This document shows positions 1-64,000 of a stretch of DNA of 64,000 bases, in pieces. The position numbers and the translations under genes are program-made. The notes below the pieces were generated by a model. That model was not told the origin of the DNA. It worked only from the letters and a program-made list of their open reading frames with translations, and did not search any database. Numbering within the stretch: position 1 is the stretch's first letter; every line of letters starts with the position of its first letter. The stretch lies in assembly GCA_017882585.1 (NCBI GenBank), contig JADGPF010000071.1, positions 1-64,000 of the forward strand. Reading direction: 5' to 3'. This DNA is from Thermoleophilia bacterium. GTDB lineage: Bacteria; Actinomycetota; Thermoleophilia; Miltoncostaeales; Miltoncostaeaceae.

Positions 1-1
1 G

Positions 2-70
2 GGCAAGATCAGGTCCTACCGGACGTATTTCGACGACCTCACACTGATCGAGCAGATGGCCGCCGCCTAG
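2..70 (+). CDS. C-terminal end of a protein, possibly SnoaL/NTF2-like (partial, cut by window start)
   Basis: Open frame GKIRSYRTYFDDLTLIEQMAAA* ending TAG at 68-70; the 'GKI..YR.YFD' tail resembles SnoaL-like proteins. Confidence 0.45.
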   Translation, partial: GKIRSYRTYFDDLTLIEQMAAA

Positions 71-83
71 TCAGCTGGCCGCT

Positions 84-536
84 GTGGAGCTCCGCGTCGA
101 GGATCACCCCGACCCGCACGACGTTGAGTTCCTTGAAACCCAGATCCGTCGTGCGGCATCGGCCGCGACAGGACTCGGTGACGCGGTCGAGCTGGCAATC
201 TTCGTGCGCGAGGCCGGCAAGGTCGTGGCCGGCATCAGCGGGTGGACCTGGGGCGACTGCTGTGAGCTGCAGAACCTCTGGGTGGACCCGCGTCTGCGGG
301 GTCGCTGGCTGGGGGCTCGGCTTCTCGCGGCCGCCGAGGCCGAGGCGTCGGCGCGTGGTTGCACGCAGACCGTCCATTTCACGTACGGATTCCAGGCCCG
401 AGCCCTCTACGAGCGGGCCGGCTATGAGTTGGTCGGTCGGGTCGACGACTTCCCGTCCGGAACCGACGTCCTCTGGTACCGCAAGCGCCTGAGCCCACCG
501 GGCGCCTCCGCCGAACCCAAGGGCGAATCGACTTAG
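84..536 (+). CDS. GNAT family N-acetyltransferase
   Basis: 150 aa; 'LQNLWVDPRLRGRWLGARLLAAAEAEASARGC...FQARALYERAGYELVGR' acetyl-CoA binding and C-terminal GNAT motifs. Confidence 0.85.
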   Translation: MELRVEDHPDPHDVEFLETQIRRAASAATGLGDAVELAIFVREAGKVVAGISGWTWGDCCELQNLWVDPRLRGRWLGARLLAAAEAEASARGCTQTVHFTYGFQARALYERAGYELVGRVDDFPSGTDVLWYRKRLSPPGASAEPKGEST

Positions 537-781
537 CGTGTTGGACAGGGCGCGACTGACCCGTCGAGCAACTGGCAGTAATCGGGCCGCCGCGGCACGG
601 AAGACATCGCCAACCGTCAGTCGAGACGAGTGCGCTCACGGACGCATTCGCGCCTACCGACGCGCGTGTTCGCCCTGTTTGGTGGATGGTGTCCCACTCG
701 GACGGTCATAGCCTCAGCCTGATCCGACGCGACGGGGCCAGCGGTGAGTGAGCCGAAGCAGATGTCTGAGGTCCCCGTTGT

Positions 782-1675
782 TTGGCACTACGAGCGGGAG
801 TACGAGGCGATTCTGCGGAATTTCGCGGATCCCCGCCAGGAGTGGCCAAGAAGAAGGAAGCCAAGCAGATTTCGAAGGCACAGCGGTTGGCCGCGAAGAA
901 CGCTCGAAAGGCACACGCACGCGACAGCCTGCAGGCGCTCTCGAAGCTTGGCGAAGTTGTCGACGGTCGCTATGGGATCGTCAGCCAGCCCCCGATCGTG
1001 GTTCGGGCGCGTGAGTTCGAGAGCATGTACCGAATACCCACCGACCAGCTCGTGGACATCGTCCACGGTCAGCGCCAGGCGTATCGGGCCACGCTGCAAG
1101 TTGACCGCCGGCACCTGCTGGAGCGCGTCGAGCTGGTCGACATGGCCTGGCATGTGGTCGGCGTCGGCAGCGGGGGAACCCGCGCATTCATCGTCCTGCT
1201 CCAGGGTCGCGACGATGGCGACCCACTGTTCCTGCAGGTCAAAGAACCAACCGCATCGGTGCTCGAGGACTCCCTCCCCAAGAGCCAATTCAAGAACCCC
1301 GGCGAACGCGTAGTGCAAGGCCAGCGGATGATGCAGGCTGCGAGCGACATTTTCCTCGGCTGGACGAAGGGGCACGAGGCCAATCGCTACCTGTACTTGC
1401 GGCAGTTGCGCGACATGAAAGGTTCGGCCCTCGTCGAGACTATGGCCCCGCAGACCCTCAAGCTGTACGCGGGCTTCTGCGGCTGGACCCTGGCACGGGC
1501 CCACGCCAGATCGGGCGACGCCATCGCTCTGGCCGAATACCTCGGAGAGAACGACGATTTTGATCAGTCGATTACCTACTTCTCGAGGCTCTGCGCGGAA
1601 CAGAACGATCTGGACTACGCCGCGATTTGCGAGGCCGTCGCGTCGGGGCATCTGGAAGCGGTCGAAGGCCTCTGA
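782..1675 (+). CDS. DUF2252 family protein, apparently N-terminally truncated (possible pseudogene)
   Basis: 'VVGVGSGGTRAFIVLLQGRDDGDPLFLQVKEPTASVLE...GERVVQGQRMMQAASDIFLGW...LRQLRDMKGSA...YAGFCGWTLARAHARSGD' is DUF2252 C-terminal; family-like sequence begins only near base 846. Confidence 0.65.
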   Translation: MALRAGVRGDSAEFRGSPPGVAKKKEAKQISKAQRLAAKNARKAHARDSLQALSKLGEVVDGRYGIVSQPPIVVRAREFESMYRIPTDQLVDIVHGQRQAYRATLQVDRRHLLERVELVDMAWHVVGVGSGGTRAFIVLLQGRDDGDPLFLQVKEPTASVLEDSLPKSQFKNPGERVVQGQRMMQAASDIFLGWTKGHEANRYLYLRQLRDMKGSALVETMAPQTLKLYAGFCGWTLARAHARSGDAIALAEYLGENDDFDQSITYFSRLCAEQNDLDYAAICEAVASGHLEAVEGL

Positions 1676-1723
1676 CCTCGATCCCGCGGCTTGGGCGGTC
1701 CGCGATGCCGCCGGTCCATCAGC

Positions 1724-2380
1724 CTATGAGGTGGACAGGTAATAGATGCTGCTTCCCACCAGGTAGAGACCGACGACCAAGAACAGGATGACGACGACCT
1801 GATCGCTGTGGGCCCCGATCCACGATCTGATACGCCGAATGAACTCCTGGGCGCGTTCGGGCCTGAAACTCGCATACAGCTCCAACGTGATGATGATCGA
1901 CGTTGCGATCAGGGCAAACAGGACGACTGCAACGACGTCCTGCGCCGAGGCCAGATCGGCCTTGATGATCACCGTGACGCCGGCTGCGACCAAGCCCCAG
2001 GGCTGGGTCACTGGTGCGAGGATGGCCGCGAACCAGAGGGACATGTTCTCGATTCCCGTCTGCCATTTCGGGGTCTTCTTGTGCGGTTTGGGCTGGCCCA
2101 TCTTGCGGCGCTGGCGCATCGCGTAGTAGATCAGGCCGATGCCGATCAACAGCTTGACGACGAGCGCTGCAATCGACGGCGCTGAGCTGGGCTTGGGCGG
2201 ATTGCTCCCGGTGACGAGCAGGGTGCCGGCGATGACGATCGCGATCGACGCGAGCCAGCCCAACATGAACGCCGCGCCCTTCTGGACTCCGCGTGTTGAC
2301 GCCAGGATCAGCAGGAACGGCGTCAGCGAAATCGGATCCAGCGCGATCGCCAACCCGATAACGATGAGATCGAGGAGCAT
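1724..2380 (-). CDS. GAP/Sap (sulfolipid-addressing-like, LysE-like) family membrane protein
   Basis: MLLDLIVIGLAIALDPISLTPFLLILAS... six hydrophobic segments; ATG complement at 2378-2380. Confidence 0.7.
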   Translation of the reverse strand: MLLDLIVIGLAIALDPISLTPFLLILASTRGVQKGAAFMLGWLASIAIVIAGTLLVTGSNPPKPSSAPSIAALVVKLLIGIGLIYYAMRQRRKMGQPKPHKKTPKWQTGIENMSLWFAAILAPVTQPWGLVAAGVTVIIKADLASAQDVVAVVLFALIATSIIITLELYASFRPERAQEFIRRIRSWIGAHSDQVVVILFLVVGLYLVGSSIYYLSTS

Positions 2381-2570
2381 CAGGCGGGTCGACCAGTCAT
2401 TTCCGGACCACCCTACGCGGAGCGCTCGCCGAGCGCCACGCGGAACCCGGCGGCCGCGGCGCTGCTGGCGGCGCGCGGTCTGACCTCGGTCTGCCCTCGG
2501 GACAATGTGGAGCACCTCGCGGACCATCGCGGGGATACCGAAACCGCCCATCTAGCGCGGATTTCAGTAG

Positions 2571-2612
2571 AGCGGGAGACGGGGCTCGAACCCGCGACAT
2601 TGAGCTTGGAAG
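2571..2612 (-). other. Truncated tRNA-Gly(TCC) 3' half (anticodon loop to acceptor 3' strand), probable att-site remnant
   Basis: Reverse complement CTTCCAAGCTCAATGTCGCGGGTTCGAGCCCCGTCTCCCGCT; T-arm and acceptor present, 5' half absent. Confidence 0.75.
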
Positions 2613-2649
2613 CGTGAACATAGCGGAATGAGCGGGGAGGCGACGGGGC

Positions 2650-3413
2650 GAAACACCCTGCACATCAGTGTGTTTTCCGGTTTGTGGATCCCGCGACTCT
2701 CCGGGAACTCATCGGCGCGTGTTCCGACGGGGTTCCCGCGTGCGGTGCTCGCGGCTGAGGGCGCGAGCGGCATTGCGGCTGCGGTTCGTCGGCGAGCAAC
2801 CAAGATCACGCGCCGTGGTGGGCGGCCCGGCCGACCGGACGCCGCGCCGGAGAGGCGCTGGCTGTCCGGTGGTCGGACATCCTTGGGCTCTCGCGCGCCG
2901 CGGCACGCTGAAGATCGACCGCGTGTTCACCGCGGATCAGTTCCGCAACACGACGAAGACCAAACGCGGTCGCGACGTCCCGGTGATCGCGCCGCTTGCC
3001 CATGGTTTGGTCGAATGGCACCGTGAGTCCACACCAGGCCGCGAGAACGACCTGGTGCGTAGCTCGAGGGTCGGGACGTCGAGCAACCTTCACAACTGGC
3101 ACGCACGGATGTTCACCCCAGCAACCGAACGGGCCGGGGTGGGCCGTGGCGTATACGGGGAGGACGACGTACATCTCTTGGCAGATCCACGCCGGGCTCT
3201 CGCCGGTGACGGTCGCCGCGCTCGCCGGACATCATCTGGAAGCACTATGCCCGGGAGTTTGAGCGGTCCAAGACGACCCGCCAGATCAACCTCGAGGGTG
3301 CCATCCGCGCGGCTCGTCGCTCGGTCGCGCATGACGGTGTTCGCACCGTGTTCGCACGACACAATATCGTCGAGCTGCGGCGCCATGCGTAAGGCACGTA
3401 AAAGTCCGCTTAT
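2650..3413 (+). pseudogene. Degenerate tyrosine recombinase/phage integrase
   Basis: Integrase-like segments in three frames: VDPATLRELIGA, AGEALAVRWSD, TLKIDRVFTADQFRNTTKTKRGRDVPVIAPL...NLHNWHARMF, then AYTGRTTYISWQIHAGLSPVTVAALAG, then IIWKHYAREFERSKTTRQINLEGAIRAARRS. Confidence 0.8.
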
Positions 3414-3435
3414 GCGGGCCCATTTCGCACTGATC

Positions 3436-3474
3436 AAGCTCCTCGGGCTGGACTCGAACCAGCAACCCTTCGAT
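3436..3474. repeat. 39-bp perfect direct repeat of tRNA-Asn 3' half (att site copy)
   Basis: aagctcctcgggctggactcgaaccagcaacccttcgat identical to 8100-8138. Confidence 0.9.
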
Positions 3475-4179
3475 CAACTCGGGCGCGAAACTGCGGGAAG
3501 TGGCGGGGAACTCAGACTCAGGACTAGCAGGGCTTTCCCATGCGCGACTTCCCGCCGTTTCCCTCACGTTCACAACCTCGTCGACGCACGGTGGACGCAC
3601 GAGACTCTTCCTGGGGTTCTGCGGAAGCGATCTCCCGGCGCTTTGCCTGTTCAAGCGTTGGCGCTCGCGCTTGGGCCGTTGGCGAAGAGGGCCTTCAGCG
3701 GGGTCCGTCTCCGGAATAGGCCCGGACACCCCCCAAGATGACCGTGTTGAGGGAGCCTTAGCAGACACCAGTCGCGCAACGCGCGACGATCCCGACCGAA
3801 GCGTGGAGGCCACGCTCATATGCCCCGTCGCGCGCCCGACGACCTTCTGAATCCGTCAGGCGCTCGAGTGCGACGATTCCTCGATCAGCGTTCAATAAGT
3901 TCGTCATGATCGAAGGCCTAAAGCGGTCAGCACATGCGCGCCAGTCGCCGGGATGCGCGCGCCCGAGGCGGAGGCGTCGAGGCGCTGGTGGATTGTCCTC
4001 CGCTGGCGGTAAAACTGTACCGCGTGTCTGCGAACGGACACGCATCGGGTCCGGGCTCGCATCGATCGCCGTCGACCTTCATCCAGGCCGACGCTGCGGT
4101 TCGGGAACGCGCGAAGGGTCGTGCTGGAATCGCCCTGCCGTGCCGCGTTTGCCGATGTTAACTCGAGACGACACAGATA

Positions 4180-4235
4180 TGACATTTGGCCGTCAGTATT
4201 TGTGACATTTGACACAAGTGCGAAAATGTCATTTG
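4180..4235. promoter_or_regulatory. Three phased TGACATTTG/TGTCATTTG repeats upstream of the DUF3494 gene
   Basis: TGACATTTG at 4180-4188 and 4203-4211, TGTCATTTG at 4227-4235; spacing 23 and 24 bp in an AT-rich patch. Confidence 0.45.
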
Positions 4236-4375
4236 TGCGTGCGCTAGGGATGGCATCGACCCAGGCGATGTATCGACGCAAGGACTGGAGGTGACAAACC
4301 CTCCGGAGGTGCAAATAGACAACGCGTGGACGAGCATCGAGGCTCTTCGCGCGTTGGGACAAGGAGGTCCCTGTC

Positions 4376-5500
4376 GTGGTATTCAAGGCTCGAAACAGCC
4401 TTCGCTCGTCGTCTGACTCAAGGCATCGGGCCCGGAAGGTCGGGCTCGTTGTCGTCGCGGGAGCCGCGGTACTGGCGCTTCCTGTCGTCGCGGCGCTTGC
4501 CGCGCAGGCGCCAGTTGGTCTCGGGACGGCCGATAGCTTTGCCGTCCTGGCCGGCTCGACGGTGACAAACACCGGTGCGTCAACGATCAACGGTGACCTC
4601 GGGCTGAGTCCCGGCACCGCCGTCACGGGCTTTCCGCCTGGCAACGTGAACGGGACGATCCATACAGCCGATGGCGTCGCTGGCAGCGCACAGAGCGACC
4701 TCACGGTCGCTTACGTCGATGCTGCTGGACGAACGCCACCGCTCGCGGTCTCCGGCGACCTCGGCGGACTTACCGTCACCGGCGGGGTCTACAAGTCCAA
4801 GTCGTCGCTCGGGCTCACGGGAGTGCTCACGCTCGACGCCCAAGGCGATCGAAACACCGTCTTTGTCTTCCAAGCGGGATCGACGCTGACCACCGCGTCC
4901 GGAAGTCGCGTGCGGCTCATCAACGGAGCCCAAGCCTGCAATGTCTACTGGCAGGTCGGGAGCTCGGCGACGCTCGGCACGACCACCGCGTTCGCCGGCA
5001 ATATTCTTGCCCTGACATCGATCTCCGTGAACCGCGGCGTGGTACTGGCAGGGCGAGCCCTGGCGCGCAACGGTGCAGTCACGTTGATTGACGACACGAT
5101 CACCGCCGCGCGTTGTGCGCCCGGCGGGACCGGCGGCGGCGGAACCGGTGGTGGCGGCGGAACCGGGAGCGCTCGGCCCACCGGCACCGCGGTATTGACG
5201 ACGATCCCGACGCGGGTTGCTCAGCAGGTCGCGCGGTTCGGCACGAGCGTCTGCGTGGCGGGCGACTTCCGCGTTGAGGTTCGAGGCCTCCTAATTCGCC
5301 GCGTCGTCTTCTCGGTCGGTGGCCGCGTGATCGGGCGCCGCAGTCGGGCCCCGTTCACTGCACTCGTCAAGCCGACGGCGGGGATTCACACCGTTGTCGC
5401 TCGCGTCACCTTTACGAACGGCACACCTGCTGCGACGCTCGCGTTGCGTTTTCGGGCGTGCGCTCGGGCGGTCGTCTCGCCCAGCGGCTTCACCGGATAG
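4376..5500 (+). CDS. DUF3494 (ice-binding-like) secreted protein with Gly-rich linker and C-terminal beta domain
   Basis: 'VGLGTADSFAVLAGSTVTNTGASTINGDLGLSPGTAVTGF...VFVFQAGSTLTTASGSRVRLINGAQACNVYWQVGSSATLGTTTAFAGNILALTSISVNRGVVLAGRALARNGAVTL' is DUF3494; hydrophobic N-terminus. Confidence 0.88.
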   Translation: MVFKARNSLRSSSDSRHRARKVGLVVVAGAAVLALPVVAALAAQAPVGLGTADSFAVLAGSTVTNTGASTINGDLGLSPGTAVTGFPPGNVNGTIHTADGVAGSAQSDLTVAYVDAAGRTPPLAVSGDLGGLTVTGGVYKSKSSLGLTGVLTLDAQGDRNTVFVFQAGSTLTTASGSRVRLINGAQACNVYWQVGSSATLGTTTAFAGNILALTSISVNRGVVLAGRALARNGAVTLIDDTITAARCAPGGTGGGGTGGGGGTGSARPTGTAVLTTIPTRVAQQVARFGTSVCVAGDFRVEVRGLLIRRVVFSVGGRVIGRRSRAPFTALVKPTAGIHTVVARVTFTNGTPAATLALRFRACARAVVSPSGFTG

Positions 5501-5532
5501 TGATCACCCGACACCGGCACGGACGCGCGACG

Positions 5533-6288
5533 GTGAGTAACGTCGTCGTCCGTGTTCGGGGCGCGATCGTCATGTTGACGCTAGCGTTGCTCACCGTAGG
5601 GTGTTTGCTGCTCCCGGTCGGCGCCCAAGCCGCGCGCCGAGCACGACAGCCGGTCGCCAGGTCTCAGGCTGTGGTCAGGTTGCTCGCCACGCACGTCGTG
5701 CGTGCTCGACCGCTCGTCGCGAGCAGACGCGTCGCGTCGGTAAGCGCTACGCGCCCGATCACCGGCGAGCGCACAGTGTTGCCGCTCCTTGGCCAGTCGA
5801 TCGACAGCACTGGTCGGGTCTGGCTGCGCGTGCGCCTGCCTGGACGCGCCCTGAGGGGTGCGGCACCACCACGAACAGGCTGGATCCAGGCGAGCGATAC
5901 GCAGCGTTCGACCACGCCATGGCACATCGTCATCGACTTGAGTTCGCGTCAGTTGATTGTCTACCACGATGGTCGGCACATGCACACGTTCCAGGCAATC
6001 GTCGGCAAGGCGTCGACTCCGACGCCACAGGGCCTGTACTTCGTCGAGGAAGACGTGCGGCTGGGGTCGAACGCGCCAGGTGCCCCATTTGCCTTGGCGC
6101 TGAGCGCTCGTTCGCACGTCTACACGCAGTTCGATGGCGGTCCAGGTCAGATCGCCATCCATGGGCTCGCCCATCTTTCCGGGCAGCTCGGGACCGCTGC
6201 CTCACACGGCTGCGTTCGGCTCGCTGAGCGGGCGATCATGTGGCTTGCACAGCACATTGGCGCGGGCGTGCCGGTCACCATCCATTAG
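5533..6288 (+). CDS. L,D-transpeptidase (YkuD domain), exported
   Basis: HIVIDLSSRQLIVYHDGRHMHTFQAIVGK...IAIHGLAHLSGQLGTAASHGCVRL, catalytic HG...SHGCVRL motif; signal-peptide-like LTLALLTVGCLLLPVGAQA. Start may be ATG 5572. Confidence 0.88.
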   Translation: MSNVVVRVRGAIVMLTLALLTVGCLLLPVGAQAARRARQPVARSQAVVRLLATHVVRARPLVASRRVASVSATRPITGERTVLPLLGQSIDSTGRVWLRVRLPGRALRGAAPPRTGWIQASDTQRSTTPWHIVIDLSSRQLIVYHDGRHMHTFQAIVGKASTPTPQGLYFVEEDVRLGSNAPGAPFALALSARSHVYTQFDGGPGQIAIHGLAHLSGQLGTAASHGCVRLAERAIMWLAQHIGAGVPVTIH

Positions 6289-6662
6289 AGCGACGCCGGA
6301 TCGCACCGGCGTTGGTCGCATCCAACTTGCACGGGCGTCGATCTGCCAGGTCGAGGTCACGCGTGTGTCTTCGTCGGTCGCACCGGGAGCGCTTGCGACG
6401 GACGGTGTCGCCGGCGCGGCCCCCCCGGGGTACCGGACATCACGGTCCGTGCTGGCGGAGCCTGGCTCAGCACCGCGACGTGCCGCGATTGGCGAAGGTT
6501 GCGCGACGTCCGGTTGCGTGGGGGCCACGCCGGTCTCCACCGGTCGCATGCCGAACGCGGTCGACCGCGCCGCCGGGCACCTTATGCTGGCTGGGTAGCT
6601 ATGACAGTCAAACACCGGCGGACCGGTACCCGGGGGGGCCAAGGGCGTCGTGAGCCCGCGCC

Positions 6663-7493
6663 ATGATTCGATCCAAGGCCTCTCTTACGGCGGCGGCATT
6701 GGCGCTTGTGCTGGTCGTCGGCGTGGCGTTGGCCATCGCCCATGTCGGAATCTCGATCCACATCACGCTCGGTGGAGGAGCTTCCGGTGAGGCCCAGACG
6801 GCGCGCGTTGCCGTGTCGGCCATCGGACCTGCACGGGCGAGCACTCCGCTGTTTCCTGACGCGACGGGCGACGTCACGATCCGCATCACGAACCTCAACG
6901 TCCGGCCGGTGACGGTGACCGGTCTGGTGCTCCCGCCAGCGAGCGACTTCGCTCGTGGGTTCACCAGTCCAGCAATGGTCAAGGCCCGCGTTGGTTGCGA
7001 TGCCGAGAACTCTGGTGTCACCTGGGAGGGCGCAACCGCAAAAGGTGACAACGCCGATGCCCTGACGTTGCCGGTCGTGGTCGGGGCCCGGTCGTCGCTG
7101 GTTGCCACCCTGACGGCCGCGGCATTCATGGAGCTCTCCGCGCCACCGAGCTGCGAAGGCGCCTACTTTGCCATGCCTTCCCCGACGGGGGTCACCGCGT
7201 TCGCTGGAGGCGAGCCGACCCCAAGCCCCGTCATCGACGCGCTCGCCCCGCGGTGTCCGCCCCCAGGACCCCCACCTGGATACCCCGCAGGACCCCCACC
7301 TGGATACCCTCCGGGGCCGCCGCCAGGGCAGTCGCCGAATCCAGGACCCCCTGGGCCGCGGACACCGCCGCCGCGCGGCTCTGCAGGGTGCGGCCCGCCG
7401 CCCGCGTTCACTCCGCCGGGGCCATACCGCGGGGCCATTCCCGAATGGTCGGCCCCCACCCGCAAGGCATGCGGCCGTCGTGGCTGCAGGTGA
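6663..7493 (+). CDS. Hypothetical exported protein with proline-rich repeat tail
   Basis: 276 aa; N-terminal TM/signal; C-terminal GPPPGYP repeats. Confidence 0.6.
   Translation: MIRSKASLTAAALALVLVVGVALAIAHVGISIHITLGGGASGEAQTARVAVSAIGPARASTPLFPDATGDVTIRITNLNVRPVTVTGLVLPPASDFARGFTSPAMVKARVGCDAENSGVTWEGATAKGDNADALTLPVVVGARSSLVATLTAAAFMELSAPPSCEGAYFAMPSPTGVTAFAGGEPTPSPVIDALAPRCPPPGPPPGYPAGPPPGYPPGPPPGQSPNPGPPGPRTPPPRGSAGCGPPPAFTPPGPYRGAIPEWSAPTRKACGRRGCR
7262..7330. repeat. Short tandem repeats encoding PGPPPGYPAGPPPGYPPGPPPG
   Basis: 'ggacccccacctggataccc' repeated at 7267 and 7291, followed by a diverged copy. Confidence 0.7.
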
Positions 7494-7619
7494 CACCTTT
7501 AGAAGCACGAGCGGGTCAGCGCGGGATCTCGTGTACCGGATCGATGGAGCGCAGCCCGACGGGCGACGCTACGCGTTGGCGCGGAGCATCGCGACGACTT
7601 GGGCTTGCGCGGCGGGAGC

Positions 7620-8035
7620 GTCGGGATGGACGAACAGACAAAGATGCGTGCCGTGTTGCGGCGGACCTCGTGCAGCACTTCGACGAGACGCTGCCACTGC
7701 GCGTCGATGGGCTGATCTGCGTATCGCGGGCAGGGACTCCGCTCAACCTTCACAACTGGCGCATGCGGGTCTTCAGGTCGGCGCGCGAAGCCGCGGGTGT
7801 GCCGTGGGCGACCCCATACACGGGACGGCACACGTACATCTCGCTTCAAATACATGCCGGCATATCGCCGGTGACCATCGCGGCGATCGCCGGGAACTCG
7901 CCGGACGTGATCTGGAAGCACTACGCCCGGGAGTTCGAGCGCTCGCGCACCACCAAACACGTCGACCTTGAGGCGGCAATCGTGGCCGCGCGGCGGGAAG
8001 TGCGGGAATCCCGTGGACGCACGGTGGACGCATGA
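7620..8035 (+). pseudogene. C-terminal remnant of a tyrosine recombinase
   Basis: PLRVDGLICVSRAGTPLNLHNWRMRVFRSAREAAGVPWATPYTGRHTYISLQIHAGISPVTIAAIAGNSPDVIWKHYAREFERSRTTKHVDLEAAIVAARREV; N-terminal core-binding part missing. Confidence 0.8.
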
Positions 8036-8069
8036 CCCCTTGCCGACGCCCCGCCACCTGACGAGAACG

Positions 8070-8088
8070 CCCGCATGAGCGGGTCTTT
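8070..8088 (+). terminator. Intrinsic terminator-like hairpin after integrase remnant
   Basis: cccgc atga gcggg tcttt. Confidence 0.5.
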
Positions 8089-8099
8089 CATCGGGATCT

Positions 8100-8138
8100 A
8101 AGCTCCTCGGGCTGGACTCGAACCAGCAACCCTTCGAT
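8100..8138. repeat. 39-bp direct repeat within the tRNA-Asn 3' half (partner of 3436-3474)
   Basis: Identical 39-bp string. Confidence 0.9.
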
Positions 8139-8175
8139 TAACAGTCGAATGCTCTGCCAATTGAGCTACCGAGGA
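8103..8175 (-). tRNA. tRNA-Asn(GTT)
   Basis: Reverse complement TCCTCGGTAGCTCAATTGGCAGAGCATTCGACTGTTAATCGAAGGGTTGCTGGTTCGAGTCCAGCCCGAGGAG; 7-bp acceptor stem, CTGTTAA anticodon loop, GGTTCGAGTCC T-arm. Confidence 0.96.
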
Positions 8176-8215
8176 ATGCGGGAGGCGGGTGGCATCGTAG
8201 CGAATCGGTTCTGGC

Positions 8216-8899
8216 TTAGGGAACCGCACGGCCTCCGGCTGCCGGACCGAACTCGTGGAGGTAGATCACTGGGCCCTGCTCATCGGGGCGCTGGGCAATA
8301 CGCCGCTCATAACGTCGGTACTCCCACCCCGATTCCACCAGAGCATCCACGAGTGCATTCGCATCTGGGCGACGTGGGTCGGCAATCAGGACAGACGTCG
8401 AGGGTGCTGCAACGCGGCCGATGAGTCCGGCCAGCTGCGCCGCATGCCGCCGTTCATAAGCGACGTCTGCGCCGATGATCAGGTCGAATGGCCCCCGGGC
8501 GAACAGTTCATTCGGGGCACAGGACCAGTCGACTTCAAGGGTGTCCAGCTCACCGAGTCCGGCGGCCGCCGCGTTGGCACGCGCGAAGGCGAGTGCGACC
8601 GGATACCAGTCGGTCGCCAGCGGACGTGCACCACGTGCGAGTGCGACCATGCTGGGCAGCGACAGGCCGGCGCCAAGTTCGAGGACGCGTGCGCCGGCGA
8701 TGTCGCGCCAGACGAGTTCCGCGGCGAGGGCCCGACCCGACGGCCACAGGTCTGCCCAGTACGGCAGCCGCTGGTCGTCGGCATACTCGGTCTCATCGAT
8801 CAGTTCCTCCGCAGACCGCGGGTGGGTGATCGTGAACGCGAGCTCGGCGACGTGGACCGTCTCGGTGACCAGATCGAAGTCCTGCGGAAACGAAATCAC
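8216..8899 (-). CDS. Class I SAM-dependent methyltransferase (METTL/nicotinamide N-methyltransferase-like)
   Basis: VLELGAGLSLPSMVALARGARPLATDWYPVAL, motif I, and FDLIIGADVAYE. Confidence 0.8.
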   Translation of the reverse strand: MISFPQDFDLVTETVHVAELAFTITHPRSAEELIDETEYADDQRLPYWADLWPSGRALAAELVWRDIAGARVLELGAGLSLPSMVALARGARPLATDWYPVALAFARANAAAAGLGELDTLEVDWSCAPNELFARGPFDLIIGADVAYERRHAAQLAGLIGRVAAPSTSVLIADPRRPDANALVDALVESGWEYRRYERRIAQRPDEQGPVIYLHEFGPAAGGRAVP

Positions 8900-8982
8900 G
8901 GCGAGGAATCGTATCCGGCTCGCGAGGCCGTGCGAGTCTCGCTATCCTCCATCGGTCGATCGCAAGCGGTGAGGAGCGTTGG

Positions 8983-9453
8983 ATGAGTGAGGAAACCGAG
9001 GGCGTGGCTGAGGTGCAGGTCGAGGAGACCACCGACCCCGCCGCTGTGGCCGTCGAAGAGGCGCCCGAAACAGAGGCCGTGGCCGTCGAAGACGCGCCTG
9101 AAGATGATCCTGTGGCCGTCGTCGACACCGAAGCCGCGGCCCACGAACCGGCGGATGAGCGCGAGCCCGAGGCACCGGAGCTCGAGGCCGTCGTGCCCGA
9201 GATCGATGCCGTCGTGTCCGAGCAGCCCGTACCCCAGGCTGCAGCGGGGCGCCGTGAGGCACAGCTCTACCTGTGCGAGCGTGGCCATCGGACGCTGATC
9301 CTGTGGGGCGAGCCGCCCTTGACGTGCAACGCACGCAAGACGCGCAATGAGGTCTGCGGCCTGACGCTGTACCACTCGACCGAACTTCCCGAGCAGGTGC
9401 AGAAGGCGCTGAACCCGATCAAGGCGTCGAAGAAGAAGTCCGGCAAGAAGTAG
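8983..9453 (+). CDS. Hypothetical protein: acidic repeat N-terminus plus Cys/His C-terminal module with Lys-rich tail
   Basis: VAVEEAPETEAVAVEDAPEDDPVAVV repeats; YLCERGHRTLILWGEPPLTCNARKTRNEVCGLTLYH. Confidence 0.7.
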   Translation: MSEETEGVAEVQVEETTDPAAVAVEEAPETEAVAVEDAPEDDPVAVVDTEAAAHEPADEREPEAPELEAVVPEIDAVVSEQPVPQAAAGRREAQLYLCERGHRTLILWGEPPLTCNARKTRNEVCGLTLYHSTELPEQVQKALNPIKASKKKSGKK

Positions 9454-9483
9454 CCCGGCGCCCACGGGACCCGCAGAACCCTT

Positions 9484-9511
9484 GAAGGGCCGGGAGAAAT
9501 CCCGGCCCTTC
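9484..9511. terminator. Strong (bidirectional) hairpin between convergent genes
   Basis: gaagggccggga gaaa tcccggcccttc, 12-bp perfect stem with tetraloop. Confidence 0.85.
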
Positions 9512-9528
9512 GTCGTTGCGGGTGCCGG

Positions 9529-11322
9529 TCAGTCCTGCTCGGCGACCTCGACCATCCGGGTCATCTCCTCGAACCCGGCATCCCAGACATCCGCTCGGGT
9601 AAGGTCGACGCCGAGCGGCAACAGGAGTTCCGCGGGCGCCTGTGACCCACCGGATGCAAGGAACGCCAGATAGCGATCGGCGAAGGCCGGGCCCTGCTCG
9701 CGATACTGCGCGTACAGCGCAAGCGTGGTGAGGTGCGCGAACGCGTACGCGTACGTGTAGAAGCGCGTCGAGATGAAGTGCGGGATGTAGCTCCAGCCGA
9801 ATCGGTACCCGTCGGGAAGGGCGATGGTGTCACCGTAATAGGCGCGGTTGGCGTCGAGCCAGATCTCGGACAGGCGTTCGGCCGTAAGCGTCGTTCCCTC
9901 GCGCCGCGCCGCGTAGGCGCGTTGCTCGTAGCGTGCGAGCACCGTTTGGCGGAAGACGGTCGCAAACGACCCTTCGACGCGCTCACAGACGAGCGCACGA
10001 CGTGTGTCGGGGTCGCTTTCGGTCTCGAGCAGGTGGTCAAAGGTCAGCAGCTCGGCGAACGTCGAGGGAACTTCGGCCAAAGCGAGGCCGGTGTGCATCG
10101 ACAGGGCCGACTGCCGCTCGGCCGAGAGCGTGAAGTGCATTCCATGGCCGAGCTCGTGGGCCAGCGTCATGACATCGTTCATCTGGTCGGTAAAGTTCAT
10201 CAGCACGTACGCTGGCGCGTCCTGGGCCACGGGCGCGCAGAACGCGCCGCCGCGCTTGCCGACACGGGGTTCCGCGTCGACGCGGCGGTCACTAAAGAAA
10301 CCACCCGCGACCGTTGCAATCCTGGGTGAGAAGCGCCCGAACGCGGTCTCGACCAGATCGCGGGCCTCGAGGAACTCGACCGCGCGGCCGGTGCCGATCG
10401 GCGCATACTGGTCCCAGAACTCGAGCCGGTCCAGACCGAGGATGGCGGCCTTCGCGCGGAACCACCGTTGGGCCAGGCCGTAATGCGCCTCGACGGCCTT
10501 CATCATCCGCTCGACAACGACGCCGTCGAGCTCGTTGTGGAGGTGCGTCCGGTCCATGGGGTCCGCATGGCCGCGCAGCTTGTCCAGGGACAGCCGGTCA
10601 CCCACGAGCGTGTCGTAGACCTGCGCCAGCGTCTCGGTTTCCGGCTCGAGCCCGGCGTAGAGAGTCTCCAGCGAGCGGCGCCGCAGCTCGCGGTCGCGAT
10701 CACGCACGTGGGCGAGCAGCCGGTCGATGGTGTGCGGTGCGGGGCCGTCGCCGGCATCGAACTCCACCTCGAGTGTCGAGGTGATGCGGCCAAATAGCGC
10801 TTGCCAGGCGCTGACCGCGGCTGGCTCGCGCTCGGCGAGCATGCGCTCCTCCGGCTCACTCAACATGAACGGCGCGAACCGGCGAGCCGCTCGCAGGTAG
10901 TGCGCGTCGGCGGCCAACTCAGGGGCCGCCGCGACCGCCGAGGCCTGCGGTTCGGGCAGCGCGAGCCACTCGAGATCGAAGAAGCGCACGGCGTTGCCGG
11001 CGTCCACCATGCCACGGTCGATCGCGGACGAGAGGTCCCGGTTTTCGGGATCGGTCACATCGGTGGCCTCCCGCAAGTGCGCGTACGAGGCGGCGCGTGA
11101 GAGCATGTTCTCGATTTCGGCCAGTTCCGCAAGCGCCGCCGCCAGGTCGGCGGGCGTGATTGTCGCCAAGGAGCCGCGGTAGCGGGACTCGAATCCGCGA
11201 GCGCGGGCAATTCCGGCATCCAGCAGGGCGCGGGCATCGTCGGCGCTGGCAACCAGGGGGGAGAGGTCCCAGCGCACGCCTTCTGCGTTCGGACCCGGAG
11301 GCGAAGTGTTGGCGGTCGTCAT
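9529..11322 (-). CDS. pepF: Oligoendopeptidase F family (M3) metallopeptidase
   Basis: 597 aa; MTLAHELGHGMHFTLS (HExxH) and M3 C-terminal 'YRFGWSYIPHFISTRFYTYAYAF'. Confidence 0.9.
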   Translation of the reverse strand: MTTANTSPPGPNAEGVRWDLSPLVASADDARALLDAGIARARGFESRYRGSLATITPADLAAALAELAEIENMLSRAASYAHLREATDVTDPENRDLSSAIDRGMVDAGNAVRFFDLEWLALPEPQASAVAAAPELAADAHYLRAARRFAPFMLSEPEERMLAEREPAAVSAWQALFGRITSTLEVEFDAGDGPAPHTIDRLLAHVRDRDRELRRRSLETLYAGLEPETETLAQVYDTLVGDRLSLDKLRGHADPMDRTHLHNELDGVVVERMMKAVEAHYGLAQRWFRAKAAILGLDRLEFWDQYAPIGTGRAVEFLEARDLVETAFGRFSPRIATVAGGFFSDRRVDAEPRVGKRGGAFCAPVAQDAPAYVLMNFTDQMNDVMTLAHELGHGMHFTLSAERQSALSMHTGLALAEVPSTFAELLTFDHLLETESDPDTRRALVCERVEGSFATVFRQTVLARYEQRAYAARREGTTLTAERLSEIWLDANRAYYGDTIALPDGYRFGWSYIPHFISTRFYTYAYAFAHLTTLALYAQYREQGPAFADRYLAFLASGGSQAPAELLLPLGVDLTRADVWDAGFEEMTRMVEVAEQD

Positions 11323-12182
11323 GGCGTCGAGGCTACACGCTCGCGCAGGGCGCGGCGGACGAGGTCGGCGACCCCTGGCGGCAGCGCGGGGTCACCGGTG
11401 TCGCCTAGGTCGCTGCGTCCAACGTCGGGCCCGTGATAGTCGGAGCCGCCCGTCGCGATGAGGCCCAGGCGCCGGGCGATCCTCGCGAACCCGTCGTGCT
11501 GCTCTGGCGTGTGCTCGGCCCGGTACACCTCGATCCCCCAGAGCCCGAGATGGCGCAGATGGGCGGCATACGACTCCAGGCCGCGCATCCCGAGTCGTAG
11601 CGACCCGGGATGCGCAAGCGCCGCAACCCCACCCGCGTCGGCCACGAAGCCGAGCGTCGTTGCCGGGTCGAAGAGGTCGTGAGGCACGTAGGCCGGCCCG
11701 TCGTCACCGAGATACCGCGCGAACGCGTCGGCGCGGTCGGTCGCGTGCCCGGCAGCGACCAGGGCATCGGCCAGGTGCGGTCGGCCGACCGAGCTGCCGA
11801 CTCGCGCATGCACGGTGACCATGTCGATCGGGGCCCCGAGCGCGGCCAGCTTATCGGCGATTGCGGCGGCTCGGAGCTCGCGGGCACGTTGCAGCTCACC
11901 GAGAGCATCGAGCAGTCGGGGGGGATCTGGGGTCGGGAGGTATGCGACCAGGTGTAACTGGCCGTGCGGAGGACGCACGCTCAGCTCGACGCCCGGGATC
12001 ACGCGCACCCCCAAGCGCTGACCGGCGCCGATCGCCTCAGGCAGCCCGGCGACCGTGTCGTGATCGGTAATCGCGAGCACCGCGACGCCACGCCGTGCGG
12101 CGCGCGCAACGACATCGGTCGGCGTCTGAGCCCCGTCCGACGCGCACGTATGGGCATGCAGGTCAACGATCACGATCGCCAT
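11319..12182 (-). CDS. PHP domain metal-dependent phosphoesterase
   Basis: MAIVIVDLHAHTCASDGAQTPTDVV...AITDHDTVAGL...GSDYHGPD; 4-bp overlap with pepF. Confidence 0.9.
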   Translation of the reverse strand: MAIVIVDLHAHTCASDGAQTPTDVVARAARRGVAVLAITDHDTVAGLPEAIGAGQRLGVRVIPGVELSVRPPHGQLHLVAYLPTPDPPRLLDALGELQRARELRAAAIADKLAALGAPIDMVTVHARVGSSVGRPHLADALVAAGHATDRADAFARYLGDDGPAYVPHDLFDPATTLGFVADAGGVAALAHPGSLRLGMRGLESYAAHLRHLGLWGIEVYRAEHTPEQHDGFARIARRLGLIATGGSDYHGPDVGRSDLGDTGDPALPPGVADLVRRALRERVASTP

Positions 12183-12252
12183 GCTCGCGCCCGGCCCGGA
12201 CAACACCACCCGGGCCGCGTCGCGCGCGGGTGCTCGGCTAATCTGCAGTGTC

Positions 12253-12582
12253 ATGGCCCGCCGCTCGTCTGAGAACACCCGTCTGGTCTACTCCTCCGAG
12301 GTGGGGCGGGTCAGTGAGCCGCAGCGCACGCACGCGTCGGGACCCCCGACCGACGGCATCGTCCGGGTTTCGCGCACCTCGTCGGGCCGCAAGGGCAAGA
12401 CGGTCACGCTGATCACTGGGGTCCCTCACGCGGACTCGGGCGAGTTGGTGCGCGAGCTAAAGCGGCTGTGCGGGTCCGGCGGCGCCGTCAAGGACGGCGT
12501 GGTGGAGATCCAGGGCGATCACCGCGCGAAGGTCGTCGCGCACCTGGACGGGCGCTACCGGGTCAAGCTGGCGGGCGGCTAG
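12253..12582 (+). CDS. SUI1/YciH-like translation initiation factor family protein
   Basis: VRVSRTSSGRKGKTVTLITGVPHADSGELVRELKRLCGSGGAVKDGVVEIQGDHRAKVVAHL. Confidence 0.85.
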   Translation: MARRSSENTRLVYSSEVGRVSEPQRTHASGPPTDGIVRVSRTSSGRKGKTVTLITGVPHADSGELVRELKRLCGSGGAVKDGVVEIQGDHRAKVVAHLDGRYRVKLAGG

Positions 12583-14123
12583 GCCGCCTCGACGGCCCTG
12601 CCGACGAGCGCGACGGGGTGTCCGAACACGCGCTCGAGGTATGGGGCTTCCTGCTCGGCCGACCACAACGCCAACGACGGGTCGCCCACGCAGTCGACCT
12701 GGAACTCGAGCACCGTGCCGGTGAGCCGGCTGCGCAGGTCGTGGACCTGGCCTGCCTTGGCCCGCTCGAGCTGCTCGGCCAGGCGCAGCAGCGCGACCCC
12801 CCGCGCGAAGATCTCCTCGTCGCCCGGCTGGAGGACCTCCCGGTACGGGTCGAGAGACGGGATGCCCTTGCGGTGCCCGCGGACCATGCTGGAGATGAGG
12901 GCGATCTCGCGGTGGTGGAAGCCGGGAAGGCCGGCGTTGAGGACCAGGTACTCCGAATGCCGGTGGTGCGCGGAATAGTCGACGAGCACGCCGACGTCGT
13001 GCAGCATCGCCGCCGCCCACAGCAGCTCACGCTCGCTCGGGTTGCCCGGGTGCAGGCCGGCGCCCGCGGTCGCATCGAAGCCCATCAGCGCGACGCGGGC
13101 GATCTGCTCTGCGTGCTCGCGGTCGTATCCGAGGCCCTCGGCGGCGTTGATGACCGAAGTGCGGCGGACGTCGGGCAGCAGCGGTGGATCCGTGGGCGCC
13201 AGGTAGTGCTCAAGGAACACACCTTCGCGCAGCCCCTGGCCGCACACGTCAACAACGTCGGAGCCCACCGCGCGCATGATCTCGTCGATCGCGAGCGCCG
13301 CCGCCAGGATGATGTCGGCGCGGTCCGCGCGCAGGCCGGGCAGACGGGAGCGCTGACTGGCCGGCAGATCCACGAGCGTGTCGATCGTTGTCGCCAGCGC
13401 CTGCCGGGACATTCGGTGGCCGTTGGGGTCGATCAGCGGACTGCGCTCGGCCCGCTGCTGCATGACCGCAAGGGTCCGCAGCGAACCGCCGATACCGACG
13501 ACCCGCCCGTCGCCGCCGATCCAGTCGAACGACGCCAGGGAGTTGCGTACGTGGGCGCGCAGCGCCGCGATCTGGTTCGCGTCGCGCTGGTCGCCGCTCA
13601 GAAACGCCTCGGTGAGCCGCACGGCGCCGAGTGGTGCGCTCATGCTCCGCGACAGCTGCCGCGCATCGACCCGGCCGACCTGCATCGACCCGCCGCCCAG
13701 GTCCATGAACCAGCCGTCGGCGAGCGTACTGCCGTTGACGACCCCCAGATACCCGTAGCGCGCTTCCTGCTCGGCCGAGAGCACGCGGACGACCAGGCGT
13801 CCGACCGACAGGACCTCGAGCACGTCGCGTTGGTTGACCGCGTCACGGACCGCAGAGGTTGCGACCACGTCGACTGTCTGAATGCCGGCCGCATCGCAAT
13901 AGGCCGCGTAGAGGTGCGCCGCCCGATCGGCGCGCGCAAGCGCCGCCGGGGCGACGCGGCCGTCGACGGTGCCCTCGGACAGGCGCACGGGCTCGCGAAT
14001 CTCGTCGACAAGCCGGAACCAACGTCCCGGGACATACCGGTAGATCACGAGGCGAAATGAGTTGGAGCCCATATCGATGACGGCCCGCGTTCGCTCCTCG
14101 TGGATATGAGAACCGATCGTCAT
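12579..14123 (-). CDS. Ppx/GppA phosphatase with C-terminal HD-type domain
   Basis: RAVIDMGSNSFRLVIYRYV, FMDLGGGSMQVG; WAAAMLHDVGVLVDYSAHHRHSEYLV. Confidence 0.9.
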   Translation of the reverse strand: MTIGSHIHEERTRAVIDMGSNSFRLVIYRYVPGRWFRLVDEIREPVRLSEGTVDGRVAPAALARADRAAHLYAAYCDAAGIQTVDVVATSAVRDAVNQRDVLEVLSVGRLVVRVLSAEQEARYGYLGVVNGSTLADGWFMDLGGGSMQVGRVDARQLSRSMSAPLGAVRLTEAFLSGDQRDANQIAALRAHVRNSLASFDWIGGDGRVVGIGGSLRTLAVMQQRAERSPLIDPNGHRMSRQALATTIDTLVDLPASQRSRLPGLRADRADIILAAALAIDEIMRAVGSDVVDVCGQGLREGVFLEHYLAPTDPPLLPDVRRTSVINAAEGLGYDREHAEQIARVALMGFDATAGAGLHPGNPSERELLWAAAMLHDVGVLVDYSAHHRHSEYLVLNAGLPGFHHREIALISSMVRGHRKGIPSLDPYREVLQPGDEEIFARGVALLRLAEQLERAKAGQVHDLRSRLTGTVLEFQVDCVGDPSLALWSAEQEAPYLERVFGHPVALVGRAVEAA

Positions 14124-14142
14124 CGCACCGCGGGGACGGGAA

Positions 14143-15339
14143 TCAATGCTCGGGGTCGCGCGGGATCTCCCGCAGGAATGGACGCGTCGCCGCGGGCGCC
14201 AAGGCGATTCGCCCGTCGGCAAGATCGCGCAGGGGCCTGCCGGCGATCTCGAATCGCCAGCCGACGGCAAGCGGGGAATCCGGGACCTCCCTGGCGCCGA
14301 TTTCGCCCCACAGGAACGTCTCGATCTCGTCGCGCGTCGCGACGAGGCTCGGAGCCAGGTCCGCCTCCGCGGCCCGTGCAGTGACGAGAATCTGCCCGAG
14401 GGGTCCGAGCGTGTCCATCCGAGCCTGCAGCTCGGTGCCCGGGGCCGGCGGGAGATGGATTGGGTCGGCAGCGGCGCCCTCGGCAATTGCCGCAAGCATG
14501 CCGTCCAGGTCCGCTTGGCGCATGCGCTCCGGCAACCCGCGCTCTCCGGCGAGCTGGCCCGTGGTCTTCGGACGCCGTCTGGCGATCTCCAACAATGTGC
14601 GGTCCGGAACGATCCAGGCGGTCGGCCGGTCGCGACGGGCGGCTTCCCGCTCACGCCACCCGGCAAGCGCCCTGAGAATCGCGCGATCCGCCGGCGAAAG
14701 CTTGCCCTGTCCCTTGACCCGGCGCCAGACCTCGGTCGGTTCCGGGACCCAGCGCGAATCCGGTCCATACCGCCGGACCATCTCCTCAGCAATCCACGAC
14801 GTGCGCCTGAGACGGTCGGCCCTCGCGAGGAATTCGTCGGCGAGCGCAACCAGGTGGGCGACATCGGCCGCCGCATACGTGAGCTGGCGTTCGGTCAGGG
14901 GCCTGCGGCTCCAGTCCGTGTACTGCTCCCCCTTGTCAAGCTTGACCTTCAGGCCGCGCTCGAGCAGGACACCAAGGCCCTGTCCGGCACCGATCCCGAT
15001 GAATCCGGCGGCGAGCTGGACGTCCATCACCCGGTGGGGTCGCGTGCCGAATTGCATGCCCAGCAACGTCAAGTCCGACGACGGTGCATGCATCACGACG
15101 TCGACGTCTGGATCCGCGACGAGCGCCGCGATCGGGGCGAGGGGTGCACCCTCGACGGGATCTACCAGGTGGACGCGCCCATCGATTGCGACTTGGGCAA
15201 GGCAGGCCATCGGCGCGTAGGTGCGCTCCCACAGGAACTCGAAATCGAGCGCGATCCGGCCGTGCTCGTGTGCGGCGGCCACAACGGCGGCCACCCCGCC
15301 GGGGTCCCTGATGACCTCTGAGGTCGTTGGAGGTGTCAC
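14143..15339 (-). CDS. rnd: Ribonuclease D-like 3'-5' exonuclease with HRDC domain
   Basis: IALDFEFLWERTYAPMACLAQVAIDGRVHLVDP...MDVQLAAGFIG...QYTDWSRRPLTERQLTYAAADVAHL. Confidence 0.88.
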   Translation of the reverse strand: MTPPTTSEVIRDPGGVAAVVAAAHEHGRIALDFEFLWERTYAPMACLAQVAIDGRVHLVDPVEGAPLAPIAALVADPDVDVVMHAPSSDLTLLGMQFGTRPHRVMDVQLAAGFIGIGAGQGLGVLLERGLKVKLDKGEQYTDWSRRPLTERQLTYAAADVAHLVALADEFLARADRLRRTSWIAEEMVRRYGPDSRWVPEPTEVWRRVKGQGKLSPADRAILRALAGWREREAARRDRPTAWIVPDRTLLEIARRRPKTTGQLAGERGLPERMRQADLDGMLAAIAEGAAADPIHLPPAPGTELQARMDTLGPLGQILVTARAAEADLAPSLVATRDEIETFLWGEIGAREVPDSPLAVGWRFEIAGRPLRDLADGRIALAPAATRPFLREIPRDPEH

Positions 15340-15359
15340 GGTCGCTACCCTACCCGCTT

Positions 15360-17282
15360 GTGGAAGTCGTTCAGGTCTCCAAGAGCTTCGGCGCGCGTCG
15401 CGTCCTGCACGAGGTCTCGTTCCGGATCGCCCCCGGCGACCGCTTGGCGGTGGTCGGGCGCAACGGCGAGGGTAAGACCACGCTGCTGCGGATTATCGCC
15501 GGCCAACTCGCCGCCGATGCCGGCCGGGTCAGCCTGCCGAAAGGCGCCCGGCTCGCGCTGCACGACCAGCGCCCGCCGCTTGAGGTCGCCGGGCGCACGC
15601 TGGAGCAGTACGTCGCCGAGGGCATGGCCGATGCGATCGCCGCCGAAGCCGAGCTGGCGGACCTCGAGGCACGCATGGCCGGCGGGGACCACGGGCCCCA
15701 GGTGCTCGCCGCCTACGAGCGTGCGCATGCGACGCTGGAGCATGCCGGCGGGTACCACTGGCGCGCCTGGATGATGCGGGTTACACGGGGGTTGGGGATC
15801 CCGGACGCACGCCTTGCCGACCCATTGGTGGTGTTCTCTGGCGGCGAGCTGACCCGGGCGTCGCTGGCACGTGCCCTGGTCGCCCGTCCGGACATCCTGT
15901 TGCTCGACGAGCCCACCAACCACCTGGACGTACAGAGCACCGAATGGCTTGAGGACGCGATTGCGGAGATGGGCTGCGCGGTCGTGCTGGTCTCGCACGA
16001 CCGCTACTTCCTGGAGTCGATCGCCACGGGCGTGCTTGAGCTCGACCAGGGCCGCAGCAAGCTGTGGCCGTTCGGGTACTCGCGGTTCCGCAAGGAGCGC
16101 GCGCTCGCCCTCGAGACCCAGGCAAAGGAAGCCGAGCGCACGGCCGCCGAGATCGCCCGCCTGGAACGGTTCGTGGAACGCTGGAGCGCCGGAACGCGCT
16201 CGCGCCAGGCAACGTCCCGGCGCAAGCGGCTCGCGCGCATCGCTCGGCCCGAGATCAATCGCTCCGCCAAGTCCCTCGCGTTCGGCTTCCCACCGGTGGC
16301 CGCCAGCGGACGGGTCGTGCTCGAGGCGCACGGGGTGAGCGTCGCCGTCGGCGAGCGGACGTTGATACGCAACGCCGACATAGTCATCGAGCGGGGTGAG
16401 CGGGTGGCGGTCGTCGGTCCCAACGGCGCCGGCAAGACGACGCTGCTGGAGACGCTCATCGGCCTACGGCCGCCCTCGTCCGGACGGGTCGGCATTGGTC
16501 ACAAGGTCGATCTCGCCTATTACTCCCAGCACGACCAGGACCTGCGCGGAGACCGCACGATCGTCGACACAATCCTGGCCGAGACCGCGCTGACGCGCAC
16601 GCAGGCGCGCACGCTGTTGGGCGCGTTTCTGTTTCCCGGCGAGCTCGCCGATCGGCGCGTGGCCGACCTGTCGGGCGGCGAGCGGCGGCGGCTGCAGCTC
16701 GCATTGCTGGTGGCACGTGGCAGCAACCTGCTCGTATTCGACGAGCCCACCAACCATCTCGATGCCGAAAGCCGCGAGGCGCTCGAGGACGCCCTCGACG
16801 CCTACGCCGGCACGATCGTGCTCGTGTCCCACGATCGCGCGCTGATCGACGCCGTGGCGACTCGGACCCTGGCGATCGAGGATGGCTCGCTGATCGCCCG
16901 GGACGGCGGGTGGGCCGATCTCCTGCAAGCTCGCGCGGACGCCCGTGCCGCCGCCAGCCCGCCGGCACGCGGGAACGACCGGCCGCAGTCGAAGCCCAAG
17001 AAATCCGCGCCCCAGGCGACGGTCGCTCGGCCGCGGGCAGCCGATGCTCCGCGCGCAACCGGCGCCAAGGGCAGTGCGGGCCGACGCGTCCGTCAACTCG
17101 AGACGAAGATCCACCGGCTCGAGGCCGAGTTGGAATCGGTGAACACCCAGCTATTGGATCCGGACGTCGCACAGGACCACGTCCGCTCGGGCGAACTTGG
17201 CGCGCAGTATCGCAAGCTCGAGGAGGACATCTCCTGGGCGCTGGCTGAATGGGAAGACGCGGCCGAGGCCGCGGGCGTCTAG
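15360..17282 (+). CDS. ABC-F family ATP-binding protein
   Basis: Two ABC cassettes (VVGRNGEGKTTLLR, VVGPNGAGKTTLLE; LSGGE; LLDEPTNHLD twice) and C-terminal coiled coil. Confidence 0.93.
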   Translation: MEVVQVSKSFGARRVLHEVSFRIAPGDRLAVVGRNGEGKTTLLRIIAGQLAADAGRVSLPKGARLALHDQRPPLEVAGRTLEQYVAEGMADAIAAEAELADLEARMAGGDHGPQVLAAYERAHATLEHAGGYHWRAWMMRVTRGLGIPDARLADPLVVFSGGELTRASLARALVARPDILLLDEPTNHLDVQSTEWLEDAIAEMGCAVVLVSHDRYFLESIATGVLELDQGRSKLWPFGYSRFRKERALALETQAKEAERTAAEIARLERFVERWSAGTRSRQATSRRKRLARIARPEINRSAKSLAFGFPPVAASGRVVLEAHGVSVAVGERTLIRNADIVIERGERVAVVGPNGAGKTTLLETLIGLRPPSSGRVGIGHKVDLAYYSQHDQDLRGDRTIVDTILAETALTRTQARTLLGAFLFPGELADRRVADLSGGERRRLQLALLVARGSNLLVFDEPTNHLDAESREALEDALDAYAGTIVLVSHDRALIDAVATRTLAIEDGSLIARDGGWADLLQARADARAAASPPARGNDRPQSKPKKSAPQATVARPRAADAPRATGAKGSAGRRVRQLETKIHRLEAELESVNTQLLDPDVAQDHVRSGELGAQYRKLEEDISWALAEWEDAAEAAGV

Positions 17283-17304
17283 CGCCGCGGCCTGGCCGTG
17301 GGGC

Positions 17305-17622
17305 CTACACCACGCCCTTGTCGGGATCACCGGCGGGCACTGCCCGGAATGTTTCGACCCGCGGCGGGCCGACCAGATCGCCGGCGAGGGCCGACAGCCC
17401 GAGCACCCATGGCTGGGCGGCGTGGGCAGCAAGGGCCTCCGTGGAGGCCCAGCGCTCGACGAACACGAGCGTCTCGGGGTCGTCGATTCCCCGATGAAGC
17501 GCGTACAGCAGGCAGCCGTCCTCATTGTGGGTGGGGGCGACCGCCGCTTGGAGGCCGGCCGCGACGCTGTCGCCCCTGCCCGGTCTGGTGGTGAAGGTGG
17601 CCACGACGATCACTTCGGACAC
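17305..17622 (-). CDS. Antibiotic biosynthesis monooxygenase (ABM) domain protein
   Basis: VIVVATFTTRPGRGDSVAAGLQAAVAPTHNEDGCLLYALHRGIDDPETLVFVERWAS. Confidence 0.8.
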   Translation of the reverse strand: MSEVIVVATFTTRPGRGDSVAAGLQAAVAPTHNEDGCLLYALHRGIDDPETLVFVERWASTEALAAHAAQPWVLGLSALAGDLVGPPRVETFRAVPAGDPDKGVV

Positions 17623-17719
17623 GGCGGTCCCCCTCATCGGCGGGCGACGGCGTCGCCCGCACTGACCCCATGGAGTCTGACAGGGGCCGAGGCCCGGCGC
17701 AGCGAGGGCGGCGGCGCCC

Positions 17720-19165
17720 GTGCCGCGGCTGATACAACCCAAATGCGTGACTGTGATCAACGTCCTCAAAGACGGGATCTGGAACGCCGTGTTGATGGCT
17801 TACGCCGTGTGGTGGGCCCTCGTCTTCGGGTTCGCGATCTCTGCGGTCGTCCAGGCCTGGGTGCCACGGGGGTCGGTCGAGCGCGCGATGGGCGCCGAGG
17901 GCTGGGGTGCGATCGGGCGGGCAACCGGCCTTGGGGCGGCCTCGTCGTCGTGCTCCTATGCGGCGATCGCGATCGGCAAGTCCCTGTTTCAGAAGGGGGC
18001 CTCGGCGATTTCGGCGCTGGCGTTCCAGTTCGCCTCCACGAACTTGGTCTGGGAACTCGGGCTCGTGCTGTGGACGCTGGTCGGGTGGCAGTTCGCCGTC
18101 GGGGAGTTCGTGGGCGGGCTGATCATGATCGTCTTGATGGCCGTCACGTTTCGCGTGTTCGTCTCGCCACGGCTGGAGGACTACGCTCGCCGTCACGCCC
18201 AGGCGGCCGACAGCGGGCACCAGCACCAATCGGCCGAGTCCGAACACTCGCGGTGGCGCTCGCGCCTGCGATCGGTCGAGGCCTGGTCGGACGTCGCCCT
18301 AAATTTCCGCGGCGACGTGCAGATGCTCTACCGGGAGATCGGCATCGGCTTCCTGTTGGCCGGGTTCATCGGTCTGCTCGGAAACGGCTTCTTCGAGGCA
18401 CTGTTTCTCCAGTCTGCGCCCGCGCCGATCCGCGTCATCGAAAACGTGCTGATCGGCCCGCTGATCGCAGTCGCGTCATTCGTGTGCTCGGTGGGCAACG
18501 TGCCGCTGGCGGCGGTCCTCTGGTCCGGGGGCCTCTCGTTTGCGGGTGTGATGGCATTCATCTTCGCGGACCTCATCGTGCTGCCGATCCTGGCCATCTA
18601 CCGTAAGTACTACGGCCTGAAGTTCGCCGTCCGAATCACCGCGCTTATGTACGCGACGATGGTCGTCGCGGGGTTGCTCGTGGCGGGGCTGTTCGCATCG
18701 GTCGGCGCACTGCCGACGACGCGTCCGAGCCGGTCGGACCTGTTCGGGTCCGTCCGTCTCGACTACACGCTCGTGCTCAACATCATCGGCGTGGTGATTT
18801 TTCTCGCCCTGTTCGGCCTGACCATGCGTCGTGGGGTCAAGGATCCGGTGTGCGGCATGACGGTTGATCGCTCGAGAGCGCTGCGCGCCGAGATCGATGG
18901 CACCACCTACTACTTCTGCTCGGAGACCTGCCGCACCACGTTTACCAACGAGGGTGGGCACTCGGGCCACGGCGACCGCACGCGGCACGCGCACTCCGCC
19001 CAGACCGCGATCGACCCGGTGTGCGAGATGCGCGTCGATCCCGCGACGGCATTCTCGGCCGACGTCGATGGGATCACGTACTACTTCTGCGCCGAATACT
19101 GCCGCGAGCTGTTCGTCGGTAACCCGGCGGTGTTCGTCGCCAAAACGCCCCGGGACGGCGACTGA
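17720..19165 (+). CDS. DUF318/ArsP-like permease fused to two C-terminal YHS domains
   Basis: AASSSCSYAAIAIGKSLFQKGAS...FVCSVGNVPLAAVLWSGGLSF permease motifs; then VKDPVCGMTVD...TTYYFCSETC and IDPVCEMRVD...ITYYFCAEYC. Start may be GTG 17747. Confidence 0.82.
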   Translation: MPRLIQPKCVTVINVLKDGIWNAVLMAYAVWWALVFGFAISAVVQAWVPRGSVERAMGAEGWGAIGRATGLGAASSSCSYAAIAIGKSLFQKGASAISALAFQFASTNLVWELGLVLWTLVGWQFAVGEFVGGLIMIVLMAVTFRVFVSPRLEDYARRHAQAADSGHQHQSAESEHSRWRSRLRSVEAWSDVALNFRGDVQMLYREIGIGFLLAGFIGLLGNGFFEALFLQSAPAPIRVIENVLIGPLIAVASFVCSVGNVPLAAVLWSGGLSFAGVMAFIFADLIVLPILAIYRKYYGLKFAVRITALMYATMVVAGLLVAGLFASVGALPTTRPSRSDLFGSVRLDYTLVLNIIGVVIFLALFGLTMRRGVKDPVCGMTVDRSRALRAEIDGTTYYFCSETCRTTFTNEGGHSGHGDRTRHAHSAQTAIDPVCEMRVDPATAFSADVDGITYYFCAEYCRELFVGNPAVFVAKTPRDGD

Positions 19166-19200
19166 CACCGACAGGCAGGCCTGGGCCCGGGACGGAACCG

Positions 19201-20040
19201 CTAGGCGACCTGGTCACCGGCCGTGGTGGTCTCGGCGATCACCGCATTGGGGGGCTGCGCTTGCGCCGTGTGGGCCTCGCGGGTCAGGAAGCTCACTAGG
19301 TCGGTAACCGCGCTCATCAAGGGCGCGGGGAAGACGATCGTCGAGTTCTTGTCCACCGAGATCTCGACGAGCGTCTGCAGATTGCGCAGCTGCAGGGCGA
19401 TCGGATGCTGCATCATGATGTCGGACGCGTGAGCGAGCTCTGCGGCCGCCAGGGCCTCACCGTTGGCGCTGATGATCTTCGCCCGCTTCTCGCGCTCGGC
19501 CTCGGCCTCTTTGGCCATTGCCCGCTTCATCTCAACGGGCAGCTGGATGTTCTTGAGCTCGACGAGGGTCACGATCACGCCCCATGGCTCGGTCTGCACG
19601 TCCAGGATGTCGCGAATGTGTTTGTTGAGATCTTCGGTGCTGGTCAGGGCATCATCGAGACTGTGCTGGCCGATCACCGCCCGAAGGGTCGCCTGGGCGA
19701 TGTAGCCGATGGCCGACTCCACGTCCTCGATCGCAAGGACGGCCTGCACCGGATCGACCACCCGGTAGTAGGCGACTGCGGAGACGTCGACGGTGACATT
19801 GTCACGGGTGATGATCTCCTGCGATTGGATCGGCATCGTGACGATCCGTAGCGACACGCGGTGGATGCGATCGACGAACGGGACAATGAAAATCAGCCCG
19901 GGCCCGCGGGCCCCCTCGACGAGCTTGCCGAGTCGCAGCTGCACGCCGCGCTCGTATTGCTTGAAGACGCGGACCGCCATCGCCAAGTAAACGACGACCA
20001 GAATGACCACCACAACGACGGCACTGATCACGCCGCTCAT
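19201..20040 (-). CDS. SPFH/Band 7 slipin family protein
   Basis: VFKQYERGVQLRLGKLVEGARGPGLIFIVPFVDRIHRVSLRIVTMPIQSQEIITRDNVTVDVSAVAYYRVVDP. Confidence 0.92.
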   Translation of the reverse strand: MSGVISAVVVVVILVVVYLAMAVRVFKQYERGVQLRLGKLVEGARGPGLIFIVPFVDRIHRVSLRIVTMPIQSQEIITRDNVTVDVSAVAYYRVVDPVQAVLAIEDVESAIGYIAQATLRAVIGQHSLDDALTSTEDLNKHIRDILDVQTEPWGVIVTLVELKNIQLPVEMKRAMAKEAEAEREKRAKIISANGEALAAAELAHASDIMMQHPIALQLRNLQTLVEISVDKNSTIVFPAPLMSAVTDLVSFLTREAHTAQAQPPNAVIAETTTAGDQVA

Positions 20041-20152
20041 ATGTTCCTCCCCGCGCGGGGCTCGTGCATGCCCGGCGCCCGATTCGTCGCGACGCGAGCG
20101 CCAACCACGCCGCCTGAGTCGAGATTAGTCCTCCGGGCGACCGGGCGCCGGG

Positions 20153-21244
20153 TCAGCGCGGTGCAGTGGGGCTGACCTCGTGCCGCGCGATGCGCCCGTT
20201 GCGCCGCACGTCGGCGGCCGCGGCGGTATCGGCCATCTCAAGGTCGACGAGGCGTGAGAGCGCCTGCTCGACGGTCTGCATGCCGGCCTCGCCCGCGCGC
20301 ATGAGCTCGAGCAGCAGCTCCGGCGGGTCGGCGCTGGCGATTGCGCTGCGAACCTGCGGGGTCCCGCGGATGATCTCCGCCGCCGGGTTTCGGGTCGTGC
20401 CATCCGGCGCTCGCACCAGCCGCATGCCGAGGCCCGCCTGCAGCGTTGCCGCGAGGGACTGCCGGGCGACGCCCTGTCGGTGGACCGGAAAGAAGCTCAC
20501 GATCCGCGAGAGCGCATCGCAGATGTCGTTCGTGGTGAGGCCCGCGATCACCAGCGCTCCCGATTCCGCGGCCTGCAAGGCACCCTCCGCGGTGGCGAGC
20601 TCGCCGAGGTGGCCGATGACGACGACGTCGGCGTCTTGGCGCAGGATCGACGCCAATGCATCCGCTGCGGAAGGCGTGTCGAGTCCGACCTCGCGCTGAT
20701 CGATCGACGACAGGTTGTCGGCATGGAGGGCTTCGATCGGGTCTTCGATCGTCACGATGGACCGCGTTTGGGTGCGGTTCACGTGGTCGACCATGGCGGC
20801 CATCGTGGTCGTCGTCCCGGATGACGCCGGGCCGCACACGAGAATCAGGCCGGACTCGAGCTCGGCCAGCTCGGCCACGATCGGGGGCAGGTTGAGTTCG
20901 GCCAGTGCCCGCACGCCGTACGGGACGACCCGCATCACGATCGAGATCGACCCACGCTGCCGGAACGCGTTGATCCGGAAGCGTCCGACCTCGCGTCGCG
21001 TGAAGGCGAAGTCGACCTCGCCACGCCGCTCGAATTCGATCTGCTTGGCGGCATTGGGAAGGCTGGCCATCATCAGCGCCAGAATGGCCTCGGTCTGGTC
21101 CGGGGTCAGTGCCGGTGCGTCGAGGTGCTCGAGATGGCGGTTGACGCGCACCAGGGGAGGAGAAGGGACCTTGAGCCGCACGTCGCTCGCGCCGCGCGCG
21201 ACGGCCGCACGTACGACGTGTTCCAGGAGCTCGGCGGGGTCCAT
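20153..21244 (-). CDS. PilT/PilU-like secretion-type ATPase with degenerate catalytic motifs
   Basis: PilT-like fold sequence (VRVNRHLEHLDAPALTPDQTEAIL..., TIEDPIEALHADN, RQDADVVVIG) but Walker A reads GPASSGTTTT; start ATG at 21244. Confidence 0.85.
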   Translation of the reverse strand: MDPAELLEHVVRAAVARGASDVRLKVPSPPLVRVNRHLEHLDAPALTPDQTEAILALMMASLPNAAKQIEFERRGEVDFAFTRREVGRFRINAFRQRGSISIVMRVVPYGVRALAELNLPPIVAELAELESGLILVCGPASSGTTTTMAAMVDHVNRTQTRSIVTIEDPIEALHADNLSSIDQREVGLDTPSAADALASILRQDADVVVIGHLGELATAEGALQAAESGALVIAGLTTNDICDALSRIVSFFPVHRQGVARQSLAATLQAGLGMRLVRAPDGTTRNPAAEIIRGTPQVRSAIASADPPELLLELMRAGEAGMQTVEQALSRLVDLEMADTAAAADVRRNGRIARHEVSPTAPR

Positions 21245-21337
21245 GAGGGTGGTATCGGCGCGGGTGCGCCGGGCTTGATCGATCAGGCGGCGCCCCAGTG
21301 CTTGAGGGCCCCCGTGTGACGACCGATAGAAAGTCCC

Positions 21338-22432
21338 ATGAACCCCGCAACTCTTCCGCCGATTCTCATCGTCGACGATGGCGCACTCACCCGCGCATGG
21401 GTCGAGCACGTCATCGACCACGGCGGGTGGCGCGCCGTGTCCGTCGTCGCCGCCGCCGCCGCAGATGCCGCGCACGAGTACGGCCCTGACGCGATCGTGG
21501 TCACCGAGCGTGGACTGCCCGATGGTGGGTGCGTCCTGGCACGCCGACTGCGGGCCGCGGGCGTGGGCGCCGGCATCCTGATCATCGGCGACCCCGACGA
21601 TCTGGAACTCGAGGCCGACGCGATGGACGCCGGCACCGACGGCGTGCTGCGCTGGCCGTGCGGGATTCCGGAGCTGTGCGACGCGCTGCGCACGACGGCC
21701 GGCGTCGGCGCCGGGCGCAGGCTTCAGCATGAACGCGCGACACACCTGGACGGCGAGATGCGTGCCGCGGCGATGATCCAGTCGGCGTTGCTGCCCGAGC
21801 GTCCCGCGCTTCCGGACGGCTGGGCCCTGCAGAGTGCCTTCCTGCCGGCCCAGGACGTCGGCGGTGACATGGTGGATTTCGTCACCGACGATCCCGCCAG
21901 GCTCGCGATCGTGCTCGCGGACGTGTCGGGCAAGGGTGTGGGCGCGGCGCTGCTGGCCGCGATGGCCCAGACGGCGATCCGGGGCGCGCTCTTGCGCGGC
22001 GCGAACCCTGCCGAAGCACTCTCCGATGCGAACGCCCTGCTGTTGGAGACGCTGGACCGTAGCGGACGCTTTCTGACCGGCTTCGTGGCAAGCATCGATC
22101 TGGACTCGGGCGAGCTCGTCTACGCCGATGCGGGTCACGGGCATGTCGCGCTCCACGATGCGGCCGGCGGTTGGATGCCGATCACGGCGGGCGGGTTGCC
22201 GCTTGGCCTGGTCGCGGGCGCCGACTACCCCCTGGGCCACGCACGGTGTGCTCGCGGCGGCCTGCTGGCCGCGTACAGCGATGGCCTGGTAGAGGGCTCG
22301 GACCTCGATCCGTCCGTGGTGCGCGAACGCCTGCTGGGCGCGCTTGCGGACGGAATCACCGCCGCGCAGCTGGTCGCCGAGGCGCCGGCCGACGACGATC
22401 GGACCCTGGTCGTGCTTGGCAGGGACCGGTGA
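21338..22432 (+). CDS. Pseudo-receiver + PP2C/SpoIIE-type serine phosphatase (RsbU-like)
   Basis: ILIVDDGALTRAWV receiver-like N-terminus; DVGGDMVDFV, LADVSGKGVGAALLAAM, YADAGHGHVALHD, LAAYSDGLVEG PP2C motifs. Confidence 0.88.
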   Translation: MNPATLPPILIVDDGALTRAWVEHVIDHGGWRAVSVVAAAAADAAHEYGPDAIVVTERGLPDGGCVLARRLRAAGVGAGILIIGDPDDLELEADAMDAGTDGVLRWPCGIPELCDALRTTAGVGAGRRLQHERATHLDGEMRAAAMIQSALLPERPALPDGWALQSAFLPAQDVGGDMVDFVTDDPARLAIVLADVSGKGVGAALLAAMAQTAIRGALLRGANPAEALSDANALLLETLDRSGRFLTGFVASIDLDSGELVYADAGHGHVALHDAAGGWMPITAGGLPLGLVAGADYPLGHARCARGGLLAAYSDGLVEGSDLDPSVVRERLLGALADGITAAQLVAEAPADDDRTLVVLGRDR

Positions 22433-22824
22433 GGCGCCACGTCTCGCTCGAGCTGGCTGCCGATCCCGCCGGCGTCGATGAGGCCGCCCGTCGGGTCGTC
22501 GCGCTGCTCGATCGCGTCGCGCCTGACGTAGCGTTTGCCTGCGAGCTGGCCGTGGCAGAGGCGTGCGCAAACATCGCCCGCCACGGGTTCGCCGGCACGG
22601 CCGGGCGCATGCGGGTGGTGGCTCGTGCCAGCGACGCCCGTCTTGCGGTCGCGATCTGCGACCGGGCGCCGGTCTTCGCCGGGTCGGCACCACCGATGCC
22701 GCCCGCCGAGGCCGAGGGCGGCCGTGGCCTGCCGCTTCTGGCCGCGTGCATGGACAGGGTGCGGTGGTTCCGCACCGATGGAGAGAACCGCCTCTTGATG
22801 GCCCGTCGACTGGATGTCTGCTGA
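22429..22824 (+). CDS. RsbW-like anti-sigma factor/serine kinase (HATPase)
   Basis: ACELAVAEACANIARHGF (N box), EGGRGLPLLAACMDRVRW; GTG start overlaps the upstream stop. Confidence 0.85.
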   Translation: MRRHVSLELAADPAGVDEAARRVVALLDRVAPDVAFACELAVAEACANIARHGFAGTAGRMRVVARASDARLAVAICDRAPVFAGSAPPMPPAEAEGGRGLPLLAACMDRVRWFRTDGENRLLMARRLDVC

Positions 22825-24341
22825 TGAAGAACGTCACCGTGATTGACACCTCCCCGCGCGCACCCCGTTCGGCGCGGCCTCGGCTCCGGAGCATTTCTGT
22901 TGAGGCGTCCGTGCCGTCGCTACTCGCCGCGCTCGGGCAGGGTGACACGCCGCTCGGGGCCGTGTTGCGGCAGACCGGCGAGCTCAGTGGCATGCCGTCG
23001 GTCGTATTCTGGAAGCCCGACGGGCGCAGGCTCCAGCTTGCGTACCGCCACGGGGACGACCTGCTTCCGCCCGAGGGCAACGGGATGCGCTTGCTCGGCG
23101 GCAGCGACCAGGACGACGTGGGCACACAAGGCATTCCGTTGATGATCACCGCAAGTGCGGCAGCGCAGGCGCATGTGATGACCATCAACGGCAGTTGGTT
23201 CGCGGCCATCGGGGCGGGTGGCGGCCTGCTGGCCCTCGGGCCGTTTGGCGAGCGTGAGCTTGGCCGCCGGGACCGGCGGGAACTCATCGCCCTGGCAGCG
23301 CTTTGTGACGCGCCACTGCGCCAGGCCCTACGGATCGGCGAACTGACCGATCAGGTACGTGCGCTGACGCGCGAGGCTGATCTGCACCGCCGCTCGCTCG
23401 GATCGGCAACCGACGAGGTTACCTCGCTCGGCCTGCTGCTCGAGCTCGCCGTCAGTACCTCGGGCTCAATCGGTGGGTTTGTGGCCGTTCGGGAGGGGGA
23501 TGCGCTGCGGATTGCCGCCGAGCGCGGTGCCCCCGTCGGCTTTGTGGCGCTGGATCTGACACCGGGACACGGCGTGCTGTCGGCGGTGCCCGGCGTGCCG
23601 GGGGTCCTGTTCGTCGACGGCTACGAGGCACTATTGGATCTAGGCATCGGTGGTCTCGTGGCGGTCGGCGGACCGCAGGACGCAGCCGACCCGCAGATCG
23701 TGATGGGCCTGTTCTCGGACGCGGACGGCGTCCTCGAACCCGATTGCGCGCCGATGCTGAGCACGCTGGTCGACGTCGCGGCGATCGTGATGACCAGTGC
23801 GGAGGTGGCCCGGGGCACCGCCGCACGGCATCTGGCGGCCCTTGAGGCGCTGTGTCGAGCCCTCGATGCCCGCACGCACGCGACCAAGCACCATCACGCG
23901 CGCGTTGCTCAGAGCGCGGCGGCGATCGCCGTCGGACTGGGGCTCCCGGCCGAGCGCGTCGCGCTGGTCACCCAGGCAGCGCGGATCCACGACGTGGGCC
24001 TGATCGCGGCGACGAGCGACGCCGCGATCGCCGCCGAGTTCGCACACCCGGCGGTCGGCGCCGACATGGCCGCGTTGGTTCCCGGGGCCGCCGAGCTCGC
24101 CCCGATTATCCGTGCCCATCACGAGTGGTGGGACGGGTTCGGCTTCCCGAACGGCCTGCTCGGGGAGGCCATCCCCATCGAGGCCCGAGTGCTGGCCGCG
24201 GCCGAATTCTCCGTCGAGACCTGCCAGGCCGACCCGTCGCTCGACGCCGCCGCTCTCGTCGGCGAGATCCAGTCGCGTTCCGGTGGCCAGCTCGACCCCG
24301 CATGTGCTCAGCAACTCATCGACATCATTCAGGAGCCGTAA
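22824..24341 (+). CDS. GAF-like + divergent HD-GYP domain protein
   Basis: AARIHDVG, FAHPAVGADMAALVPGAAELAPIIRAHHEWWDGFGFPNGLLGEAIPIEARVLAAAE; two GAF-like N-terminal segments. Confidence 0.78.
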   Translation: MKNVTVIDTSPRAPRSARPRLRSISVEASVPSLLAALGQGDTPLGAVLRQTGELSGMPSVVFWKPDGRRLQLAYRHGDDLLPPEGNGMRLLGGSDQDDVGTQGIPLMITASAAAQAHVMTINGSWFAAIGAGGGLLALGPFGERELGRRDRRELIALAALCDAPLRQALRIGELTDQVRALTREADLHRRSLGSATDEVTSLGLLLELAVSTSGSIGGFVAVREGDALRIAAERGAPVGFVALDLTPGHGVLSAVPGVPGVLFVDGYEALLDLGIGGLVAVGGPQDAADPQIVMGLFSDADGVLEPDCAPMLSTLVDVAAIVMTSAEVARGTAARHLAALEALCRALDARTHATKHHHARVAQSAAAIAVGLGLPAERVALVTQAARIHDVGLIAATSDAAIAAEFAHPAVGADMAALVPGAAELAPIIRAHHEWWDGFGFPNGLLGEAIPIEARVLAAAEFSVETCQADPSLDAAALVGEIQSRSGGQLDPACAQQLIDIIQEP

Positions 24342-24671
24342 ATGCAGATCACCATGTCCACCGAGACCGACCCGATGATCACTGCGGTGGTCGGTCGACT
24401 CGACCTCCGAACCGCGCCCGAACTGCGCGCCCAGGTGACCGCGGCGCTCGCGGCCGGACCGGGGTCGATGATCGTCGATCTCAGCGACGTCGAGTTCATC
24501 GACTCGTCCGGTCTGGGCGTCCTCATCGGGCTGCACAAGCGGGCCGAGGCGCAGGGCGGCCGGCTGACGATCGTGCCGCCGTCCGGGAGCGCGCGCCAGA
24601 TCTTCGCGCTCACCCGCACCGAATCGTTCTTCAACATCGTTCCGAATCCGCACGCCGCGCTGGGCGGCTGA
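24342..24671 (+). CDS. STAS domain anti-anti-sigma factor (RsbV/SpoIIAA-like)
   Basis: GRLDLRTAPELRAQVTAALAAGPGSMIVDLSDVEFIDSSGLGVLIGLHKRA; phospho-acceptor DSSG motif. Confidence 0.92.
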   Translation: MQITMSTETDPMITAVVGRLDLRTAPELRAQVTAALAAGPGSMIVDLSDVEFIDSSGLGVLIGLHKRAEAQGGRLTIVPPSGSARQIFALTRTESFFNIVPNPHAALGG

Positions 24672-24722
24672 GCCCTCCACCGGTGGGTCGCATCCCCGCC
24701 GGGCAACGAAAGGAATCGTCGC

Positions 24723-25774
<1,052 letters not shown>

Positions 25775-25775
<1 letters not shown>

Positions 25776-27253
25776 TGCACGTCCTGCTCGCCACTGAGGG
25801 CACCTACCCGTTTGTCGACGGTGGCGTGACGACGTGGTGCGCGCAGCTGATTGATGGCCTGGCCGATGTCCGGTTCACGGTCTATGCGGTGACCGGCGAC
25901 GTGACCGCACGCCCGCTGTTTGACGTGCCACGCGACACGGTCGTGGTGCAGGTGCCTCTGTGGGGTGTCGAGCACCCGTCTGAGTGGGGACTGCCGACCG
26001 GCGGGACCCTGGATCTCATTCGCCGCACCCGTGCCGCGCAAGGGGCCAAAGCGGAGCAGTTTGCCGAGCTCTTGACCGGATTCCTGCGCGACCTCGACGC
26101 GCCGCAGGCCGATCCGGCCGCAGCGGCACGACGGCTCGTCGCGCTCCACCGGTTCTTTCTCGAGTACGACATGCTCGCCGCGCTCGGGTCCGATCCGGCG
26201 TGGGATGCGCTGGTTGCGGCAGCACGCTGCTCGATCTGGGCGGGGGCTGCGACCATCGGCGACCTGACCGCATGTATGCGCTGGCTGCGGGCACTGATGA
26301 TGCCGCTGGCGGTGCCGGTGCCACAGGCTGATCTGACCCACGTCACCATCGCCGGTCTTGCGGCCGTGCCCGGAATCATCGCCCGCCTGGAGCGCGGGAC
26401 TCCGATGATCGTCACCGAACACGGTGTCGCGCTGCGCGAGCGCTACCTGGCCATCCTCACCGATCCGACGCTGTCGGACGCGCAACGGCGCTTCATGGTC
26501 GCGGTATCGGAGTTGATGACCGCGATCACCTACACGCTGGCCGACGTCGTTGCGCCGGTGTGCGCATGGAACGGGCGCTGGGAACGCCAACTCGGCGTCA
26601 AGGAATCGGCGCTGCGCGTGATTCCGAACGGTGTGGACCCCTCAATCTTCGTGCCGCGCGACAAGCCGCCCACCAGTCCCGGTGCCGACCGACCGACCGC
26701 GGTGGCCGCCGCACGGGTGTTCCCGCTCAAGGACATCGAGACGATGATCCGCGCCGCCCAACGGACGCGCGAGCACGTACCGGAGGCGCTGTTTGTCGTC
26801 TACGGGTCGCTGACTGCCGACCGGCCGTATGCCGACCGGTGTCGGGCGCTGATCGCCGAGCTCGGGCTCCAGGCGGACTTCCTGCTTGCCGGACTCGCTC
26901 CTGAGCCGACCGACATCTTCAACCAGGGTGATATCGCCGTGCTGTCGAGCGTCTCGGAGGCATTTCCGTACACAGTGCTCGAGGCGATGTCGTGCGGGCG
27001 TCCGGTTGCCGCGACCGACGTCGGCGGCGTCCGCGAGATCATCGGCGGCTGGGGAGAGTTGGTACCCCCGCGGGACCCCGTGGCACTCGGCGACGCCTGC
27101 GCGCGGCTGCTGTCCGACGGACGCCGACGTGGCGAGCTTGGACGACGCGGACGCGAGCGCGTGCTGGCGCACTTTCGTGCGTCCGACGTCGCCACCCAGT
27201 ATCGCGCGCTCTATCACGAGTTCGTCATCGACCAGGATCTGGTGACCGCGTGA
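25775..27253 (+). CDS. pelF: PelF-like glycosyltransferase (GT4, DUF3492-type N-terminus)
   Basis: LLATEGTYPFVDGGVTTWCAQLIDGL; TEHGVALRERYLAIL; RVIPNGVDPSIFVPRDKP; LSSVSEAFPYTVLEAMSCGRPVAATDVGGVREII. Confidence 0.75.
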
Positions 27254-28830
27254 GCACGACCAGCTCCGCCCAACGGCCGATCAGCGATGTCGAGACCGCG
27301 GCACGACGGGTCATCGAGCGGGTTGGCGTGCCGACCCACGAGCGCGCTACGGTGGCAACGCTCGAGAGCGAGGGGCTCCGCGATGCGGATGCCGCGCTTA
27401 TTGAGTCCGGGTGCAGCGACCTCTTCGCCCTCGGGCACGTCGTCCACCTTCGCGCGCTCGAGCTCTCGGAGGCCGCTGCGACGCTTGCGGTGCCGACGGC
27501 GCCGGTCGGTGTACGTCCACGCGCGGATTGGCGGCGCATCATGCGCACCTACGCGCTCGGGATCGGATACTCGCTGCCGCTGATCGCCCTCGGTCTGGGC
27601 GTGCTCGTGTTCGGGATCTCCCTGTGGGGCTCGCCGCAGCTCTCCGCGCCGGCCAAGTCCGGGATGGCGCTGGGCGTCTTGGTCAGTCTGGTGGTCTCGG
27701 GGCCGTTCACGTACGCGATGACCCGGCGCATCTTCTACTACTGGTACCAATACGACCCGCGGGCGCTCGCCCGGACGGTGGCGCGCTGGACGCTCGCTGC
27801 CGTGGCGTGCGGCGCGGTGTGTGCGCTGATCGCGATCGTATGGGCGGCCCTCGCCGAGAGCCCCACGGGCTTCACCGTGGCGCTCTCGGCGGTCCTGCTG
27901 CTCCAGGGGCCGATCTGGACCTGCACGTCCGCGTTGTACGTGATCGGGCGCGCCTGGATGGGCGGGGTCGCCCTCGTCGTGCCGGTTGTTCCGCTGTGGC
28001 TCGCCCTGCGGGCCGGCGCGAGCCCGCTGCCGGCACATCTCATCGCGTTGGCTGCTGCGGACGCGCTCCTGATCGGCGCGACCTGGTGGTCGCTCGCCCG
28101 GCTTCCGGCCCGCTCGGTGCCGGCACGTGATCCGCTGCCCGCGCCGCTGATGGCGCTCTCGGTCGGCGGCTTCGCCGCCTGGGGCGCGGTCTACTACCTG
28201 CTGCTGTTCGGCGACCGGCTGGTCGCGTGGGTCACCCCGTCGGGCGCGCACTTTGCGCCCGGCTACGAAACGGCGCTCGAGCTCGCACTGATCCCACTGG
28301 TGTTCGCGATGCCAATCCTCGAGTTCACGCTCATCCGCGTCGCCGAACACATCGAGGAGCTTCAAGACGAAGGCGGGCTCGCGGACGTCGAGCAGCTGGG
28401 GGTCCGTATCCAGGCGGTCTTGATGTGGACCGTTGGCGCCGCGTTGGCGCTCTATGCCGGACTTGCGTGTTTGGTGCTCGTGCTCGCCCGCGCGACCGAT
28501 CGACTGCTGCCGGACAATGTGGGCGCCGCCGTCCAGCACGGGGCCGGGTGGACCGCACTCGTAACGGCGACCGCCGCCTACGGGTTCCTCATCCTCGGCC
28601 TGGGCATCGGCACCGTGTTTCAGCTGGTTGCACGGCCGTGGATGCTCGTGCGCGCGGGTGCGGTCGGGGTCGTGGTCAATCTGGTCGTCGGCGCCACCAT
28701 GCGTCACGGGTCGGGGCCGCAGGCCGCCGCCTATGGTCTGGTGGCCGGCACGGCGGCGTTCGCGCTGATGATGCTCTTCACCTGGCGCGCGAGCCGCCCC
28801 AAGATCGCCCAGTGGTGGGCCGCGACGTAG
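27250..28830 (+). CDS. pelG: PelG-like polytopic membrane protein (putative exopolysaccharide flippase/transporter)
   Basis: 526 aa, many TM segments; GPFTYAMTRRIFYYWYQYDP, AVYYLLLFGDRLVAWVTPSG; overlaps pelF-like gene. Confidence 0.68.
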   Translation: MSTTSSAQRPISDVETAARRVIERVGVPTHERATVATLESEGLRDADAALIESGCSDLFALGHVVHLRALELSEAAATLAVPTAPVGVRPRADWRRIMRTYALGIGYSLPLIALGLGVLVFGISLWGSPQLSAPAKSGMALGVLVSLVVSGPFTYAMTRRIFYYWYQYDPRALARTVARWTLAAVACGAVCALIAIVWAALAESPTGFTVALSAVLLLQGPIWTCTSALYVIGRAWMGGVALVVPVVPLWLALRAGASPLPAHLIALAAADALLIGATWWSLARLPARSVPARDPLPAPLMALSVGGFAAWGAVYYLLLFGDRLVAWVTPSGAHFAPGYETALELALIPLVFAMPILEFTLIRVAEHIEELQDEGGLADVEQLGVRIQAVLMWTVGAALALYAGLACLVLVLARATDRLLPDNVGAAVQHGAGWTALVTATAAYGFLILGLGIGTVFQLVARPWMLVRAGAVGVVVNLVVGATMRHGSGPQAAAYGLVAGTAAFALMMLFTWRASRPKIAQWWAAT

Positions 28831-28849
28831 CCCTGAGCGCTCCGGTGCG

Positions 28850-29722
28850 TCAGGTGCAGGGAATCCGCAACTTGCCGTTCAGGCTCGGGTCGTAGCGCCC
28901 TGCGACGCGCCCGGCGGCGAGCGCAGCGGGACAGACGGCCAACGGCGACGCCGTGTACTCGATCTCGAAGATCGCCTTGTGTGCGGCGGCATACGGGGCG
29001 GTCATCCCGCAGACGCCTGCCGGAAAGCAACTCTCGACGATCGCGAAATCGAAATAGGGCTCGAGCGCCGCGGTCTGGTCGAGGTAGTCGAGCTGGCCAA
29101 TGCTCAGTCCCACCGAATGTGCGATCTCCGTGAGCTTGATCAGATACGCGTTGACCTCGGCGACGGTCAGCGGGGACCCGTTGAAGCTCACCCCGTGGCC
29201 TTCGGCCTCGTCGGTCCCATCGGGCTGGATGGCGTCGAACCCCTTGCTCTTGCAGTTCTCGAACTGCTGCTCTTCGAGATCGAGCAGGGTGGAGTAATAC
29301 GGGCCGGCAGGGTTGGTGTTCAGCCAGCGGTCGGTGCCATTGAAGACCTGCCCCTTGAGTGGCGCCCACCTGGGGTCGTTGGCGTCGTACATGTAGGGCG
29401 TCCACTCACCGACTGGGACGTAACAGAGTACGTGCGCACCGCGGTTGTGCAGCTGGTCGACGGTCGTGGACGGGTTGTTGTTGCCGTCAATGTCGTACAC
29501 CGTCGGCGGCTTGGCCGGACCGCCGAGGTAGTTGAACTCGCCGTCGCCAAGGTCGGTCGGGCTGGAGGTGTCGAGCGGGGATCCGAGTTTGATCAAGAAC
29601 GTCGAGTTCGCGGGCGGGACCCAGTACCCGCGCCCGAGCGAGCGCCAGATGACGAACGCACCAATGGCGGCCGCCACGACAACGATGCCGAGGGCAATGG
29701 GGATCAAGCGGTTGACGTTCAC
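28850..29722 (-). CDS. Membrane-anchored GH114 family endo-alpha-1,4-polygalactosaminidase-like protein
   Basis: N-terminal TM; TVYDIDGNNNPSTTVDQLHNRGAHVLCYVPVGEWTPY...CKSKGFDAIQPDGTDEAEGHGVSFNGSPLTVAEVNAYLIKLTEIAHSVGLSIGQ. Confidence 0.8.
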   Translation of the reverse strand: MNVNRLIPIALGIVVVAAAIGAFVIWRSLGRGYWVPPANSTFLIKLGSPLDTSSPTDLGDGEFNYLGGPAKPPTVYDIDGNNNPSTTVDQLHNRGAHVLCYVPVGEWTPYMYDANDPRWAPLKGQVFNGTDRWLNTNPAGPYYSTLLDLEEQQFENCKSKGFDAIQPDGTDEAEGHGVSFNGSPLTVAEVNAYLIKLTEIAHSVGLSIGQLDYLDQTAALEPYFDFAIVESCFPAGVCGMTAPYAAAHKAIFEIEYTASPLAVCPAALAAGRVAGRYDPSLNGKLRIPCT

Positions 29723-29911
29723 CGGTCCGGAGCTCCGTTCCTGGCGCTCGGGCGGCGACCGGCTCGCATCCGGCAACGTCCCCCCGGGACCTCCGCAGGA
29801 TACGTGTGCGGCCCCCGCGCCGTCATCCGGCCGGCTGTGGGTGCCGCACCGGCCACCGCCCGCGCTCCCCATCCCGCGGGGATCGCGGGGTGACGGGGGG
29901 CGCGACGCGCG

Positions 29912-32900
29912 TTACTCGGTCGAGATGTTTGGATCTGCCTGCTGGGTGACCGGCGACAAGGCGATGAAGTGCTCGGCGGGGGCGGCGATGAGCTCATCGA
30001 GCCGTGCCGCGGCCTCCGGTTGCCCCGATTCCGCCAGCGCCGTTCGGTACTTGGTCAGCAGGTCGGCAACCTGCGTCTCGTCGGAGTCATCGAGCTCAAG
30101 CATCGTGACCTTGGCCGTCTTTGAGAGGCGGCGCCGGATCGCGCTGCTGTCGAGGTTCCACGCAGGGTTCTGGCGGCAGTAGATGACCCCGCCGGTCATT
30201 CCGGAGCAGATCCACGGACCCGGGTCCCCGAGGACGACGATACGACCGCCGGTCATGTACTCGAACGCGAAGCCCTTGCAGTTGGCGCGAGCTGCCAGCG
30301 AACCAATCCGGTCGTTGAGCGGCTCCCGCGGCTCGCCGCCGAGCACGACATCGGCGCCGGACATCCGGATGCATGCCCGGGCGTCGGTGTCGCCCTGGAC
30401 GAAAAACAGACCCCGCTGGGCTCCGTAGGCGAAGCTCTTGCCGACGTGCCCGCCGACCCACGCGCCCTTGGCGTTGCGGGCCTTCAGCACTTGGATTTCG
30501 CCGCCGAGCGCACACTTGCCCACGCCATCCTGCGCGCCGCCGAACACGCGCATGCGCACGCCGCCGATGTTGAACGCGCCCAGCCCCGAGCCGGCTGCGG
30601 CGCCCTTGGTGAACGCGAGATCGACCAATGGCTCGGCTCCGCTGGCGAGCTCCGCGTCGAGAAGGATGTTCGGATTGCCGCCGTGCTGGCCATTGGACCC
30701 GTTGGACCCGCCGAGCGCCCCGAAATTCCAACTGGTGTTCACGTGGGTGTGGGAGCGGGCAATCATGCCGGCGAGATCGGTGCCGAGGTTCCGGTCGGCG
30801 GCCGTTGCGGCCTCCTCCTCGACCGCGAGCGCCGAGCCCGCAGCCAGACGCTCCGCGGCCACTTCGGGCGCACGATGCGGTGGCGGCGGGTTGAATTCGC
30901 GGAAGAACCGCGCGTGGCCCTCGGGAGCGGTGATGACGCGCTCGCGGACCGGTGTCAGAAGCGACGACAGGTCCAGGCGCTCGTAGTGGGACACCTGCAC
31001 CAGATGATTGGCGTGTCCGACCAGGTCCTGGATGTCGGTCGCGCCCATCTCACCGGCGCGGGCCCGCATCGCGGCACCCATCTCGGTGAAGTAGCGCACC
31101 AAGGCCACGGTGGCGGACTCGTGCTCGCGCGGCTGGAACCGCTTCAGGCCGCGCTCCTGGGCCTCGTGTTGGTCTTCGATCTGCGTGGCGATGCCGACGT
31201 GGCACGTGTCCAACTGGCAGCCGCGGCAGATCGTGCAGCCGATGGCCACCATTGACGCGGTGCCGAACCCGAGCCGGTTTGCGCCAAGGCAAATCAGCTT
31301 GAGGGCGTCGTCGGCCGAGCGCAGCCCACCGTCGGCCCAGATCTCGACCCGATCTCGGATGCCGGCCTCGGTGAGCGCGTGATGGGCCAAGACCGTGCCG
31401 AGCTCACACGGCAGACCGGCGCGCCGCAGCGCGTGCTGACGCGCGGCACCGGTACCGCCGTCGAACCCCGATAGCGTGATCACATCGGCGCCGGCCTTGG
31501 CGATGCCGATGGCGATCGTGCCGATGCCGGGCACGACGGGGACCTTGACGATGACCTTGACGTGAGGGTTCGCGGTCTTGAGCTCGTCGATGAGCTGCGC
31601 GAGGTCCTCGATCGAATACAGGTCGTGGTTGTTGGAGGGGCTGATCAGGTCCGATCCGATCTGGGCATTGCGGGCCCGTGCGATCGCGGCCGTGACCTTC
31701 GAGCCTGGCAAGTGCCCGCCCTCGCCGGGCTTCGCGCCCTGACCGATCTTGATCTCCACCAGCTCGGACGAGTTGATCAACAGCGACGACACCCCGAAAC
31801 GTCCCGAGGCGATCTGCTGGCCGCGGTTCTTCGGGTACTGGCCGATCATGTCGGGAATCTCGCCGCCCTCGCCGTTGACCGACAGCATGTCGGCGCGCGC
31901 GCCCGCCTCGGCGTAGGCGCGGAACGCGATCTCGCTTTGAGAGCCGAAGCTCATCGAGCTGATCACGAACGGCAGTCCGTGTTCGCCAACGCGGCTGGAG
32001 ACCTGCTCGGCGGGGATCCGCTGGTCCTCCGGGGCGAGCTGCAGGCCGACAGCATGGCGCAGCGCCACCGGCTGGTCGCGCTCGAGCTGCTCGAGCGTCT
32101 CGGCGTATTCCTCGTACCCGCGCTCGGAGCTGGCGACGCGCGAGAGGGCCTTCCAGACCCTCGGGTACATGCGCGGGAGCTTGACCTTGGCATGGCTTTC
32201 CTCGCCGGCGCGAATCTTCTGCCCAAGTTGGGCGAGCTCCTCGAGCCCGTCGAACCCGAGGCCGCGACCCTCGCTCGCCACGAAGCCCGGCATGCCGATG
32301 ATTTCGAGCAGTTCCGGCTGGACACCGATCGCCGACATCAGTCGCGCGTAGCCGCGCAGCTCGTGGATCCCCAGCGTCGACAGGACCTTCTCGATGCCCT
32401 TCTGGAGCGCCTGGAGCAGGTTGGCGGCGGCGACCGCGGGCTCCGGGTTGGCCTGCACGGCGTATTCGAGCATCGCGTAGGGGATCAGCGCCTGGGCCCC
32501 GAGCCCGAGTGCGACCATGATGTCGTGGACGTTGCGGATGCCGGCCGACTGCAGCAGCAGGCTGACGTTGCGGCGAATCGAGTCGCCGTCGTCCTGGTAC
32601 TGCTCCCGCAGCGCCTTGTCGACGGCGGCGACCGCGAGCATTGGGTCGCACACGCGCGTCTCGGCGCTCGCACCCATGTCGTGGAGCGCCACGATCTCCG
32701 CTCCGCCCCGTACCGCCGCGACGGCCTGTTCGGAGATCTCGGCGATGCGCTCGCGCATCGTCGAGGACGCGGGATAGGCCAGGTCGAGCCGGACTGCGCG
32801 CTCCCGCCAGGCGGGCAACACGTCGTCCAGAAGCGCGACGCCCTGGCCCACGGCGACGCGACGCAACTCCGGCAACGACAGACCCAGCCCGGTGCGCAGT

Positions 32901-34579
32901 CCGCCGAGCAGAATTGGCATGCGCAGCTCGCAGCGTTGCGGCGGCTCGATCTCGACGCCCTGGATCGGCGGGCGCCGGCCGAGCACGACGCGGGTCGAGA
33001 AATGTTCAACCTCGCGCTCGCGATCGATGGCCGGGTTCGTGACGACCGCGACGGTCTCTTGGAGGTAGTCCGAGAGCGGCATCGGCACCGGCGTGAACGG
33101 GCCCAGCGGGCCGTCCCAGCCGAGCGATCCGACCGGCTCCGCGCCCCGTTCGGCGTGGAACTCGACCTGCTGCTTGTCCGACTCGATCCATGATGACGCG
33201 CCGAGCAGCGTGTTGAGATCGATTTCCGGCCCGTCGGTGCTCCCGTTGCCGTCGTCGGCCAGGACCGTCGGGTCGAGCCCCCCGGCCAGCCGCGCGCGCG
33301 TCTCGCCATGGGGTAGCGCGCCGCGCTCCTTGGCGCGCTCGTAGACCTGCTGCTGAACCTCGGGGTACTCGAGGGCGTGCGGGACCCCGTCGTCATCGAG
33401 GATGACGGCCATCTTCTCGCCGGGCCCGAGCGGTCGGGGGTCGCACACCAGGTTTGCGACCTCGATGATTCCGGGCTCGGAGGAGACCACGAACCACGCG
33501 TCGGTCTCGATCCACCACAGCGGGCGCAAACCCATCGCGTCGACGGCGAAGACCATCTCGTTTTGGGCACGCGTGGCGAGCGCGACCGGCCCTTGTGCGT
33601 ATGGTCCCAAGGCCTCGCGGTAGTGCACGTACAGGTCCTGGAGGTGGGCCGGCAGGCGGTGGACCTCGCCGAGGATCGGCGGCAGCACAAATTCGACTGC
33701 CTCGAGCAGCGAGAGACCCTTTTCGAACACCAAGCCCTCGAGCAGCCGGTTGAGGTCCTGGGAGTCGGAGCCCTCGTGGGTGATCGGCAGCCCGAGCTGC
33801 ATGCTCTGCTCGCGCAGCTGGGCGATCGTGTTGATCTCGCCGTTGTGGCCGAGCAGCGAAAACGGCTGCACACGCGAGAATGTCGGGTAGGTGTTCGTCG
33901 AGTAGCGGTTGTGGGCGATGATCCGCGACGCGGCGAAATCGTCCTCGGCGAACTCGGGATAGAACCTCGGGATGACCTCGGGCTGGCCCTGGACCTTGTA
34001 CACGGCGTCGTTGGCCGAGAACGAGGCCACGTGGCAGTCGATCTCCTGCTCAAACTGCACCATCGCCTCGTAGCAGTCCCGCGATGCGGCCCGTCCGCCC
34101 TCGCGGGCAAGGGCGGCGATCTGCCAAAACACCGGCGGCGTCTCGGCGGCGCGCGGGCCGAGCGCAGAGCGGTCCACGAGCCCTTCACCCGACCACAGCA
34201 GCTCGAAGCCGCCTGCGGCCAGGATCTGGTGTAGGCGCGCGACCTGATCGTGGGCCGTCCGCTCAGACTCGAAGAACACGTGCCCGACCACGAAACGTGG
34301 GCCGTCGACCACCGTCGGGTCGACGCCGTGCGCGGCCAGGCGGCGACTCCATTGCGCGCGCGGGATGTCGATCAGCAGTCCGCTTCCGTCGCCTTCACCG
34401 TCGACGCTGCCGGATCGGTGCACCATCATCTGGAGCCCCACCAGGGCGTGGTCGACCATTCGTCGGTCCGGCTTGCCGTCCCGAGTCACGAACGCGGCGA
34501 GCGCGCACGCATCGTGCTCGATCAGATCGGGCAACCCGTGCGGGGGCATGGCGGCAAACGGCGGCGGCGGTACTGTCAT
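29912..34579 (-). CDS. gltB: Glutamate synthase large subunit
   Basis: 1555 aa: HDACALAAF (class II GATase), ENRYSTNTYPTFSRVQPFSLLGHNGEINTI, CTICRGCQLDTCHVGIATQ, C-terminal GXGXG domain. Confidence 0.95.
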   Translation of the reverse strand: MTVPPPPFAAMPPHGLPDLIEHDACALAAFVTRDGKPDRRMVDHALVGLQMMVHRSGSVDGEGDGSGLLIDIPRAQWSRRLAAHGVDPTVVDGPRFVVGHVFFESERTAHDQVARLHQILAAGGFELLWSGEGLVDRSALGPRAAETPPVFWQIAALAREGGRAASRDCYEAMVQFEQEIDCHVASFSANDAVYKVQGQPEVIPRFYPEFAEDDFAASRIIAHNRYSTNTYPTFSRVQPFSLLGHNGEINTIAQLREQSMQLGLPITHEGSDSQDLNRLLEGLVFEKGLSLLEAVEFVLPPILGEVHRLPAHLQDLYVHYREALGPYAQGPVALATRAQNEMVFAVDAMGLRPLWWIETDAWFVVSSEPGIIEVANLVCDPRPLGPGEKMAVILDDDGVPHALEYPEVQQQVYERAKERGALPHGETRARLAGGLDPTVLADDGNGSTDGPEIDLNTLLGASSWIESDKQQVEFHAERGAEPVGSLGWDGPLGPFTPVPMPLSDYLQETVAVVTNPAIDREREVEHFSTRVVLGRRPPIQGVEIEPPQRCELRMPILLGGLRTGLGLSLPELRRVAVGQGVALLDDVLPAWRERAVRLDLAYPASSTMRERIAEISEQAVAAVRGGAEIVALHDMGASAETRVCDPMLAVAAVDKALREQYQDDGDSIRRNVSLLLQSAGIRNVHDIMVALGLGAQALIPYAMLEYAVQANPEPAVAAANLLQALQKGIEKVLSTLGIHELRGYARLMSAIGVQPELLEIIGMPGFVASEGRGLGFDGLEELAQLGQKIRAGEESHAKVKLPRMYPRVWKALSRVASSERGYEEYAETLEQLERDQPVALRHAVGLQLAPEDQRIPAEQVSSRVGEHGLPFVISSMSFGSQSEIAFRAYAEAGARADMLSVNGEGGEIPDMIGQYPKNRGQQIASGRFGVSSLLINSSELVEIKIGQGAKPGEGGHLPGSKVTAAIARARNAQIGSDLISPSNNHDLYSIEDLAQLIDELKTANPHVKVIVKVPVVPGIGTIAIGIAKAGADVITLSGFDGGTGAARQHALRRAGLPCELGTVLAHHALTEAGIRDRVEIWADGGLRSADDALKLICLGANRLGFGTASMVAIGCTICRGCQLDTCHVGIATQIEDQHEAQERGLKRFQPREHESATVALVRYFTEMGAAMRARAGEMGATDIQDLVGHANHLVQVSHYERLDLSSLLTPVRERVITAPEGHARFFREFNPPPPHRAPEVAAERLAAGSALAVEEEAATAADRNLGTDLAGMIARSHTHVNTSWNFGALGGSNGSNGQHGGNPNILLDAELASGAEPLVDLAFTKGAAAGSGLGAFNIGGVRMRVFGGAQDGVGKCALGGEIQVLKARNAKGAWVGGHVGKSFAYGAQRGLFFVQGDTDARACIRMSGADVVLGGEPREPLNDRIGSLAARANCKGFAFEYMTGGRIVVLGDPGPWICSGMTGGVIYCRQNPAWNLDSSAIRRRLSKTAKVTMLELDDSDETQVADLLTKYRTALAESGQPEAAARLDELIAAPAEHFIALSPVTQQADPNISTE

Positions 34580-34869
34580 ACGCGGCCTCTTGAATCTCGT
34601 GGTGTGTCCGTGGAATGAGCTGCGTGATCACCGCGCGCACGTTCAGGCGGCATGACGCATTGAAGGCCGATCGGCCGACGTCGTCAATCGCCGTGACCAG
34701 GTGGCAATCGGCGCAACCGCGCCGCACGGCCTGACCTGCCCACGGACCGCCAGTGTGGCGGGCAGAACACCCGCATCTGAGCTTACAGATCGCACGTCGG
34801 CACTTGGGCGTTGTGGTGCACCCAATTTCCGCTCGCTGACCGGGGATCCCGATACGATCCCGACCGCCC

Positions 34870-35748
34870 ATGAGTGACGCCACCGCGAGCGAGACGCAGT
34901 ACTGCTACCGCCACCCCGACCGGGAGACGCTGCTCAGTTGCTCGCAGTGCGAGCGGCCGATTTGTACCGCGTGCATGAACCCCGCGCCGGTGGGCATCCG
35001 CTGCCCGGATTGCGCCGGCAAGACCCGCTCTGGCGCCACGCAGGTCCAGCGCGGGCGTGCGGTGCGCGGGATCACACAATCGGGGCGCCGGTTCACCGTG
35101 ACGCTCACGCTGTTGATCGTCAACGTGCTGGTGTTTGTCGCGGAGCTGGCCCAGGGGGTCGGCATCTCCGGCGGCGGACCGTCGTCGATTATCACCCGCG
35201 GCGGGCTCTCCGGGCCATCGGTGGCCAGCGGCGAGACGTGGCGGTTGGTGACCTCGGCGTTTATCCACGAGAGCGTCCTGCATGTGGCGTTCAACATGTG
35301 GGTGCTGTGGGTCCTGGGGACGGCGTTCGAGAGTTACGTCGGCTCGCGCCGAATGGTGATCGTCTACGGGGTGAGCCTGCTGTGGGGCGCAGCCGGGGCG
35401 CTGCTGTTCTCGCCCGGGGCGCTCACGATCGGAGCGTCGGGCGCGATCTTCGGGCTCATGGGTGCCCTGGTGGTGATGTTCCGACAGCAGGGGATCGCGG
35501 TCATGCAAAGCGGGCTTGGCGTCCTGATCGTGTTGAACCTCGTGTTCACGCTGACGGTGCCCGGGGTGTCGATCGGTGGGCACATCGGGGGGCTGATCGG
35601 CGGCGTCCTGGCCGGCGCGGTGCTCTCGGGCTTTGGGCGCGGTCACATCGCCTACGGGAGGCTCAACCCCTCGGTCGCCGGTGGGATCCTCGGCCTGTGC
35701 GGTATCGCGATTGCGGTCTCGCTGCTGGCTGCCCATAGCGTCATCTGA
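34870..35748 (+). CDS. Rhomboid intramembrane serine protease with N-terminal B-box-like zinc finger
   Basis: YCYRHPDRETLLSCSQCERPICTACMNPAPVGIRCPDCAGK; HVAFNMWVLWVLG; GASGAIFGLMGAL; GHIGGLIGG. Confidence 0.9.
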   Translation: MSDATASETQYCYRHPDRETLLSCSQCERPICTACMNPAPVGIRCPDCAGKTRSGATQVQRGRAVRGITQSGRRFTVTLTLLIVNVLVFVAELAQGVGISGGGPSSIITRGGLSGPSVASGETWRLVTSAFIHESVLHVAFNMWVLWVLGTAFESYVGSRRMVIVYGVSLLWGAAGALLFSPGALTIGASGAIFGLMGALVVMFRQQGIAVMQSGLGVLIVLNLVFTLTVPGVSIGGHIGGLIGGVLAGAVLSGFGRGHIAYGRLNPSVAGGILGLCGIAIAVSLLAAHSVI

Positions 35749-36359
35749 CGCCCATCCTGGGGTCGCCGCCGACGCCCTGCGAAGGCCGAGACGCGGCCCC
35801 GTGAGCGACGACTGTTCGGGATCGGCCGCCGACGCAATCGGGGACGGGTCTGCGACCCGCCACCATCGCGGGGGGACCTTCGGGCTCCTCGTGCTCGTCG
35901 GCGCGGAACCGGCGGCGGGGCCGGCCCGTCGCCAGGCGTCGATGGCGCACGGGCGGTTCCGGATGATCGAGCCGATGACCATCCGGCATTCCGACCAGCT
36001 TGAGCCCCGGGAGCTGGGAGCGGCGCCCAGGTTTCTGTCGAGTCATGTGTCGGTGGTGCTCGACCAGCTCGAGCACCAGGCCCTGGCCGCGCGCGATGCC
36101 CATCCCCAACGACGGGCGAGCGCGTCTGATCGAGATGATTCTGACCGGCGGGAGCGGGATGCGTGCCTGGTCGCGCTAACGGGCTCGGTCCCAAATCGCC
36201 TGACCGAGCCGGGACCGCGGAACGGCTGCTGCGCCGTCGCGGCGCTGCAACACCTGCGCCCATCCGCACCGTGGCCGATCGCACCGATCTGCACGACGGT
36301 GTACAACTAGACACACGCACCGCATGACGCGGTGGAGCGTGCGGCTGGTCGGTCCGGGG

Positions 36360-36377
36360 CGCGATCGCACGATCGCG
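36360..36377. promoter_or_regulatory. Perfect inverted repeat CGCGATCG-CA-CGATCGCG, candidate operator
   Basis: 8-2-8 palindrome ~100 bp upstream of RodZ-like HTH gene. Confidence 0.4.
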
Positions 36378-36476
36378 GGTCGTCGCGTTGCACGGTGATG
36401 CCCCAACAATGTGCCATGCAGCCTGACGGGAACACGGCCGTTTCCCGCATCGGGCCAACAGGACGCGACGGATCGC

Positions 36477-37280
36477 ATGATCGATATTGGGACCACACTT
36501 CGTGACGCGCGCAAGCGGCAAGGCCTCGAGCTTCCGGAATGTGAGCTCCAGACCCGCATCCGCACGCGCTATCTCATTGCGCTGGAAGAGGAGCGGTTCG
36601 ACGTGTTGCCGGAGCCGGCCTACGCGCGTGGCTTCCTGCGCAGCTATGCGACGTTCCTGGGCATCGACGCGCGCGTGCTGGTGGAGGAGTTCGACGACCG
36701 CATGGGCGGTCCGCCCGGCGGCGGCGAGCCGCCGATCCCGCCGAGTGATCCGCCGCGACGGCGTTTGCCATTGCCCGGTGCCGCGGTCCGAAAGCGCGGC
36801 GGTATGCGCAACAAGGGCGCGATCGCGTGGCTGGTGGTCGGCGTGTTCGGCGCCCTGCTGGTTGCCCTGTGGGTCGGCGCGGCCTACCGAGAGCGCCCGT
36901 CGCCGATCACGACTGCGCCCGCCACGGCCCCGGCCGTGAGCTCGCCGGCAGCCGCGACGACGACCGCGCCCGCGACGGGGTTCTCGATCGCGGGCCTGCC
37001 GACGGGAGCGACGCAGGCCGCGCTGGTGCTACAGATGCAAGGTTCCCCGGGGACCGGAAGCCGGGTGACTGTCCGGGCTGGCACCGGGACGGGCAAGATG
37101 TTGTTCAGCCAGGAGATCCCGGCCGGCGCGACGCGTCAGATCGTCTCCAGCGGCAGCGTCTGGCTCACCTTCGACGCCTCGACCGGCGTCGGTCTGAACG
37201 TCAACGGCCGACCGGTCGAGATTCCCGGGGGCATCTCGCGACTGGTCATCGCGCCCAACGGCACGGTCCGCGGCAGCTAA
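36477..37280 (+). CDS. RodZ-like helix-turn-helix membrane protein
   Basis: IGTTLRDARKRQGLELPECELQTRIRTRYLIALEEERFDVLPEPAYARGFLRSYATFLGID; TM segment; DUF4115-like C-terminus. Confidence 0.88.
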   Translation: MIDIGTTLRDARKRQGLELPECELQTRIRTRYLIALEEERFDVLPEPAYARGFLRSYATFLGIDARVLVEEFDDRMGGPPGGGEPPIPPSDPPRRRLPLPGAAVRKRGGMRNKGAIAWLVVGVFGALLVALWVGAAYRERPSPITTAPATAPAVSSPAAATTTAPATGFSIAGLPTGATQAALVLQMQGSPGTGSRVTVRAGTGTGKMLFSQEIPAGATRQIVSSGSVWLTFDASTGVGLNVNGRPVEIPGGISRLVIAPNGTVRGS

Positions 37281-37302
37281 GCGCGCCGCGGCCGAGGCGA
37301 CG

Positions 37303-38346
37303 TCAGGCGTCGAGCGGCAGACGGTGGGCGGACTCGACCAGCGCGACCGCCAGGTCGATCGCCGCCTGAATGTCGGCGGGGTGGCACACCTCGATTGAGG
37401 AGTGTCCGTAGCGCGTCGGGATCGAGATGCATCCGGCCACGGAGCCGACGCCGGCGAGCTGGAGGGACTGGGTGTCGGTGCCCCCCTTATCCGAGACGTG
37501 GAACTGGTGAGGGATGTCCCGCTCGATCGCCAGTTCCTCGAGAAACGCCACGAGCCGATGTGAGCCGATCGCGCTCGCGTCCATGATGCGTATCGCGGCG
37601 CCGCTGCCGAGCGTGGTTCCGCCCGCCGGGTTCTGGCCCGGTCCGTCGGTCGACGGGCAGGTGTCGATCGCGACGCCGATCGCCGGTACTTGGCGGGTGG
37701 CCGCGACGCGCGCACCGCGCAAGCCGACTTCCTCCTGGACGGTCGCCGTCGCGAGCACGTGCACCGGCGACGGCGCCGCTGCGCGCATCGCCTCGAGGAG
37801 GACGAACACACCGACGCGGTCGTCGAGCGCCTTTCCGCTGACCAGGTCGCCCAGCGGTGCAAAGGTGCGCGTACGCGTCACGACATCGCCCGGACGCACG
37901 AATTCGCGCACGCGATCGGCGGGAAGGCCGAGGTCGATGCGCAGGTCCTCGAGCTTCGGTGCGCGGTTGCGGTCCTCGACACTCAAGGTGTGCACCGGCG
38001 GGACGCCGACCATCCCCTCGATGACCTCGCGTCCGTGGACGACGACGCGCTGGCTGACCAGCGTCCGTGCATCCCAGCCGCCGAGCGGGATCACCCGCAG
38101 GTAGCCGGAGTCCTCGATCGAGGTCACCATCAGACCGATCTCGTCCATGTGGGCGGCGAGCATCACGCGCACGGGGTCGCCGGCAACATCCGTTGGCTCA
38201 CGGATCCCGCACAGCCCGCCCAGAGGGTCAACCTCGATCTGCTGGACTGACGGGGCCAGTTCGCGTCGCACGATGGCCGCAATGTCGTCTTCGCGGCCGG
38301 AGGTGCCGTGGGCGTTGGAGAGCTCGGCGAGCAGGTCGATGCGCAT
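37303..38346 (-). CDS. M42 family aminopeptidase
   Basis: LLAELSNAHGTSGREDDIAAIVRREL; MLAAHMDEIGLMV; VQEEVGLRGARVAA; HSSIEVCHPADIQ. Confidence 0.9.
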   Translation of the reverse strand: MRIDLLAELSNAHGTSGREDDIAAIVRRELAPSVQQIEVDPLGGLCGIREPTDVAGDPVRVMLAAHMDEIGLMVTSIEDSGYLRVIPLGGWDARTLVSQRVVVHGREVIEGMVGVPPVHTLSVEDRNRAPKLEDLRIDLGLPADRVREFVRPGDVVTRTRTFAPLGDLVSGKALDDRVGVFVLLEAMRAAAPSPVHVLATATVQEEVGLRGARVAATRQVPAIGVAIDTCPSTDGPGQNPAGGTTLGSGAAIRIMDASAIGSHRLVAFLEELAIERDIPHQFHVSDKGGTDTQSLQLAGVGSVAGCISIPTRYGHSSIEVCHPADIQAAIDLAVALVESAHRLPLDA

Positions 38347-38445
38347 GGCCCGCAGCCTACCGGCGACGTCCGGCGCGGGTGGCCCCAGGCGGCTCGGAGG
38401 GTGCGCGGGACCCGTCGGCAGACTGCGCCGACAGTGCGCGTTCAG

Positions 38446-39225
38446 CTAATCGTTGCCCAGCCGCGACAGGCCGTACAGCGCGAACGACCCGAAGACGGCC
38501 ATCAGCACGGCGATCGACGCGATCGCGGCCCAGAGCCCCGCCCACGTCATGGTCTGGAACTCCGCCGTGCGCGAAAACTCGAGGATCCGCGTGACCGGGT
38601 TCCAGTCGGACACCGTGCGCAGCCAGCCGGTCTGCAGGTCGCGCGGCGCGTACGCCACCGACGTAAAGACCAAGATGAACACCACCAGTTGCATCATCGG
38701 GGCGGCCTGGACCGTGCGCGCCCGCAGCGCGACGCCCATCGACCAGCAGGCCGTCGCCATGGCGAAGCTCGCGGCCATCACATAGATGCCGATGGTGCCA
38801 AGCAGCCCCGGTGGCGGGAGCTGGCCGATCCACGCGGCAAGCATCACGACCGTGGTCGTGAACAGGCTACGCATCGCGGCGGCGGTGAACGGACCCGCCA
38901 CGAGCGACATGCGCGGTGCCGGACTCGAGATCAGGCGGTCGACGAAACCGCCCTCGATGTCCCGGGCCAGGGTCATCCCGGCATTGATCCCGGCAAACCC
39001 GGCACCCATGATCGTCGCGAACGGCAGCGTGAAGGCGAGGTAGCTGCTGGTGCCGATCGGCACCGCCGAGATGCCGTGAAATGCGCCCGACGTCGCCACG
39101 AGGATGAACAGGGGCATGACCAGCGACGGAATGAATACCGCCGGCATCCGGCGCACCAGGATCAATGCCCGCCAGGCGAGCATGCCCGACACCGACACGG
39201 TGCGGCTGAAGGTGGAGGCGCTCAT
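38446..39225 (-). CDS. ABC-2 type transporter permease
   Basis: TM pattern, GMTLARDIEGGFVDRLISSPAPR; YAPRDLQTGWLRTVSDWNPVTRILE. Confidence 0.85.
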   Translation of the reverse strand: MSASTFSRTVSVSGMLAWRALILVRRMPAVFIPSLVMPLFILVATSGAFHGISAVPIGTSSYLAFTLPFATIMGAGFAGINAGMTLARDIEGGFVDRLISSPAPRMSLVAGPFTAAAMRSLFTTTVVMLAAWIGQLPPPGLLGTIGIYVMAASFAMATACWSMGVALRARTVQAAPMMQLVVFILVFTSVAYAPRDLQTGWLRTVSDWNPVTRILEFSRTAEFQTMTWAGLWAAIASIAVLMAVFGSFALYGLSRLGND

Positions 39226-40004
39226 GAGTCGCCCTCGAGCCGCCGTCGCAGGTTGATGGCACTGCCGCCGACAGTGAGCACGCCCAGGACGAGGATGATC
39301 GCAAGCGAGGTGCCGGCCGCCTGCCAGTCCACGCCGTGGATCACCTGGACGCGCATGCCCTCGACCAGATGCGAGATCGGGTTGATATCGGCGACGATCT
39401 TGAACCAGCCGGTCATCGTCTCCCGCGGGAAGAATGTCGACGAGAAGAACATCAGGGCGAAAAACAGCGGGAACATGCCCTGCACGGCCTCCGCGGAGCC
39501 GGTCCGAAGCGCGAGCAGCACGCCCAGGCCGCCGATCGGAATCGCCAAGAGTGCGGCCAGGACGATGACGATCAGGGCGCCCACCACGCCGCCTTGCACG
39601 GTCGCGCCGAAGATCACGGCGATCAGCAAGAAGAACGTCGCCTGGCCCGCGGCGAGCACGACGCTTGCGCACAGGCGGCTCACCAAGATCGCCGATCGGG
39701 ATGCCGGCGACGATGCGAGCCGGTCGAAGAACCCGCCCTCGATGTCACCGGCGAAGAACGCGCCGGCGCCGACGGCCGAGATCAGCACGCCCTGGACGAT
39801 GGCGCCGGTGACGGCGAAGCTCAGAAACCCGTCGACGTGAGGGAATCCGGGGATGAAGCTCACCGAGCGGCCGAACGACGCGGTAAAGATCGCCATCAAT
39901 ACGAGCGGGAAGAACAGCGACGGGAACCACGCCTGCGGGAACCGGAACGTCGAATTGATCGACCGCCGCGCCAGCGCCACGGTTTGGCGGATTGCGGGAT
40001 TCAC
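39222..40004 (-). CDS. ABC-2 type transporter permease
   Basis: FFAGDIEGGFFDRLASSPASRSAIL; FFPRETMTGWFKIVADINPISHLVEGMR. Confidence 0.85.
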   Translation of the reverse strand: MNPAIRQTVALARRSINSTFRFPQAWFPSLFFPLVLMAIFTASFGRSVSFIPGFPHVDGFLSFAVTGAIVQGVLISAVGAGAFFAGDIEGGFFDRLASSPASRSAILVSRLCASVVLAAGQATFFLLIAVIFGATVQGGVVGALIVIVLAALLAIPIGGLGVLLALRTGSAEAVQGMFPLFFALMFFSSTFFPRETMTGWFKIVADINPISHLVEGMRVQVIHGVDWQAAGTSLAIILVLGVLTVGGSAINLRRRLEGDS

Positions 40005-41002
40005 CGGCCGACCTTGGATCCACGGCCGCGCCGACGGCCCGAGCCGGGCGCTGCGCTGGCGTCGCCTTCGAGCCGGTGCCCGGTCTTGATGACGAACACA
40101 TCGTCGAGCGTCGGCTGGTGGAGGTCGATTGCCGCCGTGGCGATGTCGGCCTCGTCCAGGGCGCGAACGACCTGCACGATGCCCTCCGCGCCTGCGGCCA
40201 GTCGCACCGCGACGGCTCCCGGCTTGCCGTCGGCTGCCGGGCCAAACTGCGCGAGAACTTCGGCCGTGTCGCCCACGCGGCTGGGGTCGGCAGGGGTGAT
40301 CATCAGCGTCGGGTCACCGACGCTCGTCTTGAGTTCGGTCGGGGTCCCCTCGGCGACGATCTTGCCGCCGTCGATGATCCCGACGCGGCCGGCGAGCTGA
40401 TCGGCCTCTTCCAGGTACTGGGTGGTCAGGAACACCGTCGTTCCCGACTCGCGATTCAGGCGGCGTACCTCCTCCCACAGGGCGACGCGTGACGTCGGGT
40501 CGAGCCCGGTGGTGGGCTCGTCGAGAAAGAGCACCACGGGTTCGTGGACGAGCGCGAGCGCGAGATCCAGCCGTCGGCGCATGCCGCCCGAGTACGTGCC
40601 GACGCGCCGATCGGCGGCGTCGGTCAGCCCGACGCGCTCCAACAGCTCCTCGGCACGGGCGTGGCCCTCCTGACGGGGAATCGCGTGCAGGACGGCCTGA
40701 AGCCGCAACAGCTCGCGCCCGGTCATGAACGGGTCGATGGCCGCATCCTGGAGGGCGACGCCGATCGCGCGGCGCACGCTCGCGGCATCGTGCACGACAT
40801 CGAAGCCCGCGACGGTCGCCCGGCCCCCGGTCGGGCGTAGCAGCGTCGTCAGCATCCGCACAGTCGTGCTCTTGCCGGCGCCGTTGGGACCCAGGAACCC
40901 GTAGACCTCGCCGGCCCGAACGTGCAGGTCGATCCCGTCGACGGCCAGGATCCCACCCTTGAACTCGCGTACCAAACCCTCAACGACGATCGCGTCGGTC
41001 AC
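40001..41002 (-). CDS. Daunorubicin-resistance (DrrA)-type ABC transporter ATP-binding protein
   Basis: GFLGPNGAGKSTTVRML, YSGGMRRRLDLALALVHEPVVLFLDEPTTGLDP. Confidence 0.92.
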   Translation of the reverse strand: MTDAIVVEGLVREFKGGILAVDGIDLHVRAGEVYGFLGPNGAGKSTTVRMLTTLLRPTGGRATVAGFDVVHDAASVRRAIGVALQDAAIDPFMTGRELLRLQAVLHAIPRQEGHARAEELLERVGLTDAADRRVGTYSGGMRRRLDLALALVHEPVVLFLDEPTTGLDPTSRVALWEEVRRLNRESGTTVFLTTQYLEEADQLAGRVGIIDGGKIVAEGTPTELKTSVGDPTLMITPADPSRVGDTAEVLAQFGPAADGKPGAVAVRLAAGAEGIVQVVRALDEADIATAAIDLHQPTLDDVFVIKTGHRLEGDASAAPGSGRRRGRGSKVGR

Positions 41003-41070
41003 GGAAAGGTGCCTTTTCGTTGGGGTTGCCGGGGGAGAAGCAATCTCATGCTCGTTACGATCCCACCATT

Positions 41071-41424
41071 ATGGAGACTCATGACAACGACGCGCCCTTG
41101 GAGCGGATCGCCCGGTTGGAGGCTGAGATTACGTCGGCGCTGGCCGATCGAGACCTCGCCGCGGATGCCGACGAACGGTCCGACGGGCACCACCATCCAG
41201 CCGAGGCCGCGACGGACGCGGAGTTGCGCGAGCGCCAGCTCCAGGACACCCTACGAATGCGTCAACAGCTGGAGCGGCTGACCCGCGCACGGGCGGCGAT
41301 CGCCGCGGGAACCTACGGCATCTGTGTCGACTGCGGCACGCCGATTCCCGACGGACGCCTGATCGCGATCCCGGATGCCGAGCGCTGCGTGAGCTGCCAG
41401 AGCATCGCCATGCGCCGCCGCTAG
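41071..41424 (+). CDS. TraR/DksA-type zinc finger protein
   Basis: YGICVDCGTPIPDGRLIAIPDAERCVSCQ. Confidence 0.9.
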   Translation: METHDNDAPLERIARLEAEITSALADRDLAADADERSDGHHHPAEAATDAELRERQLQDTLRMRQQLERLTRARAAIAAGTYGICVDCGTPIPDGRLIAIPDAERCVSCQSIAMRRR

Positions 41425-42416
41425 GACGTCGGCGCAGGCGCTACCGCGTCTGGTGCGCGTATGCGTTCCGCGACGTCTGCGGACACGGGACGCGGCGAGG
41501 CAGCCGCCAGCCAGGCGAGGATGAGCCCGCACGACCAGACCAAGCCGGCCACCGGCACGTGCACGGCCACCCACTGCCAGGGCAGACCGTGTCGGAACTG
41601 GTACTCGCCGATGAAGATTTGGACCGCCAACAGCGGCAGGAACGCCGCCAACACCGGCAGCGCGATGGGATCCTTGGGGCGCTCGCGCCACATCCACAGC
41701 CCCAAGACGATCATGAACACTGTCAGTGTGGCCACCAAACGCACGTGCAGCCAGATCGTCAGCTGCAGGTTGCTGAGGCGGTCCGTCGCGCTCGCCGCAC
41801 CGGAGTGTGGCCCGGAGGCCGTCACCAGGATGCCGGTGACCACAACGCCCAGCAGTGACAGGGCGGCAAGGCTCGCGAACGGGCCGCGCCGCCGGTCCCA
41901 GGTGCGGGTCCAGCCCTTGCGGTCGTCGCGATAGAACACCAACGCCATCACCGCGGCGCCCAGGCCGAGCAGCGCGAGCAGGAAGTGGCTGCCGACCATG
42001 ACCGGGTTGAGTCCCGAAAGCACGGTGATACCGCCGAGCGGGATCTGGCCGACGGTCATGATCGCGGCGGCGAGCATCAGCCCGCGGACCTTGCCGGAGG
42101 CGGTCGGCGTAGATCGGGTGACCAGCCATGCCGCGACCGCGTAGACGACGATGACGCCCGAGAGCGTGCGGTTCGTGAACTCAATGATCGGGTGTTCGGT
42201 CGTCGGGGGCAACACGCCGCCGTGACACAGCGGCCAGTCGGGGCAGCCGAGCCCGGAGCTGGTCAGGCGCACGAGTCCGCCGCTGAGCAGGATCGCCCAC
42301 AGCAAGAATGCGTTGAGTCCGGCGATGATCACGAAGCCCGTCGGGCTGACCAAGGCGGCCGGTATGAGCCGCCTGGGGACCCGGGCTGTTGAACTCAGAA
42401 TCGCCACATCGGTCAT
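41421..42416 (-). CDS. ctaA: Heme A synthase (COX15/CtaA)
   Basis: LLSGGLVRLTSSGLGCPDWPLCHGGVLPP; HxxxGxxxxL-type TM motifs. Confidence 0.9.
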   Translation of the reverse strand: MTDVAILSSTARVPRRLIPAALVSPTGFVIIAGLNAFLLWAILLSGGLVRLTSSGLGCPDWPLCHGGVLPPTTEHPIIEFTNRTLSGVIVVYAVAAWLVTRSTPTASGKVRGLMLAAAIMTVGQIPLGGITVLSGLNPVMVGSHFLLALLGLGAAVMALVFYRDDRKGWTRTWDRRRGPFASLAALSLLGVVVTGILVTASGPHSGAASATDRLSNLQLTIWLHVRLVATLTVFMIVLGLWMWRERPKDPIALPVLAAFLPLLAVQIFIGEYQFRHGLPWQWVAVHVPVAGLVWSCGLILAWLAAASPRPVSADVAERIRAPDAVAPAPTS

Positions 42417-42453
42417 GGTAGCGTCAGATCGGCTGGTCCCGGAGGTGCAAGAG

Positions 42454-43071
42454 ATGGCAAGCGACGGGCCGACCCCTGCGCTTGAGGCGGAGCAAACCGG
42501 TACGGATCCTGCGCCAGAGCCTGCACCGCGGGATCTCCGACGTGCGCAAATCGGGCGCGTCGTCGGTGCGATCGTCATCGTCGCGGCGATCGCAGCGGCA
42601 GCAGCGTTCCGGCTGACGGCCGGGATCTCGGACAGCGTGGTCGTCGCTCACGTCGCCGCCGTTCAGGACCTTCAGCCCACCCAGGCGGCGCCCGCGCCAG
42701 GACAGCAGCTCGAGGGATTGCCGATGCAGGACCTGCCGGCATACCGCTGGCCGGCGCGCGGCTCGCGCGTCGACGTGGTCGGCACCCACACGGTCGCCAC
42801 GACCTTCTACGAGCGCGGGGGCCGGGTCCTCGCGGTCAGCGTGGTGTCGGGCGGCCCGGTTCGCGAACCCGGACCGGTGGTCGCGACACCCGCGGGGGAC
42901 CCGGTGCACGAGATCAGCCTCGCCGGCCGCGCGATCCTGTCGTGGCGTCACGCCGGACACACGATCGTCATGTCGTCGATCGCGGTGCCGACGCCCAAGC
43001 TCGTCGAACTTGCACGGGCGCTCAGCGGCGCGCCGGTGCCGCCCGCGCCGACGCTCACGGGGGGCGGGTGA
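42454..43071 (+). CDS. Hypothetical single-TM membrane protein
   Basis: GGAGGT Shine-Dalgarno before ATG 42454; one TM helix IVIVAAIAAAAAF; next gene overlaps its stop. Confidence 0.7.
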   Translation: MASDGPTPALEAEQTGTDPAPEPAPRDLRRAQIGRVVGAIVIVAAIAAAAAFRLTAGISDSVVVAHVAAVQDLQPTQAAPAPGQQLEGLPMQDLPAYRWPARGSRVDVVGTHTVATTFYERGGRVLAVSVVSGGPVREPGPVVATPAGDPVHEISLAGRAILSWRHAGHTIVMSSIAVPTPKLVELARALSGAPVPPAPTLTGGG

Positions 43072-44513
43072 ACCCGGCGACGGCGCGCCCGCCGGCCCGG
43101 CGGGGTTGGATGGTGATGCTCGTCGCGATGCTGGCCGCATGCGCACTGCTTGGCGGTGGCCGGAGCCTAGCGGCCGCGGCGACCGGCGTCGCGGGGGCGG
43201 ATCCCCCGCCTGGTGCGCACCTCGCCGGCACCCCCGGTGGGCTGCGGATGCAGTTCGTGGCACCGGTCGAATCGCCGTTTGTCGTGCTCGAGTTCTGGCA
43301 GGACGGTCGCGTGGCGAGCCTGCCGGCGCGGATCGACCCGACCGACCCGCAGGCGGTCATCGCGGCGATGCGCCACGGCGCGGGTCGGCCGGGCCAGGCC
43401 TGGGTGCGGTATAGGGTGCTCACCGGCGACGGCCACGTCGTCGGCGGCCGCTACACCGTGCAGGTCGGCACCGGCGGCCCTGGCGTGGCCCCGCCGGCAC
43501 AACTGACCTCGGCTGGTGGCGCCTGGCTGACGGGAGTCGGTCGCGGCTTGGTGCTTGCTGGATTGGTCATCGCGTTGGGATTGGTCGTGCTGCGGTGGGT
43601 GGTGGCCGGTCCTGACTGGCAGGCCGGGGGCGTCGTCGCACCGGGACGCGCGGATGAATCGGAGGGGTTCCGAGGGCGCACGCTGAGCGCACTGACGCGC
43701 GGGGCCGGGACCTGGTGGGCCGCGTGGTGGAGCGCGCTCGCCGCGTGGCTGATCGGCGCGGTCCTGATCGGGATCGGGGTGTGCTGGTGGCTCGGCGTCG
43801 GGGCATCGGGACTGGGCACGCTGCTCGCGCACACCCGCACCGGCCATGCGGTCGACCTGTTAGTGGCCATTGTCGCGGTGACCGCACTTGTGGCACTGCT
43901 CCTGGGCCGTCGAACGGATGCCGACCGTCCCGACGTGTCGCTGGGATGGGGCGTCGCCCTTGGCGTGGGTGCGGCGGCTGGCCTGATGGTGATGTCGTGG
44001 CAAGGGCATGCCTCCGATGGCACCGATGTGTCGATCAACATCGCCGCCGACGCGATCCACGCCATCGCGACCGCCGCCTGGATCGGCGGCCTGGTCGGCC
44101 TGCTGGTGCTCGTAGTCGGTCCGGCGCAGGACCTCCCGACAGATGACCGGGTGCGGCTGCTCGCGGGCGCCGTGGTGCGATTCTCGTCGCTGGCGATCGC
44201 GGCGGTCTCCGTCCTGGTGATCACCGGCACCTACCGCGCCCTCGCCGAACTGAGCAGCCTGTCGCAGCTCGTGACCACCGGGTACGGGATCGCGTTGACG
44301 GTCAAGCTCGCGATCTTCGCGGTGATGCTCGTCGCCGGCGGCTACAGCCGCACCGTGTTGCACCCGCGCCTTGAGCGCACCGCGCTGGGCCTTGATGCCG
44401 ACGAACGCGGTGCGAGCCGGGCGCTGCGGGCCAGCCTGCGCGCGGAGCTTGTGCTTGCGGCGTCGCTGATGGTCGCGGTCGCGGTCCTCGTGGCGATGAC
44501 TCCGCCCGGCTGA
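43068..44513 (+). CDS. CopC-CopD fusion copper resistance protein
   Basis: CopC-like N-terminus (DPPPGAHLAGTPGGLRMQF...YRVLTGDGHVVGGRYTVQVG) then CopD-like polytopic domain (AIATAAWIGGLVGLLVLV). Confidence 0.85.
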   Translation: MNPATARPPARRGWMVMLVAMLAACALLGGGRSLAAAATGVAGADPPPGAHLAGTPGGLRMQFVAPVESPFVVLEFWQDGRVASLPARIDPTDPQAVIAAMRHGAGRPGQAWVRYRVLTGDGHVVGGRYTVQVGTGGPGVAPPAQLTSAGGAWLTGVGRGLVLAGLVIALGLVVLRWVVAGPDWQAGGVVAPGRADESEGFRGRTLSALTRGAGTWWAAWWSALAAWLIGAVLIGIGVCWWLGVGASGLGTLLAHTRTGHAVDLLVAIVAVTALVALLLGRRTDADRPDVSLGWGVALGVGAAAGLMVMSWQGHASDGTDVSINIAADAIHAIATAAWIGGLVGLLVLVVGPAQDLPTDDRVRLLAGAVVRFSSLAIAAVSVLVITGTYRALAELSSLSQLVTTGYGIALTVKLAIFAVMLVAGGYSRTVLHPRLERTALGLDADERGASRALRASLRAELVLAASLMVAVAVLVAMTPPG

Positions 44514-44544
44514 TCGCCCCGCGGGTCGGGTAGCATCCGCTCCC

Positions 44545-44826
44545 GTGATTGATGACCACGTAACGCGCCACGTCGCGCGCCTGGCCCGGCTGGAGCTGAC
44601 CGAGTCCGAGACGGTCCAGATGCAGCACGAGCTCAGCGCGATTCTCGAATACGTCCAGCAGGTCCAGGAGCTCGATCTCGCGACGGTCCCGCCGACGACG
44701 CACGCAATTCCGCTCGAGAACGTCGTTCGCGAGGACGTGCCGACCCCGAGCGTCCCGGTCGAACTCGCGCTGCGCGAGGCCCCCGAGGTACACGGCGACG
44801 GGTTCGCCGTTCCGAGGATGGGTTAG
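44545..44826 (+). CDS. gatC: Asp-tRNA(Asn)/Glu-tRNA(Gln) amidotransferase subunit C
   Basis: VTRHVARLARLELTESETVQMQHELSAILEYVQQVQELD. Confidence 0.93.
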   Translation: MIDDHVTRHVARLARLELTESETVQMQHELSAILEYVQQVQELDLATVPPTTHAIPLENVVREDVPTPSVPVELALREAPEVHGDGFAVPRMG

Positions 44827-44829
44827 CCG

Positions 44830-46272
44830 ATGGCACTGACCGACCTGACCGCCGAACAGTCGATCACGGCGATCGCCGCCGGGCGAACAAGCTCAGAGGA
44901 CCTCGTTCGCGCGCACCTCGAACGGGTCGAGCACGACGACTGGAACAACTTCCTCGCGGTCAACCGCGAGGCCGCCCTGGCCCGTGCCCGCGAGATCGAC
45001 GCCATGCCGCAGCGCCCGCCATTGGCCGGGGTTCCGATCGCGATCAAGGATGCACTTTCGACCCGGGACCTCACGACTACGGCCGGCTCGCGCATTCTTG
45101 AGGGCTTCCGGCCGATCTACACCGCGACGTGCGTGGCGCGTCTGGAAGCCGCCGGGGCCGTGGTGATCGGCAAGACGAACATGGACGAGTTCGCCATGGG
45201 GTCCAGTTGTGAGAACTCGGCCTATGGCCCGTCGCTGAACCCTTGGGACACCACGCGGGTGCCGGGCGGATCCTCGGGAGGTTCAGCATCGGCGGTCGCC
45301 GCCCGCCAGGCGCCGTGGTCGCTGGGCAGTGACACCGGCGGTTCGATTCGCCAGCCGGCCGCACTGTGCGGGATCGTCGGCGTGAAGCCGACCTACGGCG
45401 CGGTCTCGCGCTACGGGCTGATCGCGTTTGCATCGTCGCTCGATCAGGTGGGGCCGTTTGCCAGGACCGTCCGTGATGCGGCGCTGCTGTTGCAGTCCAT
45501 GGTTGGCCGAGATCCGATGGATACCACATCGCTTGATTGGCCGGACCCGATCGTGCTGCCCACGGCCGGGCGGCTGGACGGCGTACGCGTGGGCGTGATC
45601 GAGGAACTGATGGGGGAGGGCATCGAGCCTGGCGTCCGCGCGGCCTGTCGCGCCGCGCTGCGTCGCGTCGAGTCGCTGGGCGGGACGGTCGTACCGATCG
45701 AACTGCCACACGCGAGCTACGGCCTGGCGACGTACTACCTCATCGCCCCCGCGGAGTGTTCGGCCAACCTGGCCCGCTTCGACGGCATCCGCTACGGGCG
45801 ACGCGCCGAAGCGACCGACGACCTGCTCGAACACTACGAGCGTACGCGCGGCGAAGGCTTCGGTCCGGAGGTCAAGCGCCGGATCATGCTGGGCACGTTC
45901 GCCCTGTCGTCGGGCTACTACGACGCCTACTACGGGCAGGCCCAGCGCGTGCGCACGCTGATCGTTCGCGACTTCGCCGCAGCGTTCGCCGAGGTCGACG
46001 TGCTCGCCTCGCCGACCTCGCCGACCGTTGCGTTCCGCCTGGGAGAGCGCACCGCCGATCCGCTGTCGATGTACCTGTCGGACGTCTGCACGATCCCCGT
46101 CTCGCTGGCCGGACTCCCGTCCCTGTCGATCCCGTGCGGGTTGTCGGACGGGCTGCCGGTCGGACTCCAGCTGGCCGGCCCGGCGTTCAGTGAGAACCGC
46201 CTGTTTGACGTCGCCCACGCACTGGAGGCGGCGATCGGGTTCGATCCGTCGCCGCCGGGGGTCACCGCATGA
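44830..46272 (+). CDS. gatA: Asp/Glu-tRNA amidotransferase subunit A
   Basis: [57 protein letters not shown]. Confidence 0.97.
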
Positions 46273-47726
46273 GCTCCGACGCATGGGAAGCCGTGATCGG
46301 GATCGAGATCCACGCCCAGCTGCTGACGCGTACGAAGATGTTCTGCGGCTGCGCGCTCAGTTTCGGCGATCCGCCGAATACCCACACATGCCCGGTCTGC
46401 CTTGCGCATCCGGGTGCCCTGCCGGTGGTCAACCGGGAGGCGATCCGCCTGGCGATCGTAGCCGGCCATGCGCTGGGGTGCGAGATCGCCGAGCGCTCGG
46501 TGTTCGCCCGCAAAAACTACTTCTATCCGGACCTGCCGAAGGCGTACCAGATCAGCCAGTACGACCAACCGATCTGCGGGCCCGGGTGCTTTCGGTTCCT
46601 GACCGAGGACGGCGAGAAGACGCTCGGGATCACCCGCGCGCACCTCGAAGAGGATGCCGCCAAGCTGCTGCATCTCGGTGGCGAGGGTCGTCGCGCCAAT
46701 GCCGAAGGGTCGGTCGTGGACTTCAACCGCGGCGGTACGCCACTGCTGGAGATCGTCACGGAACCCGAGCTGCACAATGGGCCTGACGCGGCGAGCTTCC
46801 TCAAGCAGCTGCGCCAGACGCTTGTGCACCTGGGCATCACCGACGGCAACATGGAACAGGGCTCGATGCGCGCCGACGCGAACATCAGTGTCCGCCCGGT
46901 AGGAGCGACCGGGCTCGGCACCAAGACCGAGCTCAAGAACATGAACAGCTTTACGTATCTGGAGCGGGGCATCGCGGCCGAGGTGGACCGGCAGATCGCC
47001 ATCCTCGAAGCCGGCGGGACGATCACCCAGCAAACACTCCACTACGAGCCCAGCACCGGGCACATCACCTCGCTGCGCTCCAAGGAAGAGGCCCACGACT
47101 ACCGCTACTTTCCGGAGCCAGACCTCGAGCCGGTGGTGCCGGACCGCGCCTGGGTTGAGGAGCTCCGCGCCGCCCTCCCCGAGCTGCCGATCGACCGGCG
47201 CGAGCGGTGGATTCGCGAGTACGGGCTCACGTTTGAAGACGCCGAGGTACTCTCCGAGCCCGTTCAACTCGGGGACTACTTCGAACAGGTCGCCGCGCTC
47301 GCGCCGCCCAAGTCGACGGCCAACTGGGTGCGGGGGGAACTGCGGGCCCTGCTGCGTGACCGCGGCCAGGAGCCATGGGAGAGCAGGGTGAGCCCTGCCG
47401 CGCTGGCGGAGATCATCACGCTGGTCGAGTCCCGCGAGATCTCCATGCCGAGTGCCAAGGCGGTCCTCGGGCACGTCGTCGAGCACGGCGGCCTGCCGCG
47501 GGAGGTCGTAGCCGCGCTTGGGCTCGGCGCGATCCAGGACGAGCCGGCGTTGGTCGCGATCGTTGAGCAGCTGTTGGCGGACAATCCGGTTCAGGCGCAG
47601 CAAATGCGTGAGGGCAAGGACAAACTCATCGGATTCTTCGTCGGTCAGGCGATGAAGGCGACCCAAGGCCGCGCGGATCCGGCCCGTATCAGCGAGCTGG
47701 TGCGCGAGCGGGCGGGGGCCGGGTAG
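46269..47726 (+). CDS. gatB: Asp/Glu-tRNA amidotransferase subunit B
   Basis: [56 protein letters not shown]. Confidence 0.97.
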
Positions 47727-47790
47727 CAGTTGGCGATTCACGTGTCCCCGGCGACCAATAGGGAGCCGAATCCATATATGCTCCACGGCC

Positions 47791-48279
47791 GTGGCAAATC
47801 ACATTCTCTCGGTCTTGGTGGAGAACAAGCCGGGCGTGCTTTCGCGCGTCGCGGGACTGTTTACCCGTCGTGGCTTCAACATCGAATCGCTTGCGGTCAG
47901 CCCGACCGAAGACCCGGCGCTGTCCCGCATGACCATCACGGTCGATGCGAGCCGCTTCCCCGTGGAGCAGATCACCAAACAGCTCGACAAGCTCATCAAC
48001 GTGATCAAGATCCGCGATCTAGATCCCAACAACACCGTCGCCCGTGAGCTCGCCCTGATGAAGGTGCACTCGGACCCCGGCGAGCGGGCCGAGATCATCG
48101 GCCTCGTGGACATCTTCGGCGGCAATATCCTCGACGTGACCACCGAGCACGTGACGATCCAGGTGACCGGCGAGACCGACGACCTCGTGCGATTTGAAGA
48201 ACTCCTCCGCCCGTTTGGCCTCATCGAGATGGTCAAGACGGGCGTGGTAGCCCTCAGCCGAGGTGCTTCGACCACATAG
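47791..48279 (+). CDS. ilvN: Acetolactate synthase small (regulatory) subunit
   Basis: HILSVLVENKPGVLSRVAGLFTRRGFNIESLAVSPTEDPALSRMTI (ACT domain). Confidence 0.95.
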   Translation: MANHILSVLVENKPGVLSRVAGLFTRRGFNIESLAVSPTEDPALSRMTITVDASRFPVEQITKQLDKLINVIKIRDLDPNNTVARELALMKVHSDPGERAEIIGLVDIFGGNILDVTTEHVTIQVTGETDDLVRFEELLRPFGLIEMVKTGVVALSRGASTT

Positions 48280-48288
48280 CTTCGTCCG

Positions 48289-49335
48289 GTGGCCGCTGAT
48301 ACGCCGCCGACCTACGACCCGGGAGCATCCATGTTTTACGACGACGACGCCGATCTCGACCTGCTGCGGGGCAAGACCGTGGCCGTGATCGGGTTCGGTA
48401 GCCAGGGCCACGCACACGCACTCAACCTGCACGAGTCGGGCGTCAAGGTCGTCGTCGGCTTGCGGCCCGAGAGCGCCCGCGCCGAACAGGCCCGCTCGCA
48501 CGGCTTGGAGGTCGTAACTCCGCGGGAGGCCGCCACGGCCGGCGATCTGGTGATGATGCTCACTCCGGATGAGCTGATGGGCGAGCTCTACGCCGCCGAC
48601 GTGGCGCCCGGGCTAGAGCCCGGCAACGTGCTGTTGTTCGCCCATGGGTTTGCGATCCACTTCGGCCAGATCGTTCCGCCCCCGGGCGTCGACGTGGTCA
48701 TGGTCGCCCCGAAGGGCCCCGGTCACCTCGTGCGCCGGACCTACTCCGAAGGCGCGGGTACGCCCGGCCTGGTCGCGGTCGCCCAAGACGCCTCCGGGAA
48801 CGCCCAGGGAGTCGCGCTCGCGTACGCCAAGGGCATCGGGTGCACCCGGGCCGGCGTGATCGAGACAACGTTCGCCGAGGAGACCGAAACCGACCTGTTC
48901 GGTGAGCAGGTGGTCCTGTGCGGTGGCCTCTCCGAGCTCATCCGGGCCGGCTTCGACACGCTGGTGGATGCGGGCTACCAGCCGGAGCTCGCGTACTTCG
49001 AGTGCCTGCACGAGGTCAAGCTGATCGTCGATCTGATCTACGAGAAGGGCATCGCGGGCATGCGCTATTCGGTGAGCAACACTGCCGAATACGGCGATCT
49101 GACGCGTGGGACACGGGTCATCACCGAGGAGACCCGCGCCGAGATGCGCAAGATCCTCGCCGAGATCCAGAACGGCCAGTTCGCCAAGGAATGGCTCCTG
49201 GAGAACAAGGTCGGCCGTCCGCAATTCAACGCGATCGCGCGACGCCAGGCGGACCACCCGGTCGAAGAGGTCGGCAAGCAGCTGCGCTCGATGATGAGTT
49301 GGATCAACACCGAGTTCGAGACGGAAAAGGCGTAA
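48289..49335 (+). CDS. ilvC: Ketol-acid reductoisomerase
   Basis: [41 protein letters not shown]; start may be ATG 48331. Confidence 0.96.
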
Positions 49336-49342
49336 GGGAACC

Positions 49343-52104
<2,762 letters not shown>

Positions 52105-52144
52105 CGGGCCGCCGCCACACCGACAACCGCGATGGTGCGAGTGG

Positions 52145-52150
52145 TAAGAT
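52145..52150 (+). promoter_or_regulatory. Candidate -10 element TAAGAT for the leuA leader
   Basis: TAAGAT ends 8 bp before the ATG of the leader ORF; no clear -35. Confidence 0.45.
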
Positions 52151-52157
52151 CCCCCAC

Positions 52158-52229
52158 ATGTTGACGGCCACTCGCAGCTCACACGTCATGCGCGGCCTCC
52201 TCGTGTGTCTTTCCCTGCTCCCCCTCTAG
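52158..52229 (+). CDS. Leucine-rich leader peptide MLTATRSSHVMRGLLVCLSLLPL (leuA attenuator)
   Basis: 24-codon ORF incl. TAG; 7 Leu in 23 residues, clustered at the end (LLVCLSLLPL*), directly upstream of leuA. Confidence 0.8.
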   Translation: MLTATRSSHVMRGLLVCLSLLPL

Positions 52230-52236
52230 GGGGAAC

Positions 52237-52289
52237 GACTCGACACTCCATGCCCGGGACGTCCGGGCCCCCAATCTGAAGCCCGAGTC
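52237..52289 (+). promoter_or_regulatory. Nested hairpins between leader peptide and leuA (attenuation region)
   Basis: GCCCGG-gacgt-CCGGGC (52252-52268) enclosed by GACTCG (52237-52242)/CGAGTC (52284-52289); also CCCCTCTAGGGG around the leader stop. Confidence 0.6.
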
Positions 52290-52312
52290 AAGGACCCGAG
52301 GGAGGTCGTGAC

Positions 52313-53890
52313 GTGAGCACAGGTCAAGTGCAGCCCAACAACGACGCCGACCGCGTCAAGATATTCGACACAACTCTGCGTGACGGCGAACAGTCGCCCG
52401 GGATCACGCTCAACACGCGCGAGAAGCTTGAGATCGCGCACCAGTTGCGTCGCCTTGGGGTCGATGTCATGGAGGCCGGGTTCCCGATCACCTCGCCGGG
52501 CGACTTCGAAGCGGTGCGGGCGATCGCCAACGAGGTGACTGATACCGTGGTCGCCGCCCTGGCGCGGGCCAACGAGAAGGACGTGACCGTTGCCGGCGAG
52601 GCCGTCCGCGACGCCGAGCGCGGGCGGATCCACACATTCATCGCCACCAGCGACATCCACTTGGAGCACAAGCTGCGTATGACGCGGGCCCAGGTGCTGG
52701 CCGCGGCCATGGATGCCGTCCGTCTTGCGCGAACGATCGTCGACGATGTCGAGTTCTCGTGCGAGGACTCGACTCGATCGGATCCGGCGTTTGTCGCGGA
52801 GGTCGTCGGGGCGGCAATCGCCGAGGGGGCGAGCACGATCAACCTGCCGGACACGGTCGGTTACACGATGCCGACTGAGTTCCAGCGGTTCCTGCTGGAT
52901 CTGTATGAGCGGTGCCCGGAACTGCACGACGTGACCGTGTCGGTGCACTGCCACAACGATCTTGGTCTCGCGGTGGCGAACTCCCTCGCGGGGATCCAGG
53001 TCGGCGCCCGGCAGGTCGAGGGCTGCATCAATGGCATCGGCGAGCGCGCCGGCAACGCCTCAATCGAGGAACTGGCCATGATCCTGCGCACGCGAGCAGC
53101 TGATTTGGGCGGTCTGTGGTGCGGCGTCGACACGACCGAGATCACGCGCGCCAGCCGCTTGGTCAGCCGCCTGACCGGATATGTCGTCCAGCCCAACAAG
53201 GCCATTGTCGGCCGCAACGCGTTCGCACACGAGGCCGGTATCCATCAGCACGGGGTGCTGTCCAACCCGCTGACGTACGAAATCATGGACGCGACGAGTG
53301 TCGGCCTGGCTCAGAACTCGATCGTGCTCGGCAAGCACTCCGGCCGTCACGCGCTCGACCACGCGTTGCGCGAACTGGGCTACGAGCTGGATCGCGACGA
53401 GCTGAACGCGGCCTTCACGCGCTTCAAGGAGATCGCCGACCTGAAGGGGCGTCTGTCGGGCGTCGACCTCGAAGCGCTGGTGTCCGACGAGATGCGGGTC
53501 GAGGGCGGTGACGGATTCCGACTGGACGAACTGGCGGTGACCACGCGCTCGGCCGAGCCGCCCACCGCCCGCGTGGTCGTCACCGACAAGGACGGCACGC
53601 ACCGCGAAGGCACCGGTACCGGTGACGGCCCCGTCAACGCATTGATGCACGCGATCGACGCGGCCATCGGAAGCACAGGTGTGCTGCTCGAATACCAGGT
53701 CTCGGCCGTGACCGGCGGGACCGACGCGCTGGGGGAGGCACGAGTGGTCTGCGAGATCGGCGGCCGCAATTACTCCGGCCAAGGCGTCTCAACCGATGTT
53801 CTGGAAGCAACTGCGGTCGCATACCTGCGGGCGGTCGACGCCAGTCGACGCGCCGGGCACGGCGAGCGCGTGATGGCCGGGGGGGTTTGA
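52313..53890 (+). CDS. leuA: 2-isopropylmalate synthase
   Basis: [65 protein letters not shown]. Confidence 0.96.
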
Positions 53891-55311
53891 CACCGATGGG
53901 TAAGACACTCTTTGAGAAGCTGTGGGAAGCGCACGAGGTGCGTGCCGGCGGCCCGGACGGGCCACCGCTGTTGTTCATCGACCTGCATCTCGTCCACGAG
54001 GTGACCTCGCCGCAGGCATTCGACGGGCTCCGGTTGGCGGGGCGCACGGTACGCCGCCCCGATCGCACGATCGCGACCGTCGACCATAACGTGCCGACGA
54101 TCGGCCGCGACAAGGAGATCGAGGACGTCCTCTCGCGGGCGCAGATCGAGGCGCTCGAGCACAACTGCGCCGAGTTTGGGATCCCGCTGTTCTCGATCCG
54201 TTCTCCCCGGCAGGGCATCGTCCACGTCATCGGACCCGAACTCGGGCTCACCCAACCGGGCATGACGATCGTGTGCGGCGACTCTCACACCTCGACCCAC
54301 GGCGCCTTCGGCGCGCTGGCGTTCGGCATCGGGACATCCGAGGTCGAGCACGTCCTGGCGACGCAGACGCTTCCCCAAAGCCGCCCGCGGACGATGCGCG
54401 TGCGCATCGAGGGGCAGCCGGGTCTCGGGGTGGGCGCGAAGGACCTGATCCTCGGGACCATCGGCCACCTGGGCGTCGCCGGAGCGCAGGGCTACGTCGT
54501 CGAATACGCCGGCTCCGCGATCCGCGCGCTCTCGATGGAGGGCCGCATGACGGTCTGCAACATGTCGATCGAGTGGGGTGCGCGCGCGGGGATGATCGCC
54601 CCCGACGAGACGACGTTTGCCTACGTTGAGGGTCGTCCGGCTGCACCCGCCGACTTCGCGGCCGCCGTCGAACAGTGGCGCCTGCTGCCGACCGATGCGG
54701 ACGCCGGCTTCGATCGGGAAGAGATCATCGATGCGGCCGGGATCGCGCCGATGGTCACCTGGGGGACCAATCCGGGCCAGGTCGCGCCGATCACCGGTCG
54801 CGTTCCGACCCCGGACGACTTCGATGACCCCGTCGAGCGCGAAGGCGCGCGGCGGGCATTGCAGTACATGGGGCTCAAGGGCGGCGAGGCGCTCGAGGAC
54901 GTCGCCATCGACACCGTGTTTCTGGGGTCCTGCACCAACGGGCGCATCGAAGATCTGCGGGTCGCGGCAACGGTCGTCGACGGCCACCGAGTCGCCGACG
55001 GTCTGCGCGCGATGGTCGTGCCGGGCTCAATGCAGGTCAAGGCGCAGGCCGAGGCCGAGGGCCTGGATGTGGTCTTTACCGCGGCGGGCTTCGAGTGGCG
55101 TGATGCCGGCTGTTCGATGTGTCTCGGGATGAACCCCGACATCCTCTCGCCGGGCGAGCGCTGCGCATCGACGAGCAACAGGAACTTCGAAGGTCGGCAG
55201 GGCGCCGGCGGCCGGACCCACCTGGTCTCGCCGGCGATGGCCGCAGCGGCCGCGATCACGGGGCACCTCGTTGATGTCCGCGCCCTCGACGTCGAACTGA
55301 CCAAGGCATAA
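53887..55311 (+). CDS. leuC: 3-isopropylmalate dehydratase large subunit
   Basis: [49 protein letters not shown]; start may be ATG 53896. Confidence 0.96.
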
Positions 55312-55321
55312 GGAGGCGCCA

Positions 55322-55921
55322 ATGCAGCCGTTTACCACCGTTACCGGTGTTGCTCTGCCGCTTGATCGGGCTGATGTCGATACCGATCAGATCATCCCGA
55401 AGCAGTTCCTCAAGCGCGTCGAGCGCACCGGCTTCGGCGAGTTCCTGTTCTTTGACTGGCGCAAGGACGACGCCTTTCCGCTCAACCGCCCCGAGTACGC
55501 GGGTGCCCAAATCCTCATCGCCGAGCGCAACTTCGGGTGCGGCTCCTCGCGCGAGCACGCTCCGTGGGCGCTCGAGGACTACGGGTTCCGTGCGGTCATC
55601 GCACCGAGCCTGGCCGACATCTTCCGCACGAACTGCACGAAGATCGGTCTGCTGCCGGTCGTGCTCACCGAACCGGAGGTCCGCACGCTCATCGGTCAGA
55701 CCACTGCGGTTCCAGGAGCGACAGTGACGGTCGATCTGACCGCCAACGAAGTCGTGGCGCCCGACGGCCAGCGGTTCGGCTTCACGATCGAGCCCGACGT
55801 CCGGGAGCGACTCCTCAACGGGTGGGACGACATCTCCCTGACCCTGGCCAACACGGAGGCGATCACCGCGTACGAGAACACCCGCGAGCGGTCGGGCCCG
55901 TCGACCGCCGTGTTCGCCTGA
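55322..55921 (+). CDS. leuD: 3-isopropylmalate dehydratase small subunit
   Basis: [45 protein letters not shown]. Confidence 0.96.
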
Positions 55922-56063
55922 GCGGACCTCCGTGCCGGCCAGGCGCTTGCCCGGACGGCACGGGCCTTGCGACCCCGCATGCGATCGACCTGCGCCCCCC
56001 CCGGGGGCGGCCGGTGTCGGCTGCTAGCCTCGCCGCGAAACAAGTCCAAAACCCCTGCCGGAG

Positions 56064-57125
56064 GTGGGTGTGCGCGAGGTCAACGTGGTGGTGCTGCCGG
56101 GTGACGGGATCGGGCCGGAGGTCGTCGCCGAGGCGATTCGGGCTGTCGAGATCGTTGCCGCAGATGCCGAGCTCGCGATCACCTGGCGCGAGGAGCTCAT
56201 GGGCGGATGCTCGATCGATGCTCACGGCACTGCGCTGACCGACGACGTACTCGCCGCCTGCCAGGCCGCCGATGCAGTCTTCCTCGGTGCCGTCGGCGGG
56301 CCCAAGTGGGACACGACCGACCCGGCGAAACCCCGCCCGGAGCAGGGTCTGCTCGGGCTTCGGTCCGGCCTCGGGCTCTTCGCGAACCTGCGGCCTGTCA
56401 AGCCGCTGGAGGCCCTGTGGGATGCGAGCCCACTGCGCCGGGAGCGGATCGCGGGCACCGACCTGCTCGTCGTGCGCGAGCTCACCGGTGGGATCTACTT
56501 CGGGGCCCGTGGACGCGAGGGTGATCGGGCCTTCGACACGTGTGAGTACACGCGTGGCGAAATCGAGCGCGTCGCGGAAGTCGCCTTCGAGGCCGCCGCG
56601 CGCCGCCGCGCAAAGGTGACCTCGGTCGACAAAGCCAACGTCCTCGAGAGCTCGCGGCTCTGGCGAGAGGTGGTGACCGATATCGGCACGCGGCACCCCG
56701 GCATTGCGCTTGATCACATCCTTGTCGACAACGCGGCCATGCAGCTGGTCAACCGGCCGTCCGAGTTCGACGTGATCGTTACCGAGAACATGTTCGGCGA
56801 CATCCTGAGTGACGAGGCGGCGATGATCACCGGCTCGATCGGCCTGCTGCCGTCGGCAAGCCTGGGGACCGGGACCGCCGGCCTGTACGAGCCGGTGCAC
56901 GGGTCAGCGCCGGACATCGCCGGGAAGGGTTGGTCGAACCCGATGGCCACCGTGCTCTCGGCCGCGATGATGCTGCGCTACTCGCTGGAGGCGCCCGAGG
57001 CGGCGGATCGCTTGGAGGCCGCGGTCGCGCAGGCCCTCAACGAGGGCGCGCGCAGTCGGGACCTGGGCGGTGAGCTCGGCACGACGGCCATCGGTGACCG
57101 GCTCGTGGAGCTGCTTGGCCGATAG
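56064..57125 (+). CDS. leuB: 3-isopropylmalate dehydrogenase
   Basis: VLPGDGIGPEVVAEAIRAVE; VFLGAVGGPKW; NMFGDILSDEAAMITGSIGLLPSASLG. Confidence 0.95.
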   Translation: MGVREVNVVVLPGDGIGPEVVAEAIRAVEIVAADAELAITWREELMGGCSIDAHGTALTDDVLAACQAADAVFLGAVGGPKWDTTDPAKPRPEQGLLGLRSGLGLFANLRPVKPLEALWDASPLRRERIAGTDLLVVRELTGGIYFGARGREGDRAFDTCEYTRGEIERVAEVAFEAAARRRAKVTSVDKANVLESSRLWREVVTDIGTRHPGIALDHILVDNAAMQLVNRPSEFDVIVTENMFGDILSDEAAMITGSIGLLPSASLGTGTAGLYEPVHGSAPDIAGKGWSNPMATVLSAAMMLRYSLEAPEAADRLEAAVAQALNEGARSRDLGGELGTTAIGDRLVELLGR

Positions 57126-57138
57126 GCTGTAGCGCGAG

Positions 57139-57156
57139 CCCGCGTCCGGGCGCGGG
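57139..57156 (+). terminator. Hairpin downstream of leuB
   Basis: cccgcg tccggg cgcggg followed by tgttgcg. Confidence 0.5.
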
Positions 57157-57234
57157 TGTTGCGTGTTGTCGCCCCCGGGTATCCGGGGATAGTGTTCGAC
57201 GAATCATCGACCGCGTCATCGAGAGGCCCGAGAC

Positions 57235-58167
57235 ATGCAGGAAGCCGAGAAGATCTGGATGAATGGCTCGCTCGTGAACTGGGCGGATGCCCAGATTCAC
57301 GTGCTGTCGCACGGCCTTCACTACGGATCGTCGGTGTTCGAGGGCATTCGGGCGTACGCCGCCGACCAGGGCACTGCGGTGTTCCACCTGCACGAGCACC
57401 TCCGGCGCCTGCAGCGCTCGGCGTCGATGTACTACATGCCGATCCCGTACACCTTCGAGGATCTTCGCCAGGCGGTGCACGACGTGATTGCCGTGAACGG
57501 CCTGCGGGAGTGCTACATCCGTCCGATCGCGTTCCGCGGGTACGGCACCATGGGCCTGTTCCCGTTGGACGCGCCGGTCGACGTCGCCATCGCGGCATGG
57601 GAGTGGGGCGCGTACTTGGGCGATGACGGACTCAAAGACGGCATCCGCGCCAAGACATCGACCTGGCGGCGTATCGGAAGCTCGACGATCCCAGCGACCG
57701 CCAAGGCGGGCGGCCAGTACCTGAACTCGATCCTCGCGAAGATCGAGACCCACAAGGCCGGTTACCAGGAAGCGATCCTCCTCAACGAGTCCGGGTATGT
57801 CGCCGACGGCTCCGGCGAGAACATCTTCGTGGTCCGCGGCGGCCAGCTGCTCACGCCCCCGGTCAACGCCTCGATCCTCGAGGGGATCACGCGCGCGACG
57901 ATCATCGAGTTGGCAAAGGACGAGGGCATCCCGGTCGTTGAGCGCGAGCTTGCGCGCGCCGAGCTCTACATCGCCGACGAGGTCTTCGTGACGGGGACCG
58001 CCGCCGAGGTGTGCCCGATCAATGAGGTCGACGATCATCCGATCGGGGAGCCTGGTCCGATCACGCGACGCCTGCAGGAGCGGTTCTTCGCCGCGACGCT
58101 GGGCCGCGACCCGCGGTCGGCCGAATGGCTCGATTACGTCGCCGTGCCCGAGCAAGCGCAGCGCTAG
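57235..58167 (+). CDS. ilvE: Branched-chain amino acid aminotransferase
   Basis: HGLHYGSSVFEGIRAY; KAGGQYLNSILAKIE; EVFVTGTAAEVCPI. Confidence 0.95.
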   Translation: MQEAEKIWMNGSLVNWADAQIHVLSHGLHYGSSVFEGIRAYAADQGTAVFHLHEHLRRLQRSASMYYMPIPYTFEDLRQAVHDVIAVNGLRECYIRPIAFRGYGTMGLFPLDAPVDVAIAAWEWGAYLGDDGLKDGIRAKTSTWRRIGSSTIPATAKAGGQYLNSILAKIETHKAGYQEAILLNESGYVADGSGENIFVVRGGQLLTPPVNASILEGITRATIIELAKDEGIPVVERELARAELYIADEVFVTGTAAEVCPINEVDDHPIGEPGPITRRLQERFFAATLGRDPRSAEWLDYVAVPEQAQR

Positions 58168-58170
58168 GCC

Positions 58171-59763
58171 ATGGAATCGATCTTCCTGTACGACACGACG
58201 CTGCGCGACGGACTGCAGCGCGAAGGAATGAGCCTGTCGGTCGACGAGCAGGTGGCGATCGCGCGCCGACTCGCCGAAATCGGCATGCACTACATCGAGG
58301 CCGGATTCCCGATGTCGAACCCCAAGCACGCGGAGATGTTCAACGCGCTCGAGGGAATCGACTTGGGATCGACCAAGATTGCCGCGTTCGGGATGACCCG
58401 ACGCAAGGGCGTCGCGGCGGCCGACGATCCGGCCCTGATCGGGCTCGCCGACTGCTACGCGCCGGTGATCACCATCGTGGGCAAGACGTGGGACCTGCAC
58501 ATCGAGAAGGTCATCAAGGTCGACCGGGCCGAGAACCTCCGGATGATCGAGGAGTCTGTGGCCTTCCTGGTCGGCCAGGGCAAAGAGGTCGTCTACGACG
58601 CCGAGCACTTCTTCGACGCGTTTGACGCACACCGCGATTATGCGGTCGAGTGCCTGCTCGCGGCGGCTGACGCAGGGGCGCATTGGATCACCGTGTGCGA
58701 CACCAACGGGGCCACCCTGCCGCATGACATCGCCCACGCCGTGCGGACGGTGCGGTCTGCCCTGCCGGGGGTTGCGCTGGGGATCCACACCCACAACGAC
58801 GCGGACTGTGGGGTGGCGAACTCCCTGGCGGCCGTGGTCGAGGGCGCCCGGATGGTTCAGGGAACGGTCAACGGATACGGCGAGCGGTGCGGCAACGCGA
58901 ACCTCGTGTCGATCATCCCGTCGCTCTCGTTGAAGATGGGCTTCGCCACGCTTCCCGACGATCGGCTGGTCGAGCTGACCGCGCTCAGCCACTACGTCGC
59001 CGAGACCGCCAACCTCCAGCCCGACAACTGGGCTCCCTACGTGGGCCGCAACGCGTTCGCGCACAAGGGTGGTATGCACGTGGCTGGCATGCTCGCCGAC
59101 GAGCGGACCTTTGAGCACATCGATCCGACGGCCGTCGGCAACGAGCGCCACGTCCTGGTGAGCGAGCTCTCCGGCCGGGGCACGATCGTCGCCAAAGCCC
59201 ACGAGATGGGAATCGACCTGTCCGAAGGCGACGACGTACCGCGGATCCTGGCGCGCCTCAAGGACCTCGAGCACCGGGGCTACCATTTCGAGGTGGCTGA
59301 CGCGTCGTTTGAGCTGCTGATCGAGCGCGAGATTGGGGTCTACCGGCCACTCTTCACCCTCGAGCGGTTTCGGGTCGTCACCGAGAAGGTCGCCGATGGA
59401 CGGGTCTCGACCGAAGCGACGATCGCGCTCGTGCACGACGGCGAGCGGGTGGAGGCGACCGGGCTCGGTAACGGTCCGATTAACGCGCTCGACACGGCTT
59501 TGCGCGCCGCGCTTGAGCCCCGTGTACCGGAGCTGGCGCAGATCGAACTGGTCAACTTCAAGGTGAGAATCCTCGACGAGGACAAGGGCACGGGCGCGAC
59601 AACGCGCGTGTTGCTGGACTCCTCCGACGGCGACGAGACCTGGGGCGCGCTCGGCGTCAGTCACAACGTCATCGAGGCCTCGTGGGATGCGCTCATCGAC
59701 AGCCTCGCCTACGGGGTGCGCCGCCGCGCCCGGCAGGCCGCCAAGACCGGGTCCGCTTCGTGA
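58171..59763 (+). CDS. cimA: (R)-citramalate synthase (CimA-type)
   Basis: IFLYDTTLRDGLQREGMSLSVDEQVAIARRLAEIGMHYIEAGFPMSNPK; long CimA-type C-terminal domain. Confidence 0.88.
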   Translation: MESIFLYDTTLRDGLQREGMSLSVDEQVAIARRLAEIGMHYIEAGFPMSNPKHAEMFNALEGIDLGSTKIAAFGMTRRKGVAAADDPALIGLADCYAPVITIVGKTWDLHIEKVIKVDRAENLRMIEESVAFLVGQGKEVVYDAEHFFDAFDAHRDYAVECLLAAADAGAHWITVCDTNGATLPHDIAHAVRTVRSALPGVALGIHTHNDADCGVANSLAAVVEGARMVQGTVNGYGERCGNANLVSIIPSLSLKMGFATLPDDRLVELTALSHYVAETANLQPDNWAPYVGRNAFAHKGGMHVAGMLADERTFEHIDPTAVGNERHVLVSELSGRGTIVAKAHEMGIDLSEGDDVPRILARLKDLEHRGYHFEVADASFELLIEREIGVYRPLFTLERFRVVTEKVADGRVSTEATIALVHDGERVEATGLGNGPINALDTALRAALEPRVPELAQIELVNFKVRILDEDKGTGATTRVLLDSSDGDETWGALGVSHNVIEASWDALIDSLAYGVRRRARQAAKTGSAS

Positions 59764-60895
59764 CGACGGGCCAGCCGCGCATCCCGCTTGCGAGGCCAGT
59801 GATCACGGCACGCGAGCGGGAACTCGTGCTGGAGGTACTGGACTCTCGCCAGCTGTCACTTGGCCCGATGCTGGCGCGCTTCGAGCGCGAGTGGGCCGAA
59901 CGAATCGGCGTGCGGCACGCGGTCGCATGCTCGTCCGGCACGGCCGGCCTGCACATGTGCCTGCATGCCGCGGGCGTCGGTCCGGGTGACGAGGTCATCA
60001 CCTCGTCGTTCTCGTTTGTCGCGTCGGCAAATGCCGTGCTGTTTACCGGTGCCGAGGTCGTCTTCGCCGAAGTCGACCCGCAGACGTTCAATATGGATCC
60101 GGCGGCAGTCGAGGCGGCGATCACCCCACGGACCAAGGCGCTGGTCATCGTCGACATCTTCGGGTATCCGGCAGAAATCCCCGCGCTGATCGACATTGCC
60201 AGGCGCCATGGCCTGGTGATCGTCGAGGATGCGTGCCAGACGATCGACGGCGACTACGACGGCAAGAAGCTCGGTACCTGGGGTCACCCCGCCGTCTACG
60301 GCTTCTACGCGAACAAGCAGCTGACGACCGCCGAGGGCGGCGTGATCCTGACTGACGACGACCGGCTGGCGGCCCTGCTCAAGAGCCTTTCGAACCAGGG
60401 CCGTAGTGACGACGGAGCCTGGCTGGTCCACTCGCGTCTCGGGTTCAACTACCGGCTCTCGGACGTGCACGCCGCGATCGGGGTGGGTCAGCTCGAGCAT
60501 CTCGACCAGATGCAGGCGGGACGCGCCCAGGTGGCGGACTGGTATCAGCAGAGGGTCCGCGCGATACCGAACGTCGAGCCAATGTTTACGGGACCACAAC
60601 GACGGTCGTGGTTCGTCTACGCGCCGCGCTTGGCGTCGGGTATTGACCGCAACGCGGTCATCACGCAGCTGGACGAGCTCGGCATCTCCGCCAAGCCGTA
60701 CCTGCCGTGCATCCACCTGCAGCCCTTCTACCAAGACCAGTTCGGCTACCGGCCGGGCACGCTGCCCGTGACCGAGGCGATCAGCGCCTCGACGATCGCG
60801 TTACCGTTCTTCCCGGAGATGACCGAAGATCAGGTCGACCAAGTGTGTGCAGCACTCGCCACCGTGCTCACCCGCGATCGTGCCGAGGTGGCGCG

Positions 60896-60899
<4 letters not shown>
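59760..60899 (+). CDS. DegT/DnrJ/EryC1/StrS family aminotransferase
   Basis: IPLARPVITARERELVLEVLDSRQLSLGP; EDACQTIDGDYDGKKLGTWG; FYANKQLTTAEGGVI. Confidence 0.92.
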
Positions 60900-62274
<1,375 letters not shown>

Positions 62275-62281
<7 letters not shown>

Positions 62282-62892
62282 CCCCGCTGGGCGCCGGGTT
62301 CTTCGCCCGCCCGGCGCGCGACGTGGCCCCGGACCTCATCGGCTGCGTGCTTGTGGGCAACGATGTCGCCGGCGTGATCGTCGAGGTGGAGCGGTACGAG
62401 CACTGGGATGCCGCCTCACACAGCTTCCGGGGGCCCACGGCCCGCTCGCGAGTGATGTTCGGACCCGCCGGACGGTTGTACGTCTACCGCAGCTATGGCG
62501 TGCATTGGTGCGTCAACATCGTCTGTGGACCGCCGGGTCAGGGATCGGCGCTGCTCTTGCGGGCGGTTCAGCCGACCGCCGGACTCGAGCTGATGTGCGT
62601 ACGGCGCGGAACGACCGCAGCCCTGGACCTGTGCCGGGGTCCAGGCCGGTTGGCGGCCGCGTTTGGCATCACTGGCGAGCTCAACGGGACTCCTTTGGAG
62701 GCCCAGGATGCGCCCGATCGGGGATTGCGCGTGCTGCCCCGCGTGCTCGAGGACATCGCCATCGAACGCGGCCCCCGGGTCGGAATCACGCGGGACGCGG
62801 GCCGGGCGTGGCGATACGCCCTGATCGACTGCCCGTGGGTGTCCGGGCGTCGGACTCATCTGGCGATCCCTGAGGACCGGATCGCCAGATGA
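62275..62892 (+). CDS. mpg: 3-methyladenine DNA glycosylase (AAG/MPG type)
   Basis: FFARPARDVAPDLIGCVLV; VEVERYEHWDAASHSFRGPTARSRVMFGPAGRLYVYRSYGVHWCVNIV. Confidence 0.93.
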
Positions 62893-62965
62893 GCGATTCC
62901 GATCCAAGCCCGGGCGCGCGCGGGCCCTAGAGCTTGTCGCGCGGACCGTCAATTGTGAGCCGAGC

Positions 62966-64000
62966 GTGGACGCCCTCGCCGAGAAGATCGACCGCGGCCA
63001 GCCGCTCCGGGTCAAGCTCGGCGTCGACCCAACCGCGCCGGACATCCACCTCGGTCACTGCGTCGTACTTGGCAAGCTGCGGGAGTTCCAGGACGCCGGA
63101 CACATCGCGGTCCTCGTGATCGGCGACTGGACGGCCCGGGTCGGAGATCCCAGCGGACGCAGCTCGACGCGCCCGATGCTGTCCGAAGACGCGATTGTAG
63201 CCAACGCCGAAACGTTCCGAGAGCAGGCATTTCACATACTCGATGCCGAGCGCACCGAGGTGCGAGCCAACGGCGAGTGGTTCGCCGAGATGGGCCTTGC
63301 TCCACTGTTCGACCTCGCGTCGCGCGCCACGATCAACCAACTGCTGCGCCGTAATGATTTTGCGAGCCGGATGCAGGAGGACCGTCCGGTCTCCGTGCTG
63401 GAGCTCCTGTACCCCCTGCTGCAGGCCTACGATTCGGTGGCGCTGGAGGCCGACGTCGAGCTCGGCGGCACCGACCAACTATTCAACTTGATGCTCGCCC
63501 GGGACATTCAGTCCCGGTACGGGGTGGCGCCGCAGGTCGTCATGACGATGCCGATCTTGCCCGGGACCGACGGTGTCCAGAAGATGAGCAAGTCGCTCGG
63601 CAACTACATCGGCGTCACCGACACCCCCGAGGAACAGTTCGGGAAGGTCATGAGCATTCCCGACGCGCTGACGGCCGACTATTTCCGTCTCATGTTTCCC
63701 GGCGAGCCGCCGCCTGCGGGACATCCGGGGACCGAAAAGCGGCGCCTGGGACGACTCGTGGTCGCGCGCTTCCACGATGCCGCCGCCGCCGTGGCGGCGG
63801 AGGATCACTTCAACCGGGTCGTCCGCGATCGGGAAGCCCCGGCCGACGTGCCGGAGTTTGCCGTGCCGGATGGCGAGATCCATTTGCCTGCGCTCTTGGT
63901 CGAAGCCTTGGGCGTGGGCTCGCGCAGCGAGGCCCGACGCCTCATCGAACAGGGGGGCGTCGCCCTCGACGGGGCACCGGTCACGACACTCGACATGTCT
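62966..64000 (+). CDS. tyrS: Tyrosyl-tRNA synthetase (3' partial, runs off window; start uncertain)
   Basis: LRVKLGVDPTAPDIHLGHCVVL; LEADVELGGTDQLFNLM; VQKMSKSLGN; S4-like C-terminus. Homologous-looking sequence (LELVARTVNCEPS) extends upstream of the GTG. Confidence 0.92.
   Translation, partial: MDALAEKIDRGQPLRVKLGVDPTAPDIHLGHCVVLGKLREFQDAGHIAVLVIGDWTARVGDPSGRSSTRPMLSEDAIVANAETFREQAFHILDAERTEVRANGEWFAEMGLAPLFDLASRATINQLLRRNDFASRMQEDRPVSVLELLYPLLQAYDSVALEADVELGGTDQLFNLMLARDIQSRYGVAPQVVMTMPILPGTDGVQKMSKSLGNYIGVTDTPEEQFGKVMSIPDALTADYFRLMFPGEPPPAGHPGTEKRRLGRLVVARFHDAAAAVAAEDHFNRVVRDREAPADVPEFAVPDGEIHLPALLVEALGVGSRSEARRLIEQGGVALDGAPVTTLDMS

Follow-up and report, generated by a model that had tools for sequence, protein, structure and literature searches.

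The closest described relatives of the protein considered here are the retraction ATPases PilT and PilU (TIGR01420), in which an N-terminal domain is joined to a RecA part. It was demonstrated in V. cholerae that PilT deprived of ATPase activity still forms rings and that its contacts with PilU and PilC persist (PMC6821130); these ATPase-dead proteins are laboratory Walker A or Walker B mutants acting together with an active PilU, and no signalling partner is involved. In G. metallireducens PilT, the distance between H230 and T221 tells open from closed subunit interfaces (PMC6858323). Partner switches, on the other side, control polysaccharide, biofilm or motility, as exemplified by the syp system of V. 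fischeri (SypE/SypA) and the hmp system of Nostoc (HmpU/V/W) (PMC8256260). In the syp switch, SypE unites kinase, receiver and PP2C modules, and no PilT relative appears in the system as described. Gram-positive pel operons (pelDEADAFG) encode PelF and PelG, and the main text of their description makes no mention of STAS or PilT (PMC7112168). As to the coupling between pili and matrix production, its mechanism has been called incompletely defined (PMC9239167). No description of a natural pseudo-PilT was found in the literature on pseudo-ATPases or degenerate PilT, which is weak evidence, given that most subscription papers lay outside this search.

The window, i.e., the whole stretch of 64,000 nucleotides that was analysed, corresponds to contig C4 in a draft genome (G000) of 1.74 Mb and 82% completeness. 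It carries a PilT relative, hereafter pseudo-PilT, facing a partner-switch and Pel-like gene block, with the following features:

19201..20040, minus strand: SPFH/Band 7 protein, one flank of the block, syntenic in sister genomes
20153..21244, minus strand: pseudo-PilT (P0001), 363 aa, PilT/PilU family by translation, profile and structure matches
20534..20536, minus strand: His-box His position, codon 237, acc = Thr
20609..20611, minus strand: Walker B Glu position, codon 212, cac = His
20813..20815, minus strand: Walker A Lys position, codon 144, acg = Thr
21245..21337, unstranded: divergent intergenic region of 93 bp, common to pseudo-PilT and the receiver-PP2C gene
21338..22432, plus strand: pseudo-receiver with SpoIIE/RsbU-type PP2C phosphatase, 364 aa (SpoIIE 116.7 bits; Response_reg 24.3 bits, below cut-off)
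22432..22824 (reading frame), plus strand: RsbW-like HATPase_c_2 serine kinase/anti-sigma-type protein (Pfam 71.2 bits)
22824..24341, plus strand: HD-GYP-like protein, 505 aa, with HHEWWDGFGFPNGL at the GYP motif (Pfam HD_5 58.2 bits)
24342..24671, plus strand: STAS protein, RsbV/SpoIIAA-like, FIDSSG (Pfam STAS 69.9 bits)
24723..25775, plus strand: GT4 glycosyltransferase with PelF-related C-terminal half and glycine run (NF038011 103.2 bits, residues 162-344)
25775..27253, plus strand: PelF-like GT4 glycosyltransferase, 492 aa (NF038011 PelF 164.6 bits, cut-off 100)
27250..28830, plus strand: PelG-like membrane protein, 526 aa (Pfam PelG 24.5 bits, below cut-off 29)
28850..29872, minus strand: GH114 glycoside hydrolase, other flank of the block (Pfam 130.4 bits), also present in sister genomes without the block

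The minus-strand reading frame at 20153-21244 is free of stops over its 363 aa and is matched along its full length by TIGR01420 (E=1.4e-93), at 313.9 bits slightly below the cut-off of 319.1; its Pfam match is T2SSE, and its best PDB matches are PilT. Its GC content by codon position (0.74/0.49/0.86) is like that of the neighbouring genes. The original prediction, that the Walker A Lys, the Walker B Glu and the His-box His are all replaced, was borne out at each site: Walker A reads GPASSGTTTT with Lys144 replaced by Thr (acg), the Walker B stretch reads LRQDADVVVIGHLGELAT with Glu212 replaced by His (cac), and the His box reads AGLTTND, hence LTTND for LHTND, with His237 replaced by Thr (acc). 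The Asp box TIEDPIE, predicted to be kept, is indeed retained together with QREVG. An AlphaFold2 model built from 20 sequences reached a pLDDT of 89.5 and a pTM of 0.86, with values below 50 only from residue 352 on, and the nearest solved folds in Foldseek were Geobacter PilT4 (6ok2), Thermus PilT2 and Pseudomonas PilU (9n32). Pseudo-PilT is therefore predicted to retain the PilT fold (N2D plus RecA CTD), the model speaking to the fold and not to oligomers or ligands. Thus, it resembles PilT/PilU in fold, length, domain architecture, Asp box, QRE, an identity of 45-49% and the N-domain arginines R88, R90 and R105; unlike them, it lacks the Walker A Lys, the Walker B Glu and Arg and both conserved histidines. 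By fold and descent it is a PilT relative; judged by the catalytic features tested, it is not a PilT ATPase.

A homology search across 60 relatives yielded many canonical PilTs at 45-49% identity, with a protein of genome G021 (contig C205) as the differing match. A second orthologue (G180, contig C93) was found with a profile of the PP2C neighbour among 399 genomes of the class. Both orthologues are 43-49% identical, belong to other genera and, in the case of G180, to another family. In the order G000, G021 and G180, the Walker A Lys position is occupied by T/V/V, the Walker B Glu position by H/S/A and the His-box His position by T/S/R, the corresponding motifs being GPAGSGVTTT, GSLDD and VSTAD in G021 and GGAGSGVTTT, GALPD and AQRSPD in G180. 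Against the TIGR01420 cut-off, the G180 orthologue scores 319.6 bits, i.e., above it, and that of G021 282.9 bits. Conservation of the Thr/His/Thr substitutions themselves, which had been proposed as a check, did not hold, since the substituted letters differ; the loss of all three residues is what is conserved. Because the same three residues are absent from two orthologues, a sequencing error or chance lesion is excluded, and with it a pseudogene in the window. The locus is sparsely distributed, with three finds in several hundred genomes, the census being a sample of genomes; it can be called rare because a phylum search with the PP2C neighbour (397 genomes) gave just two weaker matches, G409 and G437, neither with an adjoining PilT relative.

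The distribution of the losses was evaluated in an alignment of 78 PilT-like sequences, 66 of them canonical, i.e., carrying Lys, Glu/Asp and His at the three sites, so that full conservation of Lys and His in this group exists by construction. Among the 57 positions at least 95% conserved in canonical PilTs, all three pseudo-PilTs retain 34, some of them retain a further 15, and all three deviate at 8 (T140, K144, H162, E212, R214, H230, T235 and H237). All eight lie within or adjoining the Walker A, Asp-box, Walker B or His-box motifs, and five of them (T140, H162, R214, H230 and T235) had no part in defining the group. In G000, G180 and G021, respectively, R214 became G/P/D and H230 became A/A/V. 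By motif alignment, H237 probably corresponds to H230 of G. metallireducens PilT. Gly138, Gly143, Thr146, Thr147, the Asp box (E167, D168, P169 and E171) and QRE are invariant in all three pseudo-PilTs.

A shift of constraint was also observed. In canonical pairs of 30-80% identity, similarity is lower over the N-domain (8-120) than over the RecA part (121-280) in 2,113 of 2,113 comparisons, the N minus RecA difference being at most -0.002 and its bin means lying between -0.16 and -0.25. For pseudo-PilT, the N-domain is the more similar part in each of the three pairs (0.549 vs 0.444, 0.558 vs 0.469 and 0.584 vs 0.475), against 0.36 for the N-domain and 0.57 for RecA in canonical pairs at matched overall identity (0.46-0.50); these three comparisons depend on one another, and pseudo-PilTs have diverged further than most canonical pairs. 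The N-domain is thus held tighter than in equally diverged canonical PilTs, which decay would not produce. The least conserved stretch of pseudo-PilTs is the C-terminal part, residues 251-363 (0.16-0.36 identity). Loss of the AIRNLIRE motif was considered as a sign of lost retraction and dropped, since the neighbouring canonical PilT group also lacks it. By these comparisons, selection maintains pseudo-PilT and acts most strongly on its N-terminal domain. Its status as a pseudo-enzyme, probably descended from a PilT paralogue, is well supported.

The divergent placement relative to an RsbU-type neighbour, pointed out in the original prediction, recurs in all three loci (L083 and L115 besides the window). 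In each of them, the phospho-acceptor Asp is gone from the receiver of the PP2C protein (window 21338-22432; L083 12375-13478; L115 8205-9317), a co-occurrence that, at 3/3, is a small number. The receiver motif reads PDVLIAEEAIP in G021 and PDVLVVEDDLP in G180, with Glu at the Asp position in both, and PDAIVVTERGLP in the window, where Thr or Glu stands at this position depending on one alignment gap. The Asp is present (PDVLLLDVSMP) in the G409 homologue, which adjoins no PilT relative. The PP2C motifs GGD, DVSGKG, DAGHGH, SDG and DD.T are intact. Since the receiver Asp and the PilT catalytic residues are lost together, both facing gene products are left without canonical input chemistry.

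The seven plus-strand genes at 21338-28830 look like one operon, their overlaps being short or their gaps at most 51 bp. SpoIIE, HATPase_c_2 and STAS all exceed their Pfam cut-offs in the window, and the same set occurs at the other two loci, with HATPase and STAS fused into one protein in G021. The order receiver-PP2C, HATPase, HD-GYP-like, STAS, GT4, PelF and PelG-like is repeated on contig C93 of G180, so that the seven-gene operon ending in GT4-PelF-PelG-like is found in two of the three genomes. Within the 19.9 kb examined at the G021 locus, no PelF or PelG match was found at 1e-4; in a further genome, G243, the Pel and partner-switch genes form an operon that lacks a neighbouring PilT. 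Therefore, Pel was ruled out as an obligatory partner, and the constant company of pseudo-PilT is the partner switch. As in the syp and hmp systems, a PP2C phosphatase, an HATPase kinase and a STAS protein stand at a polysaccharide locus; unlike in syp, the receiver is without phospho-acceptor and is paired with a pseudo-PilT. As in the Gram-positive pel operons, PelF and a PelG-like membrane protein are accompanied by a c-di-GMP-type (HD-GYP-like) gene within the operon; unlike in these, no PelD, PelE or PelA deacetylase was recognised in the block, and partner-switch proteins are placed in front. The absence of PelD, PelE and PelA refers to the Pfam matches of the seven operon genes, to which that search was confined, and no cognate sigma factor or other output is encoded within the operon. 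The adjoining GH114 gene is of the PelA-hydrolase type, but the same site is occupied in sister genomes devoid of the block. In these sisters (G001 and G002), SPFH, GH114 and gltB are contiguous (window 20130-28840 compared with L091 and L093), so that about 8.7 kb (20.1-28.84 kb) were gained here or lost there.

Some further features of these genes were observed. The HD-GYP-like proteins of three operons (window 22824-24341; L115 ~6281-8010; L126 6641-8410) have GFP for GYP and HDxGL for HDxGK, and are possibly altered c-di-GMP phosphodiesterases. The GT4 protein at 24723-25775 contains a run of about 15 glycines, and its G180 homologue has a Gly/Asp-rich low-complexity segment at the same place. 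The window's genome has another PelF-like gene on a different contig, C12 (L131 1386-2780).

The proposed mechanism combines these elements. Pseudo-PilT would no longer perform pilus retraction and would serve as a non-catalytic scaffold or adaptor, docking onto the divergently encoded receiver-PP2C protein, probably via its N-domain and possibly as a ring. Such docking would set the activity of the PP2C phosphatase, whose receiver would have lost its usual route of phosphorylation, and pseudo-PilT would thereby take the place of the phospho-signal of ordinary RsbU-type systems. Phosphatase and RsbW-like kinase would in turn decide whether the STAS protein is phosphorylated, and the STAS protein would turn on or off either the Pel-like glycosyltransferase operon or a regulator of that operon. 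Divergent genes are not required to encode interacting products. We infer the regulatory mechanism, and likewise the lack of ATP turnover, from sequence. Each half of the mechanism has a precedent, in the dead PilT rings of V. cholerae (PMC6821130) and in the syp and hmp switches (PMC8256260). That pseudo-PilT is a non-catalytic scaffold or input of a partner switch controlling a Pel-like polysaccharide is considered an even call. The original suggestion of a pseudo-ATPase kept as scaffold or regulator agrees, as far as sequence goes, with the orthologues, the loss confined to the active site and the retained fold. It is rather doubtful, although conceivable, that a PilT-family protein has turned wholly into a signalling subunit that pairs with a receiver not open to the usual phosphorylation and controls an RsbU-type partner switch. 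If true, a retraction-motor fold would govern polysaccharide synthesis directly, without ATP turnover and even without type IV pili, and would perhaps report the state of the envelope or of the pilus. A natural, conserved PilT without ATP-handling residues also offers a means of telling the scaffold role of the ring from its motor role. Paired as it is with Pel-like genes and a switch of the RsbU/RsbW/RsbV type, it would link pilus-type machinery physically and directly to matrix production.

Other explanations were weighed against this reading. Pseudo-PilT could join or cap canonical PilT at the PilC platform and tune retraction, the partner switch then coordinating pili and polysaccharide, just as ATPase-dead V. 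cholerae PilT supports PilU-driven retraction (PMC6821130, PMC6762196). A canonical paralogue was indeed found in the window's own genome, where contig C29 encodes a PilT with GATGSGKSTT, GEMRD and LHTSD, adjoined by genes for a PilB-type ATPase and for a platform protein of the PilC type; no second canonical PilT is present in this draft, which, at 82% completeness, is little proof. G021 has two canonical PilTs and PilB, so that a pilus-linked role is possible in these two genomes. In G180, however, which is 95% complete, pseudo-PilT occurs without any canonical PilT or PilB, and there it cannot act through canonical PilT, unless pilus genes sit in the missing part; its two other T2SSE matches lie next to paired T2SSF domains and would be Tad-like ATPases. 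A role requiring canonical PilT is thereby weakened. Additionally, in all three genomes the pseudo-PilT gene is located outside pilus loci, unlike in PilT/PilU systems, and residues 251-363 are its least conserved part. Even allowing for missing contigs, a retraction role is therefore less likely and is regarded as improbable. As a separate observation, neither T2SSE nor T2SSF was matched anywhere in sister genome G002 (99% complete), this species having lost its pili while relatives keep them.

Pseudo-PilT could also be a noncanonical active nucleotide binder, with a P-loop working without the Walker Lys or with a relocated residue, and function as a slow nucleotide sensor. The retained P-loop glycines and Thr146-Thr147 make weak nucleotide or phosphate binding possible, the invariant Asp box and QRE would count against a pure protein-docking surface, which would not need them, and essential residues are relocated in some pseudoenzymes (PMC10211241). 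A relocated Walker Lys was nevertheless rejected, because no lysine is found in or beside the Walker A loop in any of the three proteins, and the joint loss of the Walker B Glu, the following Arg and both histidines would be expected to remove hydrolysis as well as binding, which leaves such a sensor distinctly improbable. A decaying pseudogene or remnant on a horizontally moved operon would be in line with the absence of the 8.7-kb block from G001 and G002, the scarcity of finds and the long branches of the three proteins. Against it, the reading frames are intact in all three genomes, near-invariant positions outside the active site are kept, the N-domain is 55-58% identical across genera, and every pseudo-PilT pair shows more differences at third codon positions than at the first and second. 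Decay is refuted for the three known copies, and this explanation is very unlikely as a whole. The scaffold or input role in the partner switch is the reading preferred here.

Regarding their origin, the three pseudo-PilTs form one group (SH-aLRT 96 in a quick tree; bootstrap/SH-aLRT 92/84 in a careful tree), and their nearest neighbours are canonical PilTs of the same bacterial family located beside an RpoD-like sigma-factor gene, an assignment made by reading of translations. The pseudo-PilT branches are long and the tree program warns of long branches meeting; for this reason, orthology is better supported by gene order than by the tree. In all five loci concerned (L084, L085, L087, L090 and L095), the family's second canonical PilT was seen near the RpoD-like gene, away from pilus genes. 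A PilT relative from a locus labelled Actinomycetota (L035 6001-7008), in which the Walker Lys is replaced by Arg and the His-box His by Ala and the Glu is kept, groups next to the pseudo-PilTs (98; 93/98). No partner-switch genes are found beside it at this locus, and it may be an intermediate or a separate recruitment.

Other altered PilTs were noticed in distant groups. Myxococcales PilT relatives (L046 5095-6981, L048 5059-6945, L050 5110-6981 and L044 394-1338), which form adjacent pairs in three contigs, constitute a separate lineage with the Walker A Lys kept and with altered Walker B and His-box motifs (SELSS and ATFPASG; SDMRD or ADMRD and TMNMPS). In Desulfobacterales, L051 6001-8133 has two neighbouring divergent PilT-like genes, one of them with GDLRD and LPTTS at the Walker B and His boxes. 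An Omnitrophota relative (L039 3263-4249) has altered Asp and His boxes (TLESPIE, ATFPATD), the Walker Lys and Glu being kept. In all these degenerate PilTs of Myxococcales, Desulfobacterales and Omnitrophota the Walker Lys is preserved, and none of them groups with the pseudo-PilTs in the tree.
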